Below are positions 1 to 39,393 of a DNA stretch of 39,393 nt, one piece after another; position 1 is the stretch's first letter; every line of letters begins with the position of its first letter. Source of the stretch: an uncultured Saprospiraceae bacterium (GTDB lineage: Bacteria; Bacteroidota; Bacteroidia; Chitinophagales; Saprospiraceae). The notes below the pieces were generated by a model, which made no database searches, was not told the DNA's origin, and saw nothing but the letters and a program-made list of their open reading frames with translations. Both the position numbers and the translations under genes were made by a program. The DNA is taken from the NCBI GenBank assembly GCA_938041325.1, contig CALIAG010000050.1, positions 1 through 39,393 on the forward strand, written 5' to 3'.

Positions 1-1
1 T

Positions 2-199
2 CAATTGGCTCAGCAGGAAAAAGCTGTGGCTGGTGCGCGTCAGATGGGTGGAGGGTTTGGTGGTTGCGTCATTGTTTTATTGGAACAGAAGAATGCAACA
101 ACTGTTGCCAACGCCATTGCCGAATCTTATCAACAGAAAACAGGAATAGAACCTGAAGTTATTTTTGTGGCCATTGGGAATGGGGTTGAGGTCGTGTAA
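2..199 (+). CDS. galK: Galactokinase, C-terminal fragment
   Basis: Only the last 65 codons are in the window; the gene enters from the left edge and its start is not visible. The fragment contains GARQMGGGFGGCVIVLL, which matches the conserved C-terminal glycine-rich motif of GHMP kinases in the form typical of galactokinases (GAR-tGaGFGGC). Galactokinase phosphorylates galactose at C1 using ATP in the cytoplasm, the first committed step of the Leloir pathway. Another GHMP sugar kinase cannot be fully excluded from the tail alone. No strong terminator follows; the next 600 nt are A/T-rich with no recognisable gene. Confidence 0.8.
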   Translation, partial: QLAQQEKAVAGARQMGGGFGGCVIVLLEQKNATTVANAIAESYQQKTGIEPEVIFVAIGNGVEVV

Positions 200-809
200 T
201 ATGGTACTATTATTCTGGAAAAACATTTCCTTTCTTGATTAAAATTCCTTTCTTCAAATCATATTTTCTTTCCTTTATAAAAAGGAATCTATTATTCCAA
301 TCTTGTTATTTTTCATTCCATATTTATTTTTTTTGAAAAAAGATTAAAAAAAAGTAATCCAAATTTATGGAATTTCTCCAATTCGTGCGTCTATGTTAAT
401 GGAAGGTATAACGATCGTATGCTTTCTAACTATTTTTTTTACATACGATTCTTGGAAAATGATCTGAGAGGAAGCAGGATTGCTATATCCTGTTGAAAAA
501 ATGCATCGAGTGAGAACTTGGTGGCGGTGGAGGCAGAGGGTGGGCTTCCCAACCCAAGAGGGGATTACTGCTCTCCTCAAATCAACACTCAATTTATAGA
601 CCCCGATTATTATCTTCAACAGTATGAACCTCGAAGCAGATTCTTGATATAATCAGCTTGGCCGCTCTCTCCGTCAGAGCTTACACTCTGGGCCGATCAC
701 ACTTCCTTCACCCTTACCAACAAAGAGAGCAGCTCTATCAAAAATTCAACCTCAACTAATTTAAAACAGATTTTACCTCACTCATCCTCATTCTATATAA
801 TCTAATAAT
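200..809. other. Intergenic stretch, no gene identified
   Basis: About 600 nt between the galactokinase tail and the converging reductase gene. The first 160 nt are T/A-rich. The part at 450-760 is clearly richer in G and C than its surroundings but gives no convincing protein on either strand; an 84-codon minus-strand reading frame at 365-619 has no recognisable motif and I regard it as chance. It may be a decayed gene remnant. No RNA gene or clean terminator was seen. Confidence 0.5.
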
Positions 810-1838
810 TTACCCCACCACAGGCACATCCTCCTTAAACCCTTCTACACCATTCACCGTTGTATATTTAAAACTCAATTTTTTATCCGGATAAATTCTT
901 TTAAAAGCAGATTGAACCATGATCGTTCCTTCATGGAATCCACAAAGTATGAGTTTCAATTTTCCAGGATAATTATTGATGTCTCCAATCGCATAAATGC
1001 CTGGGATATTGGTACTGTAATCCAGCGTATCAACATCAATTGCATTCTTAGTGATATTCAATCCCCAGTCCGCCATTGGCCCTAGTTTTGGGGACAAACC
1101 AAACAAAGGAATAAAGTGATCTGTAGACTTTCTAAATTCCCCTTCTGTTTTGTGTTTTAGCAAAACTTCATTCAATTTGCCATTCCCATTCAATCCAACA
1201 GCCTGCACATCTGTCAACAACTTAATGCGTCCCGACTTAGCCAAGTCGTGTACTTTTTCAACAGAATCCAATGCGCCTCGAAAGGACTGCCTACGGTGTA
1301 CCAGTGTGACTTCACTTGCGACCTCCGTTAAAAAGATTGTCCAATCCAAAGCACTGTCTCCTCCTCCTGCTAAAACGACTCGCTTGTCTCGATAAAACTC
1401 TGGGTCTTTTATTATATACTCCACTCCCTTGTCCTCAAATCTTGCTAAATTTTCTATGGGTGGTTTCCGAGGTTCAAAGCAGCCAAGTCCTGCTGCAATC
1501 GTGATAACTGGAGCATTTATTTTTGTTCCTTTATTAGTGGTTAGAACAAAAGAGTCATCGGCTAATCTTTCTATTGATTCCGCTCGTTCTCCCAAGGTGA
1601 AACCTGGGTTGAAGGGTTCGATTTGTTTCATTAGGTTTTTGACCAAATCCCCTGCAAGAATATCTGGGAAACCAGGAATATCATAAATTGGTTTTTTGGG
1701 ATAGATCTCTGTCAATTGACCTCCTGGCTGTGGAAGCGCATCGATTAGGTGGCAACGCAATTTAAGAAGCCCTGCTTCAAAAACGGTAAATAAGCCACAA
1801 GGTCCAGCGCCGATGATTAGAATATCTGTTTTTATCAT
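810..1838 (-). CDS. Ferredoxin--NADP reductase, thioredoxin-reductase-like (FNR2 type)
   Basis: The 342-residue flavoprotein has the two-dinucleotide-fold layout of the thioredoxin reductase family: an FAD motif GAGPCG at residues 10-15, an NADPH motif GGGDSA at 158-163, an HRR at 181-183 that suits the NADP 2'-phosphate, and a second FAD-contact region GIYAIGDINNYPGKLKL at 280-296. The redox CxxC of true thioredoxin reductases is absent, which points to the YumC-like ferredoxin/flavodoxin--NADP reductase group. It is the last gene of the minus-strand sulfite-reduction operon, 48 nt after cysH. There is no CysJ-type flavoprotein here, so its likely job (inference) is to pass NADPH electrons to ferredoxin for the upstream sulfite reductase. 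Other ferredoxin-dependent enzymes could be served too. Confidence 0.9.
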   Translation of the reverse strand: MIKTDILIIGAGPCGLFTVFEAGLLKLRCHLIDALPQPGGQLTEIYPKKPIYDIPGFPDILAGDLVKNLMKQIEPFNPGFTLGERAESIERLADDSFVLTTNKGTKINAPVITIAAGLGCFEPRKPPIENLARFEDKGVEYIIKDPEFYRDKRVVLAGGGDSALDWTIFLTEVASEVTLVHRRQSFRGALDSVEKVHDLAKSGRIKLLTDVQAVGLNGNGKLNEVLLKHKTEGEFRKSTDHFIPLFGLSPKLGPMADWGLNITKNAIDVDTLDYSTNIPGIYAIGDINNYPGKLKLILCGFHEGTIMVQSAFKRIYPDKKLSFKYTTVNGVEGFKEDVPVVG

Positions 1839-1886
1839 TTTAATTATTTTTATCAGTTTGTAAATTTTGGGGTAAGTCTTATTTCT

Positions 1887-2594
1887 TTATTTTTCTTTCT
1901 TGGTAAAAAAGTTGGGATGCAAGCCACATTCCGTTTTTTGCTTTCCTTTCCAACGGCCATCCCGCCCCTCTCCTTTTGCTGTACAATGAGTACAACCAAT
2001 CGAACCAAATCCTTGACTTTCCAATGGATGTCTCGGCAGTTCATGCAATCCCATGTGATATAAAAAATCTCCTTCCTCTATATCCACAATTGGATGAAAT
2101 TTGATGATGTCTCCTTGTTGTTCAAAAACGCGAAGCCTTTTTCTGAATCCAGTTTGATAAGCCATTAGCCCTGAAATCCAAACTGAGTGCTTCGCAATAA
2201 TGGGTTCTAGCGGAGCAATTTTATTAATGGTACAACACATCTTAGGATGATCTTCCCACCACTTTTCTTCCCGTGTCATTGCATTTTCCTTCTGACCCGG
2301 AACGACATCCAAAACCTCAAGATTGAATTGATCAGCGATTTGATTTCTATAATCAATCGTTTCTTGAAAATGGTAAGTTGTATTGATAAAATGTACTTTT
2401 TGAGAAGCCTTGATTTGACTGATCAAATGCAAGAGAAAAACGGACTTCGTGCCGAAAGAAGAAGTATACAATATCTCTTTCTCTGAGAAGTAATCGTACA
2501 ATTTTGAAATCCTTTCCTTAAATGGCAAGGGAGTAAAAATTGCATTTAGTTCTTCAACATTTAGTTTTTTTGTAGCTGAAATACTTTTATTCAT
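1887..2594 (-). CDS. cysH: Phosphoadenylyl/adenylyl-sulfate reductase (iron-sulfur type)
   Basis: The 235-residue protein belongs to the PAPS/APS reductase family, which reduces activated sulfate to sulfite. Visible motifs are the nucleotide-binding SSFGTKSVFLLHL near residues 45-57, a Cys-Cys pair at 120-121, CTHC at 201-204 and the C-terminal catalytic ECGLH at 222-226. The combination of CC and CxxC is the [4Fe-4S] ligand set of bacterial assimilatory APS reductases; classical E. coli-type PAPS reductases lack it. APS is therefore the likelier substrate (family inference). It lies between the siroheme methyltransferase (30 nt upstream) and the ferredoxin reductase. The sulfate-activating genes cysD/cysN are not in the window. 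Confidence 0.93.
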   Translation of the reverse strand: MNKSISATKKLNVEELNAIFTPLPFKERISKLYDYFSEKEILYTSSFGTKSVFLLHLISQIKASQKVHFINTTYHFQETIDYRNQIADQFNLEVLDVVPGQKENAMTREEKWWEDHPKMCCTINKIAPLEPIIAKHSVWISGLMAYQTGFRKRLRVFEQQGDIIKFHPIVDIEEGDFLYHMGLHELPRHPLESQGFGSIGCTHCTAKGEGRDGRWKGKQKTECGLHPNFFTKKEK

Positions 2595-2624
2595 TGTACT
2601 TTTTAATTGGGATTTTAAATCCTT

Positions 2625-3416
2625 TTATTTATTTACTTTAAAACCTTTGTTCTCATTTAATTTTTCCATTGCTACCAAGACTGCTAAATCAGGATGCAAA
2701 TTAACAACCTCCCCTATGACAATTATGCCAGGAGTGCCGATCTCTTCTTTTCTAGCAATTTCTGTAATATTCGAAACGTTGCCTAAAACATATTTTTCGT
2801 TTTCTCTTGAGCCATTCTGAATCACCATCACTGGAGTTTTTGCTTTTCCTTTTGATTTAAAAACCTCCATTATCTCTTGCATTTTCCTTATGCCCATCAA
2901 AACGACAACTGTTGCACTTGATTGAGCCGCTATTGAAATATCTTTAGAGAGTTTGCCACTTTTTGTAGTTCCAGTTAACACCCAAAAACTTTCATTCAAG
3001 CCACGTCGGGTAAGTGGTACGTTCTGCAAGGCCGGAACAGCAATGCTGCTAGAAATTCCTGGAATAACAACGACTTCTATATCGAATGAATTTATGAACT
3101 GCAATTCCTCATGCCCCCGCCCAAACACAAATGGATCACCTCCTTTCAGTCGAACCACATGACCATGCGAAAATGCATATTGAACCAATTTTAAATTGAT
3201 TTCTTCTTGAGAAAATCGGTGTTTATTGGCGCGTTTTCCAACATAAATTTTAACAGCACGATCTGGCGCTTCATTCAGCAATTCTGGGTTTGCTAATGCG
3301 TCATAGAGTATAACATCAGCGGACTGAATCGCTTTTAAACCTTTCACCGTTATCAAATCAATATCTCCGGGTCCCGCACCTACAAGTGAAACTTTTGCTT
3401 GAATATTATTTTCCAT
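2625..3416 (-). CDS. cobA: Uroporphyrinogen-III C-methyltransferase (SUMT)
   Basis: The 263-residue tetrapyrrole methyltransferase adds two SAM-derived methyl groups to uroporphyrinogen III to give precorrin-2, the siroheme precursor. Family signatures are clear: GAGPGDIDLITVKG at residues 13-26, RLKGGDPFVFGRG at 89-101, PGISSS at 119-124 and PLTRRG at 134-139. The length matches single-domain SUMT (about 250-280 residues), with no fused CysG dehydrogenase/chelatase domain, so those steps must be encoded elsewhere. It sits directly after sulfite reductase (39 nt gap), whose siroheme it helps to make, which supports siroheme rather than cobalamin as its main product. Confidence 0.93.
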   Translation of the reverse strand: MENNIQAKVSLVGAGPGDIDLITVKGLKAIQSADVILYDALANPELLNEAPDRAVKIYVGKRANKHRFSQEEINLKLVQYAFSHGHVVRLKGGDPFVFGRGHEELQFINSFDIEVVVIPGISSSIAVPALQNVPLTRRGLNESFWVLTGTTKSGKLSKDISIAAQSSATVVVLMGIRKMQEIMEVFKSKGKAKTPVMVIQNGSRENEKYVLGNVSNITEIARKEEIGTPGIIVIGEVVNLHPDLAVLVAMEKLNENKGFKVNK

Positions 3417-3455
3417 TTTGATTTGTTTAAAATTGTTCGCTTTCTAAAAAATTGC

Positions 3456-5594
3456 CTACGCTGTATAATATGATTTGATCACTTCTTTGTCGTTCCCTCC
3501 TAGTTGCTTTTCTCTTTCTGTAATAACATGTTTGAAAAAAGTAGTCGCTTGATTAAAATAGGAGTTTGCAAAATCTTTACTCGCTTCTTTTTTATTCAAT
3601 TGCAAAACGACTTCAGCGAACGTAGTTTCAAAACCAAACAATCCCGTTTCTACGTAATGCTTTTCAAAGTCAGAAATTATTCCTTTGTGGGTATTGCATT
3701 TTACATCATTGCTCAGCAATAGGGCTTTGGCAGCAACAATGAAAGAGGAATAACTGTGGTAAATACTATCAGACCAATCCTCCTTTTCAAATGCTTCTTT
3801 TGCCAAGCTGAGTTTCTCTTCTCCATCTTTTATGATCGTTCCTACTACATCAAAAATTACTCCTGCACATTCTCCAACTCCTATGGCTTGAATGTAATTG
3901 CTATCCTGTCCCCAATCAAAAAAATCTTCCGCCGCGAGCGTTTCAATATCTGCCAATGGTTTGAGGATATTGTAGAAATACTTTTTACCATTGCGTTGGA
4001 AATAGTCATTGAAATATTCTCCTTCTTCTGCATTATTTTCATAATCATCTAAAAGAATTCTAACTGAATCTGGAATCCTTTTAGTTGGAAGCTTAATCAC
4101 TTTTTCAGCGATAAATCCTTGTCCATCATCAGCGACTCCTCCTCCCAAAACAATTTGCATTGCTGGTATGACCAAAGCCTTTTTCTTAATCGAACTTCCG
4201 TGGAATCCAATTTGTGCAGCCATATGTTGCCCACAAGCATTCATACATCCACTCATTTTAATTTTGATATCCGAACTTCCGATTAGGTGCGCATATTCCT
4301 CCGCGATTACTTCTTCTATTTTGGTTGCTAGACCAGTGGAATTGGTAACGGCGAGATTACAGGTGTCTGTGCCTGGACAAGCGGTAATATCTGCAATCGT
4401 GTCAAAGCCAGGCTTTGCATAACCCAAAGCAGACAATTCATTGAACAAATGTGGCAACGCAGATCGGCTAATGTATCTAAGAGAAATCCCTTGATTAACC
4501 GTTAGGCGCAAATCATCGGCGGCATACTTTTTAATGATTGCTGCTAGTTTCTTTGCTTGGTCAGCATGAATGTCTCCAAGTGGAATTCTGATTTGTGCAG
4601 AGAAAAAATTCTTTTGTTTTTGTTCAAAAACGTTGGTCATCAACCAAGCTTCATATTTAGATTGATCTGCAACATCAATTATTGGCCATTCGGATTGAGC
4701 AGGCAATTGAGATTCAATGGTGGTTCGATCTATTTTTACTTCTTTATTTTTTATGGCCAATCTTTCCTGCTCCACTAAAGCCATCCATTCTTCCAGACCT
4801 AATTTTTTAATCAAATATTTCATTCTGGCTTTGAACCGTTTTTCTCGTTCTCCATGACGATCGAAAACACGAATAGCAGCTTCCATGAATGGTATAATTT
4901 GATCTTCGTGAATAAACTCAAATGCGGTTTGTGCAATAATGGATTGCGCTCCAAGTCCTCCTCCTACGACCAATTTAAAGCCTCTAATTTCATTACCGTT
5001 TTCATTTTTTATCCTTGGTATAAATCCAAAATCGTGGAAGTAGGTATATGCTGAATCTCTATCGCTAGAAGAAAAGGCAGGTTTGATTTTCCGGCCCATT
5101 TCTTGGCAAATAGGGTTTCTTAAAAAATACTCATATACCGCTTGCACATAAGGGGAAACATCAAACAATTCGTCAGGATCAACACCAGCAATTGCAGAGG
5201 CAGTGAGGTTACGAACGGTGTTGCCACATGCTTCACGTGCGGTTACGCCTACAGCCGATAGCTCTGTCCATATCGCTGGAGAATCATCCAATTTCACATA
5301 GTGCATTTGGATATTTTGACGAGTGGTTAAATGCAAATTACCATTGGTATATTTCTCTGATACTTCTGCTAAACGAATCAATTGTTGAGTAGTCAATTTG
5401 CCAAAAGGAATCTTGGTTCGGAACATATGAACGCCCGTCTGTCTTTGTCCGTACACTCCTCTCGTCAATCGATAAAGTTTAAACCGTTCTTCATCAATTT
5501 TTCCAGTTTTAAATTTTTCAATTCTATTTTGCAATTCGATGATGTCTTTGGCAACAAGATCGTTCATCGATTTTAAGTCAGAGAAATTTGTCAT
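3456..5594 (-). CDS. Ferredoxin-dependent sulfite (or nitrite) reductase with C-terminal HEPN-like domain
   Basis: The first roughly 560 residues form a duplicated siroheme/[4Fe-4S] reductase. They include the substrate/siroheme region LTTRQNIQMHYV at 89-100, GNTVRNL at 124-130 and four cluster-ligand cysteines at 406, 412, 450 and 454 (C-x5-C, then C-x3-C in SGCMNACGQH). The protein is 712 residues, about 140 longer than ordinary hemoproteins. The extra part (about 575-712) is helical and holds WSDSIYHSYSSFIVAAKALL, which resembles HEPN domains; comparable extensions occur in some Bacteroidota. The operon partners cysH, cobA and a ferredoxin reductase favour sulfite over nitrite as substrate. 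It is the first large gene of the operon, behind about 565 nt of leader containing two poly-Cys peptides. The ATG start is supported by the N-terminal fit. Confidence 0.9.
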   Translation of the reverse strand: MTNFSDLKSMNDLVAKDIIELQNRIEKFKTGKIDEERFKLYRLTRGVYGQRQTGVHMFRTKIPFGKLTTQQLIRLAEVSEKYTNGNLHLTTRQNIQMHYVKLDDSPAIWTELSAVGVTAREACGNTVRNLTASAIAGVDPDELFDVSPYVQAVYEYFLRNPICQEMGRKIKPAFSSSDRDSAYTYFHDFGFIPRIKNENGNEIRGFKLVVGGGLGAQSIIAQTAFEFIHEDQIIPFMEAAIRVFDRHGEREKRFKARMKYLIKKLGLEEWMALVEQERLAIKNKEVKIDRTTIESQLPAQSEWPIIDVADQSKYEAWLMTNVFEQKQKNFFSAQIRIPLGDIHADQAKKLAAIIKKYAADDLRLTVNQGISLRYISRSALPHLFNELSALGYAKPGFDTIADITACPGTDTCNLAVTNSTGLATKIEEVIAEEYAHLIGSSDIKIKMSGCMNACGQHMAAQIGFHGSSIKKKALVIPAMQIVLGGGVADDGQGFIAEKVIKLPTKRIPDSVRILLDDYENNAEEGEYFNDYFQRNGKKYFYNILKPLADIETLAAEDFFDWGQDSNYIQAIGVGECAGVIFDVVGTIIKDGEEKLSLAKEAFEKEDWSDSIYHSYSSFIVAAKALLLSNDVKCNTHKGIISDFEKHYVETGLFGFETTFAEVVLQLNKKEASKDFANSYFNQATTFFKHVITEREKQLGGNDKEVIKSYYTA

Positions 5595-5597
5595 TAG

Positions 5598-5634
5598 ATT
5601 TGATTTTCGATTGAATATTTGATTTTCGATTGAA
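5598..5634. repeat. 18-bp direct repeat next to the sulfite reductase start
   Basis: The 18-mer ATTTGATTTTCGATTGAA occurs at 5598-5615 and again, identically, at 5617-5634, separated by one base. On the transcribed (minus) strand one copy lies immediately before the sulfite reductase start codon, in the ribosome-binding zone. The second copy touches the outer end of the long palindrome. It may be a slippage product or a boundary duplication; no function is shown. Confidence 0.7.
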
Positions 5635-5794
5635 GTTGTTCAAGAATGTTCACAGACAGCGAAGCTAAGTGCTTGATTTTGTGGGCGAAGTTTTTTTTAT
5701 TTCCGTAGCCGTAGCTACATAAATAAAAAAAACTGAAGAACCACGAGATCAATGACTTAGATGCAGCTCTTGTGCTTCATTTTTAAACAACTTC
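5632..5794. repeat. Long imperfect palindrome (MITE/REP-like), about 80-nt arms
   Basis: The 163-nt segment is an imperfect inverted repeat centred near 5711. Its left arm begins GAAGTTGTT and its right arm ends AACAACTTC. The inner 21 nt pair almost perfectly (AGTTTTTTTTATTTCCGTAGC against GCTACATAAATAAAAAAAACT); the outer parts match at roughly three quarters of positions by eye, with a few small indels. It lies in the operon leader between the second terminator and the sulfite reductase start, so transcripts would carry a large hairpin. It could be a non-autonomous mobile element or repetitive palindrome that landed here, or a processing/stability element. No second copy was noticed in this window. 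Confidence 0.75.
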
Positions 5795-5800
5795 GTTAAT

Positions 5801-5836
5801 AAAAAAACCCTTTCAGAATATTTCCTGAAAGGGTTT
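5801..5836 (-). terminator. Intrinsic terminator 2 of the cys leader
   Basis: A perfect 12-bp stem is formed by AAACCCTTTCAG (5805-5816) and CTGAAAGGGTTT (5825-5836), with an 8-nt loop. On the minus strand it is followed by a run of seven T (complement of 5801-5807, partly shared with the stem). It lies 21 nt after the stop of leader peptide 2 and before the first structural gene, so it must be read through for expression. Confidence 0.88.
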
Positions 5837-5857
5837 GACTTTAATAAAAAGCATAAG

Positions 5858-5953
5858 TCATAAGCCATTACAGGAATTATAATTCATTGTACAACAACAG
5901 CAGCAACAAAACTGGTGCATTAATACTGGTATTGCAGGAGGAAAATATTTCAT
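5858..5953 (-). CDS. Leader peptide 2 with six consecutive cysteines
   Basis: A 31-codon frame (ATG at 5953-5951, TGA at 5860-5858) encodes a peptide beginning MKYFPPAIPV. It carries HQFCCCCCC at residues 13-21 and a seventh Cys at residue 28 (NSC). The Cys run uses TGT TGC TGC TGT TGT TGT. An internal ATG at codon 12 could start a 20-residue version that keeps the same Cys run. It lies between terminators 1 and 2 of the sulfite-reduction operon leader. The peptide is unlikely to have a function of its own; its translation rate through the Cys codons is the probable signal (inference by analogy with amino-acid biosynthetic leader peptides). Confidence 0.82.
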   Translation of the reverse strand: MKYFPPAIPVLMHQFCCCCCCTMNYNSCNGL

Positions 5954-5976
5954 AAAAAGTAATAATTTACGTGTAC

Positions 5977-6015
5977 AAAAAATGCCTTTCCATAGATTCT
6001 GGAAAGGCATTTTTT
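5977..6015 (-). terminator. Intrinsic terminator 1 of the cys leader
   Basis: A perfect 15-bp stem is formed by AAAAAATGCCTTTCC (5977-5991) and GGAAAGGCATTTTTT (6001-6015), with a 9-nt loop. On the minus strand the 3' arm ends in six T, giving a standard intrinsic terminator. It starts 38 nt after the stop of leader peptide 1 and ends 23 nt before the ATG of leader peptide 2. No gene on the plus strand would need it as an end signal. Confidence 0.88.
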
Positions 6016-6053
6016 GAAATAATTTTAAACAGTATTATACCCGATCCAGATGC

Positions 6054-6110
6054 TTATTCAGCAGTGCGACAACAACAGCAAGACATCATATCGGAGCGGA
6101 AATTCTTCAT
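6054..6110 (-). CDS. Leader peptide 1 with four consecutive cysteines
   Basis: The 18-codon frame runs from ATG at 6110-6108 to TAA at 6056-6054 and encodes MKNFRSDMMSCCCCRTAE. Four Cys codons in a row (TGC TGT TGT TGT) occupy 6080-6069, seven codons... five codons before the stop. It is the first translated element after the predicted operon promoter, with about 50 nt of upstream untranslated RNA, and is followed by terminator 1. A run of four Cys is very unlikely by chance in so short a frame and is repeated in leader 2, which strongly suggests a Cys-tRNA sensor. Like many Bacteroidota genes it has no clear Shine-Dalgarno sequence. Confidence 0.82.
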   Translation of the reverse strand: MKNFRSDMMSCCCCRTAE

Positions 6111-6165
6111 GTTTCTAGAAGAGTTAAAATCTGTTTGTTTTCAAAATTAAATTTCGATTATAATA

Positions 6166-6197
6166 CAAGTATATAACCTTATGAATTAAGAAGCAAA
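6166..6197 (-). promoter_or_regulatory. Candidate Bacteroidota promoter for the sulfite-reduction operon
   Basis: On the minus strand a TTTG -33 element (complement of 6194-6197) is followed after 20 nt by TATACTTG (complement of 6166-6173), one mismatch from the Bacteroidota -7 consensus TAnnTTTG. Transcription would start near 6158, about 50 nt before leader peptide 1. This is the only element I found that places both leaders on the operon transcript. Confidence 0.6.
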
Positions 6198-6652
6198 TCC
6201 GGTTAAAAAAAACAAAAAAAATAAATTACAAACACGTTTAAAACACTCATAATCAGTAATTTACAAGAACAATTATTTTCTAAAAAAAACAAGCAAGAGG
6301 CTTCATTCAAATTGGTTTAAAATTCCTTTCAAAACTCCATTTTTAGAGTCAAAATTCTAAAAAATGAAATTAAAATTGGGATAAAGTTGTTATACCTTAC
6401 TTTGATTCGGTTAATACAATTCTGGCTTATTTTAATTTGTATTAGCATTGTTATATTCTTACATAATTACCCAAAAACCTATGAACATAATTACATATTT
6501 CATTGCATTGTTGTCTCCTTTTACTTTTTGGCCCAATTATAGAAGTATCATCTACATTAATGAGAAACGATTGAAGTTTCACAGGAAAAGGAATGAACGC
6601 CATGTTTATTTTTCCACTTGCAAAACTTCAGAGAAAGCACAGGCAACACTCA
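6198..6652. other. Intergenic region between divergent transcripts, weak plus-strand promoter
   Basis: A/T-rich, with poly-A runs and no convincing gene. A possible plus-strand promoter for the lipoprotein gene is TTG at 6376-6378 with TTACTTTG at 6397-6404 (18-nt spacing, one mismatch from TAnnTTTG). This would leave a 5' untranslated region of about 240 nt. An overlapping short frame from 6448 looks like chance. Confidence 0.4.
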
Positions 6653-7591
6653 ATGATCCGATTTATACTTTTCTTTTCTTTGGTTTTAATTTTAGGGGCT
6701 TGTGATCAACACAATCATTTGTCCAATGCATTTGGCTATGATGAGGTCAAAAAAGGGATCACTGATCCTCTTGCTCTGCAAAAAGATTCTACCAACTTTT
6801 CAAACTTCCTTCAACACTTATCTCAAAACTCCTTCGCGAGTACGGAAAACGAATTAGATGGAATTAAAGAATACCTTCCTAATGTTCCGTTGGATGCAGA
6901 TATGGAATTTTACGGATTCCAGATCAACAGTAATTTTAAGGATTTGTATTTTGTATTCTTCGAGTTTACTTTTGAAGAAACACCTACAAACGATTTATAT
7001 CTAGCCTCTTTTAATAAGTATGGAAAAATTCTGGATTTTCTAAAATTCAACCTTCGTTCTTTTGACAGCAACTTCACTGTCAATATGATTGATGAAGAGA
7101 TTTTAGAAATTGCTTATTATGGTTTCCATGAAGAAGAACTAAAAGAAGAAAGTATTAAATCCAAAGTTTCTGAAAATGTCTTGCGGATTTCGAATAAATC
7201 TTCCAAATCTAAAAAGAAGAAGAAAAAAAAGAAAAAAGCAAAAGTGCTTCAAGAGTTCAACCAGAATTATTTAAAGATATCTGAGAAAGGGATTTTTAAT
7301 TTTCTTGATAAGTCGAAAAAAGTAAATATTGAACGCAATTATCCTTCTCTTTCCAACCAAGTCCTTTCTATGGATCAATTGGAAGATTTGTCAATTGAAG
7401 AATTGCAACTCATGAGAGGAGAGCTATATGCGGTACATGGATATATTTTTCCGGATGAGAAGTTTGCCCAATATTTTGATAAAGTGGATTGGTATTATCC
7501 AACCAACAAAAAAGTTGATACCTTATTCAATGATGTGGAAGAAATAAATCTCGATAAAATTTCTGCGTCAGAAAAAGCAAAAAAATTTTAA
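6653..7591 (+). CDS. Predicted lipoprotein with C-terminal YARHG-like domain
   Basis: I place the start at the ATG at 6653, because the protein then begins MIRFILFFSLVLILGAC, a lipoprotein signal peptide with lipobox Cys at residue 17; an upstream in-frame ATG at 6593 would bury it. The protein is 312 residues. The middle has an unassigned region, then nine consecutive lysines at residues 187-195. The C-terminus contains LMRGELYAVHGYIF followed by FDKVDWYYP, resembling the YARHG domain, with Val where the usual motif has Arg. YARHG domains are found on extracytoplasmic bacterial proteins and their function is not well defined. The flanking genes (sulfite reduction, opposite strand; ABC permease, converging) give no clear functional link. 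Confidence 0.75.
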   Translation: MIRFILFFSLVLILGACDQHNHLSNAFGYDEVKKGITDPLALQKDSTNFSNFLQHLSQNSFASTENELDGIKEYLPNVPLDADMEFYGFQINSNFKDLYFVFFEFTFEETPTNDLYLASFNKYGKILDFLKFNLRSFDSNFTVNMIDEEILEIAYYGFHEEELKEESIKSKVSENVLRISNKSSKSKKKKKKKKKAKVLQEFNQNYLKISEKGIFNFLDKSKKVNIERNYPSLSNQVLSMDQLEDLSIEELQLMRGELYAVHGYIFPDEKFAQYFDKVDWYYPTNKKVDTLFNDVEEINLDKISASEKAKKF

Positions 7592-7637
7592 GCAGCTAAA
7601 TCTCTTTTAGCAACTGCTAATTTCAATCGCTATCGCA

Positions 7638-8891
7638 CTATTGCCTAATTGCTTCAACAGGATCCATCTTAGAAGCCATAAGCGCAGGTATCACTCCTGA
7701 AAGTGTTCCAACAATCACAGACAGTCCAACACCAAAGACCACATTTTCCATAGAAAGAAATATTTCGAATTCCGCAGCATTCGATAGTGCTAGCATACAG
7801 CCATACACCAGCACTAAGCCCAGGACTCCTCCTAGGATACAGAGTATTATTGATTCAATTAAGAACTCCAATAGGATAACATGCCTTTTCGCGCCCAATG
7901 CTTTTTTGATACCTATTATATTGGTTCGTTCTTTTACAGAAACGAACATAATATTTGCCACGCTAAAGATTCCAACCAATATGGCAAAACCTCCGATAAT
8001 TAATCCAACAAAATTTAGGACGCCAAAAAATCCATCTAATATTTTTGAAAGAAAAGAAAGTTGATTCAAAGCAAAGTCATCGTCTTGAGCAGGCTTTAAT
8101 TTTCTATGCCCACGCAACACGCCCGTTAGCTCATCTTTCATGTCTTCAATATCCAATCCTTCTTTTGCTTTTACGCTCAATGTTGAGCCTCCAAATTTTC
8201 TTGTATTCTTAAGGTTAGATGTTTTTGCAGCCAAGGCATATGGAATCATCATTGCTTGATCGAAATCCATGATATTGACTAAATCATTACCACTTTTTTT
8301 CAATACACCGATGACCTCCAAATTCCGACCAGCCATTTTAACTTGTTTCCCTAATGGTTCAACGCTACCAAAAAGTTCTTCTGCGACTTTAAATCCAAGA
8401 ATACATTTGTCTCCTCCATAATGATTTTCTGTACTGGAAAAATACCGACCTTTTTCATAATCCAAATTGTACATTTCTCCATATTCAGGAGTTACGCCCA
8501 CCACAAAAACAGGATCCACAGAACTGGATCTGTACTTCAAGGTTTTCATCCCTATAAAAATATGAAAGCTTACAAGCTGAGTCGTCCTTAGTTTTTCTTT
8601 TAAAACTTGGTAGTCTTCAAAGTCTGGATTTGGACGTTTCCGCCATTTCCAAAAATTTTGACCTGGATCTTCCATCCACGAAAACTGAGAAACATATATT
8701 ACATCATCACCTAACTTTTCAAAACTCCCCCGCACATTACTTTCCAGTGAATCCACCGCAGATTTTACTGCCACGATACAGAATATACCAATGGTGATTC
8801 CAAGTAAGGACAAAAAGCTTCTCAACTTATTTCCCGTTAATTGAGAAATAGCTTGAAGAACGCTTTCAGAAAGAATTTTGAAAAATGTCAT
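7638..8891 (-). CDS. ABC transporter permease, MacB/FtsX type
   Basis: The 417-residue protein has the MacB layout: one N-terminal membrane helix (about residues 22-45, LRSFLSLLGITIGIFCIVAV), a large periplasmic MacB_PCD-type domain, and three C-terminal helices forming the FtsX domain. The latter contains the coupling region VKERTNIIGIKKALGAK, and the protein ends with MDPVEAIRQ, a typical family ending. Such permeases work with a LolD/MacB-like ATPase in lipoprotein release, peptide or drug export. No ATPase gene is adjacent, so the partner is encoded elsewhere and the substrate is unknown. It converges with the lipoprotein gene (46 nt apart) and diverges from queA. Confidence 0.9.
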   Translation of the reverse strand: MTFFKILSESVLQAISQLTGNKLRSFLSLLGITIGIFCIVAVKSAVDSLESNVRGSFEKLGDDVIYVSQFSWMEDPGQNFWKWRKRPNPDFEDYQVLKEKLRTTQLVSFHIFIGMKTLKYRSSSVDPVFVVGVTPEYGEMYNLDYEKGRYFSSTENHYGGDKCILGFKVAEELFGSVEPLGKQVKMAGRNLEVIGVLKKSGNDLVNIMDFDQAMMIPYALAAKTSNLKNTRKFGGSTLSVKAKEGLDIEDMKDELTGVLRGHRKLKPAQDDDFALNQLSFLSKILDGFFGVLNFVGLIIGGFAILVGIFSVANIMFVSVKERTNIIGIKKALGAKRHVILLEFLIESIILCILGGVLGLVLVYGCMLALSNAAEFEIFLSMENVVFGVGLSVIVGTLSGVIPALMASKMDPVEAIRQ

Positions 8892-9331
8892 GCTTAGTTT
8901 CGTAGAATTTTAGCGATGAAGTTATATTAAGATAGAAAATTTATTTGTGAGTCATTGTTCTTGCTCCAAATCAGTAACACTAGTTGCAAACTTAAGTTTA
9001 ATCAAGAAGTATTTGATGTTGCAAGCTATTTATATAATGATAATTTTTCGAATTCATTCGATCAGTTTTATCATTTTGACTACCAACATTAGAGAAAGCG
9101 GAAATTATTCCTGAATTATAGAACTATTTATGCGCTAAAAGCGTAATTAAGAAGTCTATATTTTATTACCTAACCCGCTGAATTCCAGTATAAAATACCT
9201 TCTTGAAGCAAATTTAAAGTTCCTTTTACCCGAAGGAGTCTCTTTTTGATTAAAAACGCTTGTGAAGCTATGGTGTATTTCTGGTCAAAATTGTTATTTT
9301 TGCGGGTCATTTTTAAATCTTAATACTTTTT
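8892..9331. other. Divergent intergenic region (permease / queA)
   Basis: The 440 nt are A/T-rich with no gene found on either strand. The queA-proximal end holds an exact -7 element. No terminator is expected because both flanking genes are transcribed away from it. I saw no conserved RNA structure here. Confidence 0.5.
9295..9302 (+). promoter_or_regulatory. Candidate -7 element for queA
   Basis: TATTTTTG matches the Bacteroidota -7 consensus TAnnTTTG exactly and lies 29 nt before the queA ATG. No good TTTG was found at the ideal -33 spacing, so the promoter is only partly supported. Confidence 0.5.
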
Positions 9332-10396
9332 ATGAGAACTAAGCTTTCACAGTTCAAATTCGATTTACCAGAAAAACTAATTGCTCAATACCCAATGGAA
9401 CAGAGGGACGAATCCAGATTGATGGTGGTCCACAAGGATTCTGGTAAAATTGAGCACAAGCAATTCAAAGATATTTTAGGGTATTTTGAAGAGGATGATT
9501 GTATGATCTTCAACAATACTAAAGTTTTTCCGGCCAGGCTATTTGGTCGAAAAGAAAAAACAGGAGCTAAGATCGAGGTCTTTCTCTTAAGAGAGCTAAA
9601 CAATGAATCTAGGCTTTGGGATGTTTTGGTAGATCCGGCCAGAAAGATTCGTGTTGGGAATAAATTGTATTTCAGCGATGCAGAGGACAATGATATTTTG
9701 ATTGCTGAAGTTGTAGATAATACAACTTCAAGAGGAAGAACGATTCGCTTTTTATATGATGGAACAGATGACGAGTTTCAAAAAGAATTGAATTACCTCG
9801 GAAATACGCCATTGCCTAAATACATCGATCGTCCAGCAGAAGCATTGGACAGAGAACGCTATCAAACGGTTTATGCAACGAACATTGGTGCTGTAGCAGC
9901 TCCAACTGCAGGTCTTCACTTTTCTAGAGAGTTGATGAAAAGGTTAGAGATCAAGGGAATTGATTTTGCAAATATCACCTTGCATGTAGGTTTGGGAACT
10001 TTTAGAAATATTGAAGTAGAAGATTTATCTAAGCATAAGATGGATGCAGAATATTTCAAAATCCCGCCATCAGCAGTAACTGCTGTTAATAAGGCAATGA
10101 AAAACAAGAAAAAAGTTTGTTCAGTAGGTACGACTTCTATGCGTTCTATAGAGTCTGGTGTTTCGGCATTAACGACTTTAAAAGCTGCGGAAGGTTGGAC
10201 CAACAAGTTCATCTACCCGCCTTATGAATTTTCTATTGCCAATTCAATGATTACGAATTTCCATTTACCGAAATCAAGCTTGGTAATAATGGTTTGTGCG
10301 TTTGGAGGATATGACCTTATCATGGAAGCTTACCAAACAGCAATAAAAGAAAAATACCGTTTCTTCAGTTATGGCGATGCCATGATGATTATATAA
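9332..10396 (+). CDS. queA: tRNA preQ1(34) S-adenosylmethionine ribosyltransferase-isomerase
   Basis: The 354-residue protein matches QueA along its full length. It starts [17 protein letters not shown], contains the [17 protein letters not shown] region, [13 protein letters not shown] near residue 190, and a C-terminal [18 protein letters not shown]. QueA transfers and isomerises the ribosyl group of SAM onto 7-aminomethyl-7-deazaguanine in tRNA, making epoxyqueuosine at the wobble position of GUN anticodons. It is monocistronic: its own -7 element lies 29 nt upstream and a strong terminator follows 17 nt after the stop. The length is usual for the family. Confidence 0.97.
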
Positions 10397-10412
10397 TTTA
10401 GTTTTAAAAAAC

Positions 10413-10453
10413 GCCAGATTGATTTATCAAAAATTAATCTGGCATTTTTTTTT
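10413..10453 (+). terminator. Intrinsic terminator after queA
   Basis: GCCAGATTGATTT (10413-10425) pairs with AAATTAATCTGGC (10431-10443), allowing one G-T pair. The loop is short and a run of nine T follows (10445-10453). It separates queA from the next gene, whose start at 10491 lies beyond it. Confidence 0.9.
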
Positions 10454-10490
10454 CATTTCCTTTCTCTTTCAACCTTTCTTTACTAATAGT

Positions 10491-11675
10491 ATGAAATCGA
10501 GTAGAATTAGACTTTCTATTTTCATTCTAATATTTTCATTTGGTGTAAACACCTGTATTCATTCAGCTATTGTTGAGAGTCAGGTAGCGTTTTATACTGA
10601 ATTACTTACGATACATTTTGATTCAGAAACACTTACTCCATCTATTGATTATTTGGGAGGTCAGAATATTAAAAATTTTCAAAATAGTCTCGAGCATACT
10701 GATGTACAACCTTTACTAGAGGATTTAAAAAAGTACAAGGACCGATTCAACCTGAACGACTGGCTCTATTATGATATGATGTTGAAAACCATCAACACCA
10801 TTGCCAGCAAAAAGAGTTCCCTTGAAAGGCAGTTGATTTGCTGGCACTTACTTTCTAAAGCAGGTTACAACACCAGGTTAACTTTCAAAGCGAGTGAAGC
10901 ATTTGTCTATGTTAGCACCATTGAATCTATTTTCGAAACGCCCATGATCATGGATGGAGAAACAAAGTTCATCAACCTCACGAGCGTTCATAGACCAATA
11001 GCAGACCCAACGATAGAGTTGGACCTTTACGGAGATCATTTGAACCCCAGCGGAAAAGCATTTTCTTTTGATATAAAGTCTTTGCCCATTTTGCGCTCTA
11101 AACCAAAATTGCGAAGGCTGATATTCCAAGCCAACAACAAGTCCTACGATATTGATATTCTTCTTGATGAGAATGCATTCGAAATCATGCAGCACTACCC
11201 TATTGTAGAAGAGATCAAATATGTAAAATTGCCGCTTTCTCAATCTTTACAAAGTTCATTGATTCCTCAAATCAAAGACTATATCAAAGAACTTCCAGAA
11301 AAAGAAGCGCTTCAGTTTATCGTTTCCTTCACACGAACAGCCTTTCAATACAAGGATGATTTAAACTACTTCGGAAAAAGTAAGCCTATGATTAGCGATG
11401 AGCTTTTTCATTATCCTTATTCTGATTGTGAAGACAGAAGTGCATTATTCTACAATCTCACAAAAGAATTATTGGGTTTACCAATGATAGTAATTGCCTA
11501 TGATGACCATTTGACTATTGCCGTTGCCAGTACGGAGGTGTTGGGACCGAGCATAATATATGGAAACAAGAAGTACTATATATGTGATCCTACCGGACCG
11601 AATAATACAAATGAAATTGGGAATCCTCCAAAAGGCTACGAAAAAAGGTCCTTTTCCATCCTTGGAAAAGGATAA
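10491..11675 (+). CDS. Exported transglutaminase-like (cysteine-peptidase fold) protein
   Basis: The ATG at 10491 is chosen because an earlier in-frame start would fall inside the queA terminator, and because the protein then begins with a signal-peptide-like hydrophobic stretch (RLSIFILIFSFGVNTCIHSA). The protein is 394 residues. The C-terminal third has the transglutaminase-like core: PYSDCEDRSALFYNL with Cys313, AYDDHLTIAV with His340, and YYICDPTGP with Asp366, in the order and spacing of a Cys-His-Asp triad. It could be a peptidase, an amidase or an acyl transferase; the substrate is unknown. The N-terminal region has no recognised domain. Cell-envelope location is likely from the leader. 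It appears to be a single-gene unit. Confidence 0.75.
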   Translation: MKSSRIRLSIFILIFSFGVNTCIHSAIVESQVAFYTELLTIHFDSETLTPSIDYLGGQNIKNFQNSLEHTDVQPLLEDLKKYKDRFNLNDWLYYDMMLKTINTIASKKSSLERQLICWHLLSKAGYNTRLTFKASEAFVYVSTIESIFETPMIMDGETKFINLTSVHRPIADPTIELDLYGDHLNPSGKAFSFDIKSLPILRSKPKLRRLIFQANNKSYDIDILLDENAFEIMQHYPIVEEIKYVKLPLSQSLQSSLIPQIKDYIKELPEKEALQFIVSFTRTAFQYKDDLNYFGKSKPMISDELFHYPYSDCEDRSALFYNLTKELLGLPMIVIAYDDHLTIAVASTEVLGPSIIYGNKKYYICDPTGPNNTNEIGNPPKGYEKRSFSILGKG

Positions 11676-12035
11676 GTAAGAGGACAAATTAAAGATTGAC
11701 CTTTTAAAGAATAATTTTGCCCTTTTAGTTAGAGAATTGCCCTAATTCCTTACATTTTGAAGGATTTCCCCCCTCCTAACCAAAATAGTTTAAAATACCT
11801 ATTCCACAATTTTGTTTTTCCAAATACATATCATATATACCAAAACAACAGATTCGAAACGAGGCTTGAATGTCTGATTTCAATGGTTGAAAATGAGGAT
11901 CCTACTAAAAAAAGGCATCATAAAAATCTACACATTACATAATCTACTGATTATCAAATAATTAGATTTAAGTGCAAAAATTAAATTACTTAGAAGGGGA
12001 GCTTGTTTTTAATAAAAATTTGAGGCACAAAAGCG
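11676..12035. other. Intergenic stretch, no gene identified
   Basis: The 360 nt are A/T-rich. A 61-codon plus-strand frame at 11757-11942 has no family resemblance and ordinary intergenic composition, so I do not call it. No clear terminator for the upstream gene was found. Confidence 0.45.
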
Positions 12036-12067
12036 TTTGTTTCTATAGAATTTGTTTTTTACATTTG
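12036..12067 (+). promoter_or_regulatory. Consensus Bacteroidota promoter of the DUF2795 gene
   Basis: TTTG at 12036-12039 and TACATTTG at 12060-12067 match both halves of the Bacteroidota primary-sigma consensus exactly, with 20 nt between them. The predicted start site near 12074 leaves about 90 nt of 5' untranslated RNA before the ATG at 12163. It is the best promoter in the window. Confidence 0.8.
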
Positions 12068-12162
12068 TGCCATAAATTTGGACTGAAATTTTCTTTAAAA
12101 TAAAGGAACTTTCTGTTTTAGATGACGTTGTTCAGATAAAATTAATAAACAAGATTTTATTT

Positions 12163-12384
12163 ATGTATTGGACTTTAGAATTAGCTCACCACTTGGAGGA
12201 TGCTCCTTGGCCAGCAACTCGAGATGAATTAATTGATTATGCCATTCGTTCGGGTGCTCCGCTTGAAGTAATTGAAAACCTTCAGGCAATGGAAGACGAA
12301 GGAGAAGTGTATGATAGTATGGAAGACATATGGCCGGATTATCCCAGAAAGGATGATTTCCTTTTCAATGAAGATGAGTATTGA
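12163..12384 (+). CDS. DUF2795 family small conserved protein
   Basis: This acidic 73-residue protein starts MYWTLELAHHLEDAPWPATR and continues DELIDYAIRSGAPLEVIENL; it ends KDDFLFNEDEY. I recognise it as the DUF2795 protein that is nearly invariant across Bacteroidota. Function is unknown; the first half resembles small helical domains. It is monocistronic, driven by a consensus promoter 95 nt upstream and closed by a strong hairpin 68 nt downstream, as suits a highly expressed housekeeping protein (inference). No catalytic residues, membrane segments or metal motifs are visible. Confidence 0.88.
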   Translation: MYWTLELAHHLEDAPWPATRDELIDYAIRSGAPLEVIENLQAMEDEGEVYDSMEDIWPDYPRKDDFLFNEDEY

Positions 12385-12452
12385 CGGAATTTCTGTATCA
12401 ATAAACTGATATTGACCGTCTAGCGTCTTTAGCTTTAAATCAACAAATCTTA

Positions 12453-12479
12453 AGCCTTGTAACTGCGAGTTACAAGGCT
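12453..12479 (+). terminator. Hairpin terminator after the DUF2795 gene
   Basis: AGCCTTGTAACT (12453-12464) pairs perfectly with AGTTACAAGGCT (12468-12479) around a 3-nt loop. The following ATTTCTTTTCC is T-rich though interrupted. The stem strength makes termination likely. Confidence 0.8.
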
Positions 12480-12889
12480 ATTTCTTTTCCTTCCTGTTAA
12501 AAAGGCTTTGATCAGTCACAAAAATCCTCTGAATTCCTTCAAAACTCATCATATATTGTTTAAATTATATGTCACATTTAATTGTGACTAATCCTCGCAT
12601 TTTTTAATTTTTATACCTTATATTTGGTAGGTATTTAAGATAGAAAATATATTTTTTATACAATCCAAACTTTTCTACATTAAATGGCAATTCATCCCTT
12701 ACCATAAACTGTTAGAAAGTAAACACTTATACTTAAACATTTTTGGTTATATAAACTTAAGGTTTTTTAACTCTTTTTAAAGAAACATCTGCGGACTAGT
12801 TGCGTTGAATTTAGTGCTCTCTTTTTGTGACACCAATCCAACCAATCCTCTATTTTTTTTTAAATGAGAAAATGAAATAATTCCAATTA
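12480..12889. promoter_or_regulatory. Regulatory-looking intergenic region with four GTCACA/TGTGAC sites
   Basis: The 410 nt before the helical-repeat gene hold GTCACA at 12515-12520, an inverted repeat GTCACA-N6-TGTGAC at 12571-12588, and TGTGAC at 12826-12831. The first and last extend to GTCACAAAAA and TTTTTGTGAC, which are exact reverse complements about 300 nt apart. A -7-like TATATTTG is at 12619-12626. The half-sites resemble those of CRP/FNR-family regulators, but here the inverted pair has the order TCACA-N6-TGTGA rather than TGTGA-N6-TCACA. Regulator and function are unknown. Confidence 0.4.
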
Positions 12890-14401
12890 ATGAAGAATTT
12901 AATAGAAATATCAAAGATTGTAACGAAGAAGAAGGTTAGGAAAATAGAAATATTTGATGACCATTCTTTAAAGCATAAGAATAGTAAGTTTAATGAGTTC
13001 TACGAGGCACTCATGGTTGGCAAATTCAAAAACGATAGAGATGCAGCTTCTTTTCTTTATAGCTGTAGTCCTACAGACGATAAATACAGACAACTCAAAT
13101 CCAGGTTTAGAAAACGTCTTTTAAACACCTTATTCTTTCTAGACGTTAATCTTCCATCTACTTCTAATTACGATCGCGCCTATTATTCTTGTAATAAGGA
13201 CTGGACCTTGGTTAAGATTCTTCTTTCCAACAATGCTCCTCATACGGCAGCATCATTAGCAAAACAAATATTGACCACTGGTTTAAAATACAAGTTTGCA
13301 GATGTAATTGTGAATTGCTCAAGGATTCTTAGAAAATATGCTGCCGATATAGCAGATGAAAAAAACTATGAATCTTATGATCAATACTCCAAACAATTTC
13401 AGAATGTTTTGGATGCTGAAATTAGATCCGAGGAATTGTTTCAGCGAGTAATTATGAACTACTATAAACCGCCATCAAAAAATGCCAATCTTGCAGAAAG
13501 GATTGACACCTATTGTGATGCACTAGTAGGGCTTTCAGAAATTTATGATTCACCAATAGTCATTTACAATATGTATATGGTCTGGGCGTATCGATATGAA
13601 ATGCTAAAGGATTTCAATGCGATGCTCGAAGTTTGTGAAAAAGCAGAAAATTACATCAAAGAAAAGCCTGCCTATTATCAGGCAGATAAATTGGCCACCT
13701 TCCAATTGAAGAAGATGTCCGCTTATCTTCATATAAGAGATTGGAAAAACGGAAAGATAAATGCAGAAAAATGTTTGCAATCATTCCCTGAAGGTTCCGA
13801 TACTTGGTTTACTTTCATGGAGTACTATTTACTCCTTGCCATTCATACAGACAATTACATCAACGCTGTTGCCATTTTCAATAAAGCATTCAATCATTCT
13901 AAGTTTAAAAAACAAGCAATCAGCGAAAAAGAGAAATGGAAAGTTTATGACAACTACCTCAATTATATAATAGAAAGTCAAGGGGAGAAAAACCCGGTTT
14001 TATTATCACAAAGAAGAAAGTCATTCCGGATTTCACGGTTTTTGAACGATCCGATTCTATATCCGAAAGACCAAAGAATTTTCACTGTTCACATGGTCGT
14101 TGCGCAGATCCTTTTCTTGTTGGAGAAGAACTCTTACAATGCAATTACAGAAAGGATTGACAGATTGAAAAGTTATGCGAATAGACAACTCAAAAAAGAA
14201 GAATACTTTAGAGCCATTCAGTTTATAAGATTATTGCAGCAATTGAACAAAGCGGATTTTGATGTATCGCAATTAAGCAATACGGAGAAATACTACAATC
14301 GCTTGGTTGATGATGTACCCTTTTTCTACCGTGGTTTAATTTCAGAATTAGAAATCATTCCTTACGATAAATTGTGGAATCTTATTTTGAAGCGTTGCTA
14401 A
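12890..14401 (+). CDS. Hypothetical helical-repeat (TPR-like) protein
   Basis: I do not recognise a named family for this 503-residue protein. It is basic at the N-terminus (ISKIVTKKKVRKIEIF), has no signal peptide or membrane segment, and is predicted by eye to be almost entirely alpha-helical. From about residue 120 it consists of amphipathic helix pairs typical of TPR-like solenoids, for example KDFNAMLEVCEKAENYI and NYINAVAIFNKAFNH. The likely role is a cytoplasmic protein-interaction scaffold. It is preceded by a 410-nt region rich in GTCACA/TGTGAC sites and converges with the DUF4348-like gene, whose stop lies 1 nt away. Such proteins occur as hypotheticals in Saprospiria-like genomes, but I cannot verify orthologues here. 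Confidence 0.7.
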   Translation: MKNLIEISKIVTKKKVRKIEIFDDHSLKHKNSKFNEFYEALMVGKFKNDRDAASFLYSCSPTDDKYRQLKSRFRKRLLNTLFFLDVNLPSTSNYDRAYYSCNKDWTLVKILLSNNAPHTAASLAKQILTTGLKYKFADVIVNCSRILRKYAADIADEKNYESYDQYSKQFQNVLDAEIRSEELFQRVIMNYYKPPSKNANLAERIDTYCDALVGLSEIYDSPIVIYNMYMVWAYRYEMLKDFNAMLEVCEKAENYIKEKPAYYQADKLATFQLKKMSAYLHIRDWKNGKINAEKCLQSFPEGSDTWFTFMEYYLLLAIHTDNYINAVAIFNKAFNHSKFKKQAISEKEKWKVYDNYLNYIIESQGEKNPVLLSQRRKSFRISRFLNDPILYPKDQRIFTVHMVVAQILFLLEKNSYNAITERIDRLKSYANRQLKKEEYFRAIQFIRLLQQLNKADFDVSQLSNTEKYYNRLVDDVPFFYRGLISELEIIPYDKLWNLILKRC

Positions 14402-14402
14402 T

Positions 14403-14855
14403 TTAATCTACCTCATTCATTCCAGAATAATAGATTAGATACCAGTCTTTCTCGACTTTAGCGAACTTTCTTAGCATTGCATAACCCGAGATTTTGTGAT
14501 AGATTACTTCTTGATACAAGTCTGGGGTAATTGCTTGTACTTCTATTTGGAATGCGGGATCATCTGTATCAAAAGGCTTGTGCATTTTCCATTCGCTCTG
14601 CTCCCAGTTGAAATTATCTTCAAGAACGGTCAATGAATCCGCATTTGCTGGCAGGCCTTTTAATGGGAATAAAACATGTTCCATTTGGAAAACGGAATCA
14701 GAATGAAATCGTTTGTAAAATGCGTCAAAATTATCTACGCCATAATCTGTGTTGCTTCCTGATGACGTCGCATCTTTCTTTTTAGTTTTTTGTAAAACCG
14801 TCATTACCAATAGTGTTGAAAAAACACCGACAACGAATCCTATTAAATACTTCAC
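14403..14855 (-). CDS. Membrane-anchored DUF4348-like protein
   Basis: The 150-residue protein has one N-terminal membrane helix (YLIGFVVGVFSTLLVMTVL), followed by a short Lys/Ser linker and an extracytoplasmic domain. The segment FDAFYKRFHSDSVFQMEHVL followed by FPLKG looks like the start of the DUF4348 domain, known mainly from Bacteroidota; I am moderately sure of this. Function is unknown. It is the second gene of a minus-strand pair, 30 nt after the phosphopantetheinyl transferase, and ends against the convergent helical-repeat gene. No lipobox is present, so it is probably held by the uncleaved helix. Confidence 0.65.
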   Translation of the reverse strand: MKYLIGFVVGVFSTLLVMTVLQKTKKKDATSSGSNTDYGVDNFDAFYKRFHSDSVFQMEHVLFPLKGLPANADSLTVLEDNFNWEQSEWKMHKPFDTDDPAFQIEVQAITPDLYQEVIYHKISGYAMLRKFAKVEKDWYLIYYSGMNEVD

Positions 14856-14885
14856 AACTATATTTTTTTTATAAAAAGTAACTGT

Positions 14886-15545
14886 TTAAACTAATCTCAA
14901 ATCTCCAGTATCCTCCAAAGCACTGACCAAAATATAATCATTCATTTTTTGATAATGAATATTGAAAGAGCCTTCAAAGTCATCTTTAAAGACGTATCCT
15001 TTACAAACCCCTCCGAACTCTTCATAATAAAAAGGTTCTATAAGAATATGATCCTTGAAATCCAATTGTTTTCTCCCATATGCTTTGTACAAAGATTCCT
15101 TCGCTCCCCAATACACATGCAAATGATCCAGTCGAGAATGCGCTTGCAAACTTTCTAGCTCTTCTCTTCTCATAAACTTCTCCGCAATTCTTTCAATCTT
15201 CTCAACCACCTTTTGAATATCAACTCCTACTAATCTTGGAGCAGCAATCACTGCAGCAATTTCTCTTGAATGGCTGATAGAAATATCATACAAAGAGTTT
15301 TTCAAATAAGGCTTTCCAAACTCATCTTTTAGGCATAAGGCCCGCACATCCCTCCCGGATAAATAATGAACCAAATAACGCCCTGCCAACCATTCTAGTT
15401 TCCTATGTCCTTTGATGGTCGATAGAAACTCCAATTCTACATCAGACAAATCCAGTTTCTCCAGAAAATAACTTTCGTTTTCTTCAATTTTCCATAACCC
15501 CAACTCACCGTCCGGCAAAAACTCTTTTTGGAAAATAATTGGCAT
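14886..15545 (-). CDS. 4'-phosphopantetheinyl transferase superfamily protein
   Basis: Sfp/AcpT-type enzymes move the phosphopantetheine arm of CoA onto a Ser of acyl- or peptidyl-carrier proteins. Signatures are GKPYLKNSLYDISISHS (substrate/CoA region), VGVDIQ (Mg-binding Asp), and FMRREE followed by YWGAKESLYKAYG (the W-x-x-KE-S-x-xKA motif). I choose the ATG at 15545 (219 residues) because the protein then begins MPIIFQKEFLPDGELGLWKI, the usual start in Bacteroidota homologues; a longer frame to 15608 adds 21 residues without family support. No carrier protein or synthase gene is nearby, so it may serve fatty-acid ACP or a remote cluster. Confidence 0.88.
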   Translation of the reverse strand: MPIIFQKEFLPDGELGLWKIEENESYFLEKLDLSDVELEFLSTIKGHRKLEWLAGRYLVHYLSGRDVRALCLKDEFGKPYLKNSLYDISISHSREIAAVIAAPRLVGVDIQKVVEKIERIAEKFMRREELESLQAHSRLDHLHVYWGAKESLYKAYGRKQLDFKDHILIEPFYYEEFGGVCKGYVFKDDFEGSFNIHYQKMNDYILVSALEDTGDLRLV

Positions 15546-15627
15546 AAAGAAACAGATTTGCTTAGTTAAATGCCAGGTCTCCTGAATCCAATCATTAGGA
15601 CCTAACACTTAGTATGAAGAAATAAAA

Positions 15628-15655
15628 TGTCCTTTCTGTCTATCTATAAAGGACA
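15628..15655. repeat. Inverted repeat between divergent genes
   Basis: TGTCCTTT (15628-15635) and AAAGGACA (15648-15655) form a perfect 8-bp inverted repeat with a 12-nt spacer, midway between the phosphopantetheinyl transferase and the WD40 operon. It could be an operator or a small hairpin; there is no T-run on either side to make it a terminator. Confidence 0.4.
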
Positions 15656-15775
15656 ATTCAATCTCAAAACTACGAAGTTAATTTTTTGTTGTCGTTTAAT
15701 GAACTTATTTTTACGCCAATAATTCAGGCGATTCCTTTTCCAACATCATTATTTTCATTCCTTTAAAAATTACTC

Positions 15776-16720
15776 TTGAAAAAAACATCCCTTCAGGTCG
15801 AAAAAATCAATGAATTAATGGGACATAAAGCAGCTATCTATGCTATGGACCATGGAGAGCAGCCTCCTGAATTCTACTCTGTTGCAGGCGAAGGATGGTT
15901 GGTAAAATGGGATTTAAACAACAGTACCGACGGTGTTTTAGTCGCTCAAGCAAAATCCAACCTATTCTCCATTAAAAAACTCAAGTCTAATCGTGTTCTT
16001 TCTGGCAATATGAATGGCGGATTGCACTTGATTGATCTCGAGTCAAAGGATAACAACCGAGACATCGCCCACCATTCAAAAGGCATTTACGCGATTAAGG
16101 AGATTGCTGATTACTTCCTGACTGCCGGAGGAGATGGTTTGTTGACCAAATGGAATGCAAGCTCATTTCGGGCTATGGAAAGCCTCCAATTGTCTGAAGC
16201 TAGTTTGAGAAGTATCGCCATCCATCCGAGCAAAGCACTTGCCGCTATTGGAGCCAGCGATCAAAACATATACTTTATTGATTTAAAAAGTTTTGAATTA
16301 CTCAATGTTATTGAAAAAGCGCATGACAATTCTGTATTTTCGCTTCACTTTAGCAGATTGGGCAATCAACTGATCAGTGGAGGAAGAGATGCGCACTTAA
16401 AGGTTTGGGAAATACCCGATAAAATAGAAAAGGAATGGAAACCAGAAGCAGTAAAAGATATAGCTGCGCACTTGTTCACCATAAATAAGATCACGTTCCA
16501 TCCAACTCTAAACTTTTTTGCAACGTCCAGTCGGGACAAAAGCATTAAGATATGGAATGGACAAACATACGAACTGCTAAAAGTTATTGATTTTGAAAAA
16601 TACAAAGGCCACGTCAATTCTGTCAACGATTTACTTTGGTCTACTTACAATAATTACCTAATCTCCTGTAGTGATGACAGACGAATTATCATATGGAAGA
16701 TTGACTTCGAAGAAAAATAA
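15776..16720 (+). CDS. WD40-repeat beta-propeller protein
   Basis: The 314-residue protein consists of seven WD40-type repeats, enough for one closed propeller. Clear examples are HDNSVFSLHFSRLGNQLISG ending in KVWEI, FTINKITFHPTLNFFATSSR ending in KIWNG, and GHVNSVNDLLWSTYNNYLIS ending in IIWKI. There is no signal peptide, so it is probably cytoplasmic and acts as a protein-interaction platform. I take the TTG at 15776 as the start, because the residues before the first in-frame ATG (15818) form part of the first blade (VEKINELMGHKAAIYAM); that ATG would cut into it. It is the first gene of a tight operon with dcd (4-nt gap) and the helicase; the functional link to them is unknown. Confidence 0.85.
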   Translation: MKKTSLQVEKINELMGHKAAIYAMDHGEQPPEFYSVAGEGWLVKWDLNNSTDGVLVAQAKSNLFSIKKLKSNRVLSGNMNGGLHLIDLESKDNNRDIAHHSKGIYAIKEIADYFLTAGGDGLLTKWNASSFRAMESLQLSEASLRSIAIHPSKALAAIGASDQNIYFIDLKSFELLNVIEKAHDNSVFSLHFSRLGNQLISGGRDAHLKVWEIPDKIEKEWKPEAVKDIAAHLFTINKITFHPTLNFFATSSRDKSIKIWNGQTYELLKVIDFEKYKGHVNSVNDLLWSTYNNYLISCSDDRRIIIWKIDFEEK

Positions 16721-16724
16721 TTAA

Positions 16725-17261
16725 ATGATACTATCAGATACTAAAATAAAAGAAGCTATTGAATCCGGTGATATTGTAATTCAACCGTTTCAAAAATCTG
16801 CTCTGGGTACCAATTCCTATGATGTTCATCTGGGAAAATTTCTAGCCGTTTATAAAAACAGGGATCTAGATGCCAAGAAACACAACGAAGTCAATCATCT
16901 TGAGATTCCGGAAGAAGGCTTTGTTATCCAACCGGGTACACTTTATCTTGGAGTAACAGAAGAATATACAGAAAGCCATAGCGCTGTGCCTTTCCTCGAA
17001 GGAAAATCAAGTGTAGGTAGACTCGGCATTGACATTCATGCTACAGCAGGTAAAGGAGACGTTGGTTTTTGCAACACCTGGACTTTGGAATTGTCTTGTG
17101 TCCAACCTGTGCGCATATATGCAGGCATGCCAATCGGGCAATTGATTTATTTTAGCGTGGATGGAGATATTGAAAATTACTACAATAAAAAGCCGAACGC
17201 AAAATACAATGACCGCACCATCAAACCTGTAGAGTCTATGATGTGGAAAAATAAATTTTAA
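16725..17261 (+). CDS. dcd: dCTP deaminase
   Basis: The 178-residue protein matches the trimeric dCTP deaminase/dUTPase superfamily, Dcd branch. It starts MILSDTKIKEAIESGDIVI and carries the family signature EGKSSVGRLGIDIHATAGKG, followed by VGFCNTWTLEL with the catalytic Glu. The enzyme converts dCTP to dUTP for dTMP synthesis. Its length agrees with monofunctional Dcd. It follows the WD40 gene by 4 nt and precedes the helicase by 9 nt, so the three are almost certainly co-transcribed. Pairing a nucleotide-pool enzyme with a DNA-repair helicase is plausible but may only reflect shared expression. Confidence 0.95.
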   Translation: MILSDTKIKEAIESGDIVIQPFQKSALGTNSYDVHLGKFLAVYKNRDLDAKKHNEVNHLEIPEEGFVIQPGTLYLGVTEEYTESHSAVPFLEGKSSVGRLGIDIHATAGKGDVGFCNTWTLELSCVQPVRIYAGMPIGQLIYFSVDGDIENYYNKKPNAKYNDRTIKPVESMMWKNKF

Positions 17262-17270
17262 GCCAAACAA

Positions 17271-20200
17271 ATGAATCTCAAAATAATTTCTGCTGGAGCC
17301 GGAAGTGGCAAGACCTATCGTCTTACCCAAGAAATGGTTGCCTTACTCAAGTCTGGAGTACGCCCCAGTGGAATTATAGCCACTACTTTCACCAACAAAG
17401 CGGCCGCTGAACTTCAAGAACGAGTCCGGATCAAATTACTCGAAGAAGGACTTAGTCAACAAGCAAATGAACTGTCCAACGCTCTTATTGGAACAGTCCA
17501 CAGCCTTGGTGTAAAACTTTTAAAACGCTTTGCTTTCGAAGCAGGTGTTTCACCTGAAGTTGATATCATCGCGGATGAAGATCAACAAATCCTTTTCAAC
17601 AAATCATTGGCCACCGTTTTAACTGGTGAACGTATTCAAAAAATGGAGACTTTAAGTCTTCAATTGGGATTTTACAAATCAGATCGAATAGATTGGAGAA
17701 AGTCTGTTAAACAACTTTCCGACTTAGCCAGAGCAAATGATTTTAACCAAGAAGTAATTGAAGAAAGCAAAATAAATTCCTTCGAAACATTTTCTGCTTT
17801 CCTTGAAAAAAAAGATACCAAAACAAATTTTACAGAAGAGCTTAAAAGACATATTAAAGAAACTTCTGAAAGGCTTGATGCCAATGAAGACCAAACCAAA
17901 GTCACCGCAGGTGCCATTGCGGAACTCCGAAAAGTAAGCCAGCAATTAAAACTCAATGACAATCTCCCTTGGTTTTTGTGGGCAAAAGTCAGCAAATTAA
18001 AAGTTGGCGCAAAGAGCAAAGATGATGTGGAAGCACTGCAATTATTTGCAGCCAGCCATATTGCTCATCCCCAATTCCATGAAGACATCCAAGCGTATAT
18101 TTACGGCATTTTTGATATCGCTTCTGCCGCATTAACGGAATACGAAGCATATAAAAAGCAGCGAGGTCTCATCGATTACATCGATATGGAAATTCAGGTT
18201 CGAATGTTGCTGCAAGATCCTCATGTCAGAGACATTTTGTCGAACGAGCTTGACCTGTTGATGGTGGATGAATTTCAGGATACGAATCCCATTCAACTTG
18301 ATATCTTTTTGAAACTAAGTCATTTGGCCAAACATTCGGTTTGGGTAGGCGATCCCAAGCAATCCATTTATGGTTTTCGGGGAGCAGATCCAAAGTTGAT
18401 GCTAGCGATCATGAAAGACAATGGTGGTGTAAAACCCGAAGACATTCAGGAGCACTCCTGGCGTTCTCGAGAAGATATTGTCAATCTGACCAATGCATTG
18501 TTTTGCAAAGCCTTCCCTGCTTTAAAGACGGAGCAAATCGCTCTAAAAGCCAAACGCAAAAAAATTGCATCAAAAGATTCCATCAACAAAACCAACGAAC
18601 CCATTGAAGTGGGAGATGCCATCGTCCATTGGCATTTTGAATCGGAAGGAAAAAGATCGAGTCAGGATTGGTTCAACAATTGCATTGCAATCGGAATCAA
18701 AAAACTCCTTGCCCGAGAGACTTTGATTTTACCAAAAGACGAGACAGAATATAGAAAAGTTTTACCCGGAGATATCGCCATCCTTTGCAGAACAAATGCG
18801 AAGTGCTTGGCCCTTGCAGAATCATTGCACCGACAAGGACTCAAAGCTGCCGTTGCTCGCAATGGCTTGCTAGAAACAGCAGAAGCAAAACTAATCCTTG
18901 CTTGCTTAAAGTACATTCTTAACCAAACGGATAGCCTATCTGTTGCTGAAATATTATTATTGGCGACGCCAATACAAATTGAAGAAATCATTGACGATCG
19001 TTTACAGTTCCTTGATAAACACCCGGACGATTATCGGCATAAAAACTGGGCAGGTAAAGAAGCGATCATTGAACGGATCAATGGTTTTCGGGAAAAGGTT
19101 TTGGAGTTTTCATCTGCAGAATTGCTCAATTACATTTTAGAAGATTTGGACTTAAGACGAATCATTTCTAAGTGGGGAAATGTTTCTCAGCGCATGGCCA
19201 ACATTGATGTACTGCGCAAATTTGCATTGCACTATGAAGAAGGCTGCAACAGGCTACATACCGCTGCATCTTTAGGTGGTTTTTTATTGTGGTTAAATGA
19301 AAAAGCAGGAAATACAGCCGACAACCAAGGCAGCGGTGAAAACGCGCAAGCTATTAATATTTTGACCTACCACAGAAGCAAAGGTTTAGAATGGCCGGTC
19401 TTAATTTGCCACAACTTAGAAAGCAAATTAAATGATAGCTTGTTTGGAGTCCAATTGATTGATAAAAACGAAGAACCAGATCTAGACGACCTACTGGGTA
19501 ACCGTTGGATACGATACTGGATAAATCCTTACGCAGACCAAAACAGAGGCACGACCCTAATGGCAGCGATGGAAGAAAGTGAAGCACAAAAAGCGACAAA
19601 ATCCAGGGCATTGCAAGAAGAAGCCAGATTGCTTTACGTCGGCATTACAAGAGCCAGAGATTATTTGATTTTTCCAACAAGATCTACAAAACCTGCATGG
19701 TTAAATCGTGTTTGGCACAATGGTGAAAATGAAGATCAGATATTGGATGCTTCCAATTCTGAAACACCATGGGAATGGGAAGGAAAAATAATAATGAAAG
19801 AAACGGAGGTCGAAATGGTCCCTTCACAAATTCCGCATAGTGAAGTAACGGAAGATTCTATCCTCTACATCTCTGAGCGAAAAGGTCAGCAAGAATTTGA
19901 GAATTTATTTATCGCTTATAAAAATGAATCCAGCATTGATAATGTGCAGATAAAATTAGTGAAGCAACATTCGTATGGCAGCGATCTTGCTTCAGAAGAT
20001 CGGGAATTACAGCAACAGCTTTCACAAGCTTTTCAAAAATATTTTACTGGATTTTCTATTCAATTGAGCCAAGTCAAAAAAGCAGAAATGGCAGCGCTTC
20101 AATTAGAAAAAAATCTATTGAGCGATGAATTAGAAAGCGATCTATTGGCGCAACAAGCAGAAGGGTTTTATCAACTGATTCAAAAAGAACACGCACCAAT

Positions 20201-20489
20201 TGCTATCAAGAAAAACTATCCTATACAAAGTGAATTCCAAAAAAGGTTTTTTCAGACAAAATTCGATTTGTTATTAGAAGCTGATAAAGAAGTCATTTTA
20301 ATTCAAAACGCCAATACAGGAAGTTCTAAAAAGGAGATGGAATCTTATTGTAAAAAACAATTGGATTTCGTCTATTATGCTTCCGAGAGTTTGAAAGCAA
20401 TTTATAAGAAGAAGATTAGAGCTTTCATCAATTTTCCAGTCAAAGGTTTAATGATCGAGTTGGTCATTCTTAAGTCCTCCCGAAAATAA
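17271..20489 (+). CDS. UvrD/AddA-like superfamily 1 helicase with degenerate C-terminal nuclease region
   Basis: The 1072-residue protein carries the full SF1A helicase set: Walker A AGAGSGKT (residues 9-15 region), motif Ia ATTFTNKAAAELQERV, motif II VDEFQDTNP near 331, motif III WVGDPKQSIYGFRGAD near 358, motif IV HSWRSREDIV, motif V TYHRSKGLEWPVLI near 698 and motif VI LLYVGITRARDYL near 787. Size and layout resemble AddA/RecB-type repair helicases. The C-terminal segment FDLLLEADKEVILIQNANTG sits where AddA has GxxD...DYKT, but the catalytic D-x-K is replaced by I-Q-N, so the nuclease is probably inactive. No AddB-like partner is in the window. It likely acts in double-strand-break processing (inference) and is the last gene of its operon. 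Confidence 0.9.
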   Translation: MNLKIISAGAGSGKTYRLTQEMVALLKSGVRPSGIIATTFTNKAAAELQERVRIKLLEEGLSQQANELSNALIGTVHSLGVKLLKRFAFEAGVSPEVDIIADEDQQILFNKSLATVLTGERIQKMETLSLQLGFYKSDRIDWRKSVKQLSDLARANDFNQEVIEESKINSFETFSAFLEKKDTKTNFTEELKRHIKETSERLDANEDQTKVTAGAIAELRKVSQQLKLNDNLPWFLWAKVSKLKVGAKSKDDVEALQLFAASHIAHPQFHEDIQAYIYGIFDIASAALTEYEAYKKQRGLIDYIDMEIQVRMLLQDPHVRDILSNELDLLMVDEFQDTNPIQLDIFLKLSHLAKHSVWVGDPKQSIYGFRGADPKLMLAIMKDNGGVKPEDIQEHSWRSREDIVNLTNALFCKAFPALKTEQIALKAKRKKIASKDSINKTNEPIEVGDAIVHWHFESEGKRSSQDWFNNCIAIGIKKLLARETLILPKDETEYRKVLPGDIAILCRTNAKCLALAESLHRQGLKAAVARNGLLETAEAKLILACLKYILNQTDSLSVAEILLLATPIQIEEIIDDRLQFLDKHPDDYRHKNWAGKEAIIERINGFREKVLEFSSAELLNYILEDLDLRRIISKWGNVSQRMANIDVLRKFALHYEEGCNRLHTAASLGGFLLWLNEKAGNTADNQGSGENAQAINILTYHRSKGLEWPVLICHNLESKLNDSLFGVQLIDKNEEPDLDDLLGNRWIRYWINPYADQNRGTTLMAAMEESEAQKATKSRALQEEARLLYVGITRARDYLIFPTRSTKPAWLNRVWHNGENEDQILDASNSETPWEWEGKIIMKETEVEMVPSQIPHSEVTEDSILYISERKGQQEFENLFIAYKNESSIDNVQIKLVKQHSYGSDLASEDRELQQQLSQAFQKYFTGFSIQLSQVKKAEMAALQLEKNLLSDELESDLLAQQAEGFYQLIQKEHAPIAIKKNYPIQSEFQKRFFQTKFDLLLEADKEVILIQNANTGSSKKEMESYCKKQLDFVYYASESLKAIYKKKIRAFINFPVKGLMIELVILKSSRK

Positions 20490-20892
20490 AATAAGTTTTT
20501 GTGATTATTGTTTGAATATAGACGAGAAAACTACCATTGCGTAACTCCTTTGTTTTAGCTATTCACTTTTTAAAATCAAGCTAATTTCAGCTGACACTCT
20601 CTTCTTTCCGGCCTTTTCCCCTACTCAACTTGTTATATTTCAACCCATTCTGATTATATTTTAAGGTAAAAAAACAAGGCATCTAAGCTAAAATACTGAT
20701 TGACAAGCATATAACTTTTGGGTATTTTTCGCTTCTAGGGTGAAAAAGTTATCCCAATAATACGTATGACTCCTTTTTTTTATATAATTTTGTTATAACA
20801 GACTTTAAGATAACCTTCGAATACACTCAATTTAGTTTGGAGTTATTTTAAGTTAAAAGTATTTATTTTTTTAAACACTATACCAAAACACT
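20490..20892. other. Intergenic stretch with a candidate -7 element for the SPOR gene
   Basis: The 400 nt are A/T-rich with no gene. TAATTTTG at 20785-20792 matches the Bacteroidota -7 consensus exactly, about 100 nt before the SPOR-domain gene, but no TTTG was found at the usual upstream spacing. No strong terminator for the helicase operon was seen. Confidence 0.45.
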
Positions 20893-21561
20893 ATGAGCTC
20901 TATACTAAAGTATGTCGCTATTCTATTGTTTGTAGCCCTCTTCGGCGCATGGTTCATGCAAGTTTTCAAATCTTGTAATACAAGCAAAGCTGCCACCACA
21001 TTTACCGAATCTCTTGATGATGCAACAGATGCCGCCACAGATCTCGTTGACGGTGACTCAGATGTTGATCTTGACGAAACTGACCTCGAAGACCTTTACG
21101 ATGAAGAAGAAGAAATGGATGAAATTCTAGCTGAAGCAGAAAAAGATGAAAGTCTTTTGGATGAGTCAGATGAAGAAGATTCAGACGCAGACGACGATGC
21201 TGATGGTGCAACTGACGACAATGATGAAGGAGAAGCGACTTTAGCCAGTTCCGATAATGACGAAAATACTAAATCAAGTACGAGTTCGTATAGCTCTAGA
21301 AGTGGAGATGCCAGTTCTAGATACCTTGTCGTTGCAGGAGCATTCATAAGCAAAAATGGTGCACAGCGAACTTTGAATCAATTAGACCGTCTTGGATACG
21401 ATGATTCTGAAATCGTAAAATTTGATTTTTCAGAATACCATTCCGTATGTGTGGACAGGTTCAGAGATGAAGGTTCTGCTCGCAGATTGTCAAGAGAGTT
21501 AAAGGCAAAAGGAATAGAAGCGTATGTACATAAGAAGAGAAAAATGAAAAAGAAAAGCTAG
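20893..21561 (+). CDS. Membrane-anchored SPOR-domain protein with acidic linker
   Basis: The 222-residue protein has an N-terminal membrane helix (YVAILLFVALFGAWFMQVF), an extremely acidic low-complexity linker of roughly 85 residues rich in Asp, Glu and Ser/Ala, and a C-terminal SPOR domain from RYLVVAGAFISKNGAQ to GIEAYVHKK. SPOR domains bind denuded glycan strands of peptidoglycan, typically at division sites. The layout (anchor, flexible spacer, SPOR) matches FtsN-like and other septal SPOR proteins, but the short length and lack of an FtsN motif leave the exact role open. The C-terminus is strongly basic (KKRKMKKKS). It is monocistronic, with hairpins directly downstream. Confidence 0.88.
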   Translation: MSSILKYVAILLFVALFGAWFMQVFKSCNTSKAATTFTESLDDATDAATDLVDGDSDVDLDETDLEDLYDEEEEMDEILAEAEKDESLLDESDEEDSDADDDADGATDDNDEGEATLASSDNDENTKSSTSSYSSRSGDASSRYLVVAGAFISKNGAQRTLNQLDRLGYDDSEIVKFDFSEYHSVCVDRFRDEGSARRLSRELKAKGIEAYVHKKRKMKKKS

Positions 21562-21571
21562 GCTTTTCGGC

Positions 21572-21593
21572 AAAGATCTGATTGGAGATCTTT
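21572..21593. terminator. Short hairpin after the SPOR gene
   Basis: AAAGATCT (21572-21579) pairs with AGATCTTT (21586-21593) around GATTGG. It has only a weak T/A-rich tail and may be a 3' stabilising hairpin ahead of the main terminator. Confidence 0.5.
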
Positions 21594-21611
21594 AATAATA
21601 AATGATAAAAT

Positions 21612-21648
21612 AAAACCTCTAGGGACTGCTGTCGCTGGAGGTTTTTTT
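21612..21648 (+). terminator. Intrinsic terminator after the SPOR gene
   Basis: AAAACCTC (21612-21619) pairs with GAGGTTTT (21638-21645), with a smaller inner stem GAC/GTC, followed by a continuous run of T to 21648. It lies 50 nt after the stop. Confidence 0.85.
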
Positions 21649-21854
21649 GTACTGGAATATTATAAACTACTTTTTGTTTTACCACACTCATTTTGATGTG
21701 TCAATTGTTTGTTATACGTAAAACTGATTCTACATCTATTTCTTTTTTTAAGGATAAGTCTTATCCAAATAATACTTCCAAATTAATACTATATTAGTGT
21801 AAACTGCGGTTAAAAATTTGAATCTGCTTTTAATAAGCGTAAGAATGGGTTTCA

Positions 21855-24605
21855 ATGAAAAAAACATTTCCTTTAATTCTCTTTTTTTGCATTTTGGGTT
21901 CAGGACTTTCCTGTTTTGCCCAAAACAGTTTTGGAACTACTTCTTCCTCCAACTCAAAAATTAACCCGTCTTTTCCAGATTCACTTATTCAAAATTTAAA
22001 TTCCGTAAACCAAAAGGAACGACTAAATATCTGGCAAACATTCATTGAAGATTTCAAAGCCAGTGAGGCATCTTTGTATGAACTTGCAGTCCTTACTGCC
22101 TGCGATGAAGCAAAAAGTATTCTGTCGGCTGATAGTGCTGCAATATGGTGCTTCGAACAAAAAATGAGTTTGAAACGGTCTTACAGATATTCAGGAGATG
22201 TTAAGAAAGCACTGGAAATTCTGGTAAGAGAGAAAGATTATGTTGATTCTTTAGCCGCGAGTAACAATGGTACACACATCTTACAAGCTCTTTGGCATTC
22301 CGCCGCCGCACATTACTACTATATGGATTCAGATACTGAGCTTACAATAAAGCATATGCTGAAATCCAAAGAGCTGTATCATAAAAATGGAGAATTTGGA
22401 AAAGACTTTCAGATTCATAGTCGTTTAGGAGCAACAAAAAGTTGGGCAGGCAGGTTAGAAGAAGCATTAGTCGATTATACCATTGCAGATTCAATTGGGC
22501 GTAATAATGCAAATATTGCACAAAGAAGTAAAATTTATCTAAAATATAAAATCGGTTTACTTCACTCACAGATGGACAACAGAGAGGCCGCAAACAATTA
22601 TTACCAAGCCGCTCTTGCAAATTCAGAACTCCTTCCAAAAATTAATTTGATTCGAGTAAAGCTAGATTATTACAATAATTTATGCTGGATGGGAAAAAGT
22701 GTGCAAGCTCTGGAAGGTTTCAATAATTTGGAATCTCAAATTGATACCACCATAAACACTCATCTAGGTACTCTTTATAATAGCTATGCCAATTGTTTAG
22801 TAAGATCTGGTCAATTCGATAAAGCCATGATATATAATGACAAGTTCCTAAGTTATCGATCGGATGATTTTGAAAAAAGACAAGAAGAACAAATTGCAGA
22901 AATGCAAACCAAGTTTGAGGTAAGGGATAAAGAGGCGAAAATAAAAGAACTTGAATTAGAAACAGCAAATGCAAAAACAAAGTTTAGGCTACGTGTTTTG
23001 TTCATTACTTTAATTGCTGTAGGAACACTGCTATTCCTTTTATATAGAAATAGAGTTAATCAAAAACAGATTAAAGCAGAAAGAAACCGAGACCGACAGA
23101 TCTCACAAAACAGAGATCGCCTTTTCTCGTCCATCACGCATGATATCCGCACCCCACTGGCTCTAATGATGGCTCCTTTGGAACGAATTGGTAATTTAAC
23201 CGACGATAAAAACATCCAAGCGGATGTCAAGTTAGCAAGAAGAAATGGCAGCAGACTGATGGAACTGTTCAATCAAATATTGGATTGGAATAAAGCAGAA
23301 GCAAAGGCATTAATTTTGAACAATCAAGTTGGAAGAATGGATCTTTCCTTATCTACACTCTGCAATAGATTCTATCAACTTGCACTTGAAAACAATATTA
23401 ACTTCAAACACTCTATTAATGTTCCAAATGGTCAATTCTCTTTGGACTATGATAAAATAGATAAAGTCCTTTCTAATCTAATTAGTAATTCTGTCAAATT
23501 CTGTGAAGCAGGTCAAACCATTCAACTTGATATTTTTTATAGAGAAAACAACAATGATTCTTTTTTAGAAATAAATTGCAAAGACAACGGCCCGGGTATA
23601 TCACTTAAGGATCAAGAAAAACTTTTTGATAGATATTATCAGGGAGAACACGGAAAAATAAAAGGCGGTACAGGTATAGGAATGGCACTTGTTAAAGAAT
23701 TGGTTGGTTTAATGAAAGGATCTATAACCTTAGACTCCTCACCAAATAAAGGAGTAAACTTCGCTCTCACAATTCCCGTCAAAGAAGTAACGGACATCAT
23801 GGTTTCAAAACCATTGGATGAAAAATCTTTAATAGAAAATCAAAAAGATGAACAGATCCTTGTATTAGTAGTGGAAGACGAACCGGAGTTACTTGAATTT
23901 TTGAATTCCGTACTAACAGAAGATTACAAAGTTGTAAAAGCAGAATCTGCAAATGTTGGTTTAGCAATTGCATCAAGTCGTATTCCGGAGATCATAATTT
24001 CTGATTGGACATTACCCGATCAAACAGGAGGTTGGCTTTGTAAGGAATTGAGTAAAAATCCATTGACCAGTCATATTCCCGTAATAGTATTGACTGCACA
24101 TAATATTGCTACCTACCGTGAATTAGCCTTTGATGCTGGTGCGGTGGCTTTCATGAACAAGCCTTTTAAAATTGACATTCTAAAAAAACAGATCAATACT
24201 ATCTTGAATCAGCAAAAGCGAATGAGGTTAAAGTGGGGTGCAGTTGGAAGTGAAAAAGCATCTAAAGAAGATAAACCACCTCTGGACTCGTTTGTGCAAT
24301 CCGTATTGGAGTGTATAGAAAACAATCTTTCTGATGAATATTTTGGCGTTGAAAAAATGGCTAACCTTCTGCACTTGAACCGAGTTCAGTTATTTAGAAA
24401 ACTAAAAAATACTATTGGAAAAAGTCCGAGTCAACTCATCAAAGAACACCGATTGAATCGATCAAGAGAATTATTAAGAGACACGCAAAAGACTGTATCT
24501 GAAATAGCTTACGAAGTTGGGTTTTCCGACCCTAACTATTTTAGTACTGCTTACAAAAAACACTTCAATGCTTCTCCTTCTGACGACAGAAGCCTTAAGT
24601 CATAA
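21855..24605 (+). CDS. Hybrid two-component regulator: TPR sensor, histidine kinase, receiver, AraC-type HTH
   Basis: This is a one-protein two-component system of 916 residues. In order: signal peptide (1-22, ending CFA), periplasmic helical TPR-like region (about 90-340), coiled coil (340-377), membrane helix (about 378-397), HisKA with SSITHDIRTPLALMMAPLER (His429), HATPase with N-box NLISN (541-545), DNGPG (577-581) and GGTGIGM (604-610), receiver domain with VVEDEPE and phospho-acceptor Asp717 (ISDWTLPDQTG) plus Lys769, and a C-terminal AraC/XylS helix-turn-helix (about 815-910, VSEIAYEVGFSDPNYFSTAY). All catalytic residues are present. Classical Bacteroides hybrid regulators sense glycans through beta-propellers; the TPR-type sensor here suggests another cue. 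Target genes are unknown, and no glycan-utilisation locus is adjacent. Confidence 0.95.
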   Translation: MKKTFPLILFFCILGSGLSCFAQNSFGTTSSSNSKINPSFPDSLIQNLNSVNQKERLNIWQTFIEDFKASEASLYELAVLTACDEAKSILSADSAAIWCFEQKMSLKRSYRYSGDVKKALEILVREKDYVDSLAASNNGTHILQALWHSAAAHYYYMDSDTELTIKHMLKSKELYHKNGEFGKDFQIHSRLGATKSWAGRLEEALVDYTIADSIGRNNANIAQRSKIYLKYKIGLLHSQMDNREAANNYYQAALANSELLPKINLIRVKLDYYNNLCWMGKSVQALEGFNNLESQIDTTINTHLGTLYNSYANCLVRSGQFDKAMIYNDKFLSYRSDDFEKRQEEQIAEMQTKFEVRDKEAKIKELELETANAKTKFRLRVLFITLIAVGTLLFLLYRNRVNQKQIKAERNRDRQISQNRDRLFSSITHDIRTPLALMMAPLERIGNLTDDKNIQADVKLARRNGSRLMELFNQILDWNKAEAKALILNNQVGRMDLSLSTLCNRFYQLALENNINFKHSINVPNGQFSLDYDKIDKVLSNLISNSVKFCEAGQTIQLDIFYRENNNDSFLEINCKDNGPGISLKDQEKLFDRYYQGEHGKIKGGTGIGMALVKELVGLMKGSITLDSSPNKGVNFALTIPVKEVTDIMVSKPLDEKSLIENQKDEQILVLVVEDEPELLEFLNSVLTEDYKVVKAESANVGLAIASSRIPEIIISDWTLPDQTGGWLCKELSKNPLTSHIPVIVLTAHNIATYRELAFDAGAVAFMNKPFKIDILKKQINTILNQQKRMRLKWGAVGSEKASKEDKPPLDSFVQSVLECIENNLSDEYFGVEKMANLLHLNRVQLFRKLKNTIGKSPSQLIKEHRLNRSRELLRDTQKTVSEIAYEVGFSDPNYFSTAYKKHFNASPSDDRSLKS

Positions 24606-24934
24606 TCTGCTTAGGGTATCCCTGTAAAAAGATAAAAGGTTAACTATAAACTAGTTGGCCTTCTATTTTTAGGATTAAAATTCTCTGGAATTTTTAAACT
24701 TTCAAAAACTAAAACGGAAGGCAAAAAAATAAAAAGAACTAGAGCACTTCTAAATTTCTCACACAAAGGCCTGACTAAATGGGATGATTTAGTTTTTAAA
24801 AATGGAGTACTCCTATCCCAAAAAGATTATAACTATTTGGAAAACACTAGGATAGTTTAAATGACTTTTCGTTTGAAAAAAATATATTTCGTTGAGATAA
24901 ATAAAGAAAACTCGTATTATAATTCTTGGAAACA
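24606..24934. other. Intergenic stretch with a start-less reading frame
   Basis: About 330 nt between the hybrid regulator and the convergent lipoprotein gene. A plus-strand frame stays open from a stop near 24640 to the TAA at 24858-24860 and would read, for example, KWDDLVFKNGVLLSQKDYNY, but it has no ATG, GTG or TTG start. It could be a decayed gene end or chance in A/T-rich DNA. I recognise no family. Confidence 0.35.
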
Positions 24935-24971
24935 AAACAGCTTCTCAACATTTAATTCCGAGAAGCTGTTT
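24935..24971 (-). terminator. Terminator hairpin of the convergent lipoprotein gene
   Basis: AAACAGCTTCTC (24935-24946) pairs perfectly with GAGAAGCTGTTT (24960-24971) with a 13-nt loop. On the minus strand it continues into TTGTTT, 28 nt after the lipoprotein stop. On the plus strand it is followed by a looser T-rich tail, so it may also stop readthrough from the left. Confidence 0.8.
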
Positions 24972-24998
24972 CAATTGATTTTTCAGGGACTCTCAATT

Positions 24999-25811
24999 TT
25001 ACTTTCTTCTGAATTCATATTTCTTTTCCAAAACCTGATAAAGGCGTTCAGCCGTTGATCCTTTGCCATTAAAATTAGTGTTGTGTAGATCGTACCCATA
25101 ATCTTTAGGAACAAGGACAAGGTATTGTTTATTTCGCTTTGGATCTACTTCATACAATTCAAGCATTAAATGGCTTCCCCAAGTTTCCAAAGAATATCTG
25201 TCAACTTCTGCCAATCCAGAAATTTTTTGATCTGAAAATATTTCCACCTCTGACTTGAGTGCAGTAAGCAAACTTATTACTTCGTATTTTCCTTCAAAGT
25301 AATAAAAATTATAGCTTTTGGATATTCCTGATTTAAAAGCTTTGTCTTGAAAAGGATTAAAAAGACAAGGAGTTGCTCGTGGTGATTTTGTCAATTTGTA
25401 AATAAACGGATCATTTATTCTGTACCGATATTCATACCTTAATGAGGTATCCTTATCGCTAACATCAAATTGAATTTTTATTGATTTAGAATCGGATTCC
25501 GTCCAAAGATAATGGTCCTCTTTCTTTTCAAGGAATCCGCCATTATCACTATTCAAATCTCTAAAATAAGGCTTCTCATCTCGAAGGCAAGTTATGATAT
25601 CTACATGCGGCGCTTCCCAACTAAAAGGGTGTGGTTCCGATACCTTTTTTAGTTTTAAATTGTTGATGGATTTAAAATCCAGCCATTGTCCACTTATCAA
25701 TTCATCTTTTGGAAAGTCTTCCTTTTGCGAATTAGTATTTGCATTTACATTCGGATTAGTGGCACAACTTTGTATCAATATTACAGAAATCAATAGTAAA
25801 AAGTACTTCAT
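24999..25811 (-). CDS. Predicted lipoprotein of unknown function
   Basis: The 270-residue protein begins MKYFLLLISVILIQSC, a lipoprotein signal peptide with the lipid-modified Cys at residue 16, followed by an Asn-rich linker (NPNVNANTNSQ), as is common for Bacteroidota surface or periplasmic lipoproteins. The rest is rich in aromatic and charged residues with a predicted beta-strand character (for example LRYEYRYRINDPFIYKL and QYLVLVPKDYGYDL). I recognise no domain. It is a single gene, convergent with the hybrid regulator and divergent from the giant surface protein, about 400 nt from the latter. Its role is unknown. Confidence 0.75.
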   Translation of the reverse strand: MKYFLLLISVILIQSCATNPNVNANTNSQKEDFPKDELISGQWLDFKSINNLKLKKVSEPHPFSWEAPHVDIITCLRDEKPYFRDLNSDNGGFLEKKEDHYLWTESDSKSIKIQFDVSDKDTSLRYEYRYRINDPFIYKLTKSPRATPCLFNPFQDKAFKSGISKSYNFYYFEGKYEVISLLTALKSEVEIFSDQKISGLAEVDRYSLETWGSHLMLELYEVDPKRNKQYLVLVPKDYGYDLHNTNFNGKGSTAERLYQVLEKKYEFRRK

Positions 25812-26218
25812 AATTCACAAAAAATTTTGTCATTGAAAAATACAAGCTACATAAGAAAGTGCAGAATATTTTGAAATAAATGACATGGCCTATTTTGTAA
25901 AACCACTTTTTCTGATGCCTACCTATCAATCTTACCCTTCATACTTTTACTTAGCCTAAGTGAATTTTGTAATTAAATTGTTATAAGCGTTTTCTCGTTT
26001 AATTTTCCTTTTTAAAGCATAAAAAAGTTAATACCTCTGCTTTTTAATAAAATAGGAAGATCCCTATTATTATTCTTTTCAGCCACTTAAACTTCTTCAA
26101 TACTAAAATAATAAATTTCTTTTTGGCCCTTCGTTTGCAATATTCAAGATATTGCCTTTCCTCTAAAATTTAATACTCTCCATTAAACAGACAAAAGAAA
26201 CATATTGTAAAATAATGT
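25812..26218. other. Divergent intergenic region upstream of the giant surface protein
   Basis: The 407 nt are A/T-rich with no gene seen. No exact TAnnTTTG element with a spaced TTTG was found on the plus strand, so the promoter of the giant gene is unassigned. Confidence 0.45.
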
Positions 26219-29200
26219 ATGGAAGTCATTAAGAAGTCAGGACTTTTCTTAATCTCTTTGATCCTCACTGCACAGATTTCAGCACAAACGCTCGAAGGAG
26301 AATGTATCCGTGCAGGATTTGGTATTGATGCATATACTTATGCAAACGGTACAGCTTGGATCAATATAGGGACTCCAGTCAACAGAAATGATGCTGATGA
26401 TTGGTTTTATGACCCCGCTATCTACGATGGGATAGGACGGGGTGTTATTGATGTTTCTAATGCTGCTTACTATCAAGCCCTACTTCAATCTGGTGCCAAT
26501 ATTCAATTTTACAAAAAAATGTCTGTCCCGCCTAATTCAATTATTAATGGCAGGAGGTGGCAGGATGCGACATATATACGAGATTTTTACGGCGGTATTG
26601 GGACGATAGATTCTACCTCTTTTTTCAACGCAAGTAAAAATGGAGAACCTCTTGAATCATGGTCAACAGGTCTACATAATGTAACCCCAAAAAATGATTT
26701 GATTGATTGCTTTGCTCACTTAAGAAGAGATGGCTCAACCTCTGAAAACCCTTTATGGTTATACCTTGGTTTTTCAAGAATTTCAAATTCGGGTGAAAGT
26801 TATTTTGATGCTGAGCTTTTTGCTAATGAAATTTTTTATGACCATAGTAATGGATTTCAACCAGTGGGCCCAGATGAAGGACACAATGCTTGGCAATTTG
26901 ATGCAGCTGGAAATATCACTGACATCGGTGATATGATTGTATCTGTAGTTATGAATACAGACAATATTCCAGAGTTTGAAATAAGAGTTTGGGTGAGTAG
27001 AAATGATTTCGAAAATGTTGATCCGACGACATTTGACTTTGGCGTTGATATAGATGGTGCATCCGTAAACTCAACGTATGGATATGCTGATATTCTTCCT
27101 CCAATCGGAGTAGATTTCGGGTGTGGAGAAACCAATAAAAGACCTTGGCCCAGCACGCCTTGGGGAACACTAGATGATCACGGAGATTTTTCGACAGAAT
27201 ATGAACCCGGTCAATTTGTTGAAATTGGATTAAATTTATATGAATTTGGAATTGACCCCCAATTAATAACAGGCTTAGATGCGTGTGCAGTTCCTTTTAG
27301 CAACCTAATCTTTAAAGCCAGAGCTTCTGCTTCATTCACCGCACAGTTAAAAGATTTTAGTGGTCCATTTACCTTTGTTGCTTTAGACTTTTTAGAATCA
27401 CATGCCATTGGTGATTCAATTACTTGTATAGACCCAATTATTAATCTTCAAGTTGAGAATCCATACCCTGACGCTTTCTATGAATGGTCAACAGAAGATG
27501 GCAATATTTTGACAAATTTAGGTTCAATAAATGATACTATAATATATGTAGATCAAGCAGGCACTTATATCTTGACATCAGCTTATATGAATGATTGTGA
27601 GTTGAGTTTTGATACTATAGTTGTAAACGACTATTCACATACGCCTCCTGTTACGATTTTATCTGACCCAATTACCGATTGTAGAAATTTAGTTGCTAAC
27701 CTTAGTGTACTCGAAGACGGATATGTATACCGTTGGGCCGGTCCAAACGGATCCAGTTTCTTTGGTCAGAATATTACAGTCACCGAACCTGGAGCCTATT
27801 ATTTACAAGTATTTAATCAATACGGCTGTATGAATCGAGACTCTATTTATGTGCTCGATTTTCCTTGTCAGGAAATAGACTCACCTATTCAAACCACTAC
27901 TTACATTGATGATATTCCTCCTTTTTTCACTGCTCCACCAGACGTTTCTATAGAATGTTATGAAGATCCGCTTGATTTAGGAATTACAGGAGATGTAGTT
28001 AACGAAAGAGAAAACTGTGAGCCTCGCAATATTCAAGCTGTTTTTACAGATGACTTTACAAGTAGTGGTTTTTGTAATGGAACAGGATTAATTAACCGAA
28101 CCTGGTCATTGACCGATCAATGTGGAAATAATCTTACACTTACTCAAGAAATTCATTTGGTTGATACAGAAGCTCCACTTTTCAATTCACCGGAAGATAT
28201 TACCATCAATTGTGATGATGATTATAATGATTTAAATTTAACGGGTTTGACTCCAATACCTGTTGATTCTTGCGACAATCTAGATATTTCGATTCAATTT
28301 ACAGATCAAATTACAGAAGATTTTGATTGTGAAGGTCAAACCTTAGTGAGCAGAATTTGGTCAGCAATGGACAATTGTGGAAACATTGCCTTAGATACTC
28401 AATTCATTTTAATGATTGATACTGTTGCACCACAATTGGTTGGTATTGAACTTACTCCCATTGTATCTTGTGATAGTGTACCTCCACCTCCTACAGTAAC
28501 AGCATTGGACAATTGTGATTCCGATCCAGTGATTCAGTTTTATGAAAATCAAAGACCTGGTGATTGTCCGAATCTTTACATTATTACTAGAACTTGGAGA
28601 GCTGGAGATAATTGTGGGAACTTGACTATTTTCACCCAGGAAATTCATGTTGAAGACACCGAAGACCCAGTCATTTTATCATTCCCAGGAAATACAACGA
28701 TTTCTTGTGACTCTGTTCCTCCACCAGGAAACCCACAAATTGAAGACAATTGTGATATACAAATAAATTTAACCTTTGACGAACAAGTAACTCAATCAAG
28801 CTGTGAAGGCAGCTATCAACTGGAGCGTACTTGGACCTGGTTAGATGATTGTAATAACGAAGCAAGCGCTACCCAAATAATTAGTGTAATTGACAATACC
28901 CCACCTACTTTTGATGGGCCAGAAGATGTAACTGTATCTTGTATTTTGGATATAGAAAATTTAATCAATACAGGAGATGCGACCAATGAGGATGACAATT
29001 GTACATCAACTGTCGAACAAGCAACTTTCGCAGATGACATTCAAATGCAATGTTCAGGAACAGGTGTCGTTTATAGAACCTGGAGTTTATTAGATAACTG
29101 TGATAATCTTACAGAATATATTCAAACCATTACAATAATAGATACCGTTCCTCCTATATTATCTGTGCCACAAGATATCGCGATCCAATGTGACCAAAAT

Positions 29201-32200
29201 CCTAACGACTTAACTATTACAGGTCAAGCGTTAGCTCAATCAGATAATTGTGATCAAAACCTAGGAACAGTCACTCATCAGGATGTAATATCACAAAGTC
29301 CAGATTGCATTTCTGAACTGACTATAACTAGAACCTGGTCCCTATCTGATGATTGTGGTAATACTGCTGAACATGTTCAAATTATACAAATTATTGATAC
29401 CGTTCCTCCTGTTTTTTCTGCTCCATCCGACATAACCATTGATTGCAATACCGATTATAATGATTTAACTCTTGTAGGTGAAGTACCTATTGCTGAGGAC
29501 AACTGCGATCAAAACCTTGGGAATGTTGAATACAATGACTTACTCGTTTTGGATGGATATTGTGATGGTTCGGGAAGAGTAGAAAGAACTTGGACAATTA
29601 CTGATGAATGCGGAAATACAAATAGTCAACTCCAAATCATAGCGTTTATTGACACCATTGCTCCGACCTTCATTCTTCCTGAAGATGTCACTTTAGATTG
29701 TACAATAGACCCGACCAATCTGAACTTTACTGGCGACGTTTCAGGAATTATTGACAACTGCGATATTGCCCTTGGAAATGTCCAATATGCAGATAGCATT
29801 ATTCAAAATACCCCATGTGAAGGTTCCGCAATTATTTATAGAACTTGGAGTCTATCTGATGATTGTGGAAACAGCACAACAGGAATACAGGTATTGACCT
29901 TTGCTGATACTACGGCTCCTATTATTTTAGCCCCAGTAGATTTGACTATTGATTGTCACGCACTCCTATCAGAGCTTGATCAATCTGACGAAGTTACCCT
30001 TGTTATAGAAGACTGTTCTTCAAATTTAGGACAGGCAACTTTCATGGATCAAGTCCTAAGGCCAGATTCATGCGATTATTTAATTCAACGAATATGGAGC
30101 CTCGAAGATGCTTGTGGTAATATTGGTTTGGATACTCAATTGATTGCAATAAAAGATACAATCCCTCCTATCTTCGATAATTTCCCAACTACTGTAAATG
30201 AATCCTGCGATACAATTCCTCCAGCTCCACTGTTAACTGCTACAGATAATTGTGATGACGATGTTAGTGTCATTCTTGTTGAAAATATAATTCCTGGAAA
30301 TTGTGATAACAATTATACGATTAATCGAATTTGGACGGCTACAGACAAATGTGGCAATAGCATCTCAATTTCTCAAAATGTTGAAGTCTTAGATTTTGCA
30401 GATCCAGTCATTTTAGAATTCCCGGCAGACATAACCGCAAGTTGTGAGTTAATTCCAGCTGTAGAGCCGATAGATGTAGAAGACAATTGCGATGCAAATA
30501 TCACATTGATTTTTTCTGAAACAATTGTTCCAGGAAATTGCAATAACAATTATGAAATTATTAGAACATGGGAGTGGGTTGACAATTGCAACAATAATAG
30601 TTCTCATAGTCAAACCATTACTATAATTGATCAAACAGGTCCTGAGTTCAATGCACCTGAAGATGTGACGATTGATTGTACTACTGACATAAATGACCTT
30701 GTTTTCACTGGCGATGTAACTGGAGTCTCTGATAATTGCGACGAAGAAGTTACATCTATTTCTTATAGTGATTTTTCGACCACAACGGGTTTATGCGATG
30801 GCAATATGCTTATTCGAAGAACTTGGACATTAACTGATTCCTGTGGCAATTCATTATCAGACCTTCAAGTAATTACAGTTATTGATACATTGGTTCCTTT
30901 TTTCATGGTTCCAGACGATATAACTTTAAGCTGTGGGCAAAATCCTGATGACATCAATTTAACAGGAGATGCAACAGGAGAAACTGATTTATGTGCCTCT
31001 TCAATCGGAGATGCAATTTTTATAGACAGTATTGCTAACAACATCCCTTGTGAAGGAAGTCAAATCATTTATAGAACTTGGAGTCTTTCTGACGATTGTG
31101 GTAATGAATTCTCAGCGATTCAGACCATCACTATCCAAGACGACAAAGCTCCAGTTTTTATTAGCACGGCCAATGACACCATTGTAGAATGCGATGCAAT
31201 TCCACCAGTTATTAACCCAACAGTTATAGATAGTTGTAACAGCACTTTCAATATTGATTTCTCCGAAAACATTATTCAAGGATCTTGTCCAAATGACTTT
31301 GTCTTGCAAAGAATATGGAGAGCGATAGATGACTGTGGTAATCAGGATTCTGTAGTGCAAACCATTACCGTTGTGGACAACACTGCTCCTTTCATAATTA
31401 GCTTTCCCAATGACACTACAGTCTTTTGCGATGCAGTCCCTGCAATTCCTGTATTAGAATTTGAAGATACTTGTAGCGATAGTGTGTATGTTGATTTTCA
31501 AGAGACAAATAGTCCAGGAGTTTGTATTAACATTCAACAAATAGAAAGGACATGGACCTTAACAGATAATTGTGGAAATCAATCTACTTATGCGCAGGTT
31601 ATTACATTGCATGAGTGTGGACCAGATGTTTCATTAGATTTGCCTCCGTACATTCCGGTCTGTGAAAACGAACCTGTATTATTAGAGTCAAATCTTTCTG
31701 CAGGGTACCCTACCCCATTTTATCAATGGCAATTTACCCAAGATACACTTGCTACTTGGATAGATATTCCAGGTGCGACAGCAGCATCTTACAATATAGC
31801 TACATTGACGGAGAATGAAAGTGGTTATTATCAACTTATCGTCGCAGATCAATTATTAAATTTAGGAGATTCACTCTGTAGTATTTTATCTGACAAGGTA
31901 TTTATAGCTATGCTTGAACATGCTCCTATCACATTATTATCTGAAGAAATTTGTGATGGAGATACATTAATGTTCCATAGTCAACCTTTATTTCAATCTG
32001 GAATATATCAAGACACTTTAACAGCATTCAATGGCTGCGATAGTGTTGTTCAAATGGATTTAGGGATACTTCCTATTTATACGAATAATGCATTAGATAC
32101 GGTGTGTGCAGGAGAGTCAGTAATGTGGGGAGATTCGATCTTTAGTGTTACCGGAAGTTATAGCTTCCTTTTCCAAACCATTGATGGATGTGATAGTTTG

Positions 32201-35200
32201 GTTTTACTTGATTTGATTGTAAGGCAACCTGTTATAACAAATCTTTCAGATCAGATTTGTGATGGGGACTCGGTAATGTTTGCAAGTCAGGGATATGTCT
32301 ACCAATCTGGTTCTTACTCGGATACTTTATCAGCAAGAAACGGTTGTGATAGTGTTGTCATTTTAGACTTAACAGTACATCCAAACTTTCAAAGTTTAGA
32401 AAATGCTATTATTTGTGCAGGTGATGAATATGTGATTGGTGATTCGATTTTTACGGAGACTGGATTTTATTCTTATACTTTCACTACCGTCAATGGTTGT
32501 GATAGTTTGTTTGAAATCAATTTAGTGGTTTTAGAAGAAAATAGGACGGATTTAGAATCACAAATTTGCGAAGGAGATAGCATACCTTTTGGGTCAGCAA
32601 TTTTATTTTTAGCAGGCAATTATGCAGATACACTTACTGCTGCAAATGGCTGTGATAGTATAATACACTTAGCCCTCAACTTATTACCCGAGTATAATCA
32701 TAGCTTTTCAGGAAGGATTTGCGAAGGAGAGGAATATAGTTTCGCTGATACTCTTTTAACTGAAGGCGGGGTTTACAATTTCGAATTAGAAACCATTGAT
32801 GGGTGTGATAGTTTGGTGGAACTTACGTTATTAATAGACTTGCCTTTTGAACTAAATTTACAAGAAAGTATATGTGAAGGAGATAGTATTTCCTTTAACG
32901 GTCAAATCCTATTCAACCAAGGTATTTATATTGATTCTCTTCAATCTGCACAAGGTTGCGATAGCCTCATCATAATGAATTTAACCACTCTTCCTACTTA
33001 TCGTTTCCAAAACACGGTAAGCATATGTGTTGGAAGTGAATATGTGATCGGGGATTCTACTTATACAGAACCTGGAGTTTATAACTATACATTTACTACG
33101 GTCAATGGATGTGATAGTATAATTGAGTTGCAACTATTTGTTTTGGACCAAGTCATAGAGAACCTGACCACTCGATTATGTGATGGAGATAGCATTTCAT
33201 TCGCAAATCAAACGATCACTTCAAACGGACAATATCGAGACACCCTAACTTCGGTAAACGGATGTGATAGCATTGTAATTCTAGACGTTTCTATTTTACC
33301 TGTTTACGATCAGCGCTTTATTGAATCCTTCTGTGCAGGAGATAGTTTAACTTTCGGTGATACAATACTTACTGCTCCTGGCATTTATAATTTTGAATAT
33401 CAAACTTATCTAGGCTGCGATAGTCTAATAGAATTAACCCTTATCGAAAACCAAAATTACACCATTAATCGTGTTGATCAAATTTGTGAAGGAGATAGCG
33501 TTTTATTTAATGGACAAACCCTTTTCCAACAAGGACAATATATCGATTCTTTGTTGACAACAGAGGGTTGTGATAGCATTATTATTTTTGACTTATCTGT
33601 GCATCCAAAATACCTTATCCAAAACACGGTAAGTATATGTGTTGGTAGTGATTATGTGATTGGAGATTCTACCTATACAGAATCTGGAGTTTACAATTAC
33701 ACCTTTGTTACCATCAACGGTTGCGATAGTTTGGTAGAATTAGAACTATTTGTTTTGGATGAAATCACAGAAAACATTAATGCACAATTTTGTGAAGGAG
33801 ATAGTATCCAGTTTGCCAACACCACTATTACTTCTGGTGGACAATATCAAGATACACTAAGTTCTATAAACGGATGCGACAGCATTGTCATTCTTGATGT
33901 TTCTATTTTACCAAACTACGATCAACGTTTCATTGAATCCTTCTGTGCAGGAGACAGCTTAATTTTCGGTGACACAATACTTACTGCTCCAGGTATTTAT
34001 AATTTTTCCCATCAGACTTTTCAAGGGTGTGATAGTCTAATCGAATTGACAATTATCGAAAATCAAACTTACACCAACAATTTTACAGATCAAATTTGTG
34101 AAGGGGATAGCGTTTTATTTAATGGGCAAATCTTTTTCCAACAAGGACAATATATTGATTCATTATTGACAATTGACGGTTGCGATAGTATTATAATTTT
34201 TGATTTATTAGTACATCCAAAATACTTAATCCAAAGCACGGTAAGCATATGTGTTGGAAGTGATTATATAATCGGTGACTCTACTTATACAGAAACAGGG
34301 GTTTACAATTATACTTTTACTACTGTTAATGGTTGTGATAGTTTAGTAGAATTAGAATTATTGGTGGTTGATGCCATTCATGAAAACGTCTCAGAATCAA
34401 TTTGCCAAGGAGATACAATAATATTTGGGAATATAGAAATAAGTCAAGTAGGTCAATATCAGGATACTTTAATCTCAGTAAATGGTTGTGATAGCATCGT
34501 GATTTTAGATTTAAACCTTATTCCGCATTATGAAATATTCAATACTGGAAATATCTGTAATGGAGAATCTTATGCTTTTGGAGACTCTCTTTATACAGAA
34601 ACAGGTATTTATACTTTTACTTACCAAAGCATATGGGGCTGCGATAGTATTGTCCATTTGAATCTCGAAGCTCGTGGCCCAATTATGACCCGTGATGTTC
34701 AATCAATTTGTGAAGGAGATAGCATCACATTTAATGATGCTACGATATTTACGCCGGGGCAATACACGGACACTCTTCAGGCTTTCAATGGTTGTGATAG
34801 TATTATCCTTTTAGATTTAATACTAAATCCTCAATATGAAGAAAACCGTACGGTAAACCTATGTGCTAATGCTATGTTCAACAGCATTGCTTATTTTAAT
34901 GATACCCTTTTAATTGATAGTTTACTTACCTATAACGGATGTGATAGTATAATCAACACAATGATCTTCGTGGTTAACGAGATTACAGATACCTTAGATT
35001 TAGATTTATGCTCTGGACAAGATTATTTGGGTCAAACATACACTTCGGATACCATCTTAATTTATAACGGAATATCTTTTAATGGTTGCGATAGTACCAA
35101 CGTCACTAATATTTATGTAGAAGAACCAAGAGATTCCTCTATCTATATTGAGATTTGCGAAGGAGATACCATTGTAATTGGTACAACTTCTTTTCATCAA

Positions 35201-37726
35201 AGTGGAAATTTCTCTGCTCAACTTCAAGCTACCAATGGATGCGATAGTATGATATCTTTGACCCTAGTTGTTTGGCCACGTTATGAATTCACTATAGTTG
35301 AAAATATTTGTTCTGGAGAGGTTGTCAATGGAACTGTTTATACAGAAAACACAACAATCACAGATTCCCTTACTACAATTAATGGATGTGATAGTATTTT
35401 AACTCTTGAAATAAACGTTTATGATCCTAATGTCAATATAGTTGACATCCAATTGTGTGTAGGAAGTTCCTATAATGGTTTCGTATATACTAATGATTCG
35501 ATTTTAGTTGATTCATTGATTGACTTTAGAGGCTGCGATAGTATTTTAATCGAAAATATTTTTGTTGTAACTGACATCCAAGAAAATTTTGAATATGACT
35601 TGTGTTTTGGCGAAAACTGGAATGGCGAATTATTTCTCTCTGACACCTCATTCACCAATACCTATTTATCATTTAATGGTTGTGACAGCACCGTTACCAA
35701 TACTATTTTTATTCAGCCAATATATCAAGACACCTTCAATTATGAAATCTGTGAAGGTGAAACAATTACACTAGCAGGAGTTGAAAGAGACCAATCCGGA
35801 GAATATGTAGAACAGTCAACCACTGTTTTTGGATGTGATAGTATTATTGTAAATTATCTTCTTGTGAATCCAATTTATGAAGAAATTTCTGAGTTTGATA
35901 TTTGCCAGGGAGACAGTTTGATGATATTTGGAAATTTAGAAAGTACAAGTGGTCAATATATTCTACGGCTAGAAAGTCAAGACGGATGTGATAGTATTTT
36001 AGTAACCAACTTAAATGTATTAATACCAGAAATCACAAATCAAACTGCTTATCTATGCGACGGAGATACTATTCAGTTTGGGAATCAATTTATTTCTACA
36101 ACAGGAAATTACATTGACACCTTAACTAATCAACAAGGTTGTGATAGCATCATTATCTTAGATTTACAAATAATTTTTCCTATCGCTACCGCACAATCAT
36201 TAGAATTATGTGAAGGAGATAGTGTCCTATTCGCTGGACAGTATTACGCTAGTTCTGGTGTTTTCACAGACACATTAACGACTTATTTAGGATGCGACAG
36301 TATAGTCTCTTTAGATTTAGAAGTGCATCCTGTTTTTGAAAATTCTCGCGAAGTAATTATTTGTGAGGGGGAAGGCTTTTTTGCTGCGGGAATCTTACAA
36401 ACAGAATCCGGCATCTACATTGATAGATTTACAAGTATAAATGGTTGTGATAGTATTTGGTCGACCGAATTAAGCGTTAATCCAATTCACAGCATTGAAC
36501 TAGAATATAATTTTTGTGATGGAGAATCTTTCTTCGTTGCAGGAAATAATCAAACCCAATCTGGTACTTTTACTGAAGTATTTGAAAATCAATTTGGCTG
36601 TGATAGTACAGTCATTACCAAATTGAACTTTCATCAAAATTATAACACTATTGACAACATCACAATATGCGATACAGATAGCATATTAATAAATGGAGTT
36701 TTCCAAAATCAAAGTGGTCTTTTTACTGACTCATTGACTTCTTTTTTCGGATGTGATAGTATTATTTCTATTGCATTAACAGTTACAGATGAACAAGCAG
36801 TATCCTATTCAACGCTGACCATATGTGAGGGAGATAGCATTTTCATAAACGGTAGTTGGGAATCAAATGGTGGAGTATTTATAGAAACCTTTAATACAAA
36901 CGATGCTTGTGATAGTTTGGAAGTTATCACATTGAACGTGCAAGAGCCAAATTTAATTTTATCTGAAAATGCAGAAATCTGTTTTGGTGATGAAACCCAA
37001 TTATTCTTAGAAGGAGCAGAACAAGTTGACAATATCACTTGGTATCCCGACGTAAGTTTAAGTTGTGGAGATTGCCCGAATCCAATTGCATTTCCAGAAA
37101 CCACTACTATTTATACCGTAACATACCCATCAGGTTGTGATGATGAAATGTTAGAAACACAAGTTGAAGTTATCGTATATGAACCAACTGATGTAGAAAC
37201 TATTGAAACAGAAATCAATATGATTGAAGGAGATACCATAACTTTAATGGTTGCAGATGTTGATAGTAATTTTATTTATTCCTGGCAAGATGGTTATGGA
37301 AACACTTTATGTGATACCTGTACGAGTGTAATGGTCTTTCCTAATTCAGCAGTTAACAACTATTATGTTACGGCCATTGATCCGTCGCACGGATGTCCTG
37401 GAATAGCAAACTCGATCGCATTTGTGGAAAGAGCTCCTTGTATCAACGGTAACTTCAGAGTATCAAATGTCATATTCCCTCAAAGTAATGGATATGGAGA
37501 TCATTTTGAAATTGAGCATGAAGGAGTTGATTTGAATGTTTTAAGGATTTACAATCGTTGGGGAGAAATGGTTTTTGAAACTTACGATATGGATCAAAAA
37601 TGGGATGGTACTTTCCGTGGCGAATTATTAAACCCAGGCGTTTATGTTTATTACTTACTAGGTAATTGTCAAGATGCCCTGTTTACCAAATTTGTATATA
37701 CCGGAAACATAACCTTAATACATTAA
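26219..37726 (+). CDS. Giant modular T9SS-secreted surface protein (gliding-motility C-terminal domain)
   Basis: This 3835-residue exported protein takes up 29% of the window. In order: signal peptide (SGLFLISLILTAQISAQ, about 6-22); an unassigned N-terminal domain (about 25-400); Ig/PKD-like modules (about 400-560); fifteen HYR-like modules of about 82 residues (563-1799) with recurrent DTxxPxF...DITIDC and RTWSLTDDCGN; one Ig-like module (1800-1903); thirty-three modules of about 51 residues (1909-3576) marked by CEGDS and GCDS; two further beta modules; and a C-terminal CHU_C/gliding-motility-type sorting domain (about 3748-3835, LRIYNRWGEMVFETYDMD ... WDGTF ... GVYVYYL), which directs T9SS secretion. 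A role as a cell-surface adhesin or filament is likely from the architecture. The next gene is PorP/SprF-like. Cys pairs in every module suggest disulfide stabilisation. Confidence 0.93.
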   Translation: MEVIKKSGLFLISLILTAQISAQTLEGECIRAGFGIDAYTYANGTAWINIGTPVNRNDADDWFYDPAIYDGIGRGVIDVSNAAYYQALLQSGANIQFYKKMSVPPNSIINGRRWQDATYIRDFYGGIGTIDSTSFFNASKNGEPLESWSTGLHNVTPKNDLIDCFAHLRRDGSTSENPLWLYLGFSRISNSGESYFDAELFANEIFYDHSNGFQPVGPDEGHNAWQFDAAGNITDIGDMIVSVVMNTDNIPEFEIRVWVSRNDFENVDPTTFDFGVDIDGASVNSTYGYADILPPIGVDFGCGETNKRPWPSTPWGTLDDHGDFSTEYEPGQFVEIGLNLYEFGIDPQLITGLDACAVPFSNLIFKARASASFTAQLKDFSGPFTFVALDFLESHAIGDSITCIDPIINLQVENPYPDAFYEWSTEDGNILTNLGSINDTIIYVDQAGTYILTSAYMNDCELSFDTIVVNDYSHTPPVTILSDPITDCRNLVANLSVLEDGYVYRWAGPNGSSFFGQNITVTEPGAYYLQVFNQYGCMNRDSIYVLDFPCQEIDSPIQTTTYIDDIPPFFTAPPDVSIECYEDPLDLGITGDVVNERENCEPRNIQAVFTDDFTSSGFCNGTGLINRTWSLTDQCGNNLTLTQEIHLVDTEAPLFNSPEDITINCDDDYNDLNLTGLTPIPVDSCDNLDISIQFTDQITEDFDCEGQTLVSRIWSAMDNCGNIALDTQFILMIDTVAPQLVGIELTPIVSCDSVPPPPTVTALDNCDSDPVIQFYENQRPGDCPNLYIITRTWRAGDNCGNLTIFTQEIHVEDTEDPVILSFPGNTTISCDSVPPPGNPQIEDNCDIQINLTFDEQVTQSSCEGSYQLERTWTWLDDCNNEASATQIISVIDNTPPTFDGPEDVTVSCILDIENLINTGDATNEDDNCTSTVEQATFADDIQMQCSGTGVVYRTWSLLDNCDNLTEYIQTITIIDTVPPILSVPQDIAIQCDQNPNDLTITGQALAQSDNCDQNLGTVTHQDVISQSPDCISELTITRTWSLSDDCGNTAEHVQIIQIIDTVPPVFSAPSDITIDCNTDYNDLTLVGEVPIAEDNCDQNLGNVEYNDLLVLDGYCDGSGRVERTWTITDECGNTNSQLQIIAFIDTIAPTFILPEDVTLDCTIDPTNLNFTGDVSGIIDNCDIALGNVQYADSIIQNTPCEGSAIIYRTWSLSDDCGNSTTGIQVLTFADTTAPIILAPVDLTIDCHALLSELDQSDEVTLVIEDCSSNLGQATFMDQVLRPDSCDYLIQRIWSLEDACGNIGLDTQLIAIKDTIPPIFDNFPTTVNESCDTIPPAPLLTATDNCDDDVSVILVENIIPGNCDNNYTINRIWTATDKCGNSISISQNVEVLDFADPVILEFPADITASCELIPAVEPIDVEDNCDANITLIFSETIVPGNCNNNYEIIRTWEWVDNCNNNSSHSQTITIIDQTGPEFNAPEDVTIDCTTDINDLVFTGDVTGVSDNCDEEVTSISYSDFSTTTGLCDGNMLIRRTWTLTDSCGNSLSDLQVITVIDTLVPFFMVPDDITLSCGQNPDDINLTGDATGETDLCASSIGDAIFIDSIANNIPCEGSQIIYRTWSLSDDCGNEFSAIQTITIQDDKAPVFISTANDTIVECDAIPPVINPTVIDSCNSTFNIDFSENIIQGSCPNDFVLQRIWRAIDDCGNQDSVVQTITVVDNTAPFIISFPNDTTVFCDAVPAIPVLEFEDTCSDSVYVDFQETNSPGVCINIQQIERTWTLTDNCGNQSTYAQVITLHECGPDVSLDLPPYIPVCENEPVLLESNLSAGYPTPFYQWQFTQDTLATWIDIPGATAASYNIATLTENESGYYQLIVADQLLNLGDSLCSILSDKVFIAMLEHAPITLLSEEICDGDTLMFHSQPLFQSGIYQDTLTAFNGCDSVVQMDLGILPIYTNNALDTVCAGESVMWGDSIFSVTGSYSFLFQTIDGCDSLVLLDLIVRQPVITNLSDQICDGDSVMFASQGYVYQSGSYSDTLSARNGCDSVVILDLTVHPNFQSLENAIICAGDEYVIGDSIFTETGFYSYTFTTVNGCDSLFEINLVVLEENRTDLESQICEGDSIPFGSAILFLAGNYADTLTAANGCDSIIHLALNLLPEYNHSFSGRICEGEEYSFADTLLTEGGVYNFELETIDGCDSLVELTLLIDLPFELNLQESICEGDSISFNGQILFNQGIYIDSLQSAQGCDSLIIMNLTTLPTYRFQNTVSICVGSEYVIGDSTYTEPGVYNYTFTTVNGCDSIIELQLFVLDQVIENLTTRLCDGDSISFANQTITSNGQYRDTLTSVNGCDSIVILDVSILPVYDQRFIESFCAGDSLTFGDTILTAPGIYNFEYQTYLGCDSLIELTLIENQNYTINRVDQICEGDSVLFNGQTLFQQGQYIDSLLTTEGCDSIIIFDLSVHPKYLIQNTVSICVGSDYVIGDSTYTESGVYNYTFVTINGCDSLVELELFVLDEITENINAQFCEGDSIQFANTTITSGGQYQDTLSSINGCDSIVILDVSILPNYDQRFIESFCAGDSLIFGDTILTAPGIYNFSHQTFQGCDSLIELTIIENQTYTNNFTDQICEGDSVLFNGQIFFQQGQYIDSLLTIDGCDSIIIFDLLVHPKYLIQSTVSICVGSDYIIGDSTYTETGVYNYTFTTVNGCDSLVELELLVVDAIHENVSESICQGDTIIFGNIEISQVGQYQDTLISVNGCDSIVILDLNLIPHYEIFNTGNICNGESYAFGDSLYTETGIYTFTYQSIWGCDSIVHLNLEARGPIMTRDVQSICEGDSITFNDATIFTPGQYTDTLQAFNGCDSIILLDLILNPQYEENRTVNLCANAMFNSIAYFNDTLLIDSLLTYNGCDSIINTMIFVVNEITDTLDLDLCSGQDYLGQTYTSDTILIYNGISFNGCDSTNVTNIYVEEPRDSSIYIEICEGDTIVIGTTSFHQSGNFSAQLQATNGCDSMISLTLVVWPRYEFTIVENICSGEVVNGTVYTENTTITDSLTTINGCDSILTLEINVYDPNVNIVDIQLCVGSSYNGFVYTNDSILVDSLIDFRGCDSILIENIFVVTDIQENFEYDLCFGENWNGELFLSDTSFTNTYLSFNGCDSTVTNTIFIQPIYQDTFNYEICEGETITLAGVERDQSGEYVEQSTTVFGCDSIIVNYLLVNPIYEEISEFDICQGDSLMIFGNLESTSGQYILRLESQDGCDSILVTNLNVLIPEITNQTAYLCDGDTIQFGNQFISTTGNYIDTLTNQQGCDSIIILDLQIIFPIATAQSLELCEGDSVLFAGQYYASSGVFTDTLTTYLGCDSIVSLDLEVHPVFENSREVIICEGEGFFAAGILQTESGIYIDRFTSINGCDSIWSTELSVNPIHSIELEYNFCDGESFFVAGNNQTQSGTFTEVFENQFGCDSTVITKLNFHQNYNTIDNITICDTDSILINGVFQNQSGLFTDSLTSFFGCDSIISIALTVTDEQAVSYSTLTICEGDSIFINGSWESNGGVFIETFNTNDACDSLEVITLNVQEPNLILSENAEICFGDETQLFLEGAEQVDNITWYPDVSLSCGDCPNPIAFPETTTIYTVTYPSGCDDEMLETQVEVIVYEPTDVETIETEINMIEGDTITLMVADVDSNFIYSWQDGYGNTLCDTCTSVMVFPNSAVNNYYVTAIDPSHGCPGIANSIAFVERAPCINGNFRVSNVIFPQSNGYGDHFEIEHEGVDLNVLRIYNRWGEMVFETYDMDQKWDGTFRGELLNPGVYVYYLLGNCQDALFTKFVYTGNITLIH
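27905..31614 (+). repeat. Fifteen HYR-like tandem modules (about 82 codons)
   Basis: Within the giant protein, 15 tandem modules average 247 nt. Each begins with a motif like DTxxPxFxxPxDxTIxC, has a central DNC, then a second half with RTWSLTDDCGN. Two subtypes can be told apart: one with CDSVPPPP after the first Cys and one with CxxDxNDLxxTGD. The modules resemble HYR (hyalin) repeats of the Ig-like fold. Confidence 0.85.
31942..36942 (+). repeat. Thirty-three CEGDS...GCDS tandem modules (about 51 codons)
   Basis: The modules follow a plan of ICEGDSIxF, then a short turn, then GxYxDTLxxxNGCDSIVxLDLxV. I counted 32 GCDS signatures plus one ACDS. Mean period is about 152 nt. Each module carries two Cys (CEGDS and GCDS). 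I know of similar modules in other Saprospiria-like surface proteins but cannot assign a domain family name from memory. Confidence 0.85.
32873..34708 (+). repeat. Higher-order 612-nt repeat (four modules), three units
   Basis: The first Cys codon of equivalent modules falls at 32873, 33485, 34097 and 34709, exactly 612 nt (204 codons) apart. Units 1 and 2 share all four module subtypes in order (FNGQ, CVGSxYVIGDSTYTE, FANxxIT, CAGDSLxFGDTILTAPG). Units 2 and 3 begin with nearly identical DNA (GATAGCGTTTTATTTAATGG). The later half of unit 3 has diverged. This points to segmental duplication of four-module blocks. Confidence 0.8.
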
Positions 37727-37908
37727 ATACCCTGTCACAAAAAAAAATCAATTGACAAGAACTAAAAATAAATTTACCACTTAAGCTTTCAGAACAGCAT
37801 CTAGCATAATTTTTGCAACAATAATAAAGAATTTACCCACCACAAAGAATTTCCCTCCATAAGGTTTTTGAGCAATATTCACCAGTTTACTTAAAACCCA
37901 AATGAGCC
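37727..37908. other. Short gap between the giant protein and PorP/SprF genes
   Basis: The 182 nt contain no strong terminator hairpin. ATAATTTTTG around 37808-37817 resembles a -7 element with one extra base. Co-transcription with the giant gene or a weak separate promoter are both possible. Confidence 0.4.
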
Positions 37909-38955
37909 ATGACTTCGAATTTATCCAAAGTATTCTTACTAGCAATACCCTTGTTGTTTTTGGCTTTCAAGTCAGAAGGACAAGATATCCATTTATCACA
38001 TATACACGCATCACCTACAGCGTTAAACCCAGCTATGAATGGGCTTTTTAAAGATCAGGCAAGAGTCATCGCCAATGCAAGATCGCAATGGAATTCTGTG
38101 ACGAATGGGTATAAAACAGTAATGGCATCTGCTGATATGAAGTTAATGGCTTTGAATGATGACTTTATTTCAGGCGGCTTACAAATTTACGCAGATAGAG
38201 CTGGAGACTTGGACTTTACGACTACTTCAGCAGCACTATCCTTTTCTTATCTAAAATCATTTGATGCGAGAGGAAGAAATTTTCTTTCATTAGGCGTTCA
38301 AAATTCATGGGTCAATAATTCTGTAGATTATACAAAGATTGTTGCATTTGACAATATACCAGCTTTAGAGAGTGGAGATATTTTAAACAGCATCAACTAC
38401 TGGGATTTCAGTGCAGGGTTGGGATGGTTTTATGTTCCAAGTAGATACGATTCCTACTACGTTGGGTTTTCTGCTTTCCATTTGAATAATCCTAATGTAG
38501 GATTTCGCAATGCAGAAACATCTGAAAACGCAACAACACTTTACAGAAGATTCAATTTACACGGTGGAGCTACGATTCGGCTTTCTCCAGAATTAACGAT
38601 CAAACCAAGTTTTATTTTCATGGACCAAGGGCCTCACAAAGAGATCACAATTGGTAGTTTTTTCAGGTATAAGACTTATAGAAGGGGTTTACACAAGAGA
38701 CCATTGTATTTTGTTTATTTGGGAGGATGGCTTCGTTCTTATTTTGAAAGTGATGTGGCAGGAGTTGATGCCATTGTAGCATCGATAAAGTATGAATATA
38801 GAAAGTTGAATATAGCGATCTCTTACGATTTCAATATATCGTCCTATCGTTTAGCGAGTGTTGGAAGAGGAGGTCTTGAGTTATCCTTAATCAGAACATT
38901 TGATTGGGCTAGGAATCCGAGGAAGGCTAATAAAGTTAAATGTCCTGAAATGTAG
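37909..38955 (+). CDS. PorP/SprF family type IX secretion/gliding outer-membrane protein
   Basis: The 348-residue protein has a signal peptide (VFLLAIPLLFLAFKSEGQ) followed by the family hallmark ASPTALNPAMNGLFKDQARV, the analogue of the ASPxxLNPAxTG motif, and beta-strand-rich sequence ending in a typical barrel strand. PorP/SprF proteins sit in the outer membrane and help to secrete or anchor specific CHU_C-type (type B) cargo; SprF with SprB in Flavobacterium is the model. Its position 182 nt after the giant sorting-domain protein matches that cargo/partner arrangement and suggests it is dedicated to it. Length and start fit the family. Confidence 0.92.
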   Translation: MTSNLSKVFLLAIPLLFLAFKSEGQDIHLSHIHASPTALNPAMNGLFKDQARVIANARSQWNSVTNGYKTVMASADMKLMALNDDFISGGLQIYADRAGDLDFTTTSAALSFSYLKSFDARGRNFLSLGVQNSWVNNSVDYTKIVAFDNIPALESGDILNSINYWDFSAGLGWFYVPSRYDSYYVGFSAFHLNNPNVGFRNAETSENATTLYRRFNLHGGATIRLSPELTIKPSFIFMDQGPHKEITIGSFFRYKTYRRGLHKRPLYFVYLGGWLRSYFESDVAGVDAIVASIKYEYRKLNIAISYDFNISSYRLASVGRGGLELSLIRTFDWARNPRKANKVKCPEM

Positions 38956-38964
38956 AAAAAACAA

Positions 38965-38996
38965 AAGCCTTGACAATCATACGATTACCAAGGCTT
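38965..38996. terminator. Bidirectional terminator between PorP/SprF gene and tRNA
   Basis: AAGCCTTG (38965-38972) pairs with CAAGGCTT (38989-38996). On the plus strand CTTTGT follows; on the minus strand the 3' side reads TTTTGTTTTTT, a strong T-run. It therefore terminates both the surface-protein gene and the minus-strand tRNA. Confidence 0.8.
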
Positions 38997-39001
38997 CTTT
39001 G

Positions 39002-39074
<73 letters not shown>

Positions 39075-39155
39075 ATATTACCAGCAGGCTTTCCTGCGAG
39101 GATTGCAAAAGTATAAAAAGAATCCTTCTTCTGCAAGTATTTTTTGAGTACTAAT

Positions 39156-39392
39156 TCAATTCTTTCTTTCCAATTTGTGTTGTACGGTCATTTTCAGGGA
39201 CTTAGTCGCTAAATTTCCTTCCATGATTTGATAAAAATAAACGCCTTCTTCACAATTTTTGGTGTTAATACGCAAACTTTGGTCTTTTCCGGAAGGAAAC
39301 TCCTGTTCCATAACCTGTTGCCCTAAGATATTGTAGATGACTAATTTGTTACCTAGTTGTGACTCACCGTCTACGCTTATGATGGTAAAATC
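39156..39392 (-). CDS. C-terminal end of a T9SS-secreted protein (type A sorting domain)
   Basis: Only the last 78 codons are inside the window; the gene enters from the right edge on the minus strand, stop TGA at 39158-39156. The fragment matches the type IX secretion C-terminal sorting domain: LVIYNILGQQVMEQEFPSG, then LRINTKNCEEGVYFYQIMEG and a final strand TKSLKMTV. Proteins with this tail are exported by T9SS and usually attached to the surface or released. The catalytic or binding part lies outside the window. The residues after the last strand (QHKLERKN) form a slightly extended tail. Confidence 0.88.
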   Translation of the reverse strand, partial: DFTIISVDGESQLGNKLVIYNILGQQVMEQEFPSGKDQSLRINTKNCEEGVYFYQIMEGNLATKSLKMTVQHKLERKN

Positions 39393-39393
39393 A

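Follow-up and report, generated by a model that had tools for sequence, protein, structure and literature searches.

What would place two short reading frames, each with a run of cysteine codons and each followed by a terminator, ahead of a bacterial sulfite-reduction operon? Such an arrangement lies on the minus strand of a contig of 39,393 nucleotides (CALIAG010000050.1, assembly GCA_938041325.1) from an uncultured Saprospiraceae bacterium; this whole stretch of DNA is called the window here. Ribosome-mediated attenuation through leader peptides is a textbook class of mechanism, exemplified by the trp, his, leu and ilv operons, and we know of no mechanism of cysteine regulation described in this bacterial group. 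We hold with considerable confidence that the leader is a ribosome-mediated transcription attenuator of two stages whose signal is charged tRNA-Cys. The evidence is that of sequence comparison, with ribosome stalling, termination in the cell and multiplication of the two stages being inferred.

Results

Organization of the leader and operon

The features of the locus are listed in the order in which they would be transcribed.

6166..6197, minus strand: predicted promoter of Bacteroidota type, TTTG (6197-6194), N20, TATACTTG (6173-6166)
6054..6110, minus strand: leader ORF1, encoding MKNFRSDMMSCCCCRTAE and a stop; Cys codons TGC TGT TGT TGT at 6080-6069, in a Cys frame supported across cassettes
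6036..6051, minus strand: putative antiterminator strand 1 (AUCUGGAUCGGGUAUA), just 3′ of the ORF1 stop, pairing with the 5′ arm of terminator 1
5976..6016, minus strand: intrinsic terminator 1, perfectly paired core, fold -23.4 kcal/mol
5858..5953, minus strand: leader ORF2, 31 aa, MKYFPPAIPVLMHQFCCCCCCTMNYNSCNGL and a stop; six Cys codons at 5908-5891
5864..5877, minus strand: putative antiterminator strand 2 (AUUCCUGUAAUGGC), inside ORF2 past the Cys run, pairing with the 5′ arm of terminator 2
5801..5836, minus strand: intrinsic terminator 2, fold -18.7 kcal/mol
5631..5794, minus strand: interspersed repeat of ~165 bp that has internal inverted symmetry and separates terminator 2 from sir; an insertion outside the switch
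3456..5594, minus strand: sir, the first of the regulated genes; ferredoxin/NirA-like sulfite (or nitrite) reductase carrying a HEPN-like domain at its C terminus
2625..3416, minus strand: uroporphyrinogen-III C-methyltransferase (SUMT, siroheme synthesis); TIGR01469 and NF004790 above cut-off
1887..2594, minus strand: cysH, phosphoadenylyl-sulfate (PAPS/APS) reductase; NF002537 above cut-off
810..1838, minus strand: pyridine nucleotide-disulphide oxidoreductase, probable electron donor; PF07992

An earlier note, made from the window sequence, had described two Cys-run ORFs alternating with two terminators upstream of the operon, and this description was confirmed in every detail. No further frame with at least four consecutive Cys codons occurs in the rest of the window on either strand, and dinucleotide shuffling of the 1-kb leader yielded 0.0025 cassettes (a Cys-run ORF with its terminator) per shuffle, compared with the two observed. 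Because the gene upstream of the leader (6593+) is divergent from the sir operon, no other gene accounts for both terminators.

The repeat has three further full-length copies in the same genome, at 88-90% identity. The C-terminal extension of sir (residues 588-652) matches the HEPN domain PF05168 at 28.5 bits, and relatives align with it along its full length.

Reading frame of the cysteine run

A (TGY)n run encodes Cys in one frame and Leu, as YTG, in another, and because its codons are synonymous in either frame the run by itself cannot settle which is used. A leucine attenuator is thus a possible reading of the run alone, and Leu runs in short frames do occur (34 cases). However, an ATG start is found for the Cys frame in 80 of 85 cassettes, compared with 12 for the Leu frame and 3 for the Ala/Val frame, and the spacing from stop codon to terminator is tight only in the Cys frame (standard deviation 10 versus 38 nt). 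Lengths of close cassette pairs differ by multiples of three. Moreover, the identified metabolic targets are nearly all sulfur or cysteine genes. The leucine-run reading, rejected on the ATG counts and the stop-to-terminator spacing, is in our judgment extremely improbable, and we infer from these comparisons that the run is read as cysteine.

Antiterminator strands

The linker that joins the Cys run to its terminator carries a strand able to pair with the 5′ arm of that terminator. In 70% of cassettes this strand begins 24-36 nt past the first Cys codon, compared with 26% when linkers are shuffled. Duplex energies have a mean z of -2.5, with p<=0.05 in 72 of 103 cassettes. In the window, the strand 1 duplex (-15.7 kcal/mol) is well separated from its shuffle mean of -8.2 (p=0.005), and that of strand 2 reaches -9.9 against a mean of -5.9; per-cassette statistics are modest, as this second value illustrates (p=0.06). 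An antiterminator strand at a conserved place, which was absent from the earlier note, is thereby predicted. In the alignment, changes on both sides occur at 12 of 12 terminator pairs.

We also folded each cassette with a ribosome, represented by a 15-nt mask, stalled on the third Cys codon. With this stall, upstream RNA captured the terminator 5′ arm in 96 of 104 cassettes; capture fell to 55% when the linkers were shuffled under the same stall, and to only 7 of 104 when the ribosome stood at the stop codon. The corresponding values for cassette 2 of the window are 0.72 stalled and 0.01 at the stop. Part of this last drop is trivial, as the mask then covers most of the linker, although attenuators work in the same way. 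The test takes as given a tight coupling of transcription and translation in Bacteroidota.

A single promoter element upstream of both cassettes

The promoter-like element noticed earlier is present, but its reading as a sigma70 TATAAT is less satisfactory than TTTG-N20-TATACTTG, which is conserved in relatives and ends about 55 nt upstream of the ORF1 ATG. Of 35 tandem leaders, 27 have the pattern TTG-N17..22-TAnnnTTG ahead of cassette 1, with 2.2 expected from shuffles; on its own, the strict TAnnTTTG consensus performed poorly as a test for promoters (12/35 versus 3.6 expected). The strict box is absent between the cassettes in all 35 tandem leaders, and in the window the TTG-N-TAnnnTTG pattern was not found between the ORF1 ATG and sir. 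A second promoter, sought between the cassettes and from terminator 2 to sir, was likewise not found, which leaves without support a transcription start downstream of 5801, an outcome that the earlier note had named as refuting its proposal.

ORF2 begins 5-31 nt past terminator 1 in many leaders, leaving no space for a promoter between the cassettes. With the only promoter element upstream of cassette 1, polymerases must therefore pass both terminators, and the two cassettes are inferred to act in series, not ALTERNATIVES.

Conservation and history of the tandem leader

The sir protein was matched in 128 of 299 order-level genomes, some only weakly, and our leader sample comprised the leaders of relatives and 80 named genome contigs. 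The search for Cys-run frames and terminators in the relatives' sir leaders, which had been suggested as a check, found both conserved, with 35 distinct tandem sir leaders; 104 distinct cassettes were collected from relatives. The tandem form is carried by many Saprospiraceae metagenome-assembled genomes (MAGs) and by the isolate Aureispira sp. CCB-QB1. Only one cassette is present in several relatives, among them Portibacter. In Neolewinella, Roseivirga and Sinomicrobium the sir operon has no cassette leader, which shows that the operon can do without the switch. Tandem leaders group together on a tree of sir proteins, where 14 of 15 rows of the window's supported clade are tandem. One contig (L198), filed as a Bifidobacterium breve MAG, has a sir of Bacteroidota type and was probably misbinned.

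For 59 of 70 cassettes, the nearest cassette occupies the same position in another leader (29/35 for cassette 1 and 30/35 for cassette 2), although closely related members of the set add to these numbers. The duplication is old, because cassettes resemble those at the same position in other genomes over those at the other position. This pattern fits the earlier proposal that architecture, and not sequence, is duplicated. The positions also differ in character, cassettes 1 and 2 having stop-to-terminator distances of 35 and 26 nt and 6.0 and 7.3 total Cys, respectively. Judged by this comparative evidence, the tandem leader is real and conserved, and it is most likely functional.

Cassettes at other operons

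A covariance model of the cassette was used to search for a wider regulon; its E-values are rough, and most of what it matches below about 46 bits is ordinary terminators. In other genomes it gave strong matches upstream of cysM/cysK-JAB-ThiF operons, in tandem in four cases (L273, L274, L282 and L286). A tandem cassette also precedes a cysH (L270), and a single one precedes an OAH/OAS sulfhydrylase (L281). Elsewhere in the phylum, members of other families carry single cassettes ahead of cysK and sir-like genes (L291, L294 and L298).

In the window's own genome, the model found no Cys-run cassette beyond the sir leader. There are 76 TGYx4 sites in that genome, and none of those inspected (roughly two thirds) is followed by a terminator. 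The largest other Cys-run ORF there, C383, was rejected because it is antisense to a Gln-rich TPR protein, and a His-run positive control in the same genome revealed no attenuator.

Several other leaders came to light. A Cys-run cassette (CCCCCCC) stands ahead of a RimK-like ATP-grasp protein (L271:533-1573), and the regulon may therefore include an uncharacterised sulfur-related ligase. SAM-I riboswitches (RF00162) at L160:1823-1922, L179:1841-1951 and L209:2920-3025 are closely followed by polycysteine ORFs (CCCC and a stop) that lack a terminator. In L160 and L179 these leaders precede metY-type genes, and in L209 they precede a terminator cassette and sir; they are possibly two-signal leaders responding to SAM plus Cys. 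Short ORFs ending in CCCCCC(C) and a stop occur upstream of cysH in L127, L129 and L132 (genomes G254, G093 and G214), where no terminator was found, an arrangement resembling that of Actinobacteria. A Met/Cys-rich leader (MNNTVVNKMMMCCKMPMCIPIYCCRK and a stop) with a terminator precedes a metY-like gene (L296, about 1400-1900, genome G338), and a Trp-rich leader (WAWWWC) with a terminator precedes a trpE-like gene (L293, about 1430-1650), an ordinary trp attenuator in the phylum.

Discussion

Alternative explanations

Cysteine runs can arise for trivial reasons, as the 76 TGYx4 sites of the genome illustrate, some of them antisense to Gln-rich coding repeats, and the short ORFs might be products of trinucleotide expansion that happen to lie near ordinary terminators. 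However, the other sites inspected in the genome all lack a following terminator, and the ORF, its frame and the terminator are conserved in relatives. The mixture of codons, from which the earlier note had argued against a simple triplet expansion, holds across cassettes (381 TGT and 174 TGC). Chance is thus scarcely conceivable. Control might instead be translational, as with the polycysteine short ORFs of Actinobacteria, and the terminator-less CCCC ORFs that some Bacteroidota carry ahead of cysH and metY-type genes make a second mode of control in the phylum probable. For the tandem leader itself this explanation is very unlikely, as the intrinsic terminator behind each ORF covaries and has an antiterminator strand to match it, and about 200 nt separate terminator 2 from the start of sir.

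More deserving of consideration, though still unlikely, is the possibility that one cassette regulates while the other is a relic or merely a terminator that reduces leakage. Single cassettes are found in several relatives' leaders, and one leader (L139, genome G035) has two terminators and only one Cys ORF, the second having apparently decayed. Nevertheless, the 35 distinct tandem leaders retain ORF, Cys run, antiterminator geometry and terminator in both cassettes, the cassettes keep their position-specific features, and the tandem form is also found at cysM/cysK and cysH in other genomes. We therefore continue to favor two working attenuators in series.

Proposed mechanism

The sequences supply the ORFs and their frame, the terminators, the antiterminator geometry, a single upstream promoter motif, conservation and the target genes; the dynamics proposed here are our interpretation. 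One transcript starting near 6160 would cross two independent attenuators serially, a ribosome translating the short ORF of each. When Cys-tRNA is plentiful, the ribosome would pass the Cys codons to the stop and cover the antiterminator strand, allowing the terminator to form. When Cys-tRNA is scarce, it would stall on the Cys run and leave that strand free to capture the emerging 5′ arm of the terminator, so that RNA polymerase reads on. Only polymerases passing both attenuators would reach sir-SUMT-cysH. The double switch would probably allow expression of the operon only when charged cysteine tRNA is short, although we have no expression data.

Because both attenuators must be passed, their readthrough probabilities would multiply, and we infer a lower basal expression and a steeper response than with one unit. 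For illustration only, and not from measurement, a readthrough per unit of 0.1 in replete and 0.6 in starved cells would give a 6-fold response with one unit and a 36-fold response with two. We lean, with no great conviction, towards the broader proposal that a cysteine regulon of this Bacteroidota branch (sir-SUMT-cysH, cysM/cysK-JAB-ThiF, cysH and OAH/OAS sulfhydrylase) is run by leader-peptide attenuators, and that selection keeps the same-signal pair for a multiplicative, switch-like response to Cys-tRNA charging beyond that of one unit.

The finding assigns a mechanism of cysteine regulation to this group and implies close transcription-translation coupling there. Since the tandem is kept across deep divergences and recurs at other operons, it poses a testable question: do serial attenuators sharpen gene control?

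Relation to known systems

The leader shares with the trp, his, leu and ilv attenuators a run of regulatory codons, a stop near the antiterminator strand, a competing intrinsic terminator and a biosynthetic operon for the same amino acid. It thus meets the expectations of a short ORF with a codon run for the pathway's amino acid, an intrinsic terminator between leader ORF and structural gene, and downstream genes of the same (cysteine) pathway; an exclusive antiterminator, freed by a Cys stall and masked by a ribosome at the stop, is met by prediction only. It departs from those systems in its cysteine signal, its two complete attenuators in series and its Bacteroidota promoter. Rfam covariance models (T-box, SAM and others) matched only a tRNA in the window and nothing in seven related leader loci.

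We found no published tandem attenuator for the same amino acid with a terminator for each unit, in a search confined to openly licensed literature; subscription journals may contain an earlier prediction. The groups of Lyubetsky and Seliverstov and of Gelfand have reportedly made comparative surveys of attenuation. As far as the openly licensed literature shows, three things are new: the tandem form with one shared signal, a cysteine regulon in Bacteroidota, and how deeply it is conserved.

The polycysteine leader ORFs of Actinobacteria (Canestrari et al. 2020, listed as reference 47 of PMC13236596) are likewise short Cys-run ORFs upstream of cys operons. However, they have no conserved terminator hairpins (PMC1262725) and are described as leaderless, whereas the window combines tandem units, each with an intrinsic terminator and a predicted antiterminator, with a 5′ leader predicted to be untranslated; an ORF at the transcript 5′ end (judged by the predicted promoter position) and the absence of a terminator are the actinobacterial features that it does not meet. 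A flavobacterial transcriptome paper gives clues of leader-peptide attenuation before amino-acid operons, in a passage that does not name cysteine (PMC9723704). In Rhodobacterales, the uORFC-8-2 motif ahead of cysS is predicted to be an attenuator with Cys codons and an intrinsic terminator (PMC8632094). It differs from the window in being a single unit of alphaproteobacteria, with cysS as its target and two Cys codons that lie within a stem. The mgtCBR leader of Salmonella has two short ORFs in tandem, an arrangement termed singular by its authors, which sense ATP and proline additively and where Rho may terminate (PMC3641672). In contrast, the window's leader would read the same signal twice, with an intrinsic terminator for each reading, so that its two stages probably act multiplicatively.
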